A stretch of DNA of 46,622 nucleotides. It comes from a virus. Below the pieces are notes generated by a model. It did not search any database, was not told where the DNA came from, and saw only the letters and a list, made by a program, of their open reading frames with translations. Shown here piece after piece: positions 1-46,622 of the stretch (positions within the stretch are counted from its first letter, which is position 1; the number at the start of each line of letters is the position of its first letter). Location of the stretch: IMG/VR virus record IMGVR_UViG_3300033429_000008, positions 1-46,622 of that record. One strand, written 5' to 3'. The translations under genes were made by a program, and so were the position numbers.

Positions 1-93
1 GGAGGTGAAAATCCTTGCCCAATAGTCATGTTAGTCTTCGGACTATATGCCATACGTTGCAATGACCAACTGCCCACCTGCTTTTTTCAAACT

Positions 94-170
94 ATGTGCG
101 GGGAAGTGTGGCAAGAAACTCTGGAGCGCTTCTGCCAGACGACCTATCTGGTAGATTTATCCCCGCACAT
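94..170 (+). ncRNA. Structured RNA unit B, 11-bp closing helix
   Basis: ATGTGCGGGGA at 94-104 pairs without mismatch with TCCCCGCACAT at 160-170. Inside, TCTGCCAGA (131-139) pairs with TCTGGTAGA (147-155) over nine base pairs including one G-T, closing a 7-base loop. The outer helix and 71-base core are tRNA-sized, but no T arm and no canonical anticodon loop can be drawn, so it is not called a tRNA. It is followed by TTCAAGCC, the spacer that also follows units D and E. Confidence 0.55.
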
Positions 171-181
171 TTCAAGCCAGA

Positions 182-331
182 GCGGCGGCGGCGGAAATTG
201 GTATGGCTGTAATAACGATTAGGTTTAATTGGATTCCGCCTAATATGGTTGCATAAGCATTTATATTGTGAACCCCCTTTTTTAAGGCCATTGAGTCCAA
301 ATCAAAGCAGGTTGAAATCCTGCCCGCCGCA
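182..331 (+). ncRNA. tRNA-like unit C with long internal insert
   Basis: GCGGCGG (182-188) can pair with CCGCCGC (324-330) as an acceptor stem. A T arm directly abuts it: GCAGG-TTGAAAT-CCTGC at 307-323, 5-bp stem and 7-base loop. A331 would be the discriminator base. The 150-base length is about twice that of a tRNA. The middle holds an ATTAGG/CCTAAT hairpin (219-244) and a C/T-rich stretch (273-283). No canonical anticodon arm is visible. It could be a tRNA-like domain of a larger RNA, or a tRNA gene with an insertion. Confidence 0.5.
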
Positions 332-390
332 CTGGTTTTATCAAGCTTTCCAAATCCTCTTTTTCATAAGAGGTATCCTCCTTTTTACGG

Positions 391-422
391 AGTGGGGCAC
401 GGACGCCAAATCTTAGCCCCAC
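391..422 (+). ncRNA. Hairpin D in the structured tract
   Basis: AGTGGGGC (391-398) pairs perfectly with GCCCCACT (415-422) around a 16-base loop. T-rich bases and the recurring TTCAAGCC spacer (429-436) follow. It could also act as a terminator for what lies upstream. A smaller CCTCTT/AAGAGG hairpin sits just before it (356-373). Confidence 0.5.
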
Positions 423-439
423 TTTATTTTCAAGCCTAT

Positions 440-563
440 ATGCGGAGTGGTGGAAGCGTGCCAATATGCACTCATAACGGTTGCGGGAAAAACAACCCCT
501 AACGCTTGTACGAGAAGTCAGGAAGTACCGCACCCTGAAGCAGACGTAGTCCTGCCTCCGCAT
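440..563 (+). ncRNA. tRNA-like unit E with rearranged core
   Basis: TGCGGAG (441-447) pairs with CTCCGCA (556-562), with A440-T563 extending the helix. A near-T arm abuts the 3' strand: GCAG (540-543) and CTGC (552-555), one base short of the arms in units C and F. The sequence CTCATAA (471-477) looks like a methionine-type anticodon loop, but its flanks do not pair. GGTTG (479-483) pairs with CAACC (493-497), and TCAGG (518-522) with CCTGA (534-538). At 122 bases it is too long for a standard tRNA. Confidence 0.45.
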
Positions 564-576
564 TTATTCAAGCCAC

Positions 577-623
577 AGGCCAGCCTAATCTCCTCTCTTT
601 TCCTCATCCACAATGGCTGGCCT
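577..623 (+). ncRNA. 9-bp hairpin with pyrimidine-rich loop
   Basis: AGGCCAGCC (577-585) pairs without mismatch with GGCTGGCCT (615-623). The 29-base loop is almost wholly pyrimidine in its first two thirds. It lies between units E and F and looks like another domain of the same RNA rather than a terminator, since no T run follows. Confidence 0.55.
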
Positions 624-628
624 ATTAT

Positions 629-790
629 GGCCGAGCGGCGTTGAGGGAAACGCCCCAATAGGCTGATGGGGAAAGCTACCTAGAGTATGCGGTAACCGAT
701 AATGCAACGAACATACAGGTCAGCCTTTGAGACTGTTTATCGGCAGTTGATTAGAAAGCTTTCACGCAGGTTCGATTCCTGCCTCGGCCA
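629..790 (+). ncRNA. tRNA-like unit F with 93-base extra arm
   Basis: All parts of a tRNA frame can be drawn: acceptor GGCCGAG/CTCGGCC (629-635 with 783-789), D arm GCGT/ACGC (638-641 with 650-653) with a GG-containing loop, a 17-base arm at 654-670, and a textbook T arm GCAGG-TTCGATT-CCTGC (766-782). Where a variable loop should be, GAAAGCT (671-677) pairs with AGCTTTC (757-763) and encloses a second helix CCGATAA/TTATCGG (696-702 with 737-743). The anticodon-arm loop TAGGCTG lacks the usual T at position 33, so decoding activity is doubtful. Confidence 0.6.
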
Positions 791-813
791 ATACGTTTTA
801 TGGTGAAGCCCCT

Positions 814-874
814 GCCAGCGGTGGGCAAAAACACTGGCTTACTTTTCGAGACCGGGGCGGCTTCGCGTCGCCCC
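814..874 (+). ncRNA. Two hairpins closing the structured tract
   Basis: GCCA/TGGC with GTG/CAC (814-838) is followed by a GC-rich hairpin GGGGCG/CGCCCC (854-859 with 869-874). The second sits directly before ATTTATAGAAAGG, which contains the SD of the gene at 897. It may act as the 3' processing or termination point of the upstream RNA. Several other genes in the window have a GC-rich 3' arm followed at once by T-rich bases and the SD. Confidence 0.45.
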
Positions 875-896
875 ATTTATAGAAAGGATTGGAAGT

Positions 897-1190
897 ATGG
901 ATAATAATAACATTAAAAAAGATACAGGAACAACCCAAATTAAAAAAGGCGAAGTGTTTTCAGAGCTATCAAATCTGATAGATAGACAGGATTATTTAGA
1001 ATCGCGCCTGAATATTCTAAGTGATAGATTAACTCCTGTTTGCGGGCAGCCAAAAACTCCAAAAACGAAGGAAGTAGAACCAAAGAAAGAAATTGTCTGT
1101 CAGCTTGCTCGACAAATAAATTCCATAAAGGATAAAACTGAACTCCTTTTAGATACTGTTGAGAACATTTTGGACAGGCTGGAAATCTGA
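897..1190 (+). CDS. Small coiled-coil phage protein
   Basis: This 97-residue protein opens with a Lys/Asn-rich stretch, then forms two heptad-like helical segments (about 20-46 and 66-96) separated by a Pro/Lys/Glu-rich linker. The start is set by GAAAGGATTGGAAG just upstream. I do not recognise a family. It is the first gene after the structured RNA tract and heads the early operon. The helical segments suggest a small oligomerising or partner-binding protein, but no function can be assigned. Confidence 0.65.
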   Translation: MDNNNIKKDTGTTQIKKGEVFSELSNLIDRQDYLESRLNILSDRLTPVCGQPKTPKTKEVEPKKEIVCQLARQINSIKDKTELLLDTVENILDRLEI

Positions 1191-1204
1191 GTATGGGTAA
1201 ACGG

Positions 1205-1258
1205 GCGGCGGTGTTTGTTAAGGAAGGCAGGAATGAAAAGAACGGAAGCTACCGCCGC
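1205..1258 (+). promoter_or_regulatory. GC-rich stem upstream of the next SD
   Basis: GCGGCGGT (1205-1212) pairs perfectly with ACCGCCGC (1251-1258) around a purine-rich 38-base loop. It lies between two genes and is followed by TTTGTTTGAAAGAAAGG, the SD region of the gene at 1282. It may be an RNA-processing site, weak terminator or stability element. Confidence 0.45.
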
Positions 1259-1281
1259 TTTGTTTGAAAGAAAGGTGAATT

Positions 1282-1515
1282 ATGAATATGTATAAGGTAG
1301 ATTATTACACATTAAGCAGGGGCAAAGACCCAAAAGGAGAGGTAGGCAACCTCAAACAATATTGTCGCGTTGCTTATGTGTGGTGTACTGATACATCCAA
1401 GATTAAATCTCTATTGGAAATACACTACAACAAACCTTCAAAGGGTGTCTATTACGTTCCTGTCATCGAAACTATTATGTGCTTATCGGGACATTGTATT
1501 GTTGAAGATGAGTGA
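1282..1515 (+). CDS. Hypothetical early protein
   Basis: The 77-residue protein has mixed alpha/beta character and an acidic C-terminus (CIVEDE). The segment VAYVWCTDTSKIKSLLEIHYN looks like a beta strand plus helix. The start follows GAAAGGTGAATT, the same leader that precedes the gene at 1542, so the two probably spread as a cassette. No family recognised. Only its place in the early operon hints at a host-takeover or accessory role. Confidence 0.65.
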   Translation: MNMYKVDYYTLSRGKDPKGEVGNLKQYCRVAYVWCTDTSKIKSLLEIHYNKPSKGVYYVPVIETIMCLSGHCIVEDE

Positions 1516-1541
1516 ACAGTGGGCAATGTGAAAGGTGAATT

Positions 1542-1718
1542 ATGGCAAAGAAATGTAAGGACTGTAAATATATGCGGGTTGATGTTAAATCTTTTGGTGG
1601 TACAGCAGAATTGGCTAAAAAGTTTGGTAAATACACAAGCCCTTGCAATCGATACCCTCAAAATATAATGCGTAGTCCAGAAGAACCTGCGTGTGGAGAA
1701 TTTAAGCAAAAAGATTGA
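1542..1718 (+). CDS. Small Cys-rich metal-binding-type protein
   Basis: This 58-residue ORF starts after GAAAGGTGAATT. It contains CKDC near the N-terminus, a single Cys in SPCNRYP and another in PACGEF: four cysteines in a C-x2-C...C...C order typical of small zinc or iron-sulfur proteins of phages. A similar layout appears in the 85-residue protein at 17275. The Cys spacing suggests a compact metal-bound fold; partner and function are unknown. Confidence 0.6.
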   Translation: MAKKCKDCKYMRVDVKSFGGTAELAKKFGKYTSPCNRYPQNIMRSPEEPACGEFKQKD

Positions 1719-1723
1719 ATTAG

Positions 1724-1856
1724 GGCGGGAGTAGCTTGAATGAGTAAACGGATATATGGTGATTGATTTACAGGATAGTTCAATGCTCTCTAATCCGAGA
1801 GTCCTTAAAGAAACTGATTTCAGATGTTGTAGTAACACAGAGTGGCTACTCCCGTC
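1724..1856 (+). ncRNA. 133-base structured intergenic element
   Basis: GGCGGGAGTAGC (1724-1735) pairs with GCTACTCCCGTC (1845-1856) over 12 bp with a single G-T. Inside lie CTCTC/GAGAG (near 1793-1809) and the possible long-range pair TTGAA/TTCAA. The 5' arm resembles the start of a tRNA, but no T arm abuts the 3' arm. The element ends 8 bases before the SD (TAGGAG) of the next gene, the same placement seen at 1205-1258 and 44655-44733. It may be a processed small RNA or a structured leader. Confidence 0.5.
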
Positions 1857-1876
1857 GCCTTTATAGGAGAATGATT

Positions 1877-2209
1877 ATGGCAAAAAGATATAGCGTAAAA
1901 ACTGACAATCAAAGCAGGTCTTATATTTGCGACCAAAAGACAATAAACGAGTTGCCACTAAAAACCGGAGCATTAACAGATACGCAGGTAGTGCATCGAT
2001 TAAATCGATTAGAGTGTATGGGCAAAACGATTAACGAACTTGGTCAAAAACTCGACAGGAGAAACAAGCAAATTGACGCCCTTCGCGAGAGCCACGATAA
2101 GCTGAAAAACTTAATAAGGGAATTTGTTCATGCTCCACAATATTTGCATGTGCCTAATTGGGTTGTAATAAAAAGTGAGCAAGCCCTCTCGGAGGCGGAG
2201 AAGCTATGA
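1877..2209 (+). CDS. Hypothetical coiled-coil protein
   Basis: The 110-residue protein begins at 1877 because TAGGAG lies 7 bases upstream; the longer reading from 1763 would run through the structured element. Residues about 40-85 are helical with heptad spacing (LNRLECMGKTINELGQKL...IDALRESHDKL). It overlaps the next gene by ATGA, which implies translational coupling. Family unknown. Confidence 0.65.
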   Translation: MAKRYSVKTDNQSRSYICDQKTINELPLKTGALTDTQVVHRLNRLECMGKTINELGQKLDRRNKQIDALRESHDKLKNLIREFVHAPQYLHVPNWVVIKSEQALSEAEKL

Positions 2210-2463
2210 AAACAGCCCTAATCTTAATCATAGGCATAGTGCTTGTTATATGTGCGGCAAGCCTGAACAGGCCGGTTAAGATCCAAAAAGTAGAAGTGAT
2301 TATAGCCGACCCCAACTATGTCCAGTGTCCGTCTGAGGCACAGGAACGGCTTAAGGCTCAAGGTTTTTACAGAGGCAAGATAGACGGCAAGTGGGGCAGG
2401 CTGAGTGACGAAGCTTATTGTAATTGGAGTGCAGTACAGGAATTTCGGAGAGTTGAGCAATGA
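2206..2463 (+). CDS. Membrane-anchored peptidoglycan-binding-like protein
   Basis: The 85-residue protein starts with a signal anchor (ALILIIGIVLVICAA, residues 3-17). After a short linker comes a segment resembling the PG_binding_1 fold: AQERLKAQGFYRGKIDGKWG, including the G-F-Y-x-G-x-I-D-G-x-W-G signature (about residues 46-65). Such domains hold enzymes or structural proteins on peptidoglycan. The domain is short and truncated after the signature. No catalytic residues are present, so it may be an accessory lysis or superinfection factor. ATGA overlaps on both sides put it inside the operon. Confidence 0.6.
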   Translation: MKTALILIIGIVLVICAASLNRPVKIQKVEVIIADPNYVQCPSEAQERLKAQGFYRGKIDGKWGRLSDEAYCNWSAVQEFRRVEQ

Positions 2464-2825
2464 AACACTTATTCAAGTTAAAGAAAGACGGTAAGACGGT
2501 TGGGTATTTAACATTTCCTATTGATCCATATCTATCAGTATTAGGGATATGGTTTTCAAAAGAAGGACGTAATTGGGAACGTTGTCCACAAAACATAATT
2601 GACGGAAATGATTTTGACGAAGCCCTTCCCTACGTTTGTGACGACAAGAACGGCGAGCCTGTCTTTGCGGGAGATAAGGTAAGGCGTGTAAATGGTGAAC
2701 CCGGTGTTGTCAAGTGGTATGAATTTGAATGTCGTTATATTCTTACCAATAACAATAACTGTTATGACATAGATGAACTTGAATTAAATTCTTTTGAACT
2801 CATCAAGGAGGACTCCGAGCAATGA
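2460..2825 (+). CDS. YopX-like phage protein
   Basis: This 121-residue protein has a C-terminal half with the pattern seen in YopX-type phage proteins: DDKNGEPVFAGDKVRRV followed by GVVKWYEFECRYIL and a final ELI. The N-terminal half (about 1-55) is unrecognised. It starts at the ATG overlapping the preceding stop (GAGCAATGAAAC, a joint repeated at 2822). YopX proteins are common early phage genes of unclear role. Assignment rests on the short motif only. Confidence 0.55.
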   Translation: MKHLFKLKKDGKTVGYLTFPIDPYLSVLGIWFSKEGRNWERCPQNIIDGNDFDEALPYVCDDKNGEPVFAGDKVRRVNGEPGVVKWYEFECRYILTNNNNCYDIDELELNSFELIKEDSEQ

Positions 2826-3130
2826 AACAGCTAATGTTTGACATCAAAGCTCACAGGCTCTGCCATCGAACCGACCCTCAGACTTCTCACGATGCTGCTG
2901 CGAAGATAGTGGAGTCTGGAAAGTTGAATAAACAGGAAGGGGCCGTATTGGAAGCTATTTGGTGGCATAAAGCTTATAGAAGTAACACTTTCACAGCCAA
3001 AGAGTTAAATCATTATTCGGAATTGGATTATTACATCATCCAGCGTCGTCTCTCAGGACTCCAAAAGAAAGGCAAGATAGAACGTACAGGCGAAAAGCGG
3101 GACGGCTGTTGCGTATGGAGATTGAAATAA
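2822..3130 (+). CDS. Winged-helix/HTH phage protein (DPQTSHDAA family)
   Basis: The N-terminal HRTDPQTSHDAA motif (about residues 15-26) marks a widespread phage family whose remaining part is a winged-helix DNA-binding fold. Here this is helix (EGAVLEAIWWH), turn, recognition helix (TAKELNHYSELDYYIIQRRLSGLQKKGKIERTG) and wing. The role is probably transcriptional or replication control, not demonstrated. It overlaps the next start (TAATG) and uses the same GAGCAATGAAAC joint as its predecessor. Confidence 0.7.
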   Translation: MKQLMFDIKAHRLCHRTDPQTSHDAAAKIVESGKLNKQEGAVLEAIWWHKAYRSNTFTAKELNHYSELDYYIIQRRLSGLQKKGKIERTGEKRDGCCVWRLK

Positions 3131-3480
3131 TGTTACTCGAAACTGAAAAATGTATGGCCTGTGATGAAAAGTCAGATACTTTATTTAAGTGTAGTATTTG
3201 CGGAGAATTATCCTGCCCGGCCTGCGATAAAACCAAGATATGTATTATGTGCGATAGGCGGGTTTGTTCAAACTGCATAGCTCATTCTGACACAAGTGAT
3301 ATATGTGAAAGCTGTTTCCGTGACTTATTTATAACATACGAAAACTACAAGTCTTTAACAAAAGCAATAGATAAAGCATTAACAGAGGCTACAGAAAACG
3401 CAGAAAAATACGGTGAAGTATGGGGCTTTGGATTTTTCAAAGGAAGTATTCAGGCAATCAAGACTCAGTATGAATTTTAG
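3130..3480 (+). CDS. Multi-zinc-ribbon protein
   Basis: The 116-residue protein holds at least five C-x2-C pairs in its first 60 residues (CMAC, CSIC, CPAC, CIMC, CSNC, CESC), resembling B-box/RING-like treble-clef zinc modules. A C-terminal helical region (about 70-116) ends in GFFKGSIQAIKTQYEF. The start at 3130 overlaps the upstream stop (TAATG). Such proteins usually bind protein or nucleic acid; the target is not apparent. Confidence 0.6.
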   Translation: MLLETEKCMACDEKSDTLFKCSICGELSCPACDKTKICIMCDRRVCSNCIAHSDTSDICESCFRDLFITYENYKSLTKAIDKALTEATENAEKYGEVWGFGFFKGSIQAIKTQYEF

Positions 3481-3490
3481 GAATGTATAA

Positions 3491-3964
3491 ATGAAAATCG
3501 AACAATTATTAATGCAATCACATGGTCAGAAAATAGGTGGAATGACTTTAACTGTAAAGACTTGCAAAAAGACATGGCAGGTCGGTGAAGTCTGGTGGCA
3601 ACAAGTTCTATTCATGGATGAAACCGGAGAAATACCAGCAGATGTGAAGATTGGTAAATATACACCACTTCACAGGGCATGGGAAGTAAGAATTATTGTA
3701 GCTGAGGTTCGGGATGCAGAATATCTCGGCAAGCCCCGCAAGATATTAGTAGTTGACCAATACAATGTACCGTCTCAGCCAATGGAAGAATATTTCGAGG
3801 AAGCCGATAAGATTTATCAGGGTGAACTTAAAGTAATTCGCAGCAAAATCAAATGCTTACTAACAGCTTCAAAAGTAAGAACGGGAGTTGGTCTAATGCA
3901 AGTAAAGGAATTTGTTGATAGTAAAGCTCTTACAGAAATCGTAGATAGGATAATGGAAGGATGA
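3491..3964 (+). CDS. OB-fold protein, probable ssDNA-binding/replication factor
   Basis: Residues about 15-95 alternate strands in the manner of an OB fold: MTLTVKTCKKTW, VLFMDETGEIPADV, RAWEVRIIVAEVRDAEYLG, RKILVVDQYNVP. The C-terminal 45 residues are helical. The phrase DETGEIPADVKIG recalls RPA-type OB domains (a DxTG turn before a strand). It neighbours an SSB-tip protein and NinB/NinG-like genes, which supports a role on single-stranded DNA. Similarity is structural by eye only. Confidence 0.55.
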   Translation: MKIEQLLMQSHGQKIGGMTLTVKTCKKTWQVGEVWWQQVLFMDETGEIPADVKIGKYTPLHRAWEVRIIVAEVRDAEYLGKPRKILVVDQYNVPSQPMEEYFEEADKIYQGELKVIRSKIKCLLTASKVRTGVGLMQVKEFVDSKALTEIVDRIMEG

Positions 3965-4128
3965 AATATACCAAAGAAATGTTAGCAGAACTTCATGAAG
4001 GCTCTGTAACGCCTCATGGCTATATTAACGAGTACCGGAACAGGAACTCAGACAAGAAAAGAAAGGTAACAAAATGCGTAATTATGACAAGTACAGAAAC
4101 ACAAAGTTTATCCAAAAAACTGATGTAG
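3961..4128 (+). CDS. Possible small overlapping ORF
   Basis: This 55-residue ORF begins with an ATG overlapping the previous stop (ATGA), the usual coupling signal here. Its last 55 bases overlap the better supported gene at 4074. The product (MKYTKEMLAELHEG...) is basic after residue 25. It could be a real coupled mini-gene, or chance. Confidence 0.3.
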   Translation: MKYTKEMLAELHEGSVTPHGYINEYRNRNSDKKRKVTKCVIMTSTETQSLSKKLM

Positions 4129-4451
4129 AAAGAGGAGCTTTGGTAACAATCGATAACATTACCGAAGAAAACGTAGCTCCAGAGTATCAAGCCGAAGAAA
4201 TCAAATATGTGATATATTTCAAAGAAGATTACAAGCCCTGGGCACCTGGTATCGAGACTTTGGAAATTATTAGTCAGATTACTGGGACAGGCAATGTAGA
4301 TGATTGGCCTGGCACTAAGCTTGTATTATTTATTGACCCAGACGTAAAATTTGGTCGCAAGAAAGTCGGGGGTATTCGTTGTCGTGCGCCCAAGAATCAA
4401 CCGGAGCCACAACAAGTCGAAACAAAGTCAGTTGAAGACATACCATTTTAA
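4074..4451 (+). CDS. SSB-like protein with EDIPF C-terminal tip
   Basis: The 125-residue protein has a beta-rich core (about 20-105: KYVIYFKEDY, IETLEIISQITG, DDWPGTKLVLFIDPDV, GGIRCRAP) resembling a phage family with the DDW-x-G-K...L pattern. An acidic, Gln-rich tail follows and ends SVEDIPF. In bacterial SSB the last residues DDDIPF dock RecO, RecG, primase and other partners, so the same tip on a phage protein strongly suggests ssDNA binding plus recruitment of host repair or replication proteins. SD is GAAAGG. Confidence 0.65.
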   Translation: MRNYDKYRNTKFIQKTDVERGALVTIDNITEENVAPEYQAEEIKYVIYFKEDYKPWAPGIETLEIISQITGTGNVDDWPGTKLVLFIDPDVKFGRKKVGGIRCRAPKNQPEPQQVETKSVEDIPF

Positions 4452-4463
4452 CAAGGACGTACC

Positions 4464-4904
4464 ATGAAGAAGATGCCATTCTACGGAAAGATTGAAAATG
4501 GTATATTTCGGTTTATTGCCGAAAAGATATTTGCTGCTTATTGCAGGATGCAGAAGGACGGTGACTACACACTGGAATTATCCAAGACAACATGCAAAAA
4601 GACTAACGAGCAATTAGGATATTTTCATGCAGTCATCGTCCCGATTGCATACAAGCAAATGTTGGCTGATGGCAATGATGATATTGTTGTTCGAGTCAAA
4701 GACAAATTCAAAGAGATACCTTTAACAGAAGATGTTGTCGTTGGTTTGCTTAAGCAGGTATGGGCTACTTCTAAAGGTTGCGAGGTTAAATCCAAAGCTG
4801 ATATGACAATAGAAGAATGCTCGGAACTAATTGATATATCTATTAAGTGGTGTGAAAGATATTTGAGCTGCCAGATACCGCCACCGGAAAAAACATTGGT
4901 ATGA
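4464..4904 (+). CDS. NinB-like recombination protein
   Basis: The 146-residue protein fits the small phage recombination family related to lambda NinB (Orf). It has an N-terminal strand region, the segment KTNEQLGYFHAVIVPIAYKQM (the N-x-Y-x-G/H-x-V-V-P pattern), and a C-terminal helix MTIEECSELIDISIKWCERYL ending in QIPPPE. NinB binds ssDNA and works with SSB, which matches its place directly after the SSB-like gene. Identification is by pattern, so moderate. Confidence 0.55.
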   Translation: MKKMPFYGKIENGIFRFIAEKIFAAYCRMQKDGDYTLELSKTTCKKTNEQLGYFHAVIVPIAYKQMLADGNDDIVVRVKDKFKEIPLTEDVVVGLLKQVWATSKGCEVKSKADMTIEECSELIDISIKWCERYLSCQIPPPEKTLV

Positions 4905-4957
4905 ACGACAATCCATGCAGAACAAAGTTATGGAATCAGACCGAGAAAGGGACGGGA

Positions 4958-5119
4958 ATGAGCAAATGCCCGAAATGCGAAAAAGAAAATGAGGATGACT
5001 GGCCTCTTATGATTGATGGAGAACCCAAAGATGGTGGTTGTCAGGAATGTTGGGAGGCCGAATGTGACGAAGCATGGTGGGAGTACGGCGAATATCTCGA
5101 ATCGATAGTAGGAGAATAG
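4958..5119 (+). CDS. Zinc-ribbon phage protein (CPKCEKEN...WP...GGCQECWE)
   Basis: Counting from the ATG at 4958, preceded by AGAAAGGGACGGGA, the product is 53 residues. It has CPKC, then a tryptophan-rich loop (DDWPLMIDGEPKDGG) and CQEC. This arrangement is common in small phage proteins. An ATG at 4901 overlapping the previous stop would add 19 residues; the downstream start is preferred because the family begins just before the first CxxC. Confidence 0.65.
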   Translation: MSKCPKCEKENEDDWPLMIDGEPKDGGCQECWEAECDEAWWEYGEYLESIVGE

Positions 5120-5122
5120 CTG

Positions 5123-5410
5123 ATGGATTTTGATAAAGCATTAAAAATATCCGCCAAGTTCCAAGATGCTTATGAGACATTATATACACTTCATGGTCAC
5201 GAATTAGAAGAAAGAGCCAAACCATATATTAGTGTAATTAAACACGTAATGAAGCGTGAGGAATGCTCATCGGTTGAGGCGGGGCTTATCATTCTCAAGA
5301 ATTGGCATAACAGCCAAACGATACCTCTTTCGGCAATGACATTATGGCTCTTGGCAAGCACAGTTATTTTAGAAAAAGAAGAAAAGCAAATTTGTAGGGA
5401 GAATAGCTGA
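5123..5410 (+). CDS. Hypothetical helical protein
   Basis: The 95-residue product is predicted to be all helical (LKISAKFQDAYETLYTLHGHELEERAKPYI, AGLIILKNW, MTLWLLASTVILEKEE). The start follows GTAGGAGAATAGCTG. The same GGAGAATAGCTGAT string recurs ahead of the HNH gene at 5412, so the two genes share a copied joint. Family unknown. Confidence 0.6.
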   Translation: MDFDKALKISAKFQDAYETLYTLHGHELEERAKPYISVIKHVMKREECSSVEAGLIILKNWHNSQTIPLSAMTLWLLASTVILEKEEKQICRENS

Positions 5411-5411
5411 T

Positions 5412-5738
5412 ATGACAAGAGTTAAATCTAAAACAAAATATCCTAATGATTGGGATAGTATAGCTGAAAAAGCAAAGAAAAGATTTAATTATTGCTGTGA
5501 AAGATGCGGACATAAACACGATCCAAAGGCAGGTTATTGTCTAACGGTGCATCATCTTGACGGCGATAAATCAAATAACGAAGATTGGAATTTAGCCGTA
5601 ACATGTCAAAGATGCCACTTATATCTTCAAGGAACGGTAATTATGAGTCAGATGCTGTTTGAATTTTTAGAAGTATCGGCATGGTTCAGGTGGCATTTAG
5701 AAGGCTACCAAAGGAGTCAAAATGACAGACAGAGATAA
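5412..5738 (+). CDS. HNH endonuclease-like protein
   Basis: The 108-residue protein has the HNH order: CERCGHKHD (first zinc pair), TVHHLDGDKSNNEDWNL (catalytic His-His with the N residues) and CQRCHLYLQG (second zinc pair). All expected residues are present, so it is probably active, either as a free-standing nuclease or in DNA processing. A C-terminal tail of about 35 residues is helical. It lies between small early genes rather than beside the terminase, which makes a packaging role less likely. Confidence 0.8.
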   Translation: MTRVKSKTKYPNDWDSIAEKAKKRFNYCCERCGHKHDPKAGYCLTVHHLDGDKSNNEDWNLAVTCQRCHLYLQGTVIMSQMLFEFLEVSAWFRWHLEGYQRSQNDRQR

Positions 5739-6024
5739 AATTAAAGAGTTGTTAGAAGAAGGCGTATTGAATCATCCAATTACAAACATAGACATAGTAT
5801 GGTTAAAGAAAGACAATTATTTAGATGCCCTTTCCCTTCTCTCCGAGCCCGACTGCGAGACTTGCGGGGGCGAAGGAAAAGTACAAGGATGGTCAGGCTC
5901 ACCCGAAAGCGGAACTTTACAATCAACGGCAGAGGATTGTCCTGAATGCGAAGGCTCAGGAATACAGCCCGACTGCCAGAAGCCAGAGCAGACGGACGAG
6001 GAGTTAATAAAAGAAAGCAGGTGA
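5722..6024 (+). CDS. DnaJ-type zinc-finger protein
   Basis: The 100-residue product carries two C-x2-C-x-G-x-G repeats, CETCGGEGKV and CPECEGSG, the signature of the DnaJ central zinc domain, in a context with no J domain. Such lone domains occur in many phages. It overlaps the HNH gene by 17 bases and has an SD (AAAGGAG) inside that gene. The role is unknown; binding of unfolded or zinc proteins is the family expectation. Confidence 0.65.
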   Translation: MTDRDKIKELLEEGVLNHPITNIDIVWLKKDNYLDALSLLSEPDCETCGGEGKVQGWSGSPESGTLQSTAEDCPECEGSGIQPDCQKPEQTDEELIKESR

Positions 6025-6027
6025 CTA

Positions 6028-6273
6028 ATGGCAATTGCGAAAATTATATTTATAGATGAAGGGGAAAATGTCCGCATTGAATTAGAAAACGTATTGGCTG
6101 ATAGAATAACGCCTGCACAGAAAATCGCCTGGGATTTATTCGGTGTATTTAAGAAGATAAAAGGTTTAGATATTTCACAATTTCAAGAAAGTATAGATAA
6201 AATAAATGGCGAAGCAAATGATAACAAAATGTTATTGGGTGGCTCGACAAACCAGAGAAGCAGCACAGAATAA
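6028..6273 (+). CDS. Hypothetical protein
   Basis: This 81-residue protein has an N-terminal strand pair (AIAKIIFIDEGENVRIELENVL) followed by helices. It is spaced 3 bases from the preceding stop, inside the early operon, and overlaps the next ORF by 68 bases in another frame. No motif recognised. Confidence 0.55.
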   Translation: MAIAKIIFIDEGENVRIELENVLADRITPAQKIAWDLFGVFKKIKGLDISQFQESIDKINGEANDNKMLLGGSTNQRSSTE

Positions 6274-6502
6274 TTATGTAACAGACCGCAGGGGAATCAG
6301 CATTCCGTTATTTATGGCTTATCGATGTTTGTATTGTGGTGAATATTTTGCTCAGACACAGGCAGAGGAACACTTTGGAACAATCAGAGCAGGGTACAAT
6401 CACAGTACCTTGAGGGAAAATTTAATAGAAATTACCGTGAAGGATAGTATGGAAAAGGACAATGGCAGGGAAGCTGAAAATGGATTACACGGAAGAATTT
6501 GA
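6206..6502 (+). CDS. Hypothetical protein with CxxC...H motif
   Basis: The 98-residue ORF contains YRCLYCGEYF followed by an HFG and an H in NHST, possibly a C2H2-type zinc site. It overlaps both neighbours (68 and 41 bases). An internal start at 6317 would keep the zinc motif and remove the first overlap. The function is unknown, and the start is uncertain. Confidence 0.45.
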   Translation: MAKQMITKCYWVARQTREAAQNNYVTDRRGISIPLFMAYRCLYCGEYFAQTQAEEHFGTIRAGYNHSTLRENLIEITVKDSMEKDNGREAENGLHGRI

Positions 6503-6842
6503 TACATTCTGGATAAAATATCCAGCACGTTGGAATCGAGATTTTAGGGGTGGTAGTTACGTCAAGCGAAGGAAAAGACCTGCCTTTGATAAATGGCAGA
6601 AGCTAAGCCAGAAGATTCGCAACGAATGTATGGCTAAAGTACATCTCATAAAGGAATATGAAGGCGGCAGTGTAAGGGACTGTGTAACATGGCTAAACCA
6701 ATGCGGATGGGAAGACATACCAGAGCAGAAACCCAAACCATTCGTTACCAAGAAACATGCCGACAGTATATTTCAGCCGGTATGTGAAGAAATCGACGTA
6801 AACGATGAGCGTAACAGGCAAAGAAAGGGATTGGGATTATGA
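6462..6842 (+). CDS. Replication-protein-like (initiator C-terminal type)
   Basis: The 126-residue product matches the region common to many phage replication initiators: EFDTFWIKYPARWNRDF...VKRRKRPAFDKWQKL, then helix, then YEGGSVRDCVTWLNQCGWED. In relatives this is often a C-terminal domain behind a winged helix, here alone. It is the only gene resembling a replication initiator. An MTase, NinG-like gene and SSB-like gene in the same operon support a DNA-metabolism role. Confidence 0.5.
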   Translation: MAGKLKMDYTEEFDTFWIKYPARWNRDFRGGSYVKRRKRPAFDKWQKLSQKIRNECMAKVHLIKEYEGGSVRDCVTWLNQCGWEDIPEQKPKPFVTKKHADSIFQPVCEEIDVNDERNRQRKGLGL

Positions 6843-7006
6843 GCGGATTTGAACCTGAATTATTAGTTGAGCATATTGACACTTACGGCAAAGGTCTAAC
6901 TGAGTGGGAAGTAAACTTCATTGCAAACATGCTTGACCATCCTCCGAAACATTATTCTGAAAAGCAAATAGAAATCATTAATCGTATATACGACCAGAAA
7001 TGTTGA
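6839..7006 (+). CDS. Small conserved-type phage protein (LTEWE..FI)
   Basis: This 55-residue ORF is coupled to the previous gene by an ATGA overlap. Its sequence LTEWEVNFIANMLDHP...SEKQIEIINRIYDQK fits a tiny helical family often found next to phage replication genes. Such proteins are thought to bind a replication partner, but no function is established. Confidence 0.65.
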   Translation: MSGFEPELLVEHIDTYGKGLTEWEVNFIANMLDHPPKHYSEKQIEIINRIYDQKC

Positions 7007-7016
7007 AAGGCTAAGG

Positions 7017-7442
7017 ATGGCAAAGAAGAAAACGAAGGGAGTCAGGTACTGGAAGAAGAAGGCTTGGGGTGAGTACTCCAAATTTATCAGGCTCAGGGAC
7101 GCATTAGAGACAACAGGCTCAAAAGACTACCTTATTTGTTGTACGTGTGGCAAGACATACCCTTCATTCGGCGTAGGCTGTGCTCAGGCGGGACATTTCA
7201 TATCAGGCAGGGGTAATGCTATCCTTTTCGACGAACGTGGCGTACACGGGCAATGCTACAACTGTAACGTAAATCTCAAGGGAAATTGGCCGGAATATAT
7301 GAGATATATGATGGACAAATACGGGCGTGAAGTAGTGGATGAATTATTGCATAACCACAAAATGACTGTTCATTACAACGCTGCGGAGATGCAGGAAATA
7401 TACGAAAAGTACAAGGCTAAATTTCAGGCCCTAAATGATTGA
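7017..7442 (+). CDS. NinG-like recombination protein (Rap family)
   Basis: The 141-residue product shows the NinG layout: basic N-terminus with KTKGVRYWKKKAW, CCTCGKTYPS, then QAGHFISGRGNAILFDERGVHGQCYNCN, ending in GNWPEYMRYMMDKYG. Lambda NinG (Rap) promotes recombination and acts on Holliday-junction-like DNA. The HNH-like C..C/H..H/C..C residues are all present. It overlaps the methyltransferase start by 8 bases. Confidence 0.75.
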   Translation: MAKKKTKGVRYWKKKAWGEYSKFIRLRDALETTGSKDYLICCTCGKTYPSFGVGCAQAGHFISGRGNAILFDERGVHGQCYNCNVNLKGNWPEYMRYMMDKYGREVVDELLHNHKMTVHYNAAEMQEIYEKYKAKFQALND

Positions 7443-8145
7443 AAACAAGATAATATGCGGCAACTGCTTAGATGTGATGAAGGACTGGCCGGATAACTGT
7501 GTTAAGCTAACGGTTACAAGCCCACCTTATAATATTGGTATAGAGTACGAGTCATATAGTGATAATATTGACTGGTATGAGTTTATTTCTTGGAACAGGC
7601 TGGTTTTGCAGGAATTAAAGAGATTGTCTGAGCATATTGTATGGATAATTGGAAGCCAGAACAATGCTGAATACTTAGCTCGGTTACGTCCTACTCTTGA
7701 GGAAATGAAGCCGTATAAGGTTATTTACGCCCCCAGATACCTCTATACGAATCCTGTCGAGTTGGCTATATATCTATGGCCTGAAAAATGGTCTTGGAAT
7801 GGTAGGCACAAACCGCCGTTGTTATTAAATGGGCAGACTCCCCATTGGTTGCCTGTCATTTTCGGTAAGGTAGAGAATTTATATGGTGGCCACCCTGCAA
7901 CATTCCCCGAAAGATACCCAACATATTTTATTGAGTCATTTACAGAAGAAAATGAAGTTGTCTTGGACTGTTTTTCAGGGACAGGAACAACGGCTTCTGT
8001 TGCTAAAACTATGAATAGAAGGTACATAGGTATAGATATAAGCGAGAAATACTGTCAAATAGCACGTCAGAGGCTTGAGGCAGTAGATACGGGAGTGCCG
8101 GTGAAAGAAAGCAATGCCGGCCAAATGGCTTTATTCAGCGAATAA
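7435..8145 (+). CDS. DNA methyltransferase, beta-type (N6-A or N4-C)
   Basis: The 236-residue enzyme has the catalytic motif TSPPYNIG (motif IV, residues about 28-35) before the SAM-binding motif I DCFSGTGTT (about 179-187), followed by RRYIGIDISEKYC (motif II). This order defines the beta class, which methylates the exocyclic amine of adenine or cytosine. The middle carries the target-recognition part. No restriction enzyme is adjacent, so it probably shields phage DNA or regulates rather than forming an R-M pair. Confidence 0.85.
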   Translation: MIENKIICGNCLDVMKDWPDNCVKLTVTSPPYNIGIEYESYSDNIDWYEFISWNRLVLQELKRLSEHIVWIIGSQNNAEYLARLRPTLEEMKPYKVIYAPRYLYTNPVELAIYLWPEKWSWNGRHKPPLLLNGQTPHWLPVIFGKVENLYGGHPATFPERYPTYFIESFTEENEVVLDCFSGTGTTASVAKTMNRRYIGIDISEKYCQIARQRLEAVDTGVPVKESNAGQMALFSE

Positions 8146-8157
8146 GGGAAACTAAAG

Positions 8158-8403
8158 ATGCGATGGACGCCGAAAAAAAAAGGAGACAGGTTTAAGGTTT
8201 TTATGATTAAAAAGGTCATTAGGCCGACAGCCCACCAAAAAAACGTACACAAGATAAGGAACAAATACATCAAAGGCCGACCGGCGATAAATGCGGGGAA
8301 CTGCAAATTTCAAAGACGTGACAGGAAGTTTGTTTATGCCAGGGACGAAGTAGGCGAGGAGCGTCACTTTTTGCGGTCTATATACCTTTTTGAGCCGCTT
8401 TAG
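8158..8403 (+). CDS. Possible small basic protein
   Basis: The 81-residue ORF is rich in Lys and Arg throughout (MRWTPKKKGDRFKVFMIKKVIRPTAHQKN...). It follows the methyltransferase by 12 bases with a weak SD (AAGGGAAACTAAAG) and ends at the boundary with the opposing gene block. A basic DNA-binding peptide is possible; no family is recognised and the ORF could be chance. Confidence 0.35.
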   Translation: MRWTPKKKGDRFKVFMIKKVIRPTAHQKNVHKIRNKYIKGRPAINAGNCKFQRRDRKFVYARDEVGEERHFLRSIYLFEPL

Positions 8404-8456
8404 CTTGCCCCACGTCCTCTGTGAGCCACGATCTCCGTGCGGTGCTACCAATATGA

Positions 8457-8783
8457 CTAATGATTCTCGGCTTTAGCGGCGGCTATGGCCTGCTCGGCTT
8501 GTTTGGCAGCGTTGAATATTCTATTAGCTCTGTCGCTGAAATCAGCAGCATCCATTTCGGCCATATCATTTTCAGGAAATATATCAGCAATTTTCTCGCA
8601 CACTTCCAGCAGGTTATCGAAGTTGTTTACGCAATGGACTATGCGGAGGGCGTTAGCCTTATTTGTTTCTTCTGTAAAGTCTTTGCCATCTTTCTGCCCT
8701 GAACAAGTGCCGATTAAGGCTCCGCTTTCTGTCCATATTGTTATTCGATAAGGTGCTACCCATTTTCCTTTAGTATGTTCCAT
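8457..8783 (-). CDS. EHTKGKW-type phage protein, paralogue 1
   Basis: The 108-residue protein starts after AGGAGATTGAGGAA. It begins MEHTKGKWVA and contains RIVHCVNNFDNLLEVCEKI, the core of a common family of small phage proteins of unknown role. Its neighbour at 8809 is a clear paralogue with the same N-terminus, core and Asn-His end. The 3' ends are nearly identical in DNA as well, so the pair arose by tandem duplication. Confidence 0.7.
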   Translation of the reverse strand: MEHTKGKWVAPYRITIWTESGALIGTCSGQKDGKDFTEETNKANALRIVHCVNNFDNLLEVCEKIADIFPENDMAEMDAADFSDRANRIFNAAKQAEQAIAAAKAENH

Positions 8784-8808
8784 TTCCTCAATCTCCTTTC
8801 CAATATGA

Positions 8809-9129
8809 CTAATGGTTCGACGACTCAGCGGCTTCTATGGCTTGCTTGATTTTTATTGGTGTCTCATTAAACCATCGAATTGCTTTTGCATCTAAAAAGC
8901 TTTTGCCAATATTAACTTTATTGCAGAAATGCTCCCATCCTTTATCGAATTCCTTGCACGCTTCCAGCAGGGCATCGAAGTTGTTGACACAATGGACTAT
9001 GCGGTCAGCATCAGTAATTTTAACAGTTTCACCAATAAATTTATCAGTGTATCTTTTGCCGTCGCTGCCTATATATTCCGTACTTAATCTATTTTTATGT
9101 GCCTTCCATTTACCTTTTGTATGTTCCAT
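8809..9129 (-). CDS. EHTKGKW-type phage protein, paralogue 2
   Basis: This 106-residue copy shares the N-terminal EHTKGKW, the ADRIVHCVNNFDALLEACKEF core and the terminal SSNH with paralogue 1. The middle and the 60-100 region have diverged. The ATG at 9129 is chosen because GGAG lies just upstream; an extra TTG start two codons earlier is less likely. Role unknown. Confidence 0.7.
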   Translation of the reverse strand: MEHTKGKWKAHKNRLSTEYIGSDGKRYTDKFIGETVKITDADRIVHCVNNFDALLEACKEFDKGWEHFCNKVNIGKSFLDAKAIRWFNETPIKIKQAIEAAESSNH

Positions 9130-9147
9130 TCTCAATCTCCTATCTCA

Positions 9148-9575
9148 GCCCCGCAGGGCGGTTAAGCATTTACCTCAAATACCTTACCGCAACTTGGACA
9201 GCATGTTTTAAGAGGTACAATGCGTTGCTCTTCATGTTTAGTTTTCGCCCTAAATTTATCGTTTTCCATGCTATTCATTTTATCTTTGTATTCTTTTTGA
9301 ATTTTCATTTCATGTTGTTTGGCTGCTTTCACAAAAGTCATATCCCATTTACCAAATTCGCAAGTATCTGTTGTGTGCCAGACGCACGTGCAATGACTAC
9401 CTAATGCTTTGCACTTACAACCATGCCATACAGAACCCGCTTGATTATATGGTTTACCACATGGAGTAAAATCAAAAGATGTACAATTCTTTTTTAGAAA
9501 TTCAGCTATTTTGTATGATAATTGTTCGTCCATCATTCTATCCCTTCATAAATAAGCCCCGCAGGGCGGTTAAGC
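9148..9575 (-). repeat. 20-base direct repeat, two copies
   Basis: An identical 20-base block occurs at 9148-9167 and 9556-9575. On the minus strand each copy begins GCTTAACCGC and ends in GCGGGGC, and can fold into a CCGC-CCT-GCGG hairpin. Each copy lies upstream of a minus-strand gene (8809 and 9162), and the first overlaps the stop codon of the latter. It probably marks the joint by which these small genes were copied, or a shared processing hairpin. Confidence 0.6.
9162..9536 (-). CDS. Cys/His-rich hypothetical protein
   Basis: The 124-residue protein has a Cys/His-rich centre (CGKPYN...WHGCKCKALGSHCTCVWHTTDTCEFG, about 26-61), a charged helical stretch (65-105) and a terminal CCPSCGKVFEV zinc pair. 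At least two metal sites look possible. An SD (AAGGGATAGA) precedes the start. No family recognised. Confidence 0.6.
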   Translation of the reverse strand: MMDEQLSYKIAEFLKKNCTSFDFTPCGKPYNQAGSVWHGCKCKALGSHCTCVWHTTDTCEFGKWDMTFVKAAKQHEMKIQKEYKDKMNSMENDKFRAKTKHEEQRIVPLKTCCPSCGKVFEVNA

Positions 9576-9585
9576 TTAATAAAGC

Positions 9586-9613
9586 CCAGCCCCCGCCACA
9601 AGCAAGGGGCTGG
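9586..9613 (-). terminator. Hairpin terminator after the 9626 gene
   Basis: CCAGCCCC (minus strand, 9613-9606) pairs with GGGGCTGG (9593-9586) over 8 bp. It lies 12 bases past the stop of the minus-strand gene at 9626 and is followed on that strand by GCTTTATT. The short T run makes it a weak intrinsic terminator. Confidence 0.5.
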
Positions 9614-9625
9614 TTGAAAAATCAC

Positions 9626-9862
9626 TCATTCTTCTGATTCATAACGATGAAGATGGGCAACCCATCGCCCATCTGTTTGTCGATAGGTAATTTCCCACTC
9701 TTCTTTGTCTATACTAAAGTGAATAAATTCGGTTTGCTCTTCAAATACTTCATCGCCCAGATGGCGTGCCAACCGAGATGGATCGGCAGTTATATTGGAT
9801 GACAATTCATGTTGGTCGTTAAATTTTTCGACTTCATTTTCAATTTTTTCAATAGTTTTCAT
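9626..9862 (-). CDS. Hypothetical protein
   Basis: This 78-residue acidic protein has an N-terminal helix (KTIEKIENEVEKFNDQHEL) and C-terminal strands (EFIHFSIDKEEWEITYRQTDGRWVAHLHRYES). Its ATG overlaps the stop of the upstream ORF at 9859 (ATGA), so the two are coupled. Function unknown. Confidence 0.6.
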   Translation of the reverse strand: MKTIEKIENEVEKFNDQHELSSNITADPSRLARHLGDEVFEEQTEFIHFSIDKEEWEITYRQTDGRWVAHLHRYESEE

Positions 9863-10032
9863 TTCGGATACTCCTTAAATTCAGTTATGGCCTGCTCAAT
9901 TTCTTCGACTTTGACTTCAAAATGATGAATTATTTCGCCGCCGCCCAACGGCTTATTCCCACAAACTCTGCGGTTATTAATATACAGGGAGTCGCCTTCA
10001 ATTCCCTTTACGACTTCAACTATTATCTCCAT
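9859..10032 (-). CDS. Small coupled hypothetical protein
   Basis: The 57-residue ORF (MEIIVEVVKGIEGD...) is preceded by GGATAGGAAA and ends in TGA overlapping the next start. Two beta-like segments (EIIVEVVKGI, GDSLYINNRRVCG) precede a helical, acidic C-terminus (HHFEVKVEEIEQAITEFKEY). The coupling and coding look support it. No family recognised. Confidence 0.55.
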   Translation of the reverse strand: MEIIVEVVKGIEGDSLYINNRRVCGNKPLGGGEIIHHFEVKVEEIEQAITEFKEYPK

Positions 10033-10142
10033 TTTCCTATCCTTTCAGATAAAAGCCCCCGACGCCGTATGAACTCTGACCAAAGAGCGAAATGTGAACG
10101 CCGGGGACTTGTGTTTGTAATGTTATGGTCAAAGCTCATAAA

Positions 10143-10164
10143 CCGAGGCTGCGTACAGCCCCGG
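10143..10164 (-). terminator. Terminator hairpin after the 10176 gene
   Basis: On the minus strand CCGGGGCTG pairs with CAGCCTCGG around the tetraloop TACG: 9 bp with one G-T. It is 12 bases beyond the stop of the long methyltransferase gene and followed by TTTATG. A second, looser GC-rich pair surrounds 10058-10108. Confidence 0.55.
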
Positions 10165-10175
10165 ATTGCAGGCTT

Positions 10176-11819
10176 TTAGCCAGCCATTAAGAGCTTTTGG
10201 CCGTCTGTTATACCGAATAACAGGTTTGTTCCGAAGTGCTTCTTTGCAAAGTTGATATTGATTCCCATTTCGTCAGCAGCTTCTTTCGGTGTTTTAATCC
10301 ATCCTAACAAACGGCTGGCCTCGATATTGAATGTTTTAATAAAATCTTGGTTGAATTTCAAATGTAAATTGCCGTTTTTGAAAGCTCGGATTTTGACTAA
10401 GGTTTTGCCGTTATAGTTAAATTCCTGTTCTTTGTTAGATTCCCATAATCTATTTTTACTATTTGCCATATTTACAAAGCCGAGGTTGTTTGCTATTGTG
10501 AAAATGTCATTGATGAAATCATGGCAATTTTTAGCAAGATTGTTATGATAATCATAACTTGACCAAGTATCTTTCGGCATGATTGCGTTCCATTGGCTTG
10601 TTATGATTCGGTAATCAAGCATGTAATGCGTATGGTTTTCTCTGTTTTTATATCTCCATCGGTCTTTTTCCCACGTCCGAAGATTCGATTTATAGTTCTT
10701 AACGCATTCCGGCTCGGACAGTGTTTTGAATACCTCAATTAACTGTTGATTGATATACTTATTGGCATTTTTAATTACCCACAGGACAACTGCATAGGCA
10801 TTATCGACGCTGAAATCTATATTACAGGCTGCGTTCATCTTTTCGATTATGCTTTTACGTGACGTATGAGTCAGACGGCTGGTTATCTTGTCGAGGTTAT
10901 TAAATAGCTCATTCCAATACTTGTTTTTAAGTCCCTGAATCTTCTGTTTTAATGCCTCTTTGATTTTACTTACTGCAACGCCGATTTCATTTAACAATCC
11001 AGCATCTAAGTTGGATAGTGTTTTATAGTTATTGAGCAGGTTGTTTAATTCGGCCTGATAAAATTTTTCAAGTCGTTCTATCAGGTTTTGGCCTTCAACT
11101 ATCGTACGAAATGGCTCTGGCTCTTTTATTTCGTTTCCTTCATCGTCCTCGATGGGCTTGAGTTTATCAAAACCAGCGAAATATTCATCGAACCAAACAT
11201 CGAACGGGTCATCTTTCGCTCTTTCCCATTCTGAATATGCCGTTGATATAGTTATCTGGATAATATCAACTTTAGCTCTGGCCTGTCTTTCGGCATTGGC
11301 AAAGTCGCCAGACCAAATAACATGACTTGTTGCGTTTCGTTGTTTTATGGCAGATTCTATCAGTTTTGAGTTTTTCCATCGTTCAGGAATAATCAAAAAT
11401 ACTGTTTTAGCGTTAGCCTCTTTAATGATTTTTACTGCCCAGTCCTCAAATTCAGAATATGGAGGATTACAAAAAACAACATCAACTTTCTTGTCTATTA
11501 ATGTTTGTCTTCTAAAATCCTTACCGACAATACTAATATCATCCGGCATATTCTCGATGTGAGGGATTGATATTTCGATTGCGTATTTATCTAAATAAGC
11601 AGAATAATTATTGTAACTTTCTCTTGAGTTGTGAGCACGGGTTTTGCATAATTCATGCAATTTTATAAGCACTCTTCCATCGCCTGCGCCTACATCGAGG
11701 ACGGATGATATATCCCTACATTTACGAAAAACCGCGAGAATCATTTCATCAGTGGTTGGATACCACTCGAAGTCTTGCTCATTTTCTTTTAATAATTGGA
11801 TTGTTTCTGTAGTTTTCAT
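10176..11819 (-). CDS. N6-adenine-type methyltransferase with DUF4942-like C-terminus
   Basis: The 547-residue protein has SAM motif I VLDVGAGDGR (about 40-49) and motif IV CNPPYSEF (about 114-121), the order of gamma/alpha-like N6-adenine methyltransferases. PERWKNSKLIE follows. A long helical middle (about 230-330) precedes a C-terminal region with KIRAFKNGNLHLKFNQDF near 475-495, the hallmark of the DUF4942 domain found on phage methyltransferases. A good SD (AAGGAGCG) precedes the ATG. It is the last and largest gene of the minus-strand block. The target site is unknown. Confidence 0.8.
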   Translation of the reverse strand: MKTTETIQLLKENEQDFEWYPTTDEMILAVFRKCRDISSVLDVGAGDGRVLIKLHELCKTRAHNSRESYNNYSAYLDKYAIEISIPHIENMPDDISIVGKDFRRQTLIDKKVDVVFCNPPYSEFEDWAVKIIKEANAKTVFLIIPERWKNSKLIESAIKQRNATSHVIWSGDFANAERQARAKVDIIQITISTAYSEWERAKDDPFDVWFDEYFAGFDKLKPIEDDEGNEIKEPEPFRTIVEGQNLIERLEKFYQAELNNLLNNYKTLSNLDAGLLNEIGVAVSKIKEALKQKIQGLKNKYWNELFNNLDKITSRLTHTSRKSIIEKMNAACNIDFSVDNAYAVVLWVIKNANKYINQQLIEVFKTLSEPECVKNYKSNLRTWEKDRWRYKNRENHTHYMLDYRIITSQWNAIMPKDTWSSYDYHNNLAKNCHDFINDIFTIANNLGFVNMANSKNRLWESNKEQEFNYNGKTLVKIRAFKNGNLHLKFNQDFIKTFNIEASRLLGWIKTPKEAADEMGININFAKKHFGTNLLFGITDGQKLLMAG

Positions 11820-12000
11820 TTTTCGCTCCTTAAATGATTGTTAATGGTCATGTTCATACTAAAACAAATATCGGCTATTTTCTTTCAAATTACAAGAGAA
11901 AAATAGAAAGTTTTTTCAAAGGAAACGATAAATATAGTTAATATAAGAGCTTATGAGTTAAAAAAAAGTACAGAAAAATAAATAAAAAGAAATATTTTAC

Positions 12001-12029
12001 TTGCTTTATATTTAGTTTGTTATTACAAT
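12001..12029 (+). promoter_or_regulatory. Promoter TTGCTT-17-TACAAT
   Basis: TTGCTT (12001-12006) and TACAAT (12024-12029) are separated by exactly 17 bases, inside a strongly AT-rich stretch (11870-12020). The -35 hexamer and spacing match the promoter at 44358-44386. It would start transcription near 12036 and could serve both a small RNA ending at the 12094-12144 terminator and, by read-through, the late operon. Confidence 0.6.
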
Positions 12030-12035
12030 GACGGT

Positions 12036-12144
12036 GTATTTGTAATGGAGTTGTTAATGCAAGGACGTTATAAATTGAATACAGAATATTATAAGCGGTT
12101 CAGCTCGCTTGTTTTGACGAATGTCGAGCTGGCCGCTTTTTTTT
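12036..12144 (+). ncRNA. Candidate small RNA between promoter and terminator
   Basis: The predicted start (about 12036) and the terminator ending near 12144 define a transcript of roughly 109 bases. It contains a good SD (GGAG, 12047-12050) and an ATG at 12057, so it may also be a short leader mRNA. No other plus-strand gene lies between 11820 and 12057 to need this terminator, which argues that the unit is self-contained. Confidence 0.45.
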
Positions 12145-12173
12145 ATTTTATAATCGCAATATGGGAAGGATAA
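12057..12173 (+). CDS. Possible 38-residue membrane peptide
   Basis: An ATG 6 bases after GGAG opens a 38-residue ORF. Its C-terminal half is hydrophobic (NVELAAFFYFIIAIW), so it would be a single-pass membrane peptide. The strong terminator hairpin lies inside the ORF, which would truncate most messages, so this may be a leader peptide or a chance ORF. Confidence 0.3.
   Translation: MQGRYKLNTEYYKRFSSLVLTNVELAAFFYFIIAIWEG
12094..12146 (+). terminator. Strong intrinsic terminator
   Basis: AGCGG (12094-12098) and CAGCTCG (12101-12107) pair with CGAGCTG (12125-12131) and CCGCT (12133-12137), 12 bp with a small internal loop. Eight T residues follow directly (12137-12144). This is one of the clearest intrinsic terminators in the window. 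Confidence 0.8.
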
Positions 12174-12213
12174 AAAAAGCTCTCCCAGCCTAATGGTATC
12201 TAAAAGGCAAAAC

Positions 12214-12336
12214 ATGACTATGCTGTTAAATAACGACAAACGTCAAGACAAGCGGTATCCTGAAAAGTACCTCCGAGGATATGACAGACAGAGTGGGAAT
12301 AGTAAAACAAACAACTGTCTCGGTTATTTGACATAG
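12214..12336 (+). CDS. Possible small basic protein
   Basis: A 40-residue ORF (MTMLLNNDKRQDKRYPEKYLRG...) is rich in Lys, Arg and Tyr. The SD is weak (AAAAGGCAAAAC). It lies in the stretch between the control region and the gene at 12409 that otherwise shows no gene. Composition looks protein-like, but it could be chance. Confidence 0.35.
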   Translation: MTMLLNNDKRQDKRYPEKYLRGYDRQSGNSKTNNCLGYLT

Positions 12337-12408
12337 AGCAGAACAGTAGTAGTAAGATACTAAAACAGGGATAAGCATTAGTTCCCCCGTTTGTAAGCTT
12401 GGTTTAAT

Positions 12409-12843
12409 ATGAGAATGACAGATAGACAAATTGAGCAGCTAAATGGCCTAACAGACAAACAATTCAAGGTCAAATACGGAATAGGAAAAAAGAAGAAAAA
12501 AAAGGTCAAATCCAAGAAACAGCGACAAGCCTGGTGGAATAACTTGAGTCAAGAGCAGAAGTCAAAGCAAATAGATAAGTGGAAAAACAGGCAGAAAAGA
12601 CGAAGAATTCAAAGCTCTATTGATAGAATGAAGACCGCCAAAGTAAAGCACGAGTGCAGCACTTGTTTCCATTGTATCACCGAGAATTGTATTACAAGGC
12701 TAAAACATGGTTGTGAATACTGGTTTAATCCTAATAGTAACATTCAGGGCTTAGCTTATAAGTTTCCAAGAATAGATAAAACAAATCGGGCTGAATGGCT
12801 AAAACAAATAAAAAAGCTGAATCCCTGGCTGAGAGTAGCATGA
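12409..12843 (+). CDS. Lysine-rich protein with Cys cluster
   Basis: The 144-residue protein has a very basic N-terminal half (a run of six Lys near residue 28, then KSKKQRQAWWNNLSQEQKSKQIDKWKNRQKRRR). A CSTCFHC...C...C cluster follows at about 83-102, then a C-terminal helix. The WWNNLSQEQK and K-WK-NRQ pattern resembles NUMOD/AP2-linker DNA-binding segments. It ends ...PWLRVA, the same last residues as the next gene, encoded by a shared joint sequence. No clear SD. Probably a nucleic-acid-binding zinc protein. Confidence 0.55.
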   Translation: MRMTDRQIEQLNGLTDKQFKVKYGIGKKKKKKVKSKKQRQAWWNNLSQEQKSKQIDKWKNRQKRRRIQSSIDRMKTAKVKHECSTCFHCITENCITRLKHGCEYWFNPNSNIQGLAYKFPRIDKTNRAEWLKQIKKLNPWLRVA

Positions 12844-12992
12844 AAGAATATAAACTATTTAGAATGAAGTGTAACTGTTCTAAAAGAATGAGAACAAGGG
12901 GAAAGTTAGTGAAGATTTATCAGCCTGGCTATAAGAAGTGTCCTAACTGTAAGCAATACTTAGAGATAAAGAAAAGGCTAAGAGTAGCATAA
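12840..12992 (+). CDS. Small zinc-ribbon protein
   Basis: This 50-residue ORF starts at an ATG overlapping the previous stop. It has KCNCSK early and CPNCKQYL late, a split zinc ribbon, in a highly basic background. It ends RLRVA, copied from the same joint (AGAGTAGCAT) that ends the gene upstream. A longer reading from 12795 is unlikely. Confidence 0.55.
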   Translation: MKEYKLFRMKCNCSKRMRTRGKLVKIYQPGYKKCPNCKQYLEIKKRLRVA

Positions 12993-13003
12993 GCAAAGAG
13001 ATA

Positions 13004-13111
13004 ATGTTTGAATTACTAAAAAAGTTTTTTGAACCACTGATAGAGCATCCTGTGATAACTATAGCATTGAGTGTGATACTTGGAACAATTATTTTTTTGA
13101 TATACCAATAA
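13004..13111 (+). CDS. Small single-pass membrane protein
   Basis: The 35-residue ORF (MFELLKKFFEPLIEH...) has an amphipathic start and a hydrophobic segment VITIALSVILGTIIFLIY filling most of the rest. The SD is poor (AAGAGATA). Its regular N-in membrane topology makes it more protein-like than chance. Its role is unknown. Confidence 0.45.
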   Translation: MFELLKKFFEPLIEHPVITIALSVILGTIIFLIYQ

Positions 13112-13157
13112 TAATAGATGGTATTAAGGCTAATAATGGCTTGGTGAAAGGAAGTAT

Positions 13158-13226
13158 ATGGGCACAGCAACACAAGACATAATAGACATAATAATTGACC
13201 CTTGGCCGTTTGTTGTAGTGGACTGA
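13158..13226 (+). CDS. Possible 22-residue peptide
   Basis: GAAAGGAAGTAT precedes an ATG opening a 22-codon ORF (MGTATQDIIDIIIDPWPFVVVD). The SD is better than the ORF length; it may be a decayed gene or an uORF ahead of the gene at 13242. Confidence 0.2.
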   Translation: MGTATQDIIDIIIDPWPFVVVD

Positions 13227-13241
13227 AAAGCGAAGAGTAGC

Positions 13242-13463
13242 ATGAAAAAAGTAAAAATAAACGAAAATATAAAAAAACAAATGATAAGTATAGCATTAAG
13301 AGGTATTTACGAAGCTAATTATCATATCGATGTACTTAAAACAAAAGAATATCCAAAAATATACGTACATGGAGGTATATGGATCAAACTAATAGACGCA
13401 GTTAAAAGAAGAAAACATTGCATTAAAATGGTCAAACAAGCTCTAAAAGGGTATCTGTATTAA
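13242..13463 (+). CDS. Small basic hypothetical protein
   Basis: The 73-residue, Lys/Ile-rich product (KKVKINENIKKQMISIALRGIYEANYHIDVLK...) is mostly helical. It begins right after the AAGAGTAGCATGAA joint used by two upstream genes, so it belongs to the same mini-gene set. Family unknown. Confidence 0.5.
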   Translation: MKKVKINENIKKQMISIALRGIYEANYHIDVLKTKEYPKIYVHGGIWIKLIDAVKRRKHCIKMVKQALKGYLY

Positions 13464-13477
13464 AGAAAAGGAAAAAA

Positions 13478-13645
13478 ATGTGCTGGCATAAATGGAATAT
13501 ATGGAAAGATACGGAATATACAACTGTTTTTGGAGTTCCAATACAACTAAGAAGATGCTTGAAATGCCATAAATTACAAAGAAGAGCGGTAGATGGAAGC
13601 AGACCAGCGAATTGGATAAAGAAGAATAAACAAGATGATAACTAA
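13478..13645 (+). CDS. Small CxxCH zinc-type protein
   Basis: The 55-residue ORF follows AAAGGAAAAAA. It holds CWHKW at its start and RRCLKCHKLQRR in the middle, typical of a one-zinc phage protein. The N-terminal C-x-H with the later CxxCH could form one site. It overlaps the small terminase start by 11 bases. Confidence 0.55.
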   Translation: MCWHKWNIWKDTEYTTVFGVPIQLRRCLKCHKLQRRAVDGSRPANWIKKNKQDDN

Positions 13646-14087
13646 AGAAAAAGCAAGACAAATAGCTTTAGAATACCAGAAGGTAGGTTATAAGGACAAA
13701 ACAACACCTTTATTAGCTGTAGGATACTCCAAGTCATACGCAAGTACATTAGGACATAAACTATATAATAATATAAAGGTAAAAGAAGAAATAGATAGAT
13801 TACAGGCTAAAAAGGAAGAAAAGATAGAATTAAACAGGCAATTAGTGACTAATAACATGATAAACGCGGCTAAGATAGCTCTTAAGAATAATGATATGGC
13901 CAACTATATCAGAGCAACGGAGAATTTAGGTAAGAATCAAGGCTGGTATGAGGCTGATAACCTACAAAGGAAGGAAGAGGCAGAGCTAAGTGAAGAAATG
14001 AGGAAGAAAGTAGAAGAATATGAGCGGTTTAGGGAGTTAGAAATGCTTAACCCCGACTTATTCAAAGACATAACTAAGACCGCATGA
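13635..14087 (+). CDS. terS: Small terminase subunit
   Basis: The 150-residue protein has an N-terminal helix-turn-helix of the terminase small-subunit type: KARQIALEYQKVGYKDKTTPLLAVGYSKSYAS, then LYNNIKVKEEIDRLQAKKEEKIE (the N-x-x-V-x-x-x-I pattern). A helical oligomerisation part and an acidic C-terminus follow. TerS recognises the packaging site and loads the motor. The large subunit lies 1.4 kb downstream, separated by eight mini-genes and a terminator, an unusual gap for a normally adjacent pair. Confidence 0.7.
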   Translation: MITKEKARQIALEYQKVGYKDKTTPLLAVGYSKSYASTLGHKLYNNIKVKEEIDRLQAKKEEKIELNRQLVTNNMINAAKIALKNNDMANYIRATENLGKNQGWYEADNLQRKEEAELSEEMRKKVEEYERFRELEMLNPDLFKDITKTA

Positions 14088-14125
14088 CATAAGGTCATGA
14101 AGTCTATTAAGGCTAATACAGAGCA

Positions 14126-14329
14126 ATGAACCGCATTATTGAGCTAAAAACAAGGGTTAGACAAGTGGATAACATAAGATATACTTATAGAAAAGAAAGA
14201 GTAGGGGGTGGCCTTTTTAAGTACCTGAACCCCCAAAGGGTCGTGGCGTCAATTAATCATAGTCAACCTCTACCTCCGGCTTCTATTTCTAATTTCGCGA
14301 ATGTTCTTGCTTCATTTTTGTTAAAATAA
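14126..14329 (+). CDS. Possible small hypothetical protein
   Basis: This 67-residue ORF (MNRIIELKTRVRQVDNIRY...) starts 39 bases after TerS with only a weak GAGCA ahead. Its N-terminus is basic, its end hydrophobic (FANVLASFLLK). No family recognised. Support is limited to its place. Confidence 0.3.
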   Translation: MNRIIELKTRVRQVDNIRYTYRKERVGGGLFKYLNPQRVVASINHSQPLPPASISNFANVLASFLLK

Positions 14330-14345
14330 TAGGGATAATAGAATT

Positions 14346-14501
14346 ATGAGCAGCGATATTGAGCCAAAAACGTCGAAAGCAAGGCGAGTACCCATGAGTG
14401 AAGAGGGGTATGAGGTTATAAATGACGTAATTATAGAGATATTTTGTCCTAAAAACCCCGCTGAGGCTCCAGAAACACGGGAGAATAGAAAAAATGGTTG
14501 A
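14346..14501 (+). CDS. Mini-gene, hypothetical
   Basis: The 51-residue ORF (MSSDIEPKTSKARRVPMSEEGYEV...) has a basic N-terminus and an acidic/Pro-rich end. Its stop overlaps the next start in the string ATGGTTGA, implying coupled translation. Function unknown. Confidence 0.45.
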   Translation: MSSDIEPKTSKARRVPMSEEGYEVINDVIIEIFCPKNPAEAPETRENRKNG

Positions 14502-14646
14502 AAAGCCGTATCATTTATTAAACAGGGTTGGTCTGATAGGTTTATTTAGATTAGGTTTATTTGATCCTGGCGGGGTTTATGAAGGCACTTTTTTTCAAGT
14601 TGCATGGGAGTCGTGGGAGATACCGCGTTTATTTGAAAATGGTTGA
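14494..14646 (+). CDS. Mini-gene, hypothetical
   Basis: This 50-residue ORF (MVEKPYHLLNRVGLIGLFRLGLFDP...) begins inside the previous stop and itself ends in the same ATGGTTGA overlap. Both ORFs of the pair end with the residues NG. It contains a hydrophobic patch LIGLFRLGLF. The repeated overlap suggests that these genes were copied as units. Confidence 0.45.
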   Translation: MVEKPYHLLNRVGLIGLFRLGLFDPGGVYEGTFFQVAWESWEIPRLFENG

Positions 14647-14749
14647 GTACAGGGCTTCATTTTGGGAATACAGCAGGAATTTCATTAAGTGGATATTCCT
14701 GAAGGCCCGTTGGTATTTATATTACGGCAATTTTGAAGGGAAAGAATAA
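14639..14749 (+). CDS. Mini-gene, aromatic-rich
   Basis: The 36-residue ORF starts in ATGGTTGA and ends FEGKE, where the last codons are part of the SD-bearing joint TTTGAAGGGAAAGAATAATG. It is rich in Trp, Tyr and Phe (ASFWEYSRNFIKWIFLKARWYLYY). Role unknown. Confidence 0.4.
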   Translation: MVEYRASFWEYSRNFIKWIFLKARWYLYYGNFEGKE

Positions 14750-14931
14750 TGAAAGGATTAAGAACAGCTTTAATCGAGCCCTTTTCAAGATGGTTTAGGG
14801 TTAATGACATCTGTGCAATAAGCAATCTTTTAAGGATTCATAAGGCGGGTTTTGAATTTTCAACAGTGGAGGAATTTCAATCATTTTTGAAGAATAACTG
14901 GCCGGAAAGAAAATTTGAAGGGAAAGAATAA
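14749..14931 (+). CDS. Mini-gene, hypothetical
   Basis: A 60-residue ORF starting in a TAATG overlap with GAAGGGAAAG as SD. It also ends in FEGKE, encoded by a second copy of the joint. The segment NDICAISNLLRIHKAGFEFSTVEEFQSFLKNNWPE looks like a folded helical protein. Family unknown. Confidence 0.5.
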   Translation: MKGLRTALIEPFSRWFRVNDICAISNLLRIHKAGFEFSTVEEFQSFLKNNWPERKFEGKE

Positions 14932-15161
14932 TGTACGAAGAACTAACTGAGCTTGAGCGTGGCATATTAGGAGCTATAGACAAGGTAAGGGCCAGGAAGG
15001 ACATCCCTGTAGCTGTCGTAGTAGGTGTTCTGGAGACCTGCAAGGCCATAACTCTGGACAATGCCGTCCATCCTGTTGATACTGAGCCTGTGGAGACGAC
15101 TGTCCCGGACGATTCTGGTCCTGGCATGACGATAGTGGAGAAGAACCTTGAACCGTCGTGA
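14931..15161 (+). CDS. Hypothetical protein
   Basis: The 76-residue product starts in TAATG after GAAGGGAAAG. Its first half is a helical segment resembling small phage proteins of the type E-R-G-I-L-x-A-I, with VAVVVGVLETCKAI near 26-39. The second half is acidic and Thr/Pro-rich, probably disordered. It overlaps the Tat-signal gene by 14 bases. Confidence 0.5.
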   Translation: MYEELTELERGILGAIDKVRARKDIPVAVVVGVLETCKAITLDNAVHPVDTEPVETTVPDDSGPGMTIVEKNLEPS

Positions 15162-15444
15162 TTTCTTAAAAATATTGGGTATAACACCTTTAGCTCCGGC
15201 AGTGTTATGTGCAAAGGAGAAGCCTGCCATCCCTGCGGCCATAAGTCTTGAAGAATGGGCGGCCAGGTACAGGGTAACAGAGCCTGTTAAAGCTACAGGC
15301 AAATATCTTGTAACTGATTCTATCAAGTGTTTAAGGTGTAATTTTAATATCGAAATCAAAGAGGGATATTATGAACTTGGCTCAAGAATGAAATGCAGAA
15401 TGTGCGGAAATACACATAAATTTATGTGTTTTGCCCACGTATAA
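15148..15444 (+). CDS. Secreted-type zinc protein with twin-arginine signal
   Basis: Starting with TTG, the 98-residue product opens NRRDFLKILGITPLAPAVLCA, a classical Tat motif (R-R-D-F-L-K) plus hydrophobic h-region and Ala-x-Ala-like cleavage area. The mature part ends with a zinc ribbon (IKCLRCNFNIEI...MKCRMCGN) that fits Tat export of a prefolded metalloprotein. A second Tat-like gene lies at 17545. Phage Tat substrates are rare, and the role is unknown. Confidence 0.6.
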   Translation: MNRRDFLKILGITPLAPAVLCAKEKPAIPAAISLEEWAARYRVTEPVKATGKYLVTDSIKCLRCNFNIEIKEGYYELGSRMKCRMCGNTHKFMCFAHV

Positions 15445-15483
15445 GGATTGAAATAGAAAATTAAATAGTAGTAAAATTTAAGT

Positions 15484-15536
15484 GCAATAATTACGGCCGT
15501 GTGGGGCCACACACCCTAGCGGCCGTTTTTTATTGC
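15484..15536 (+). terminator. Long bipartite terminator just before terL
   Basis: GCAATAA (15484-15490) pairs with TTATTGC (15530-15536), and ACGGCCG (15493-15499) with CGGCCGT (15520-15526). TGTG/CACA continues inside (15500-15511). A six-T run (15526-15531) follows the GC-rich part. The terL ATG is only 9 bases past the outer helix, so terL must be reached by read-through or regulated antitermination. Confidence 0.75.
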
Positions 15537-15544
15537 GCGATATT

Positions 15545-17263
15545 ATGAACAAAGCAGAAGAAATATCACAGTCGAGAAAGCCATTGATATGGGCTTTAGA
15601 TAACAAGATAAAGTTGCAGTCCGGGGTCTTTAGTTTAAAGAATCGCGAATACCAGATGAAGCCTTTAACCCCGATTATTCGTAAAGACGCTGAGGGTCGT
15701 GAGATATTGAGTGCCCCACGCCGGACATGTTATATGAAGGCTACTCAGTTGGGTTTTACCGAAATGGAGGTTCTTCGTTCTTTACACGGCCTGATCCACA
15801 AGCGTTATCCGCGAGGTATAGGGTACTATTTTCCTACTAACGACGATGTCCTGGAGTTTGGTAAGAACCGCTTTAACCCTCTGATCCGCACTAATCGCAA
15901 TGCGATAGGTATATACGTCAAGTCGGGCGGTCGTGGTACGGACACTTCGTCCCTGAAGAAGATAGGCGAAGCCTTTTTATGGCTTCGAGGCGCGAGAATG
16001 ACACGCAAGATAGACGATCAGGCGGTCTCTACGAAGACTTCATCCATCCCTCTCGACAGGTTCGTTTTCGACGAGCTTGACCTTATGGCCGACTCCGACT
16101 CCGAGTTCAAGGTAATTGGTAAGGCCAGAGGCCGTTTAGGCGACTCCTTGTACAAGGAGGAATGTTACATATCCAATCCCACTACCCCCGGTTTCGGTAT
16201 AGATACCATATTTGCTCAGTCTGATAAGAGGCACTGGTTCCGTTACTGTGAGCATTGCGGTAAGCATACCACCTGTGCCGAGATATTCTTTATGGAAGAC
16301 CCTGAAAAGTGTGTGAGGCTGAGAAAAGACGGTACAGGCTATATCGCATGTAGGAAGTGCGGTCGAGAGCTTAAGCCGTATCCCGGTGAGTGGGTTGTCA
16401 CCGACAAGGAGAAATCCGAGTATATGCACGGCTATCAGTTGAGTCAGTTATCTTCCGTTCGAAACGACCCTGCCGAGATACTAAAAGAGTACAGGAACCC
16501 GCCGGAGGACAATTTGAGTGAGGTTATAAGATTACGGTTGGGCTGGCCCCACATTTCCACAGCCGATAAGTTGAGGATGGAGGACGTTCTTTCATGCTGC
16601 GACGATACCTTAACGCCGAGGAACAATCATCCCGGCCCCTGTGCGATGGGCCTGGACTGTATGAAGACCAAGAACCTCATTATAGGTGCTAGACTACCGA
16701 ACGGCGGCCGTATCATTTACGGTACTTGGGTCATTCCCGGTGAGGGTATGGAGTCGTGGAACGAGGTAGCCGACCTGTGTAACCGGTTTAATGTCAAGAG
16801 TGGTGTTATCGATATACGTCCTTACGAGGATATGGCCCGTCATTTCCAGAAGAAATACGCTTCGAAGATAAAGGTCTGGCTATGCGAGTATAAGGAAACG
16901 ACCCCTTTGGGTACTGTATTCAATCCGAATACCGGAATGGTACAGGTGGCCCGTACCGAGATTATGGACTCTACTCACCGGCTGGTTTCTACTCCCGGTG
17001 AACTTGTCTTACCTCGCCGGGGCGATAAGATGACGGAGTTCGCACGCCAGGTCTGCTCTCCGTTCAAGGTCTTAGATACCAATAAGAAGACCGGCCAGAA
17101 GGTGTTCAGGTACAGGAAGACCAATGTACCCGACCATTTCCGTCATTCACTGAACTATTTTTATCTCGCTTCCGATACCAAGAGGATAGGGGTAGTTGAC
17201 CGTCACAGGGGCAGGAAGAAGAAGAAGACTAATAGAGTGAACAACAATTATGCAAGAGCCTGA
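15545..17263 (+). CDS. terL: Terminase large subunit (GpA-like)
   Basis: The 572-residue motor/nuclease has a Walker-A-like segment KATQLGFTE (about 63-71), Walker B VFDELDLM, then a zinc-ribbon pair CEHC...CRKC (about 235-275), typical of the lambda GpA family. The nuclease part contains MGLDCMKTKNL near 367 and GVIDIRPYEDMA. The start at 15545 is chosen over a TTG four codons earlier, which lies in the terminator stem. No SD is visible. It cuts and pumps DNA into the prohead with TerS and the portal. Confidence 0.9.
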   Translation: MNKAEEISQSRKPLIWALDNKIKLQSGVFSLKNREYQMKPLTPIIRKDAEGREILSAPRRTCYMKATQLGFTEMEVLRSLHGLIHKRYPRGIGYYFPTNDDVLEFGKNRFNPLIRTNRNAIGIYVKSGGRGTDTSSLKKIGEAFLWLRGARMTRKIDDQAVSTKTSSIPLDRFVFDELDLMADSDSEFKVIGKARGRLGDSLYKEECYISNPTTPGFGIDTIFAQSDKRHWFRYCEHCGKHTTCAEIFFMEDPEKCVRLRKDGTGYIACRKCGRELKPYPGEWVVTDKEKSEYMHGYQLSQLSSVRNDPAEILKEYRNPPEDNLSEVIRLRLGWPHISTADKLRMEDVLSCCDDTLTPRNNHPGPCAMGLDCMKTKNLIIGARLPNGGRIIYGTWVIPGEGMESWNEVADLCNRFNVKSGVIDIRPYEDMARHFQKKYASKIKVWLCEYKETTPLGTVFNPNTGMVQVARTEIMDSTHRLVSTPGELVLPRRGDKMTEFARQVCSPFKVLDTNKKTGQKVFRYRKTNVPDHFRHSLNYFYLASDTKRIGVVDRHRGRKKKKTNRVNNNYARA

Positions 17264-17274
17264 AAGGAAAGAAA

Positions 17275-17532
17275 ATGGATTTGTATGAAAACGATGATGG
17301 TACAGGTTGTGATAATTGTAAATTTTGGGCCTATATCGAGTCTGTCGAAGAAAAATTGAGAACGGTTAGATATGGTTTTTGCAAAAGATATGCACCACGA
17401 CCAATATTAGGAAAAGAAGATAAAAAATTACGTGTAATATGGCCTGTAATAGAAGGATATTGGGGATGTGGTGATTATGTACGTAGTGAATATGAAATAG
17501 AATATCCATATGTAAAAAGGCCAGAAATTTAG
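17275..17532 (+). CDS. Small Cys-rich protein
   Basis: The 85-residue product has CDNCKFWAYIES, then FCKRYAP and WGCGDY, a C-x2-C...C...C order as in the gene at 1542. It follows GAAAGGAAAGAAA, an SD module repeated before 17545 and 17756. Codon use is markedly more AT-rich than in terL and the portal, so it may be a recent arrival. Metal binding is likely; role unknown. Confidence 0.6.
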   Translation: MDLYENDDGTGCDNCKFWAYIESVEEKLRTVRYGFCKRYAPRPILGKEDKKLRVIWPVIEGYWGCGDYVRSEYEIEYPYVKRPEI

Positions 17533-17544
17533 AAGGGAAAGAAA

Positions 17545-17778
17545 ATGAAACGTAGAAATTTTTTGAAAATGCTTGGCCTTGCCCCGGTAATGCCGAGTTT
17601 GATAAAGAAAATTGAAAAAGAAAACGACGAGTTCATAGAAGAATTTACAGAGTCGGAAGCCTTCGACGAATTGGAGGACTGTGAATACTGGAATACGAAT
17701 CCGAGCATAAGCTTGAGTTACAGTTGGCCGCCTGACGAATTAGAAAGGAAAGAAAATGTACAAATGCACAATGGATAA
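17545..17778 (+). CDS. Small acidic protein with Tat-like N-terminus
   Basis: The 77-residue protein starts MKRRNFLKMLGLAPVMPSL, closely matching the twin-arginine N-terminus of the protein at 15148 (RR-x-F-L-K-x-L-G). The rest is acidic (EFTESEAFDELEDCEYW) with one Cys. The two flank terL like a duplicated signal cassette. The mature part is short and possibly disordered. Confidence 0.5.
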   Translation: MKRRNFLKMLGLAPVMPSLIKKIEKENDEFIEEFTESEAFDELEDCEYWNTNPSISLSYSWPPDELERKENVQMHNG

Positions 17779-18094
17779 AGGGGTAATGACGTTCAGGGGC
17801 GATGACGTGACTTACGTCCCTGGCGGCCAGACCCTTTCCGATATGGACGAAGTAGTAAGAGAATATAATCTCGTCCAGGAAATACTCAGGGACCACGGAT
17901 GGGCGTTTCCTGTAATCGAGAGGCTTAACCAGAGAACCAATGCTTTACTAAGAAATTTAATGGAGTTGTATAATGGGCGGAATATTCAGCACTCCGAAAA
18001 CGATGAAACCGCCTCCGCTAAAGGAGGAGAACGTACTACCTCCACTTCAGGAGGACGTCAAGCCAACGAAGCGAAGAAAGGCAAGGGGACATAG
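17756..18094 (+). CDS. Hypothetical protein overlapping the next gene
   Basis: The 112-residue ORF begins after GAAAGGAAAGAAA. Residues 1-75 look folded (VTYVPGGQTLSDMDEVVREYNLVQEILRDHGW, then a helix), and the last 35 are polar, Gly/Ser/Thr-rich. That tail is read over 122 bases of the conserved gene at 17973 in another frame. The folded part is probably the functional core. Confidence 0.5.
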   Translation: MYKCTMDKGVMTFRGDDVTYVPGGQTLSDMDEVVREYNLVQEILRDHGWAFPVIERLNQRTNALLRNLMELYNGRNIQHSENDETASAKGGERTTSTSGGRQANEAKKGKGT

Positions 18095-18161
18095 TGAAAC
18101 GATATTAACCGGCGAGCTTGCACCGACAACGAAAAAGAAAGTGTTACTAGGTGGCTCATAA
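17973..18161 (+). CDS. Small portal-associated phage protein
   Basis: The 62-residue product begins MGGIFSTPKTMKPPPL, continues with a proline-rich and basic stretch (KPTKRRKARG) and ends with TILTGEL...KKKVLLGG. This is the layout of a small protein often encoded just upstream of T7-like portal genes, whose C-terminus reads ...TILTG...KTLLG. It may contact the portal or head interior. SD is GGAG, 8 bases upstream. Confidence 0.6.
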   Translation: MGGIFSTPKTMKPPPLKEENVLPPLQEDVKPTKRRKARGHSETILTGELAPTTKKKVLLGGS

Positions 18162-18361
18162 TGAGTGTGTTGGGTAAATTATTGGAAAGACAGGCATATT
18201 ACGTGAGGCACGAATTGCCCATACCTGATGAAGTAGAACTATGCCAAGATGAATATAAAGAACTGGTAGAGAAATACCTGTCGTTTTGCAGTCCTCGTAA
18301 CCCACTTGAGGCCGATACGGTATTAGGCATGAAGGTAAAAATAAGGAAATCGTCGTTATGA
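18161..18361 (+). CDS. Hypothetical protein upstream of portal
   Basis: This 66-residue product (MSVLGKLLERQAYYVRHELPIPDEVEL...) is mostly helical with an extended C-terminus. It starts in a TAATG-type junction and overlaps the portal start by 4 bases, so it is translated with it. Family unknown. Confidence 0.55.
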   Translation: MSVLGKLLERQAYYVRHELPIPDEVELCQDEYKELVEKYLSFCSPRNPLEADTVLGMKVKIRKSSL

Positions 18362-19989
18362 CAAGAGCGGAAGATTACATTAAAAGGTACGATACCGAAT
18401 GGACGAAGCTTGCCAATTTTCGTTCCTTATGGCAGGCGACGGCTGACTTGAGTTTTCCCAGAGAGAATAATATTACTCACATCTACGCGCAGGGTTCTGA
18501 GAAGATAACCCACGCCGACGATACGGCCATTGTGGACTCCAAGATAATGGCCGACGGTCTGTTATCCGCTATCATTCCGGCCGGAGAGCATTTCCATCAG
18601 TTCAATGTGAGTAAGTATAACCCGGGCGGTACGAACGATACTTATACCGATTATCTCTCTTACGTTACCGACAAACATCATAGTGAACTGTTCTCGTCCA
18701 ATTACCTCCTGCAGATGGGCGAGACTATGCGCTCGATTGTAGTTTTCGGTACTGGTGACATATTCTCCGAATGGAACAGGAAAATCCGCAAGCTGAATTT
18801 CAAGGACTACGATATTTCAATGTACGTCATTCTGGAGAACGAGGCCGGTATAGTCGATACCCACATGCTGAAATATCCACGTACTGCAAGGCAGTTAGTC
18901 CAGAAGTTCGGTAAGAATAAAGTTGGTAAAAGTATTCTCGAAGCCTATAACGACGAGAAGAAACAAAACGACATCTTTCAGATCCTTCACGTAGTAAGGC
19001 CGAGAGAGAAGTTCAATCCCCGGTTCGTTAATTTTATGAATATGCCGTTCGAGTCCGTCTATATTAATATAAAGGACAAGAGTATAATTGAGGAAGGCGG
19101 GTTCTTCGAGTTTCCATATCAGACCCCCCGATGGATGAAGACTACCGGCGAGATAATGGGCAGGGGTCAGGCCACCGAAGGACTTAAACAGATAAGGGTC
19201 TTGAATCAGCAGATAGTTGATTTCAACGAATGTTCTAATAAGCACGTCAATCCCGCTATGGATATTATGGAGTCTTTCGAAGGTGACTATAAAGTCTATC
19301 CGGGCGCGAGGAACGATGTAACTGAATTTCCTACTGCTCAGGCCGTCGATAGGAATATCTCAGGTAATTTCCCAATCTCCAAAGAGATTATCGAAATGCA
19401 GCGAGAGGTCGTCCATACGATATTCTATAAAGACGCATTCAGTCCGTTACAGAACTTAACCGGTGACAGGCGTACTACACTTGAGATAAGAGAGCGTATG
19501 CTTGAGGGTCTTAAACGGATAGGCCAGCCGGTCCACAGACTATGGTACGAACTATTCAATCCCCAGTTAATTAGGAGTCTTAACCTTTTAATAAGGAACG
19601 GTGTCGTCGAAGAGCCGCCCGCAGGTCTTGAACTTATAGATATAGAGCCTTTGGGCCTGATGGCAAACGCCCTGTCCTCCGGCCAGGCTACCGCTTTCCA
19701 GCGATGGGTCGCCGTCGGTGTAGAACTTAAAAAGGACATACCGGAAGTTCTTGATAATGTGAATATTGACGAAGGGTACAGGAACCTCGGCAGGAAGATG
19801 GGGGTAAGACTCGAAGATATGAATAAGGCCGATGAGCGTGACGATATAAGACGCCAGAGGGCCGAACAACAGGCTGCTCAGCAGGCGGCTGAACTTGCCC
19901 AAATGGCGGGCCAGGCTTACGGCCAGAGTACGGGCGCGCCGGAAGAAGGCTCACCAGCAGCAGCATTAATGGGAAGTGAAAATGCCTAA
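18358..19989 (+). CDS. Portal (head-tail connector) protein, T7 gp8-like
   Basis: The 543 residues compare with 536 for T7 gp8. Recognisable segments are SKIMADGLLSAIIPAGEHFHQF near 60-80, MGETMRSIVVFGTGDIF, MPFESVYINIKDKSIIEEGGFFEFPYQTPRW, GRGQATEGLKQIRVLNQQ and the C-terminal DAFSPLQ...TTLEIRERM. The end is Gln/Ala-rich helix. It forms the dodecameric ring through which DNA passes and on which the tail is built. It overlaps both neighbours. Confidence 0.9.
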   Translation: MTRAEDYIKRYDTEWTKLANFRSLWQATADLSFPRENNITHIYAQGSEKITHADDTAIVDSKIMADGLLSAIIPAGEHFHQFNVSKYNPGGTNDTYTDYLSYVTDKHHSELFSSNYLLQMGETMRSIVVFGTGDIFSEWNRKIRKLNFKDYDISMYVILENEAGIVDTHMLKYPRTARQLVQKFGKNKVGKSILEAYNDEKKQNDIFQILHVVRPREKFNPRFVNFMNMPFESVYINIKDKSIIEEGGFFEFPYQTPRWMKTTGEIMGRGQATEGLKQIRVLNQQIVDFNECSNKHVNPAMDIMESFEGDYKVYPGARNDVTEFPTAQAVDRNISGNFPISKEIIEMQREVVHTIFYKDAFSPLQNLTGDRRTTLEIRERMLEGLKRIGQPVHRLWYELFNPQLIRSLNLLIRNGVVEEPPAGLELIDIEPLGLMANALSSGQATAFQRWVAVGVELKKDIPEVLDNVNIDEGYRNLGRKMGVRLEDMNKADERDDIRRQRAEQQAAQQAAELAQMAGQAYGQSTGAPEEGSPAAALMGSENA

Positions 19990-20266
19990 ATGGTTACATG
20001 AAAAACTAAATAGAAGCGACAAAAAAACTGAGCCAGACCAGTTACTTATAGACTATAAGGAAACTTTTGGCTCAGAGGCCGGTAAAAGGGTTCTGCACGA
20101 CCTCGACAGGAAGACTACGTTTAGCAAATCGGCCATACCAGTAAACGGCCCGATAGATACGAACCGTTTAATTAAGGACGAAGCTCAAAGGAGCTTCTTT
20201 TTGTACATAATCAAAAAAGTTTACGCAATACCAGAAAAGAAAGAAAGGAAAGTAGATAATGGCTGA
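19982..20266 (+). CDS. Bbp19-like small structural-module protein
   Basis: The 94-residue protein has the pattern of the Bbp19-type phage family: LLIDYKETFGSEAGKRVLHDLDRKTTF followed by an NRLIKDEAQRSFFLYIIKKVYA helix. It is encoded between portal and scaffold, as in relatives. ATG at 19982 has GGAAG upstream within the portal gene. A head-assembly role is inferred from place. Confidence 0.6.
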   Translation: MPKWLHEKLNRSDKKTEPDQLLIDYKETFGSEAGKRVLHDLDRKTTFSKSAIPVNGPIDTNRLIKDEAQRSFFLYIIKKVYAIPEKKERKVDNG

Positions 20267-21116
20267 AGAGACAGAAACTACAACTACCGAAGAGACGACT
20301 ACTACAGAAACAACTGTAGCAGCTCCCGTTCCCTATGCCGATGCAGAAGGCAATTTAAGGGAAGGCTGGCATGAAGGCGATGAAACGCTTAAGAGATTCA
20401 AGAATGTAAAAGACCTTTCCAAAAGTTACGTTCAGGTAAGGGGTATGGTCGGTGCTGATGTTGTTAAGAGACCGAACGAAAAGTCCACTGAGGCAGAATG
20501 GGACGCTTATTATGAGGCCGGAGGCAGACCGTCAACCGCCCTCGATTATGGTTTCACCAAACCCGACGAACTGCCGGACGAGCATTACAGTGAGAAGGTC
20601 GCTACTGAGGCTATGGAATTATTTCACGGCTTAGGTCTGAATCCGAAACAGGCAAAGGCAGCATTCGATTTTCATAACAATCTCGTTATCGAAGCTCTGA
20701 AGGCCGACGAAGCCAACAGGAAGCTCGAAGTCCAGAAGGCTAAGGACGAACTGATAAACGAGCTTGGCGCAGCCTATACATCGAGAGAACACTTAGGAAA
20801 TCAGGCGTTAGAGATAGGATGCAAAGGAGCAACTCCTACGGCGGAAGACGATAATGAGCTAAAGAAGATTCTGCTCGAAGATTACGGCTCGAACCCCTGG
20901 TTTACCAGATTCATGATGAATATAGGAAAGAATTTCGCAGAGCATTCTTCCGAGATAGTCTCTCAAGTTCCCACGCCCGGTGATATACAGACGCAGATAT
21001 TAGAGATACAGGCAAAGTCTGATTATACACATCGTGACAAGAAGGTCAGACAGCCGTTGATAGACCAGGTAATGACATTAAGAAACCAGTTAAATAAGTC
21101 GAAAGGGATAACCTGA
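20259..21116 (+). CDS. Capsid scaffolding protein
   Basis: The 285-residue product is acidic. A Thr/Glu-rich start leads to FKNVKDLSKSYVQVRGMVG and KRPNEKSTEAEWDAYYEAGGRPSTALDYGF, the P-x-x-P-x-x-Y segment of podovirus scaffolds, then long helices and a basic C-terminal capsid-binding helix (RQPLIDQVMTLRNQLNKSKG). It lies directly before the major capsid gene, the expected position. It shapes the prohead and is then lost. Confidence 0.8.
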   Translation: MAEETETTTTEETTTTETTVAAPVPYADAEGNLREGWHEGDETLKRFKNVKDLSKSYVQVRGMVGADVVKRPNEKSTEAEWDAYYEAGGRPSTALDYGFTKPDELPDEHYSEKVATEAMELFHGLGLNPKQAKAAFDFHNNLVIEALKADEANRKLEVQKAKDELINELGAAYTSREHLGNQALEIGCKGATPTAEDDNELKKILLEDYGSNPWFTRFMMNIGKNFAEHSSEIVSQVPTPGDIQTQILEIQAKSDYTHRDKKVRQPLIDQVMTLRNQLNKSKGIT

Positions 21117-21145
21117 AATAGCCCCCTGACGATTTTATAAATACG

Positions 21146-21273
21146 GATAACCTTTCATTTTTTGAAAGCCCCGGAAAATTGCGGTAGGCCGCACGCTTAT
21201 CTACGTTAGATAGGAATGTCCCGAACTAACGGACAACCATTCCGAGCAATCAAAAATATATTGGAAGGTTATC
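21146..21273 (+). promoter_or_regulatory. Multibranched leader burying the capsid-gene SD
   Basis: GATAACCTT (21146-21154) pairs with AAGGTTATC (21265-21273) over 9 bp, and the closing strand contains the SD (GGAAGG). Enclosed are TGCGG/CCGCA (21180-21193), TATCTA/TAGATA (21198-21212) and GGAATG/CATTCC with TCC/GGA inside (21213-21243). The helix ends 4 bases before the capsid ATG. The fold would block ribosomes unless opened, so it looks like a translational control element or a stable 5' end. Confidence 0.65.
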
Positions 21274-21277
21274 TAAA

Positions 21278-22198
21278 ATGAGTACCCAGATACCGGTTGC
21301 ATTTGTTGACCAGTACAAATCCAATATTCTGCTCCTGTCCCAGCAAAAGACATCTAAACTGCGGGGCTGTTGCAGGATGGAGGATATGACCGGCGATACA
21401 ATGTACGTAGAGCGCATTGCTTCAACGTCAATGCAGCTTATAGCAGACCGGCATGGTGATACCCCACAGATAGACACTCCGCATTCACGGCGCAGACTGT
21501 CCGTTGCAGATTACAACTGGTCCGACAAGATTGACAAGCTCGATAAACTGAAAATGATTATCGATCCACAGTCAACTTATGTGACCAATGCAGTAGCGGC
21601 AGCCAACCGTACAATCGACGATGTGATTATTACCGCACTCGGCGGGCCAGCTTATTCAGGCCATGCCGGAGCAACTACGGTCAATAACTACGATGTCGGC
21701 GAATGCAGATTAGTCCAGTCTGACGGGACTATCCGAGCGGCCGGAAGTGATTGGAGCAATGCGACCGAAACAGGTCTTACTATTGCGAAAATCTTAACAT
21801 GTAAACAATTACTGGATGACGCTGAAATCGACGATGCACGTCAGCGTTATTTCCTAACCAATCCTTACAATATCAATCAGTTGCTCAACACAACTGAGGT
21901 CAAAAGCTCCGACTATAATACAGTCAAGGCGCTTGCTCATGGCCAGATTGATACGTTTTGCGGATTCAAGTTCATCAAAAGTACAAGGTTGCCAGCCGAT
22001 GACACCGACACCGGTGCGACCAAGTGCTACGCCTTCGCTCAGGATGCTATCGTTCTTTCGATATGCGAAGAGCCGAAGGTGGAGGTGGACAGGCTTCCGA
22101 CAAAGAACTATACGGTTCAGGTTTATGTTGAAGAGAGCCTCGGAGCAACCAGGGTAGAAGGCCCGGCAGTAGTTGGTATATTGCTTGATACAGCTTAA
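21278..22198 (+). CDS. Major capsid protein
   Basis: The 306-residue protein has the look of the podovirus HK97-fold coat family: YKSNILLLSQQKTSKLRGC near the N-terminus, the spine-type middle (YNWSDKIDKLDKLKMIIDPQSTYVTNAVAAANR) and the FCGFKFIKSTRLP...CYAFAQDAIVLSI region of the P-domain, ending in VEGPAVVGILLD. It follows the scaffold and a structured leader. The high copy number needed fits its special leader. T7 gp10A is 345 residues. Confidence 0.85.
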   Translation: MSTQIPVAFVDQYKSNILLLSQQKTSKLRGCCRMEDMTGDTMYVERIASTSMQLIADRHGDTPQIDTPHSRRRLSVADYNWSDKIDKLDKLKMIIDPQSTYVTNAVAAANRTIDDVIITALGGPAYSGHAGATTVNNYDVGECRLVQSDGTIRAAGSDWSNATETGLTIAKILTCKQLLDDAEIDDARQRYFLTNPYNINQLLNTTEVKSSDYNTVKALAHGQIDTFCGFKFIKSTRLPADDTDTGATKCYAFAQDAIVLSICEEPKVEVDRLPTKNYTVQVYVEESLGATRVEGPAVVGILLDTA

Positions 22199-22209
22199 GG
22201 AGACAGATT

Positions 22210-23004
22210 ATGTCAAGACCTACACCAAATTTTGAGTATCCTCGTTCACTTGAGGGCATTCTACACGTTGACCCGGACACAACCGATGTGACCAAGATGG
22301 GACTTTATGGAGTTGGAACGACCAAGTTATTCCATCCCGGGACAAGGTATCGTCGTGGTGACTCTGCGTATCGCTATGGCCTTGCGGCCGCAGCTACCAA
22401 AAGCGGCTACGGCGCTTCTAATACCGGAACTTACAGTGGTGTTACCGGAGGTAACGTAACTGCCAGAGCTATAGGCGACGACACTGTTGACATTCTATTG
22501 GATGCAACAACCGGCGGAGCAACATGGTTCGGAACAGCAGACCGGATGGTTGGTGGTTTTTACAGTCAGCCCGACGCTACCTGTTCACAGTTCCGTATGA
22601 TTACAGGCCATGACAGAGGCGACAGTACCGATACTGTTTGGCTTACACTCGACGGGCCATTAACAAGAGTAATGATAGCGACAAGTTTCACGGAGATTTG
22701 CCAGAACCCCTACTATCAACTGGGGCGAGGCAACAATAATTTCCAGTCCTTTATGGGCGTGCCTGTCACTAATATTGCTGCGAGTTCCTACGGTTGGATA
22801 CAGTCGTGGGGGCCAACTTGGATTACACCGAACCTTCCGGTGGCTGATACGGCCCATTGGCGTACAGTTGTCTTTACCGGCGACGGTTCTATTCAGAGTT
22901 ACGAAGATGCCACGGGCGAAACCGGCTATCAGGTTGCCGGGTTCGTTATCGACCTTACATCAGGCGATAATCCCCCGTTCGTCTTCTTACAGGTGAATCC
23001 GTAA
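22210..23004 (+). CDS. Virion structural protein downstream of capsid
   Basis: The 264-residue product is Gly/Thr/Asp-rich with many beta-like segments (GVTGGNVTARAIGDDTVDILLDATTGG, TVWLTLDGPLTRVM) and no cysteine cluster. It starts after AAGGAGACAGATT. Its place right after the coat gene suggests a head decoration or minor capsid protein. I do not recognise a family. Confidence 0.6.
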   Translation: MSRPTPNFEYPRSLEGILHVDPDTTDVTKMGLYGVGTTKLFHPGTRYRRGDSAYRYGLAAAATKSGYGASNTGTYSGVTGGNVTARAIGDDTVDILLDATTGGATWFGTADRMVGGFYSQPDATCSQFRMITGHDRGDSTDTVWLTLDGPLTRVMIATSFTEICQNPYYQLGRGNNNFQSFMGVPVTNIAASSYGWIQSWGPTWITPNLPVADTAHWRTVVFTGDGSIQSYEDATGETGYQVAGFVIDLTSGDNPPFVFLQVNP

Positions 23005-23018
23005 TGTTTAGCTGGGAA

Positions 23019-23050
23019 GGGGGCGAGAGTTTCTTTCCTTTCTCGTCCCC
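23019..23050 (+). terminator. Stable intergenic hairpin
   Basis: GGGGGCGAGA (23019-23028) pairs with TCTCGTCCCC (23041-23050), 10 bp with one G-T, 12-base pyrimidine loop. It lies 14 bases after a stop and 23 before the next ATG, with no T run after it. It may slow polymerase or protect the capsid-gene message end from decay. Confidence 0.5.
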
Positions 23051-23073
23051 GACCCTTAACTGAGGAATAAGTT

Positions 23074-23232
23074 ATGGCAGATAAAAAGAAAAAAGAAAAA
23101 AAAGAAGTAGTCGTAGGGACTTTGGATATTACAAATTTTAACGGCGTTGAAAAGTACATCCCCGGTACGAAAATCGTATCGAGGGAGTTCAGGGTGAAAT
23201 ATCCCGACAAGCTAAAAGAAGAAGAAAAATGA
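23074..23232 (+). CDS. Small Lys-rich hypothetical protein
   Basis: The 52-residue ORF starts MADKKKKEKKE after GAGGAATAAGTT and ends in a charged tail (KLKEEEK). The middle (VVVGTLDITNFNGVEKYIPGTKIVSREFRVKYPD) looks like a compact beta unit. The stop overlaps the next ATG (ATGA). The head-gene setting suggests a small virion factor. Confidence 0.55.
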   Translation: MADKKKKEKKEVVVGTLDITNFNGVEKYIPGTKIVSREFRVKYPDKLKEEEK

Positions 23233-23459
23233 TAGAGATTCTAAAAAGGGCTGAAGGCGATGCAGATAGTGAGATTATTCCCGTTACTGTACCCGACAAG
23301 GAAATGCGGGAATATATGATAGAGCATTCCTGTAAGGCCGGACATACTACAAAGTATGGCGAGCCTACCTTCGGAACCATGATTATGGGGCCGGGGATAG
23401 GCGAAAGTAAACTTAACGTATGGCCCCGCGATGAGCAGGGCAATTTAATAGGAGACTAA
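23229..23459 (+). CDS. Hypothetical head-region protein
   Basis: This 76-residue product has an EMREYMIEHSCKAGHTTKYG segment with Cys and two His, then a Gly-rich end (GTMIMGPGIGESKLNVWP). It is coupled to the gene upstream by ATGA and 2 bases from the gene downstream. Family unknown. Confidence 0.55.
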   Translation: MIEILKRAEGDADSEIIPVTVPDKEMREYMIEHSCKAGHTTKYGEPTFGTMIMGPGIGESKLNVWPRDEQGNLIGD

Positions 23460-23461
23460 TT

Positions 23462-23773
23462 ATGGCAGCAGCAACAGCAGACCAGACGTTATATGGATTC
23501 ATCTACTGGCTGAAAAGGAATCCATTCAAATCGGTAGAGGCCGGATTTACTCACGCCGACCTCGACGCAATGGTAACGGCTTATGTAACTGTAAACGCTT
23601 CGGACGCTACTTTATCGGCGACAGATCCTTTGTCCTACGGGGCAACTCAGGACTATCCGACAAGTGGACTTGCCGGGGCAGGACTGGCTGACGGAGCGGG
23701 TGTGTCCTGTACGACGCCGACATCAGCGGTTTGCGACCAGTCACATTATCCTGACCAGCATTGGGGAGTATAA
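23462..23773 (+). CDS. Hypothetical virion-region protein
   Basis: The 103-residue protein has an N-terminal helix (TADQTLYGFIYWLKRNPF) and a long Gly/Ala/Ser/Thr-rich rest. SD is AGGAGACTAATT. Composition and place between capsid and tail genes suggest a virion component. No family recognised. Confidence 0.55.
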   Translation: MAAATADQTLYGFIYWLKRNPFKSVEAGFTHADLDAMVTAYVTVNASDATLSATDPLSYGATQDYPTSGLAGAGLADGAGVSCTTPTSAVCDQSHYPDQHWGV

Positions 23774-23776
23774 ATT

Positions 23777-24157
23777 ATGGCGATAACGACACCAACATTG
23801 ACCGGGCCGGGTTCAATGCCAATAACGAGAACGGGGCCGCGTTCGTTTAATAACGACGAAGACGATGCAACTCCTGCGGTAGAGTGCGTAGCAGCGCCCG
23901 GGGCGGGCAAGGCCATATACCTTACCCACGTAACTATAAGTGGTGGTACTACCGATGTAGCGGTGACTTTACTCGATTCGGCGGCTGTTCTTTTCGGGCC
24001 GATTACCTGTCAGGCGGACGGTGGGAGTATTCTTACAAAGGACTTCGAGTTCCCGATGAAACTGACGGATAATCAGGCACTTAATGTATCGGCCACTGAC
24101 GGCGTTGCGTTCTGTATTTACGGCGAGTATTTCATTGGTGAAAAACCGACTGACTAA
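23777..24157 (+). CDS. Beta-sandwich-like virion protein, paralogue 1
   Basis: The 126-residue product starts MAITTPTLTGPGSMPI and contains APGAGKAIYLTHVTISGG, AVLFGPITCQ and DNQALNVSATDG, all matched in the protein at 24161. The strand pattern suggests a small jelly-roll or Ig-like decoration protein. The tandem pair arose by duplication and probably coats head or tail. Confidence 0.6.
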   Translation: MAITTPTLTGPGSMPITRTGPRSFNNDEDDATPAVECVAAPGAGKAIYLTHVTISGGTTDVAVTLLDSAAVLFGPITCQADGGSILTKDFEFPMKLTDNQALNVSATDGVAFCIYGEYFIGEKPTD

Positions 24158-24160
24158 ACT

Positions 24161-24553
24161 ATGGCTATAACTACACCTACTCTCGTTGGCGCAGGGTCTT
24201 TTCCTATCGAAAGGATAGCGCCCTGGGCGGTTAATAATAGTGAGGATGACGCTAATCCGGCAGTAGAAATGAAGGCCGCGCCGGGGGCCGGTAAAGCGTT
24301 GTACCTTACTCACGTAACAATGTCGATACAGTTTTCCGGTATAAGTGATAGTAAGGTGACATTAAAGGACGAAGATGGAACGGTCCTTTTCGGGCCGATT
24401 ACATTGCAGTCCAACGGCGAAGGTAATTATACGAAGGACTGGCGCGACCCTTTGAAACTGGCTGACAATAAAGGCTTGTACGTTTACGCGCCCGACTACG
24501 ATATGTTCACCTGCTATGTCGAAGGATTTACCGGCGATAAGCCGTTAGGATAG
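24161..24553 (+). CDS. Beta-sandwich-like virion protein, paralogue 2
   Basis: The 130-residue copy keeps MAITTPTL, APGAGKALYLTHVTMS, TVLFGPITLQ, DNKGLYV and the terminal G-x-K-P of paralogue 1, with a few-residue insertion near residue 60. The start is 3 bases after the previous stop without a clear SD, implying coupling. Role as for paralogue 1. Confidence 0.6.
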   Translation: MAITTPTLVGAGSFPIERIAPWAVNNSEDDANPAVEMKAAPGAGKALYLTHVTMSIQFSGISDSKVTLKDEDGTVLFGPITLQSNGEGNYTKDWRDPLKLADNKGLYVYAPDYDMFTCYVEGFTGDKPLG

Positions 24554-24562
24554 GGGTATATT

Positions 24563-24958
24563 ATGGAACTGGATGTAAATATAAAGAGTATGAGAAGCGT
24601 TGGCGAGCCTTTTTGCGTAAACTTTTCGACGAGTGACGCTTCTACGGCACTGGTATTAAAAGAAGCAATTTCGGACAGGAAAATATGGGTAGAGAGTTTT
24701 CTCTTTATAGCGCAGACGAACTCCGACGAGATAACCATACTCGACGGAGAAGACGACCTCATAGGCCCGATTGTCCCATGTAAAGGCATACCTTATGGAA
24801 AGACTTTTCTAAGGCCGGTGGCGTGCAGTTACAATTCACCTTTGAAGATTCACGCAGCAGCAGCTTTTGACCTGCACATTATAGTCGAAGGGTTTAGCAG
24901 TAACCCCGTACCGTCGTCTTCAGTATCCGCATCAATGAGTGCCTCGCCGTCTGAATAG
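24563..24958 (+). CDS. Related virion protein with C-terminal S-A-S tag
   Basis: The 131-residue protein shares the fold outline of the two preceding paralogues (KIWVESFLFIAQT, LIGPIVPC, NSPLKIHAAAAFDLHIIVEGF) but with low identity. Its end, after a PVPSS linker, is SVSASMSASPSE: the same S-A-S motif found as long repeats in the fibres at 30042 and 34493 and as a tag on the hub at 31546. This makes it a third member with an assembly tag. Confidence 0.6.
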   Translation: MELDVNIKSMRSVGEPFCVNFSTSDASTALVLKEAISDRKIWVESFLFIAQTNSDEITILDGEDDLIGPIVPCKGIPYGKTFLRPVACSYNSPLKIHAAAAFDLHIIVEGFSSNPVPSSSVSASMSASPSE

Positions 24959-24966
24959 GAGATATT

Positions 24967-25734
24967 ATGGCTGATACAGAAGTAGAAATAGTAAATATGT
25001 CTTTAGGTCGAATAGGGAAGCCTACTATTACCGCTGCTCAGTACGCAGCAGGTTCGGAAGAAGTTCCGAGCTATTGTGTCCTTCATTACGCCCAGTGCAG
25101 GGACTTTCTTGAGAGAGTTCATTTATGGCGATTTAACAAAGGAAGGATAGTGCTAGCTTCAACGTGGGCAGCCTCAAAATCATATACAACGAGCCAATAT
25201 GTTCAGAACGATTCTGTGTGGTATAAAGGTGCGACTGCGCATACTTCAAGTGATGTTAATGAACCACCTAACGCAGTATGGACAACACTTACAACTGCAC
25301 AAGTAACTCCTGCTTTTGAATATACTTATATGTTTGATTTGCCCTCTGATTATTTACGAAGAAGATATACTTGGGAAGATAATACAGCAAATAGAACACA
25401 GGATACTTATTCTTTAGAAGGAACAAAATATAAGACTAATGAGGCTAATGTATATATGGTTTATTCTCAGAAGATAACAGATGTTACCAAATTCGACCCG
25501 CTATTTACCGAAGTCCTCATCCTCCAGCTTGCCAAGCGACTTGTCGTTCCGATAGTGGGAATAAAGAACAATCTCAGGGACGATATTGACAAAGAATTAA
25601 TACCGTTAATGAGCAAGGTAAGACAGATAGATAAGCAGGAACAAAATACCGTAGGTCGTGGCGAGGCGGATACGTGGAACGATGCGTATTATGGCTTCGG
25701 TCTCAGAGACCCGACTAAATTAGGAAGTAATTAA
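24967..25734 (+). CDS. Tail tubular protein A-like (T7 gp11-like)
   Basis: The 255-residue product begins EVEIVNMSLGRIGKPTITA and continues with HYAQCRDFLERVHLWRFNKGRIVLA, the N-terminal pattern of T7 gp11. It ends with a helix (LRDDIDKELIPLMSKVRQI). It is longer than T7 gp11 (196) because of an insert at about 57-110 that resembles a small chitin/carbohydrate-binding module (W-x2-S-x-x-Y, V-x2-DSVWYKG, A-HTSSDVNEP). The DNA of the insert and what follows (to about 25490) is more AT-rich than the flanks. Confidence 0.7.
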   Translation: MADTEVEIVNMSLGRIGKPTITAAQYAAGSEEVPSYCVLHYAQCRDFLERVHLWRFNKGRIVLASTWAASKSYTTSQYVQNDSVWYKGATAHTSSDVNEPPNAVWTTLTTAQVTPAFEYTYMFDLPSDYLRRRYTWEDNTANRTQDTYSLEGTKYKTNEANVYMVYSQKITDVTKFDPLFTEVLILQLAKRLVVPIVGIKNNLRDDIDKELIPLMSKVRQIDKQEQNTVGRGEADTWNDAYYGFGLRDPTKLGSN

Positions 25735-26576
25735 TGCTATCAGTTGTAATAACAGCTTTGAACGAGCCTTATCTTCAAAGGACTATAGACTCCGCATTTG
25801 ATATGGCGAAAGGCGAAGTGGAGGTTATTGCAGTCCTCGACGGCTATCGTACCGAGATTAAAGACCATAAAGATTTAACTATAATATGTCACTGCCAGCC
25901 ACACGGCCAGAGACATTCCATAAACGAAGCGGCGAGACTTGCACGCGGTAAGTATCTTATGAAACTCGACGCCCATTGTATTATGGCCGAAGGCTACGAC
26001 GTTACTCTTACCAAAGACTGTGAACCCGAATGGACGGTCATTCCGAGAAGGTTCGGAGTCAAGGAGGACAAGTGGAAACGAAGGCCGGGTAAAGTTGATT
26101 ATATGAGGCTTACCTGCCCGGATGAGCCGGGCGATATGGGACTTCGGGCAACTGCCTGGACAGACTACCGCAAGCGTTCTAACGGTGAGATAGATGATGT
26201 AATGACCTGTCAGGGTTCCGGCTGGTTCCTTTACTTAGACAGGTTCTGGAAGCATGGCGGTCTCGACGAAGGTCACGGTCACTGGGGCGCTATGGGCTGT
26301 GAGATAGGGAATAAGACGTGGCTTTCCGGCGGGCGACTGGTTGTAAATAAGAATACATGGTACGCCCACTGGCAGAGAGGTCGCAAACATACCAGAGACA
26401 ATTTCAAGACTACCAGTAGATTCTATTATCTTCCGAGACAGGTTGTAAGAGACGCTCACGCCTACGCAAAAGACTTGTGGTTCAATAATAAATGGCCTTT
26501 ACAGAAACGAAAATTTAACTGGCTATTAAAGAAGTTCTGGCCTGTACCTGGATGGGAAAAATGGCAAAGAAAATAA
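25734..26576 (+). CDS. GT2-type glycosyltransferase
   Basis: The 280-residue enzyme has the GT-A nucleotide-sugar fold: SVVITALNEPYLQRTIDSA, VIAVLDGYR, the metal site LDAHC (about 80-84) and the acceptor/catalytic loop GGLDEGHGHWGAMGCEIGNKTWLSGG. This last region resembles family-2/27 GalNAc-type transferases. It lies in the tail-gene cluster, so the acceptor may be a virion protein or a surface sugar. The terminal 50 bases are nearly copied in the gene at 27082. Confidence 0.8.
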   Translation: MLSVVITALNEPYLQRTIDSAFDMAKGEVEVIAVLDGYRTEIKDHKDLTIICHCQPHGQRHSINEAARLARGKYLMKLDAHCIMAEGYDVTLTKDCEPEWTVIPRRFGVKEDKWKRRPGKVDYMRLTCPDEPGDMGLRATAWTDYRKRSNGEIDDVMTCQGSGWFLYLDRFWKHGGLDEGHGHWGAMGCEIGNKTWLSGGRLVVNKNTWYAHWQRGRKHTRDNFKTTSRFYYLPRQVVRDAHAYAKDLWFNNKWPLQKRKFNWLLKKFWPVPGWEKWQRK

Positions 26577-27088
26577 AGGGAATGACCCGTCACGGACTTT
26601 ACGAGACGTTTGCCGTAAACGGATATAAGGTCGGTGCTGAGATAGGTGTCTATCGAGGAAGGAACGCTCTTGATATATGTAAGACTGTCCCTAACGTAAC
26701 GCTTTTCGGGATAGACCACTGGCAGCGTCAAGGCTCATTCAAAACAATGCAGAGGGTAATGAAAAGGTATATAAGAAGGGGTAAATTCATAATTGTAAAA
26801 AAGGATAGTCTCGAAGCTGTAGAAGACTTCGAGGACGGTTCGCTGGACTTCGTTTATATAGACGCCAATCATCATTTTAACGCAGTGGTTCAGGACTTGA
26901 TTCACTGGTCGAGAAAAGTGAGGAAGGGTGGAATTATATCGGGGCATGACTATTACAAGAGATACGAAAGACATGTAATGAATGCGGTAAACGCATATAC
27001 AACCGCGCATAAGATAAGCTTTTTTATAACAGATAAAGAAGAGAGAAAAGGGAAGGAATGTAATAGTTTCTTTTGGGAAAAATGTTAA
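26552..27088 (+). CDS. Class I SAM-dependent methyltransferase
   Basis: The 178-residue product contains VGAEIGVYRGRNALDIC (motif I, about 25-41), VTLFGIDHW (motif II) and SLDFVYIDANHHFNAVVQDLIHW with KVRKGGIISGHDYY, the pattern of small-molecule and sugar O-methyltransferases (Methyltransf_24 type). Placed between two glycosyltransferases, it probably methylates the transferred sugar. It overlaps both neighbours. Confidence 0.7.
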   Translation: MGKMAKKIKGMTRHGLYETFAVNGYKVGAEIGVYRGRNALDICKTVPNVTLFGIDHWQRQGSFKTMQRVMKRYIRRGKFIIVKKDSLEAVEDFEDGSLDFVYIDANHHFNAVVQDLIHWSRKVRKGGIISGHDYYKRYERHVMNAVNAYTTAHKISFFITDKEERKGKECNSFFWEKC

Positions 27089-28611
27089 GCGTACTAATAC
27101 CATCACGAAATGAGTTCCTGCTCGCCAAGACGATAGAGACTACTCTTGCAGCGGCGAAAGGGGAAATAGAAATAATCGCAGTTCTCGACGGCTGTTGGGA
27201 CAAGCCGAGAGTAAAAGAAGATCCCAGAGTTACGTTAATTCACTTTAACGAACCGATAGGGCAAAGAAAGGCAGTGAACGAAGCCGCAAAAATTGCAAAG
27301 GGTAAATATATATTAAAGACGGACGGTCACTCCACATTTGATAACGGGTTTGATGTCAAGCTTGCCGAGAACTGCGAATATAACTGGACTGTAATACCGA
27401 GAATGTACAATCTCCACGCCTTCGACTGGGTATGTTATGAATCAGACGGTAATGTTCGACATAGATTTTATCAAGATAAATTTAGTCCTCATAAGATAAA
27501 TATATGTCCGCAATGCTTACAGGAGGGTCTTAAGCCGGAACAGGCACAAATGAAAATAGAGTATATATGGAAGCCGCGAAAGCATAAGCGCACCGACTTC
27601 ATGTATATGGACAAGAACCTTAGAGTCCAGTATTGGCGCAAGTACGAAAAAAGACCTCAAGCCAAAGGCGATATTGTTGATGTAATGAACGGTCAGGGCG
27701 CTTGCTGGTTTCAGCATAAAGAAAGGTTCTTTGAGTTAGGGGGTCTCGATGAGAAGCATGGAAGCTGGGGTCAGGTCGGATGTGAAGTCGCGCTCAAGGC
27801 GTGGCTGTCTGGCGGTTCACTCAAAGTCAATAAGAACACGTGGTTCGCTCACGTATTCAGAACGACGGGGGCATTCGGCTTTCCATACCATATACGAGGT
27901 TCAGATCAGGAGAGGGCGAGAAAGTATTCACGTAACCTCTGGCTAAATAATAAATGGTCTTTACAGAAACGAAAATTTAACTGGCTGATAGATAAGTTCA
28001 AACCGCCCGGCTGGGACGTTACAACTCCTAAAGATGCTCTCTGCGATACTATGTATGTCGAGGACGTCTGGAACGACAGGTTCTCTTATTGTGAAAAGAG
28101 AAAGTGCCGTGCGTTTCTGGAAAAATATACAAAAGACCATCCCGATATGGATGAGCATACCAGACTGAAGGCCAATCCTGATAAATGTTGTGAGAACTTC
28201 TTCTATAGTTTCAGTAATTTCGCAAGACTTGTACTTGATGATAAATCGTTCGTATTTGAGGAAACAGATTATTATGAATATCTCATAAATCATCTTAACC
28301 CCCACGACTTACTGCCTGAAGTTTCTGATAAAGGCAGGCGTCACGTCGTGCGAAAAATCAAGAACGCCTTTGCTCTTATAAAGAGTATCCAAAAAGAGGG
28401 AATACTCGAACCGCTTGATATGTGGAAGGTCGGTGACAGGAAGATTATCCGAAAAGGGATGAGAAGACTGGTTATCTTAAAAGAAATGGGCGTACATACC
28501 ATGCCTGTCCGTATCTGGAAAGACGAAGCTACTTACTACGAAAACCAGATGAAAATGAAGGCAGACCCCAGGCATATCCCTAAGAAGTGGAGGCTCAAAT
28601 ATGCCAGCTAA
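27082..28611 (+). CDS. Glycosyltransferase GT2 fused to ParB-like domain
   Basis: The 509-residue protein has an N-terminal GT-A domain (SVLIPSRNEFLLAKTIE, VLDGCW, KTDGHSTFDNG, then GGLDEKHGSWGQVGCEVALKAWLSGG) with an extra Cys pair CPQC near 146. Residues about 320-400 are Cys-rich (CEKRKCRAFL...CCENFF). The last 95 residues look like a ParB/Srx domain: IKSIQKEGILEPLDMWKVGDRKIIRKGMRRLVILKEMG...MPVRIW. ParB-like folds bind CTP or act as nucleases, an unusual partner for a sugar transferase. ATG at 27082 is preferred over a TTG at 27073. Confidence 0.7.
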   Translation: MLSVLIPSRNEFLLAKTIETTLAAAKGEIEIIAVLDGCWDKPRVKEDPRVTLIHFNEPIGQRKAVNEAAKIAKGKYILKTDGHSTFDNGFDVKLAENCEYNWTVIPRMYNLHAFDWVCYESDGNVRHRFYQDKFSPHKINICPQCLQEGLKPEQAQMKIEYIWKPRKHKRTDFMYMDKNLRVQYWRKYEKRPQAKGDIVDVMNGQGACWFQHKERFFELGGLDEKHGSWGQVGCEVALKAWLSGGSLKVNKNTWFAHVFRTTGAFGFPYHIRGSDQERARKYSRNLWLNNKWSLQKRKFNWLIDKFKPPGWDVTTPKDALCDTMYVEDVWNDRFSYCEKRKCRAFLEKYTKDHPDMDEHTRLKANPDKCCENFFYSFSNFARLVLDDKSFVFEETDYYEYLINHLNPHDLLPEVSDKGRRHVVRKIKNAFALIKSIQKEGILEPLDMWKVGDRKIIRKGMRRLVILKEMGVHTMPVRIWKDEATYYENQMKMKADPRHIPKKWRLKYAS

Positions 28612-29332
28612 AGGGATAGTCTATTATACTGATAATATTCTAAGGGAATCATTCGCCAAGATTATAAGGAAAAGACTTAAGCTCTCGGCAGGTAATATCC
28701 CGATAGTATGGGTCTCTCATAGGCCGATTTATGAAAAACCTAATATCGTAGTTGGGGGGATTGGAAGAAGCCATGAGTCGATGTGCATACAGATATTAAG
28801 GGGCATACAGGCTCTATGGGCAGATACAGTCTTTTTCGCTGAGCATGATGTAATATACCATCCAAGTCATTTCGATTTTAACCCGCCGAAAGATGATACG
28901 TTTTACTACAACAGTAATAGGTACTGGCTCAATTCAAAAACCGGACAGGCTTCTACTTGCTCTTACTGTTTCGGGGCATTAAGTCAGTTGTCGGCGAACA
29001 AGTCACTTGCCGAGAGTCATTACGTGGAAAGAGTAAACGCCTACAGAAGAGGCATTAATGTAAGAGTCCATCACGGCACGGAACCCGGTAAGCATAAAGG
29101 CAATATCATTACGAACCACAAGATAGGTGAGTTCTTTTCCGAATGGCCGAACATCGATATACGTCACGGCAGGAATTATACAAAGACCGACAGATTCAAA
29201 GAGAAATACGAGCTATTCGACGGGATACCTTTCTGGGGCAAAACTAAGGGAAGGTACAAAGAATTTATAAAAGAGATTAACAAGACTCCTTGCGGGGGGA
29301 GTCGCAAGAAGAAGGAGTTAAAATGGCAGTAA
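28601..29332 (+). CDS. Glycosyltransferase-like protein
   Basis: The 243-residue product resembles a group of phage glycosyltransferase-like proteins: VYYTDNILRESFAKIIRKRL, IPIVWVSHRPI, the core CIQILRGIQALWADTVFFAEHDVIYHPSHFDF with an acidic E-H-D site, and HYVERVNAYRRG. It overlaps the previous gene by 11 bases and completes the sugar-modification group. The classic DXD is replaced by EHD. Acceptor unknown. Confidence 0.55.
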   Translation: MPAKGIVYYTDNILRESFAKIIRKRLKLSAGNIPIVWVSHRPIYEKPNIVVGGIGRSHESMCIQILRGIQALWADTVFFAEHDVIYHPSHFDFNPPKDDTFYYNSNRYWLNSKTGQASTCSYCFGALSQLSANKSLAESHYVERVNAYRRGINVRVHHGTEPGKHKGNIITNHKIGEFFSEWPNIDIRHGRNYTKTDRFKEKYELFDGIPFWGKTKGRYKEFIKEINKTPCGGSRKKKELKWQ

Positions 29333-29601
29333 CTTGTGAATCAACAATAACGGTTTTGGACATAACGAATAAGATTATAAATATCTCCGCTGATATAGCC
29401 GTAGATGCGGGTCCGACTCATGTAGTTACTATTGAAAACGGAGATATGTCAACCGGCCCGAAGAAGGCGGAGCTGGCAAATATTCTATGGGACAAGTTTT
29501 TAGTTAAATACGCTCAGCAGTTGGCAGAAGAAGCTATCGCTACCGAAGTAAGTGACTTGGAAACGGCGTTAGACACTAATATAGAAGCGAGGGAACCATA
29601 A
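29323..29601 (+). CDS. Small tail-region protein
   Basis: The 92-residue protein starts at 29323 after GAAGGAGTTAAA. It has a strand-rich start (TCESTITVLDITNKIINISADIAVD) and a helical end (LANILWDKFLVKYAQQLAEEAIATEVSDLETAL). The stop overlaps the next start. It is unrecognised; a fibre-attachment or chaperone role is conceivable from the location only. Confidence 0.55.
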   Translation: MAVTCESTITVLDITNKIINISADIAVDAGPTHVVTIENGDMSTGPKKAELANILWDKFLVKYAQQLAEEAIATEVSDLETALDTNIEAREP

Positions 29602-30041
29602 TGTTACCAGAATTTTATCGATTCAGAGTATTAAACTCGACCGACCAGACGTTTACTTATAACAATGCGGCAAGAATAGAGGTACATATTACGCCCTGGA
29701 AAATGACGTCGGGGGCAATGTTTCAGGGTGATCTTATCGAGGATACTACGTCCCTGCTCGACGCAGCGGGGACTCTCGCCGCTGCCGCTCAGACCGAAGG
29801 TACGGTTATAGATAATACAACCAACCTTTATATGGGATTTACCGGTCTGTTCAAATGTATAGCTGACGTGAACTCGACGGATGGTACGATGGACTTGTAC
29901 ATGGAATGGTCTTACGACAATTCTTTATGGCCGTCCGACCTGGCCGACTTCGATATTACGACCGACTGCATATTATTGGGCAAGCTTGCAATGTCAACAG
30001 ACGCAGAGGATGAGGGGCGGGCTATACCTATCTCTTACTAA
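29601..30041 (+). CDS. Tail-region structural protein
   Basis: The 146-residue product is beta-rich (FYRFRVLNSTDQTFTYNNAARIEVHITPW, LYMGFTGLFKCIADVNSTDGTMDLYMEWSYDNS). It resembles small phage tail-associated proteins often encoded before a LamG fibre. It is adjacent (0 bases) to the fibre gene. No catalytic motif. Confidence 0.55.
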   Translation: MLPEFYRFRVLNSTDQTFTYNNAARIEVHITPWKMTSGAMFQGDLIEDTTSLLDAAGTLAAAAQTEGTVIDNTTNLYMGFTGLFKCIADVNSTDGTMDLYMEWSYDNSLWPSDLADFDITTDCILLGKLAMSTDAEDEGRAIPISY

Positions 30042-31553
30042 ATGACTATACCATATAATCCATTATTGAAACCGCCTTTAGGGACACCTTTATCCAAAGG
30101 CCACAGCTTTACAAAAGGTCTTATCGGCTGCTGGCTGATGAATGCAGGCGCTGGTGGTACAGCCCATGATAACTACTTCAATAAATTTAACGGTACTCTG
30201 CAAGGTGATACGTCCTGGGTCTCTGGCAATTCTGGTCCGGCTCTATATTTTGATGGTTCGGGTAACGATTATGTTCTCGTTGGTGATGCAGACGAGCTTT
30301 CTTTCGGTGATGGTAGTACAGATAAACCAATTACGATTGTTGTCGGATTTTACACGACCGATTTATCGGTAAGCCGACCTTTAGTAAATAAATATAACGA
30401 CTTGTCTTTTGACGGCGAATATTACATAGCACACAACACTGCCGGCCAATTATATTTTCAATTATTGGATAGCTCGCCGACCGACAGAATAAAAATTACA
30501 ACCAATGAAACCGTACCGATTAATACCTGGACGCAGGCAGTTTTCAGATATACCGGCTCAGGGAATCAGGCTGGTCTGGATATAGCGATAAACGGTATAA
30601 TAGATTCAAGTGCAACAAAGGCGTTGGAAGGCACTTATAACAGTATGAATGCCGGCGCTGCCCCTCTGGAATTTGGTTGTGCTTTGCGCGATACGGTTTA
30701 CGATAGTTGGCATCAGGGCTATATCTCTTATATATATATGTACGACAGGGCTTTATCTGCCGGAGAAATCCAGCAGATATATCTTGAGCCGTTTTGCATG
30801 TTCCGAGACCCTAACGAGTGGGCTATTCTCGGCGGATATACGGCGGGTAGTGTCTCTGCATCTGTAAGCGCCTCTGTTTCTGCGTCTGTATCAATAAGTG
30901 CATCTCTATCGGCTTCGGTATCACCGAGTATCTCGGCAAGTATTAGTGCTTCTATTTCTGCTTCGCCCTCGATAAGCGCTTCTCTCTCAGCCAGTATTTC
31001 ACCGTCGATTTCCGCATCCATATCGCCTTCTGTCTCAGCCTCACCGAGTATCTCCGCTTCAATTTCAGCTTCAGAATCTCCATCCTTATCTGCAAGCATT
31101 TCCGCCTCGGTCTCAGCTTCAGTAAGTATCTCGGCTTCCCTATCAGCCTCGATTTCTCCGAGTGTTTCCGCATCGATTTCCGCTTCTGCCAGTGCTTCTA
31201 TTAGTGCGAGCGTTTCCGCATCGCCCTCAGCCAGTGTATCGGCGAGTATATCTGCTTCACCGAGCATTTCAGCCTCGATTTCGGCAAGTGTGTCACCTTC
31301 GCTGTCTGCTTCTATAAGTGCAAGTCCGTCGATAAGCGCATCATTATCAGCTTCGGTCTCCGCGTCACCGTCAATTTCCGCTTCGATTAGTGCTTCTATC
31401 TCACCTTCGCTATCGGCAAGTATTTCAGCTTCTATATCAGCTTCGGTAAGCGCCAGTCCATCACCATTACCATCTTTTGAAGGATATGTGAACTGGCTAA
31501 AAGTCGAAAATGGATTGGTACAAACAGCAGAATGGAGAATATTAGATGAGTGA
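30042..31553 (+). CDS. LamG-domain tail fibre with long S-A-S repeat
   Basis: The 503-residue protein has a LamG/concanavalin-like lectin domain (about 25-265): [46 protein letters not shown]-like strands, [12 protein letters not shown] and [21 protein letters not shown]. Residues about 269-474 are S-A-S-h repeats with P at intervals. A 28-residue C-terminal cap ([16 protein letters not shown]...) follows. The lectin domain probably binds host glycans, and the repeat is a stalk or docking module. It overlaps the hub gene by 8 bases. Confidence 0.75.
30848..31467 (+). repeat. Coding S-A-S-h repeat, copy 1
   Basis: About 206 residues of tetrad S-A-S-[I/V/L], with A often replaced by P or E. 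All six serine codons are used in mixed order, so the protein repeat is kept while the DNA is not a clean repeat. That argues for selection on the protein and against slippage. Confidence 0.85.
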
Positions 31554-34230
31554 TTTTCCAGTATTATCTTTTAATTCCGGCGAACTGAGTCCTCAGATAG
31601 ATGCAAGGTCTGATGTCCAGAAATATGTCTCTGGCTGTCGAACCGCTGATAACTTCATTCCGCGTGTTTACGGCAGTGCCGAACGAAGGCCGGGTACTAA
31701 GTATAGAGGCACTGCAAAGAATAGTGACAGTACCATTCGGATGGAGGACTTTTCTTATTCCGATGCTATTGCCTATATATGTGAGTTTGGGGAGGAATAC
31801 ATAAGATTTTATTACGATGGAGCAAGGGTGGTTGGTGTTCTTTCTCCTACTGCATGGGCTGACGCTACAGACTATAAGATGGGTCAGTTTGTTACTTATT
31901 CAGGAACTATCTATCGATGTCTTGTTGCGCATACATCCTCAAGCGGCTCAGGCGACGGTGCTGGCGGTGAGCCGAATACTAACTTTACCGACTGGGTGAC
32001 GGCAGACCTTGACGACGACGATTATCCTATCTGTGAAACCCCTACACCATATCAGGAAGACGACCTGTTAGAGCTTCAGGTAAGACAAATCGCCGATACG
32101 ATGTGGATAATTCATAAGAATTATCAGCCTCGAAAGCTTACAAGGACAAGTACAACGACTTTCGACCTATCGACTATAGCTGTAAATGACGGGCCGTTCA
32201 AGAAAAGGAACGACCTGGCTAATGACGACGATATTACCTTGAAGCCGAGTGGTAGAAGAAACCATACGATTTCAGACGCTCATAATTACGGGAGTTCCTA
32301 TAGTGCGGCAGTGGCCTCGGTTGTAAGTGGTTCAGGTACGGCTTCCGGTGCGATTGCTAATATAAACGATGGTGATTATACGACTTATTACCGAAGGTCG
32401 GCCACCGATACTACATCGGTATATCAACAGTTCAAGACTGCGACGGCATATTTTACTGTAATGATTACACTCGATAGCGCATCGACTATAACGAAAATAA
32501 GGTATCTTCTCGACTGGTATTCCGCTGTCGGATTCGCCGCAAGAACTGTAACCTGTTCAGTTCAACGTGGTGGAGCATGGACATCAGTGGCCTCAAGCAC
32601 TAATACGGACTACGAGGTAGAGGGAACGTGGACTAATGTTACCGCTATCAGATTGTATATGTATGGTAAAACTAACTGGGGCAGTACGGCAACGGCCCAA
32701 ATATCTCTAAACGAGCTTGAGGCTTGGGGCGAGGCAAATGCCGTTACCCTTACCGCATCGTCAGCAACGTTTAATTCAAGTCATATCGGAGCATTATTCA
32801 AAATAACCCATCCGAGAGATATAACTTACGTTAAAGGTCCTGGTACTGCAGTTGGCCCTTTCACTCAGGCAATAGATGTTAAAGGTGAATTTACATTTTC
32901 AACAACCGGGACATGGGATGCGGTATTGGAATTACAGCGTAATGAGAATAACGAGGGCTGGGAGATATTCAGGCCGTTTGTAAGTACGTCGGAAGCGAGA
33001 TTAAATACCAATAAGACATATACCGAAGATTCTAATAACGTACAGTACAGAGCCTATATCAAGGAATATACAAGTGGTACTGTCAATGGAACTATAACAG
33101 TACACAATCCCATGCAGGACGGTATAGCAAGGGTGAGTGGCTTTACAAGCTCTACAGTTGTTACTGCCGATGTCATAGTTCCGTTCGCTTCTACAGAAAC
33201 GTCACTTAGATGGTACGAGGGGGCGTGGAGTAATGATGAGGGATGGCCTTCGTCGTTTACGTTCTTCGAAGAGCGAGCAATTTATGCAGGAACAACAGGA
33301 CAGCCCCAGACTATATGGCTCTCGGCCTCCGGTGATTATGAGAATTTCGATGAGGCCAAGACAGACGACAGTGCGTTCTGGGTGACAATGGCCGCAGACA
33401 AACGCAATAGTATCAGATGGCTCTCGGCTATGGAGGCTCTGTGTATCGGTACTAACGGCGGTGAATGGCGAATGAAGGCCACGTCGATAGACGAGCAGCT
33501 AACCTGGAAAAACTTCGACCTTAAACAGCAGACCGCTTACGGCTCGAAGAAGATACAGCCTTTAGCTGTCGGCTCGGCAATTCTTTTCGTCGATTACGTA
33601 GGTCGTAAGATAAGGGAAATGACTTACGTTGACGCCAAGCAGAAATTTGAATCTACCGATCTGGCGGCTCTGGCTGAACATATTACTTTAGGCGGTATAA
33701 CATCGATGGCGTTCCAGAAGAACCCCGACCTGATTCTCTGGTGTACTCTTGCGACTGGAGAATTGCTCTCAATGGTCTATGAGCGTGACCAGAATGTTAT
33801 AGCATGGTCGGAACATCCGTTAGGGGGTACGTCGGCCTCTTGTGATTCAGTATCCGTCATACCGGGTACGAACGAAGATGAGGTCTGGCTGTGTGTATCG
33901 AGGACAGTGGATGGCTCTACAGTCAGGCATATAGAACAGATGCAGCCGAGGGTTGACGTTGATTTGGAAGATTGCTGGTTCGTTGATGACGGCCTTAACT
34001 GGGACGGCGGCGATGCAGTTACAATAACCGGAATTACTAACGCCTCTCCTATTGTAATTACCGCAGCCGCTCACGGCTTTAGTGACGGAGACAATGTATA
34101 TTTTACGGGAATAACTGGAATGACTGAATTGAATGGCAATGTCTATACGGTGGCAGATGCTACTACCGATACTTTCAGTCTGGAATATTTCGAGCAGGTA
34201 TCATCGTCCGTAAGTGCGAGCCCGAGCTAA
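31546..34230 (+). CDS. Tail tubular protein B-like hub, N-terminal part of split protein
   Basis: The 894-residue product starts like the podovirus tail-hub family: [28 protein letters not shown]...[18 protein letters not shown]. It carries an inserted sugar-binding-like module at about 103-160 ([26 protein letters not shown]). Later it has [20 protein letters not shown] and the [16 protein letters not shown] subdomain (about 845-860). In relatives the chain then runs on through a SGGT...GLDHLEG region. Here it stops right after [12 protein letters not shown]. The missing end is found in the protein at 34493. Confidence 0.8.
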
Positions 34231-34496
34231 TGAAAATAATATTGATAATAGGAATAATAGTTATGGGACAGTTTTTAACTGGCAGGAAGACTAAATGGAC
34301 AGACCCTCGCACGCGACCCGGATACGTAAGTCCATTTACAGAAAAGAAGATGAGTCCACAGGAAAAGAAAGTGAAGGAACTGGCGAAATGGGAAGCAGTA
34401 GCCAAGATACTTAAAAAGCAACGAGGCTATAAGCAGCCGGTAAAGGATATTGCAGCGGAACTATACTCAGCCGAGCAGCGGAGGAAGAACAAATGA
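34230..34496 (+). CDS. Small protein inside the split hub locus
   Basis: The 88-residue protein opens with a hydrophobic segment ([14 protein letters not shown]), then is basic and helical ([32 protein letters not shown]). Its start overlaps the stop of the hub gene (TAATG). A start at 34263 would drop the hydrophobic segment. It lies within the insert that separates the hub halves. Role unknown. Confidence 0.5.
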
Positions 34497-36199
34497 CAGC
34501 GCCAGCGTACCAAAGTTTTGCAGAAGCTTCAGGTTTCGGTGACCTAACTATAGACAAGCCAGACGGAGTTGTCGAAGATGACTTAATGGTTGCTGTAGTG
34601 AGTATGGCTTGCGACGCAGGTGGTTATAGCGCGCCTGCAGGATGGACGACTATACAGGAACTCGACGCAGTTTCACATTCTGTTTATACCGCCTATAAAG
34701 TTGCAGGAGCCTCAGAACCATCGGATTATGAGTTTGACCCATTTTACGGTTATTTTACTTATGGCTTTATAATGCGTATTACAGGCCATGACACTTCAAC
34801 TCCTATCAATATTAGTGGTCTTGCGTCTGGGTTATCTGCGTCACCTACCTGTCCGACAGTAACAACCACAAAAGATGATTCTCTGATTCTAAGAATTTTC
34901 GCAGCCGAAGATAATGATATTACAGAAGATGGCGGAGAACCGTCAGGGACTACAGTTATAACAGTTGATGACGCAACTGCCGTTTCTGCTGGTGCGGCTT
35001 GGGAAACTCAGGCAAGCGCAGGGTCAACTGGCACGGCGGCATTTTCCTTAACAGCGTCGGAAGAATGGGCAGCTATTACTGTTGCTATTCAATCATCGTA
35101 TGCGCCGAGCGCCTCTGTCTCTGCCTCCATAAGCGCCAGTGCGTCCATTAGCGCCAGTATCTCCGCTTCGCCCTCTGAGTCTATATCGGCATCAGTTTCA
35201 GCCTCTCCATCGATTAGTGCATCAATCTCGGCCTCGGCGAGTCAGTCGGAGAGTGTGAGTGCCAGTATCTCGGCCTCCGTCTCCGCGTCACCGTCTATTT
35301 CGGCCTCTCTCTCAGCGAGTGTATCTCCATCCTTATCTGCAAGTATCTCCGCTTCTGTGAGCGCAAGCATATCAGCGACGCCAAGTGCTTCGTTATCAGC
35401 GTCAATATCACCGAGTGTTTCAGCTTCGATTAGCGCCTCGATTTCGGCATCGACCTCTGCATCAATATCTTCCTCGGCGTCGATTTCAGCTTCAATCTCC
35501 GCTTCTACGAGTCCGAGCCTATCGGCCTCGATTTCTTCTTCACGTTCGATTAGTCGTTCGCCCTCGGCCTCAGCGAGCATATCAGCGAGCCAGTCGATAA
35601 GTGCATCTATCTCGGCAAGTATATCCGCCTCACCGTCACCGGGTGCAGCCGTTAATTCGGACGACTGGGGCGAATATGTATCAGGTGGTACAGCCCAACA
35701 GGTTGAGAATATCTTTACAGGACTCGACCACTTGGAAGGCGAGACAGTAGCTATATGCGGAACGGACGTTGACGATGTAACGAGTGAATATGACTCCGAG
35801 ACTGTAACTGACGGTGAAATAACTACAATGGTATTATCGCCGCACGCCCATAATTTCGTTCGCAAGGCTACGATAGGACTTCCGTACAGATATGAATTAG
35901 AGCCTATGAGATTAGATATAACAACAGAGACGGCAACTACGAAAGGCTCGAAGGCGAGAATAGCTCAGGTGGTTGTTAGCTTCCTGAATACTCTCGGTGC
36001 TAAGTATGGTAAGGATACTGATAGCCTGAAGAACTTTACAGGTAAAGGAAACGAGTTCGGCTCAGCTTTATATACAGGTGACTTAACGGCCGACCATAAC
36101 GCTGGTTATGACGAGGAAGACCATTTTGTAATATCGGGTAACGCCCCTTTACCCTGCACTGTGAGAGCGATTATACCACAAAAGGAGGTAACAGATTAA
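34493..36199 (+). CDS. Fibre-type protein carrying the C-terminal part of the hub
   Basis: The 568 residues have three parts. Residues 1-203 are a beta-rich adhesion-like domain ([35 protein letters not shown]). Residues about 205-382 are S-A-S repeats. Residues about 386-568 match the C-terminus of tubular-B hubs: [75 protein letters not shown]. The last part supplies what is missing from the protein at 31546, so the hub must be rebuilt from two chains. Confidence 0.75.
35104..35640 (+). repeat. Coding S-A-S-h repeat, copy 2
   Basis: About 178 residues of the same S-A-S-[I/V/L] tetrad as at 30848-31467, with occasional P, E, Q, T and, near the end, R ([12 protein letters not shown]). Serine codons are again mixed. 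It is placed exactly where the hub sequence resumes. Confidence 0.85.
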
Positions 36200-36209
36200 T
36201 TTCAGGGAA

Positions 36210-36605
36210 ATGACAGACGAAGATTACGAATATCTTAAAGACCATTCGGCCTCAAGGGGAATCTTCAAGAATACACCGGAAACAACTGAATACAGTTTTT
36301 CGCTGGAACACGAAGGAAGGCTCTTGGGGTCTGGTGGCTTTCGGTTAATAAATCATACTACTACATGGTGCTGGCTCGATTTGACTCATCACGCCGGAGA
36401 GCATATTCAAACAGTATATAGGGTAGTTAAAGAATGGATGGAAGGGTTCGTTAAGGACAAAGGAATAAAAAGGCTTCAGGCTTATATCGACCCTGAATTT
36501 CCAGAGGCTATAAGAACGGTACAGCACTTGGGGTTCGAGAGAGAATCCAATATGGAATTATTTTACGGCGACAGGGACGCTTATCTTTATAAGAGGATAA
36601 TATAA
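36210..36605 (+). CDS. GNAT-like acetyltransferase in virion module
   Basis: The 131-residue protein has the GNAT outline: YSFSLEHEGRLLGSGGFRLIN (strands 2-3), WLDLTHHAGEHIQTVYRVVKEWMEGFVKDKGIKRLQAYIDPEFPEAIRTVQHLGFERESN (acetyl-CoA loop helix, then the N/A-x-x-x-x-x-x-LGF motif). Small GNAT genes at this position, before internal virion proteins, recur in podoviruses. The acceptor is unknown. SD GGGAA. Confidence 0.7.
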   Translation: MTDEDYEYLKDHSASRGIFKNTPETTEYSFSLEHEGRLLGSGGFRLINHTTTWCWLDLTHHAGEHIQTVYRVVKEWMEGFVKDKGIKRLQAYIDPEFPEAIRTVQHLGFERESNMELFYGDRDAYLYKRII

Positions 36606-37105
36606 TGGCTCAATTATTAATGGCTGGCGGTCAGATAATGGAAGGTCGAGCGGCGGAGAAAGAGGGCAGCGCCGCTTATAAGATGGGATTATACAATCAA
36701 GAGGTAAAGGAGCGTGAAGCCCGCGCTATAGAACAGAAGACAAGGCTTGACTCTTTAAGACAGGCTAAAAATGCAAGGCGGATAATGGGAAGCTTGAGGA
36801 CCAAGCTGGCCGCTTCCGGCGCTGAACTGGATACGGGGGCTACTGCCGCTCTGGAAGATGAGCAGTTTGCCGAACTTGAATACGAGAATATGCTGATAGG
36901 CTACGAGGGTATGAAGGCTGCCGATAGAGCGAGACAGGAAGGCAGAATGTATGCAACTCAGGGTATCATGGCTAAGAAAAGAGGGCGTATGGCTCGTAAA
37001 GCTTCTTATATAAAGGCTGGTACATCATTACTTTCAGGATTTAACCCTGGCGGCGGTGGCGATGGTCTTACTAATACCGGAAAAGCAACAATGTTGAGGT
37101 ATTAA
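36605..37105 (+). CDS. Internal virion protein (T7 gp14-like)
   Basis: The 166-residue protein is Ala/Glu/Arg-rich and almost wholly helical: QEVKEREARAIEQKTRLDSLRQAKNARRIMGSLRTKLAASGAELDTGATAALEDEQF. This is the common layout of the first internal core protein of podoviruses, encoded just before the two large ejection proteins. It ends in a Gly-rich stretch (FNPGGGGDG). It is ejected with the DNA and thought to form the outer-membrane pore. Confidence 0.7.
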   Translation: MAQLLMAGGQIMEGRAAEKEGSAAYKMGLYNQEVKEREARAIEQKTRLDSLRQAKNARRIMGSLRTKLAASGAELDTGATAALEDEQFAELEYENMLIGYEGMKAADRARQEGRMYATQGIMAKKRGRMARKASYIKAGTSLLSGFNPGGGGDGLTNTGKATMLRY

Positions 37106-37107
37106 AT

Positions 37108-38550
37108 ATGGCGTATGAAATATACAGGTCAAATCGTTCAATATCGGGACAGACTTCTAATGTTCTCGCCAATTATGACGTTAGGACAGGTGGTCGGGAG
37201 GTAGCCAGAGCGATAAGCGGGGCGGGTAGTGTATTAACGAATTTGGGTGAAAAATGGGACTTACAACAGGCGGATACCCAATTCACTAAAGCCAAAGCCC
37301 AGGCGAGAGAAGAGCATAACAGATTTCTCATATCATTAGAGGCTATAGACCCGGACGATTACGATAAGGCTTACGAGCAGTCTCTTGAGAATAGGCAGGC
37401 GCTTACTCCGAAAAATAAACGTGCGGCGAGAGTATATAATAACTGGCTGACTACTTTATCACCTTTTTGGAATGACGATAAAAATAAATATATGAAGGCC
37501 AGAATAGATGATGATTTCCGGGCAGTTGGATATGAGGAAAGGCAAAGGTATATAGAGACCGGTGACGGTCGGGAATATTTCGTTCATCTTGCCAAAGGAG
37601 CAAAGCTCGGTGCATATTCCAGAGAAGAATCTGCCAAATACAAACAATACGCTATTGATGACAGAGAAAGATACGCCAGAACTCAATCTGCTCTTACTGA
37701 ACAAAAAGCCGAGGAAGAACTGGAGCTTCAGAGGGAAGAGGACAGGGACAAAATATCAAAATTAATACGTTCAGGTGAACAAGCAGACTCTGCCATTGAG
37801 AGCAGTAATCTTGACGAAAAGGAACAATTCTCTTGGTTTGAACGTCAGCGCATGGCGATAGAGCGCAGGGCTAAAGGCGAGCCTATAGAGACTGACCAGC
37901 GAGCTAAGGGCGCATTGGAAACAATGGCTTACAGAATAGATGATAGCGGCAAAATAAAAGACTTCAGGGAAGCTCTTAATAAAGCACGTTACGATGATTA
38001 TACGATAGATGAAGGCACTTATGATGAGCTATATAGTTTATCAGAAAGAAAATTTGACGCACATCGTGACAGTGAAATGGCTGAAAGAATGATGAGCTTC
38101 ACAAAGCAGCTTCTTACTATACCATCCAAAGACACTGAAGGATTTACAGCATTAATAAAAGGAAAGTCTGACGAGGAGATATTAGAGATTAACGAGCATA
38201 GGCAGCTTGAATCGGATAATCTCGATAGATGCCGTGCCGCTATAAGACAATGGCTTACCGAAAATCCAGAAGCCGATGCCGTCGAGATAAGAAAACAAGG
38301 CAAGATATTTGAGGCATTATACAAGAAAACACCCCAACAGCTAAAACAAGACCAAGTAGATAGAATAGCCGATGCCAAAGAGAGAGAGGCAAAACAAAGG
38401 AAGCTTGAGCAAGCGTTTACGAGAGGTTTTAATCAGGCGATTTCTGGACAAATACAAAAATCTCCTTACGAAGAATATCCAGACGCATTTTTAGAAGATG
38501 GAATCTGGAAGGTTATTAGAGATGGTAAAAAATATAGGATTGAAGATTAA
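37108..38550 (+). CDS. Internal virion protein (T7 gp15-like)
   Basis: The 480-residue, highly charged and helical product fits the second ejection protein by size and order between the gp14-like and gp16-like genes. It begins ARAISGAGSVLTNLGEKWDLQQADTQFTKAKAQAREEHN-type helices and ends with a short beta tail. Sequence identity to T7 is not visible; the call rests on position, composition and the N-terminal pattern common in such proteins. Confidence 0.65.
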   Translation: MAYEIYRSNRSISGQTSNVLANYDVRTGGREVARAISGAGSVLTNLGEKWDLQQADTQFTKAKAQAREEHNRFLISLEAIDPDDYDKAYEQSLENRQALTPKNKRAARVYNNWLTTLSPFWNDDKNKYMKARIDDDFRAVGYEERQRYIETGDGREYFVHLAKGAKLGAYSREESAKYKQYAIDDRERYARTQSALTEQKAEEELELQREEDRDKISKLIRSGEQADSAIESSNLDEKEQFSWFERQRMAIERRAKGEPIETDQRAKGALETMAYRIDDSGKIKDFREALNKARYDDYTIDEGTYDELYSLSERKFDAHRDSEMAERMMSFTKQLLTIPSKDTEGFTALIKGKSDEEILEINEHRQLESDNLDRCRAAIRQWLTENPEADAVEIRKQGKIFEALYKKTPQQLKQDQVDRIADAKEREAKQRKLEQAFTRGFNQAISGQIQKSPYEEYPDAFLEDGIWKVIRDGKKYRIED

Positions 38551-41500
38551 TGCCAAAGCTTGTATTAGACAAACCAAGACTTGTATTAGATGAGTCCAAG
38601 CCGCCTGCCGACCCGAACGATATAGGTAAGAGAGTAGATGATTCGTTAGACGTGGCAGTCGAATTGGAAATATCTCTTATTAATGCCGAGGAAATAGCAG
38701 ATGCACGTAACGGTGAAAAAATTGAAAGGCCGGGACTCTTAAAACGGGGGTTTTACGGCTTTGTAAATAAGGCTTTTGTTCAACCTTTTAAGAATATCCA
38801 GAAGTACAGTACATTTGGTGAACTTGATACTCAGATGGAAGCCTTAACAGAAATACGCAGGATAAAAGAGGAAACCGGCAGGGAGGTAGATTCGTCGGAG
38901 ATACCTGAAATTTTTGTTAAGGCAAAGGCCAGAGTAAACCAAAGAATACAAGGACAGTTGCCATCTTTACAAACACCACCGGCTGAAGGTGTGGCTGAAA
39001 AAGGTGTTGAAATAGTTACGGGAGTAGGGGCGTTTGTTACGAAGCTTGCTATAGCCAGAAAGTTCGTAGGCGGTAGTGGTGCAGTAGCAGAGATAGCGGC
39101 TTTTGAGGTCGTTAATTTAGTGGATGACGGCACGCCGGGAATGGGAGTATTGCTTGCAAGCTCTCTCGGTTTGGTCGGTAAGATACCCGCGGCTACGAAT
39201 ATAGGCAAAGTTGGCAAACTGGCAGGTCAGGGTGGAGTGTTGGCGGGAATCACAGCAGCCGAGGGCGGTGATCCTGAAGATATAGCAGTATCGTTCTTTC
39301 TTCCTATGACGTTAGGTGCGCTCAAACAATTCCCGCATCTTGTAAGGGGTAAGGGCTTTGAGGCTAAGATAGCCAAAGAGATTCAGTCAAAAGGTTTTAC
39401 AGTCAAAGACTCCAAGAGTATAGCCAAATCTGTCCGGGACGCCGCCGAAGTAAGGGGTGGTAATATGACCCCTAAGCAGTGGGGGGCAAGGCATGGCAAG
39501 AATCTTAATGATATAAGGAGTAAATACAATAAAGCCGTCGATACTGTCACTAAGAGAACCACGCCACTTGCTACAGTACCGAAAGCTGTTGCGAAACAAG
39601 CCGTCAGTAAGCAAACTAAGCCCGCTAAGCAGATTACCCCTAAGAAAGCTAAAGCCCCCCAGAAGCCGTCTGAGGCCAAACAGCCTACCGAGAAACCTGT
39701 TGAGCCTACAAAGCCTGTAGCAGAAGGGAAGGGGATAGAACTAGACAAATTACCAGAAGGCTCAAGACTCTCAGTAACAAAGAGTGCTGCCAAGAACAGT
39801 GTCGAGGGTGCGCCTTTTTCAATGGATAGTCCCGCAAGTGAGTTTGATGTTGTAACTTTGCCGAAAAACCCCACAACAGCAGAAAGAAAGTATTTACAAA
39901 GCATAGGATGGCAACAATACTCAAGAGAGCCCAAAAGATGGTTTGGGCCAAGTCGTCTAAAGGCAGAGAAGGCAAAGCCTGTAGTAAAGTTAAAGGTACG
40001 TTCAGGGCATGTAGATTTGACTCCATTAGCTGAAGCCGGAGAACAGATAAAGACTACAGGTGAAAAAGCGGCAAAGGTCGTTACAAGGTTTGGTGGTCTT
40101 GAGCCTAAAGTAAAGAAATCACTAATTGAGTATGAGGAACAGGTCAGGGAATTACCTAAAGCCATAGCCAAAGACGCTATTGAGAAGTTCGGTAAATTAA
40201 CTACCGAGCAGGAAAGGGCGATTGAGAACCATCGGGAGAATCCGAAGAAATACGATTTACCGGACGACTTGAAACCGCACCTTGAAACTCTTGAAAAGGG
40301 TATTGAGGAATACGGAAAGAGGCTCGAAGCGTTAGGGTATCCGGCAGATTGGCCGAACACATATAAAGCCCGTCTTGAGAAGATGCTGGAAAAAGAGCAG
40401 GCCAAGAAAGAACCGAATCAGGAGAAAATAGGTAATATTCAAACTGCTCTAAAAGAGGCTGAAGGCCTGCAATACCTGCATCATTACTACCAGAAAACAT
40501 CGGCAGGAAAAAGGCTATGGGCAAGGTTTAAGCGAAGTATCAGTAAAAAGCCGACTGGTGTATTAGGTCGTCAGATACCTACCTACGAGAAAGCTGAGGA
40601 ATTAGGACTAAAAAGAGCACCGTTAGCTGTCTCTTATGCACACATGGCACATGAAATAGCAAGAGCGGAAATGGCAAATGATTTGATAACGGCCATTAAC
40701 GAGAATCCGAACCTGTCTTTACCTGAAGATAAAGCTCCTGACGATTGGGTAAGGTTAGACGAAAGGATATTTCCTGCAAGTGTTCAGCATCAGGCGTGGG
40801 TAGAGGAAGGAAAGCCCAGACATAAACGCACATACCGAAAATATCCTATTCCTATTGCCGAGGCATTACAAGAAATCACATATAGCCGAGGTAATGAAAT
40901 GCTGGAACGTGGCTATGATAAACTTAATTTCGGATTGAAGATAATCGGTTTTTACAATCCGTTTGTAATGACTAAGAACGACGCAGTTCAGTTATGGCGT
41001 GCGGCGGGCTTTAAGGGCTTTGCTCCTTTAGTGCTTCCCGAAGTGAAGGTCGAAACTGGACAACTCGGTATAAATCCACCGAAAGCCGTGCAGATATGGA
41101 CTGAGAAAGGCGCTGAGTATGAGAAGCTGAGAAAAGGCGGGTTATTTAATAACGTAGTCAATTATACTCCTGCCGTTACTGAGATAACCGAGCAAATGTT
41201 AAACCATATCCGAGAAACTTCCGGCGAGAAAGCTGCAAGGATAATCGGAGAAAGCCTCAATCCGGCGAATCTATTGAAGAACCTTCGTAAGTTCAATGAT
41301 ATGACTACATGGAACATGGACGAGATAATGCGTATCGCCTGTTACGAAGCTGTTAAAGATAGTCCGATGTTGATGGAAATGTCGGACTCAGAAAAGATTG
41401 AATGGGTAAATGATGCAATGGTCAATTACGCTAAGATGCCCAAGTCGACGAAAAGATGGCTAAGCAAGGGTATATTTGTTCCTACCTATCGAGCTGGTAA

Positions 41501-42467
41501 TTTCAGGTATTTCTGGGGCGAAGCTTCAAGAGTATATCAGGGACAATGGCGACATTTAGCTCCTATCGTAAGAACGGTAGCTTATAAGATGTTCGTTCAA
41601 TGGGGCCTACCGGCTATTGTTGCTGCCGCTATATTATATAAGACAGGCGAAAAAAGAGATGTGCGCACCGAGAAAGGCTATCGTTTAGTAGTTCATAATC
41701 CTGAAACTAATACCGATACCGTATATGCTTTATCCGACCCTCTATTGGAAGGGGCTAAATTAACACAAAGAACGCTACGTCATACTTTAGCATTGAATTT
41801 AGCCCCTATACCTTCTTTGATTGTAAGAGTTAGTGGGGGGCCGCGTTTCAAACAGAGTAATGACCCATTTGGTGAATTTTTCAAATTAGGTACACCGGTA
41901 TATCGAGATGTCCTGAACTGGAAGGACAAGGATAAGACAGTACCTCAGAAAATATTAACACAGATGGCGATTGCTTTTGTTTATACCAGAAGAGGTCGTG
42001 AACAGGATAAAACCAAAACAATTACCGCACTTGCAAAAGCATTGAGTATCTGGACAGACTGGAAAGAACAAGCATCCGACCTGAAAAAAATGGTGTCCGG
42101 TCGAAGTTATTATCTTGGCCCAGGCGGGAAATTCGGCAGATTGTTCCGTCAATTTAATATGGAACAGGATATAGACCGAAGTGAGATTGACGAAAACCTT
42201 GATAACATGATAGCAAAAGGAGATTACGAAGGGGCGGTTAAGCTCGCATTCGAAAGTGAGCGATACGAAACAGAAGAAGGCATTGCGGGCAGAATAGCTT
42301 TGTGGAGAGCGCCTCTATATTATTATTGGGGGAGTATGTCGAAAAAAGACCGTGACGGATTCAGGGATTGGCTAAGAGAGAACAAACATTATAGCGATAA
42401 GGAGATATCTGAACTTGTGGAAGCTTTAGAGAAATCAGAAAAAGATATTTCTATTAAAAAAGAATAA
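38550..42467 (+). CDS. Large internal virion/ejection protein (T7 gp16-like)
   Basis: At 1305 residues it is nearly the size of T7 gp16 (1318). It has a Gly/Ala-rich hydrophobic region (about 150-215), a Lys/Pro-rich linker (about 340-400), long helices, a hydrophobic segment WGLPAIVAAAILYKTG near 1015-1030, and a charged helical end. No lytic transglycosylase signature (E-S in a helix with GLMQ) is apparent, unlike T7 gp16. It probably forms part of the channel carrying DNA into the cell. Confidence 0.7.
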   Translation: MPKLVLDKPRLVLDESKPPADPNDIGKRVDDSLDVAVELEISLINAEEIADARNGEKIERPGLLKRGFYGFVNKAFVQPFKNIQKYSTFGELDTQMEALTEIRRIKEETGREVDSSEIPEIFVKAKARVNQRIQGQLPSLQTPPAEGVAEKGVEIVTGVGAFVTKLAIARKFVGGSGAVAEIAAFEVVNLVDDGTPGMGVLLASSLGLVGKIPAATNIGKVGKLAGQGGVLAGITAAEGGDPEDIAVSFFLPMTLGALKQFPHLVRGKGFEAKIAKEIQSKGFTVKDSKSIAKSVRDAAEVRGGNMTPKQWGARHGKNLNDIRSKYNKAVDTVTKRTTPLATVPKAVAKQAVSKQTKPAKQITPKKAKAPQKPSEAKQPTEKPVEPTKPVAEGKGIELDKLPEGSRLSVTKSAAKNSVEGAPFSMDSPASEFDVVTLPKNPTTAERKYLQSIGWQQYSREPKRWFGPSRLKAEKAKPVVKLKVRSGHVDLTPLAEAGEQIKTTGEKAAKVVTRFGGLEPKVKKSLIEYEEQVRELPKAIAKDAIEKFGKLTTEQERAIENHRENPKKYDLPDDLKPHLETLEKGIEEYGKRLEALGYPADWPNTYKARLEKMLEKEQAKKEPNQEKIGNIQTALKEAEGLQYLHHYYQKTSAGKRLWARFKRSISKKPTGVLGRQIPTYEKAEELGLKRAPLAVSYAHMAHEIARAEMANDLITAINENPNLSLPEDKAPDDWVRLDERIFPASVQHQAWVEEGKPRHKRTYRKYPIPIAEALQEITYSRGNEMLERGYDKLNFGLKIIGFYNPFVMTKNDAVQLWRAAGFKGFAPLVLPEVKVETGQLGINPPKAVQIWTEKGAEYEKLRKGGLFNNVVNYTPAVTEITEQMLNHIRETSGEKAARIIGESLNPANLLKNLRKFNDMTTWNMDEIMRIACYEAVKDSPMLMEMSDSEKIEWVNDAMVNYAKMPKSTKRWLSKGIFVPTYRAGNFRYFWGEASRVYQGQWRHLAPIVRTVAYKMFVQWGLPAIVAAAILYKTGEKRDVRTEKGYRLVVHNPETNTDTVYALSDPLLEGAKLTQRTLRHTLALNLAPIPSLIVRVSGGPRFKQSNDPFGEFFKLGTPVYRDVLNWKDKDKTVPQKILTQMAIAFVYTRRGREQDKTKTITALAKALSIWTDWKEQASDLKKMVSGRSYYLGPGGKFGRLFRQFNMEQDIDRSEIDENLDNMIAKGDYEGAVKLAFESERYETEEGIAGRIALWRAPLYYYWGSMSKKDRDGFRDWLRENKHYSDKEISELVEALEKSEKDISIKKE

Positions 42468-42492
42468 TACGGGAATAAGCGAAGGGAAACGT

Positions 42493-42723
42493 ATGGAAGA
42501 AAGTGAAACGCATAATTTTTGTTGTATGGAGCATAGTGGCATGGCTAATGAATTGGAAAATTTGAAAGATAGCGATAAGAAACAATGGGAAACTCTTGAA
42601 AAAGTACGGGACAGATTGCCTAACTGGGCTGTATTGGTAATTTCTATTTTGGTAGGAATGATATGTGTATCAGCTACTTATGCAGCGCTGGCGGTTCGAA
42701 TAGCAAATTTATCAGTGAATTAA
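42493..42723 (+). CDS. Holin-like (XhlA-type) membrane protein
   Basis: The 76-residue product has an N-terminal soluble helix (MANELENLKDSDKKQWETLEKVRDRLPNW) and one transmembrane segment AVLVISILVGMICVSATYAALAV (about 47-69), the arrangement of XhlA-type lysis accessory proteins. SD is GAAGGGAAACGT. Located directly after the virion genes, it is a plausible holin or holin partner. Confidence 0.55.
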   Translation: MEESETHNFCCMEHSGMANELENLKDSDKKQWETLEKVRDRLPNWAVLVISILVGMICVSATYAALAVRIANLSVN

Positions 42724-42734
42724 AGGGAAAAACA

Positions 42735-42890
42735 ATGAAAGCGAAAGGGAAACTGGCTCTCGAAGAAAAAAGAGAGAAACTAAAAGTTGAAATAGAAGAG
42801 GCGTTTTCGGCCATACCACCTGATATGGCTAAATTTCATCGCCTGAACAAAGAATTTCAAAAAGTAGATGAAGCTATTAGAAAGGGCTAA
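42735..42890 (+). CDS. Small charged helical protein
   Basis: The 51-residue product, start chosen at 42735 after AAAGGGAAAAACA, is a single charged helical hairpin (LALEEKREKLKVEIEEAFSAIPPDMAKFHRLNKEFQKVDEAIRKG). It sits inside the lysis cluster. Function unknown. Confidence 0.5.
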   Translation: MKAKGKLALEEKREKLKVEIEEAFSAIPPDMAKFHRLNKEFQKVDEAIRKG

Positions 42891-42892
42891 AA

Positions 42893-43318
42893 ATGAAAAC
42901 GTTAATAGAAAAGATTAAGAAAATACTGAGTCATAATCAAGGGCTTACTGTAGCAATAATTATTGTTGCCAGCCTTCTGGTATGGATTAATGGCTGTGAG
43001 TCTCAGGTTACTTCTATCGTGCAGCCTGATAAAATGGTAACACGAAACGAGCTTAATGTAGAAATTTCCTCGGAAGCAGCAAGGTTAGAATTGGAGCTTG
43101 AAAAACTTACCCAGGTAGCTGCTTATAAAATGCAGGAACTTGACAAGCAGGACGAAATCAAGAATTGGATCGGTGAGCTTGGAGCATTAGCTGCTTCTGG
43201 TGGTGAGATAAATCCGGCTGGTCTTGCAGTTAGCTTACTGGCTTTGCTTGGCTTCGGAGCAGCAGTGGATAATCGTATTAAAGACAAGGTAATAAAGAAC
43301 CGGCCCTTGAATACTTAA
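42893..43318 (+). CDS. Lipoprotein with C-terminal membrane segment, u-spanin candidate
   Basis: The 141-residue protein has a signal segment (LTVAIIIVASLLVWINGC) ending in a lipobox-like ING-C (Cys about 34), a coiled-coil middle (ISSEAARLELELEKLTQVAAYKMQELDKQ) and a second hydrophobic segment LAVSLLALLGFGAAV near the C-terminus. Outer-membrane lipid anchor plus inner-membrane segment is the design of unimolecular spanins such as T1 gp11 (134 residues). The alternative is a holin-like protein. Confidence 0.5.
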   Translation: MKTLIEKIKKILSHNQGLTVAIIIVASLLVWINGCESQVTSIVQPDKMVTRNELNVEISSEAARLELELEKLTQVAAYKMQELDKQDEIKNWIGELGALAASGGEINPAGLAVSLLALLGFGAAVDNRIKDKVIKNRPLNT

Positions 43319-43350
43319 GTTATTTCCTGCTCGATTCGGCGGGGTCTATA

Positions 43351-43536
43351 TTATTGCTTGGCTGGTATAAGTAACAGATAAATTAACACGCCAAGTACTA
43401 TTAAAATCGCGATAATTTCTTTGAAGCGATGCTCCCAAGAACCGTTCCAAATCTCTCTTCTCCGTTTCCACTGTTGGCGTAGAACTAAAATTATCCAAAA
43501 TGGTATTAATGTAAATTGTATTAATTTCCAATACAT
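43351..43536 (-). CDS. Small two-segment membrane protein
   Basis: On the minus strand a 61-residue ORF encodes two hydrophobic stretches (LIQFTLIPFWIILVL and IIAILIVLGVLIYLLLIP) joined by a basic loop (RQQWKRRREIW). A competing frame of the same length lacks this pattern. The SD is poor. The GC-rich hairpin 43550-43597 lies just upstream. It could be an antiholin- or immunity-type protein encoded against the late operon. Confidence 0.45.
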   Translation of the reverse strand: MYWKLIQFTLIPFWIILVLRQQWKRRREIWNGSWEHRFKEIIAILIVLGVLIYLLLIPAKQ

Positions 43537-43549
43537 ATTTTCAAAAGAA

Positions 43550-43597
43550 GCCCCTGCGTTTGGAGGGAGAGGAAAAAGCGAGATAAGACACAGGGGC
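43550..43597. promoter_or_regulatory. GC-rich hairpin in divergent gap
   Basis: GCCCCTG (43550-43556) pairs with CAGGGGC (43591-43597) around a purine-rich 34-base loop. The loop shares GAGATAAG with the structure at 43688-43747. The strand of action is unclear. It may be the leader of the minus-strand gene at 43351. Confidence 0.4.
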
Positions 43598-43687
43598 CAG
43601 ATTGCTAGCTTGAAATTCCAAACTCAGTGATATTGTTCATTTCTCAACCTTTCATATACTTTAAAAGCATTCCGCTTATTATTTGCA

Positions 43688-43747
43688 CGTGCCGAGGCGC
43701 GAAGCCTGCCCAGAGGGCAGGAAGGGAGATAAGGAAACCCCGGCACG
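43688..43747 (+). ncRNA. Compact branched RNA element
   Basis: CGTGCCG (43688-43694) pairs with CGGCACG (43741-43747). Enclosed is a perfect hairpin CCTGCCC-AGA-GGGCAGG (43705-43721), with GGC/GCC possibly making a third arm before it. CTTTTACGG follows. The gap 43537-43950 otherwise shows no gene. The element could be a small RNA or a terminator active on both strands. Confidence 0.5.
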
Positions 43748-43836
43748 CTTTTACGGGCGGCATTAAGCCTATAGTTTTAATATGATTGCCCATTTTATTT
43801 TTATCCTTTTCCTATACGATTTTTAGGAATTTCCTA

Positions 43837-43864
43837 TTGACTTTATTATACCATTTGTTATTTT
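43837..43864 (+). promoter_or_regulatory. Weak promoter candidate TTGACT-16-TATTTT
   Basis: TTGACT (43837-43842) and TATTTT (43859-43864) are 16 bases apart in an AT-rich stretch. No good plus-strand gene follows at once (the ORF at 43951 overlaps the opposing regulator), so if active it may make antisense RNA to the regulator gene. Confidence 0.25.
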
Positions 43865-43999
43865 CATACTTGAGAAAGCCACGATGACACAAACGAAGCG
43901 GCACGCGGAAACCATCCTGGCGTTTTAATCCTTTGATTTTGGGGTGTATCATGTCAAAACCTGCTATTATTAACTTTGAAAAAGAGCGAGAAAAACATA

Positions 44000-44242
44000 C
44001 TAAGCACGCTTACCTTTCTGGCCTTTTACATTCATTGCACGAATTAGGTCGAGAATTGCCTTTCGGTCAGACTCATCCTGAGACTTCAGAACATACTGAG
44101 CCTCCTTTGGCAATGCAGCGAATACCTCAATAGCCGCTTCGATAATTTTGTATTTTGGCGGGCCGAGATTTTCATATAAAGACTCGTATAATTCAACAAC
44201 ATTACTATTCAATTTCATGTTAAATTGCTCTCTGGTAGCCAT
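44000..44242 (-). CDS. Ribbon-helix-helix-like transcription regulator
   Basis: Starting at 44242 after GGAGATATTATT, the 80-residue product reads ATREQFNMKLNSNVVELYESLYENLGPPKYKIIEAAIEVFAALP: a short beta strand with alternating residues followed by two helices, as in RHH repressors. A helical, basic tail follows (MNVKGQKGKRA). It faces the gene at 44423 across a region of inverted repeats and so probably represses the 44358 promoter and itself. Confidence 0.6.
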   Translation of the reverse strand: MATREQFNMKLNSNVVELYESLYENLGPPKYKIIEAAIEVFAALPKEAQYVLKSQDESDRKAILDLIRAMNVKGQKGKRA

Positions 44243-44342
44243 AATAATATCTCCTTCTAAAAAATTCCTCTTGAAAGCAAACTCTTTATAAGTACAGATA
44301 TAGCAAGTATTTGTAACCACTTCCATCTTTTTTTATATATTT

Positions 44343-44406
44343 CTTTCTATTTTTATCTTGCTTTATCTTAAAGAAACATTTATAATCTGACGATAGAAAG
44401 ATAAAG
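44343..44406. promoter_or_regulatory. Inverted repeats around the promoter, putative operator
   Basis: CTTTATCTT (44361-44369) is mirrored by AAGATAAAG (44398-44406), and CTTTCTAT (44343-44350) by ATAGAAAG (44393-44400). Together they bracket the -35, the -10 and the start point of the promoter at 44358. RHH proteins bind such paired short sites, which fits the regulator encoded next door. Confidence 0.55.
44358..44386 (+). promoter_or_regulatory. Promoter TTGCTT-17-TATAAT
   Basis: TTGCTT (44358-44363) and a perfect TATAAT (44381-44386) are 17 bases apart. The transcript would begin near 44393 and read the gene at 44423 and the rightward operon, probably continuing over the joined ends. It shares the -35 hexamer and spacing with the promoter at 12001. 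Confidence 0.7.
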
Positions 44407-44422
44407 TAATTTTGGAGCATTT

Positions 44423-44638
44423 ATGGCAAGGACGCAGAGAAAGAAGAAAATGAGAACAATCAACACATTGCACTACAGCAAGGATGAAGCAGTTGACAGG
44501 ACACTCATAAGCACTGTGAACACATACTGCTCGTTGCCGGAAAATGAAGGATTGCCCCCAACATCTGTCGTGCGTAACTATCTGTTACGTAAAATGCAGG
44601 AAGATATTAAAAAAGCAAGAAAGAACATAGCGTCCTAA
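44423..44638 (+). CDS. Small basic protein, possible RHH-type partner regulator
   Basis: The 71-residue product has a very basic N-terminus (ARTQRKKKMRTINTLHYSKDE) followed by VDRTLISTVNTYCSLPENEGLPPTSVVRNYLLRKMQEDIKKA: helix, loop, helix. This could be an RHH or similar dimeric DNA-binding fold. SD is TTTTGGAG. It is the first gene from the strong promoter and divergent from the regulator at 44000, as in early regulatory switches. Confidence 0.5.
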   Translation: MARTQRKKKMRTINTLHYSKDEAVDRTLISTVNTYCSLPENEGLPPTSVVRNYLLRKMQEDIKKARKNIAS

Positions 44639-44654
44639 CGGAGCGAAACAAAGT

Positions 44655-44733
44655 GAACACTTGCAAACGAAACAATCCCACCGGAGAAAAGCAGACATGC
44701 TCTGCACATTTCGCAAGTGTTCCCTCCGGTGGG
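44655..44733 (+). promoter_or_regulatory. Two interleaved 10-bp helices, switch or pseudoknot
   Basis: GAACACTTGC (44655-44664) pairs perfectly with GCAAGTGTTC (44713-44722). CCCACCGGAG (44677-44686) pairs perfectly with CTCCGGTGGG (44724-44733). The order 1-2-1'-2' makes them a pseudoknot or, given the single base between the 3' strands, mutually exclusive. A GCAGA/TCTGC hairpin sits between (44691-44705). The second helix is followed by GCTTTTAT, so it can act as terminator, with the first helix as antiterminator. Confidence 0.6.
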
Positions 44734-44756
44734 GCTTTTATGAAAGGAATTGCGAA

Positions 44757-45023
44757 ATGATTAAGAAAGCATTGCACAGAATCACAGTATGTTGGTGTTT
44801 GTATGGGCTGTATCTTGTACTAAGCATTATCAATCCATTTGTATTCAAAATATATAACATTGTGGGAGATAGACTTGATTTTTCATTTACTTGTGAGCCT
44901 GACAATATTGAAGATTTTATTGTGGTTTATTTCTGGTTTTTTGTAGCAGTGATAGCCGTGTTTGCCAGTTGTGCAGGTATTCATTTCGCTTCCGATTGGT
45001 TTTTCAACGTCAAAAAACAGTAG
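44757..45023 (+). CDS. Two-segment membrane protein
   Basis: The 88-residue product starts at 44757 after GAAAGGAATTGCGAA, downstream of the switch element. It has hydrophobic segments ITVCWCLYGLYLVLSIINPF (about 9-28) and FIVVYFWFFVAVIAVFASCAGI (about 53-74), with an acidic outer loop between. Starts further upstream would translate the terminator helix. Possible superinfection-exclusion or early membrane protein; family unknown. Confidence 0.55.
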   Translation: MIKKALHRITVCWCLYGLYLVLSIINPFVFKIYNIVGDRLDFSFTCEPDNIEDFIVVYFWFFVAVIAVFASCAGIHFASDWFFNVKKQ

Positions 45024-45051
45024 CCCCGGCGGGCTTTTATAGGTGAGGACT

Positions 45052-45687
<636 letters not shown>

Positions 45688-45696
45688 GTGGGGACT

Positions 45697-46170
45697 ATGG
45701 ACAAAATAAATGAAAATGAAGTAGAAAATATCATTGAAAGGCTCAACAGGTCGATAGAGGACGCTATTAAGTATAAAGCATCACTTAAATCCGAGCCGCC
45801 GAAGCTGAGGCATGGGGACTATGGGTATGATGAGCAAAATACTCCTATGGTAGCTGGTAATTTAAATTTAGGACCATATTGCCGTTTTGATACGCAGGAA
45901 AAATATCACCCTGATTACAATCCAATACCGATACATATCGGCAACATATTCGACGACCTTGCCGCGATGCGCGAGGACGTGGAGGGGATTAATTTAGATA
46001 AACTGCATATAGGTACTAATAATCATAGAGATAAAATTTGTTTTGTCGTAAGTGGACATTATTCGTGGCATGAGATAGATAAGGCTGAGCAAATCCATCG
46101 CAAGCTCGGTGCAATGATATTCAATCTCAAGAAAGAGCAAGCCACAGCCAAGAGGAAGGGGGGCAAATGA
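45697..46170 (+). CDS. HGDYGYD-type phage protein
   Basis: The 157-residue protein starts at 45697 after GGTGGGGACT. An N-terminal helix (NEVENIIERLNRSIEDAIKYKASL) precedes PKLRHGDYGYDEQNTPMV, a motif recurring in phage proteins of unknown role. Then come a mixed alpha/beta part (IHIGNIFDDLAAMREDVEGI, ICFVVSGHYSWHEIDKAEQIHRKLGAMI) and a basic end. It overlaps the next gene by 4 bases. Function unknown. Confidence 0.6.
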   Translation: MDKINENEVENIIERLNRSIEDAIKYKASLKSEPPKLRHGDYGYDEQNTPMVAGNLNLGPYCRFDTQEKYHPDYNPIPIHIGNIFDDLAAMREDVEGINLDKLHIGTNNHRDKICFVVSGHYSWHEIDKAEQIHRKLGAMIFNLKKEQATAKRKGGK

Positions 46171-46379
46171 TGAGAGATATGGCTTATATAGCAAGATGTC
46201 ATTGTGGGGGAATAATAATGGCCTGCGTAGATGACCCTACGCATAAACAAGATACTGCGAAAGAAGTAGCAAGTTGTTTAAGGGCAGGATTTACCATTGA
46301 TAGGATAAAGTGTAATGACGTGAAAACTTCTAAGTGGTGTGAGAATCGTGGCAAATGTACTAAGCAATCCCAGCAATAG
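46167..46379 (+). CDS. Small conserved-type phage zinc protein
   Basis: The 70-residue product has YIARCHCGGIIMACVDDP followed by AKEVASCLRAGFTIDRI and a terminal WCENRGKC, a pattern seen in small early phage proteins. The C-x-C plus later Cys residues could bind zinc. ATGA overlap couples it to the gene before. Confidence 0.6.
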   Translation: MMRDMAYIARCHCGGIIMACVDDPTHKQDTAKEVASCLRAGFTIDRIKCNDVKTSKWCENRGKCTKQSQQ

Positions 46380-46392
46380 CAAAGGGTAAGTA

Positions 46393-46545
46393 ATGAGTAA
46401 AGAATGTCAATGGTGTAAAAAGAAGGCTGATAAATTATATGAAGTGCGAGCATACGAAGTGTGTTGGGATTGTTACTGGGAAGATGCAGACAAAACATTA
46501 GGTGAAACAAGGGATTTAGAGCAGTCCCAGAGTAGCAAAGGGTAA
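46393..46545 (+). CDS. Small zinc-ribbon protein
   Basis: The 50-residue ORF starts after AGCAAAGGGTAAGTA. It has CQWCKKKAD and VCWDCYWED, a complete two-CxxC zinc ribbon. The sequence at its 3' end (TAGCAAAGGGTAAGTAAT, 46533-46550) repeats that at its own start (46377-46394), so a cassette unit has been copied or a following gene lost. Confidence 0.55.
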   Translation: MSKECQWCKKKADKLYEVRAYEVCWDCYWEDADKTLGETRDLEQSQSSKG

Positions 46546-46563
46546 GTAATTCGGAAAGATTCT

Positions 46564-46592
46564 TTTACAAGTTCATATGGTAAGCCAATATT
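46564..46592 (+). promoter_or_regulatory. Weak promoter candidate before the structured RNA
   Basis: TTTACA (46564-46569) and AATATT (46587-46592) are 17 bases apart and lie immediately before unit A (46596). The -10 match is only 4 of 6, and initiation 7 bases on would fall inside the first helix. It is listed because a promoter is expected for the large RNA. Confidence 0.25.
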
Positions 46593-46595
46593 TGT

Positions 46596-46622
46596 GCAGG
46601 TGGTGGCGTGGTAGCCTGACGG
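46596..46622 (+). ncRNA. 5' part of tRNA-like unit A, completed by bases 1-81
   Basis: GCAGGTG (46596-46602) pairs perfectly with CACCTGC at 75-81 if the window ends are joined. GGC-GTGGTA-GCC (46605-46616) forms a D-arm-like hairpin with the usual GG in its loop, two bases after the closing helix as in a tRNA. Past the join, the bases around 3-15 give a short stem with a 7-base loop, and TAGTC-TTCG-GACTA near 32-45 makes a variable-arm-like hairpin. GTTG/CAAC (57-70) is a poor T arm. The 108-base total is longer than a normal tRNA. This is the main evidence for circularity. Confidence 0.5.

Follow-up and report, generated by a model that had tools for sequence, protein, structure and literature searches.

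Among the systems described so far, the t-elements come closest to the RNAs considered here. They are cleaved by RNase P and tRNase Z (PMC4326828), and they are CCA-tailed and not aminoacylated (PMC11658184). Here, a noncoding tract of a bacterial virus is compared with these and other tRNA-like RNAs. We read the tract, with somewhat better than even confidence, as a phage array of tRNA-like RNAs without the anticodon arm, which, by analogy with t-elements, would be released by RNase P and RNase Z and would carry their inserts as cargo.

The noncoding tract across the record ends

The window, that is, the whole stretch of DNA analysed, is the IMG/VR virus record IMGVR_UViG_3300033429_000008 (46,622 bases), and the phage encodes terminase, portal, capsid and tail genes. 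The noncoding tract, about 0.9 kb long, spans the record ends between the last small gene at the right end and the gene 897-1190. Its seven units, A to G, follow one another from 46596 over the joined ends to 790. The first-pass annotation had claimed that the tract continues past the window ends, which is borne out by two relatives: the contig G007:C40 runs unbroken from the window equivalent of 35108 through the ends to 29603, and the gene order of G001 bridges the join, with homologues of 45688-46170 and 2460-2825 flanking the equivalent stretch. The open reading frames of the tract had no tblastn match in the relatives and no gene is supported within it, in agreement with the earlier statement that almost 0.9 kb holds no convincing gene. 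The elements are listed below, with z-scores of the minimum free energy (MFE) computed against 150 dinucleotide shuffles per unit.

46596-46622 (+), unit A, 5' part: acceptor-like GCAGGTGG, 8-bp closure with CCACCTGC; z -1.2, weak alone
1-81 (+), unit A, 3' part: hairpin GTTG-CAATGAC-CAAC at the T-arm position, then TTTTTT
94-170 (+), unit B: 77 nt, 11-bp closure ATGTGCGGGG/CCCCGCACAT, no canonical T-arm; z -5.5
177-335 (+), unit C: 159-nt tRNA-like element; z -2.6
391-423 (+), unit D: hairpin AGTGGGGC..GCCCCACT; z -3.9
440-563 (+), unit E: 124 nt, closure ATGCGGAG/CTCCGCAT; z -2.2
577-623 (+), unit F: 9-bp hairpin with a C/T-rich (anti-Shine-Dalgarno-like) loop; z -4.7
628-790 (+), unit G: member of the tRNA-like family, frame 629-789; z -2.3
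854-875 (+), terminator-like hairpin GGGGCGGC..GTCGCCCC, closing the tract ahead of the gene 897-1190
1724-1859 (+), unit H: further intergenic element, closure GGCGGGAGTAGC/GCTACTCCCGTCGCC, beyond the stretch 1-890 annotated at first; z -2.2

The closing helices of all seven units, 7-11 bp long, are present, as had been proposed in the claim of at least seven strong helices in series. Sixty control windows gave a mean MFE z of -0.1 (sd 1.0), so that energy alone does not make unit A (z -1.2) significant. Canonical or near-canonical T-arms were found only in units C and G, and are absent from A, B, D, E and F; the D-arm CGGCGTGTGGGAAACGC or a near variant is present in unit G and absent from units A, B, C and E. 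Unit C is closed by a 7-bp acceptor (GCGGCGG/CCGCCGC) plus CCAG/CTGG, and its T-arm, GCAGG-TTGAAAT-CCTGC, has a loop that nearly fits TTCRANN. The several tRNA-like domains reported earlier thus come down to two clear ones (C and G) and three weaker ones (A, B and E), D and F being plain hairpins; A, B, D, E and F are no more than candidates for a single shared class.

A terminase search yielded six, then 56, related phages, together with two loci in bacterial assemblies, a Sedimentisphaerales MAG and an Omnitrophota genome, each contributing one. From the whole tract, G007 retains only hairpin D (89% identity over 376-436) and a counterpart of the terminator-like hairpin; the units are thus gained and lost separately. 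In G001, an element (L015:16625-16739) with the same acceptor lies in the same place as unit E. Hairpins whose C/T-rich loops (CCTCC, TCTCCTC) are reminiscent of the anti-Shine-Dalgarno sequence of 16S rRNA occur at 577-623 of the window and at L015 16431-16469 and 16752-16798 of G001. G007 also has an integrase and an attP bearing the 3' end of a host tRNA-Pro: the 32 nt of the attP fragment (G007:C40 9753-9784) recur unchanged as the 3' end of a complete tRNA-Pro(GGG) (C63 24279-24310) on another contig of the same Sedimentisphaerales MAG as the G007 phage. This identity supports Sedimentisphaerales (Planctomycetota) as the host of the G007 phage, and the same host group may be inferred for the window phage.

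Outside the tract, closed elements that finish in CC-TTTAT, or a similar sequence, together with a ribosome-binding site, as do those of the locus L215 described below, lie between other genes at 1206-1256, 1724-1859 and 44680-44735, and genome-wide the intergenic gaps contain 44 closing stems versus 25 expected, on rough gene calls. Two short stretches, 43548-43586 and 10131-10174, are 97-98% identical to G007:C40 7782-7820 and 21877-21920 with diverged neighbouring sequence, and could possibly be a promoter, an origin or an RNA element. Inside the ORF 45043-45687, a low-complexity repeat of the GCCGCCCATGCCGCC type (45340-45620) codes for an Ala/His/Tyr-rich stretch.

A tRNA-like family without an anticodon arm

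Unit G has the acceptor stem, D-arm and T-arm of a tRNA and an unrelated sequence where the anticodon arm would be, as follows.

629-635 (+), acceptor 5' strand GGCCGAG, paired with 783-789
636-653 (+), position 8 and D-arm CGGCGTTGAGGGAAACGC
654-765 (+), variable insert of about 110 nt replacing the anticodon arm and variable loop
766-782 (+), canonical T-arm GCAGG-TTCGATT-CCTGC
783-789 (+), acceptor 3' strand CTCGGCC, then A at position 73

The D-arm CGGCGT..GGGAAACGC is common to unit G (629-789) and the locus L113, and a scan of IMG/VR for it returned 84 stretches. With the D-arm CGGCGT(T)GTGGGAAACGC and the spacer GT or TGT, the acceptor/T-arm frame was found in 30 of 35 distinct IMG/VR loci, as compared with 39 of 700 shuffled downstream sequences (5.6%), a control that answers the bias towards pairing introduced by selecting loci for the frame. 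Other spacers gave the frame in 5 of 34 cases, which is the chance level, with the exception of the TGA variant, whose D-arm CGGCGTTGAGGGAAACGC is shared by unit G and the members L251 and L270. The frame, a 7-bp acceptor plus a 5-bp T-stem with a TTCRANN loop, is present in unit G and 30 other loci. Counted by signature, 32 of 36 testable occurrences have the frame and two more (L222, L253) have it with a displaced T-arm. Matches to GGCGTGTGGGRAACGC without C8 or the third A lie within ORFs and have no credible frame; a relaxed D-arm pattern without C8 gave 21 more matches, nearly all in long ORFs, one of which passes a relaxed frame test by chance.

Each member begins with a 7-bp acceptor, followed by C8-G9 and a D-arm that hardly varies (GGCGTGTGGGAAACGC and close variants). 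An insert of no fixed form comes next, then an A ahead of the T-stem, a canonical 5-bp T-arm and the acceptor 3' strand. The invariance of the D-arm is partly set by the search pattern, for which it was the key, and is not evidence of conservation. The D-loop GGG is retained across the family, the T-loop is TTCGAAT in 15 of 31 members, the A directly 5' of the T-stem is present in 27 of 31, and A occupies position 73 in 19 of 31; no CCA is encoded. An anticodon arm 3' of the D-arm was found in none of the 31 members, against 0.08 expected. Covariation is present: across 30 elements, 99.6% of cells are paired and 11 of 16 pairs are altered on both sides (7 of 7 acceptor pairs and 4 of 5 T pairs in the 30 frames), with 117 double-changed cells observed versus 31 in shuffles, and in slid controls pairing drops to 27-47%.

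The flanking genes of the 31 elements fall in 25 unrelated clusters, and the unit G family was found in about 25 unrelated bacterial viruses. The elements sit between codirectional genes, with 5-35 nt separating them from the preceding stop codon and often 22-150 nt from the following start, and many of them are without a U-run. The inserts are 24-197 nt long, are weakly structured on their own (mean z -0.7) and have no common motif above shuffles; at their own loci no target was matched above shuffles, the longest complement, considered as antisense cargo, being 9.26 versus 9.23 in shuffles. Anti-Shine-Dalgarno loops were rejected as an insert theme, with CCTCC in only 3 of 31 inserts, although hairpin F and the two G001 hairpins also have C/T-rich loops. 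The neighbours L205 and L280, which have the same flanking genes, differ in their inserts, and the differences between the inserts of L230 and L243 preserve a helix.

Known models did not recover these RNAs. At the gathering score, Rfam gave no GOLLD, ROOL or other family over the window scanned as a linear record, which splits unit A, and at E<=10 the stretch 1-1900 gave chance-level matches and a 17-nt T-arm match only (unit G, beta_tmRNA model). ARAGORN found no tRNA in the window, including the rotated sequence and with introns allowed, so that normal tRNAs do not explain the units; intron-containing tRNAs are likewise rejected, none being called with introns to 200 or 3000 nt and no anticodon arm following the D-arm. 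The other members of the family were also missed by ARAGORN and Rfam. A BLAST search with the tract had no match among 50,697 records of isolated phages, and one with the D-arm motif against isolated phages gave only chance-level hits (E>=0.05), a tail gene being the sole place where the exact 17-mer occurred. The D-arm motif was absent from 776 bacterial genomes (Planctomycetota and Omnitrophota), and the hairpin D pattern had no match in IMG/VR. At least unit G is a member of a phage RNA family that is absent from Rfam and was not found in the open-licence papers searched. Such a conserved family, escaping the standard tRNA and Rfam searches, can be recognised by its markers, the 17-nt D-arm signature and strong covariation.

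Comparable arrays were detected in L114, L115, L251, L253, L276 and L282, and single units occur alone elsewhere. In L251, L253, L276 and L282, tandem units are mixed with closed units lacking a T-arm, as in the window. The first-pass annotation had alternatively proposed that expanded tRNA-like RNAs form an array here and may represent a new class, and this part of it is supported by these arrays and by the covariation of the unit G family. An acceptor with a canonical T-arm occurs in L113 (72 nt), L108 (176), L114 (60) and L115 (94). Some tRNA-like elements of the relatives have an anticodon loop shortened to 3-4 nt; G005 has two tRNA-like elements, one of them with a normal D-arm and T-arm and the anticodon arm cut to CTGA-GACG-TCGG, and L114:17872-17942 scores 38 bits as an Rfam tRNA with GATA replacing the anticodon loop. 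L253:6113-6169 (-), a 56-nt tRNA without an anticodon arm, scores 50.4 bits to Rfam RF00005 and could be entered as a tRNA by model-based annotation. In L215, three consecutive gene junctions share the acceptor helix GGGACGG/CCGTCCC and the tail TTTTATT, their interiors differ, and only one of the three has a canonical D-arm and T-arm; this suggests that elements spread within the genome as gene separators while their interiors diverged. Mini elements of about 46 nt also lie between genes (L034 (-) 271, L042 (-) 6811, L113 (-) 2563 and L100 (-) 7979). In each, a stem of 6-7 bp closes the element and a short bulge separates it from the T-arm hairpin GCCGG-TTC[AG]A[CT]T-CCGGC, so that the shape resembles that of a minimal RNase P substrate.

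Proposed processing and cargo, and alternative explanations

The acceptor, D-arm and T-arm form the tRNA elbow, which is measured by the enzymes of tRNA maturation. Because the phage elements keep exactly the parts that RNase P and tRNase Z read, they would be cut from the phage transcripts. An element would be transcribed together with the neighbouring phage genes, host RNase P would cleave its 5' end, and RNase Z or exonucleases would trim its 3' end, to which CCA may be added. The products would be a stable small RNA and separated mRNA pieces. The insert would most likely be cargo shown on the tRNA scaffold, a role that we infer and that could be wrong; the elements cannot be codon adaptors. 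Units A, B, D, E and F, being without a canonical T-arm, imply that this processing model may not cover the whole array, and some acceptors in the family reach 8-11 bp, a less than ideal length for RNase P. More tentatively, these RNAs may make up a widespread, phage-only class of natural tRNA-scaffold RNAs, in which a tRNA frame lacking the anticodon is processed by host tRNA enzymes into stable small RNAs carrying fast-evolving cargo, probably for counter-defence or host control. Should RNase P and RNase Z indeed cut the frame, phages would have independently evolved both the tRNA scaffold of laboratories and the tRNA punctuation of organelles. The elements give a direct handle on the old question of why phages keep tRNA-like genes that are unable to decode.

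Since the inserts are weakly structured, free of motifs and without a local target, the putative cargo may be filler. This leads to the explanation that has a small, real chance of being right, namely punctuation only, in which the elements would mark where gene cassettes meet in polycistronic phage mRNA, the insert would be neutral filler and the RNA, once excised, would do nothing further. The spacing from stops and starts, the plainness of the inserts and the three L215 junctions with one closing helix and tail around different interiors would all suit it; however, inserts of 50-200 nt persist in compact genomes, the insert changes between L230 and L243 keep a helix, and gene-free arrays exist (the window, L115, L276).

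It is unlikely that the elements are decoys or substitutes against tRNA-directed defence, titrating enzymes of the acceptor, CCA or elbow or resisting anticodon nucleases. Phage tRNAs are known to evade anticodon nucleases via loop mutations (PMC10264068), the elements keep the acceptor, elbow and T-loop and have lost the anticodon loop, and rapid insert turnover would suit an arms race. However, without that loop an element is neither bait for an anticodon nuclease nor a replacement for a cleaved tRNA, which makes decoys of this kind improbable because the target itself is missing, and a linked defence or counter-defence gene was not identified; decoys for acceptor- or CCA-directed toxins are a possibility.

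Intrinsic terminators with oversized loops are a quite improbable explanation: several units have U-rich ends (TTTTTT in A, TTTATTTT in D, TTTTATT in L215) and hairpin D and the hairpin at 854-875 look terminator-like, but a terminator needs no 7-bp acceptor, D-arm signature or T-loop, many members have no U-run, and a consensus scan of 1-2000 found 3 terminators versus 1.8 expected, which is no excess. DNA-level recombination sites, either attP-like tRNA fragments or attC-like cassette ends, are very improbable. The integrase and tRNA-Pro-bearing attP of G007 and the common ends of the L215 elements at gene-cassette borders speak for them, but an attP has the 3' part of a tRNA only, the elements have the 5' acceptor strand and D-arm with a covarying acceptor, and acceptors vary between phages; a temperate-phage attP tRNA fragment was also rejected for the window, as the window proteins that were scanned showed no integrase. 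Finally, one giant ornate RNA of the GOLLD or ROOL type, which the first-pass annotation had put forward, agrees with the tract in length, phage location and number of helices and is hardly credible in view of the negative Rfam search, the separate gain and loss of units among relatives and the single units found elsewhere.

Comparison with known systems

GOLLD and ROOL are likewise phage-encoded structured RNAs, often near tRNAs (PMC12286853), whereas the present tract has no sequence or structure match to them and consists of small separate units instead of one large fold. With tRNA (RF00005) the family shares the 7-bp acceptor, the D-arm with a GGG loop, the TTCRANN T-loop and position 73 being mostly A. 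It differs in having no anticodon arm, C8 instead of U8, A48 and inserts of up to 197 nt, and canonical tRNA was rejected as an identity for lack of any complete cloverleaf: ARAGORN was negative and no anticodon arm is present in 31 members. Allo-tRNAs and other non-canonical tRNAs are similar in being odd-armed tRNA-like genes from metagenomes (PMC7609411), but allo-tRNAs keep the anticodon and have 8/4 or 9/3 acceptor domains (PMC7609411), whereas the phage family is 7/5 and lacks the anticodon arm.

The tRNA-like domain of tmRNA resembles the family in its acceptor and T-arm, its long insert and the absence of the anticodon arm. The family is far shorter, however, has no conserved tag frame and no consistent G3-U70, and its D-arm is stemmed; tmRNA was rejected because the match is limited to the 17-nt T-arm of unit G, no insert motif is held in common and acceptor pair 3 varies.

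The t-elements (of plant mitochondria and the Haloferax 5S rRNA leader) and mascRNA are, like the phage elements, tRNA-like parts of longer transcripts that do not decode. They are recognised by RNase P and RNase Z (PMC4326828, PMC11658184), and the phage elements would be recognised in the same way. In contrast to t-elements, the phage elements are without the anticodon arm, carry a variable insert and have one D-arm across unrelated phages.
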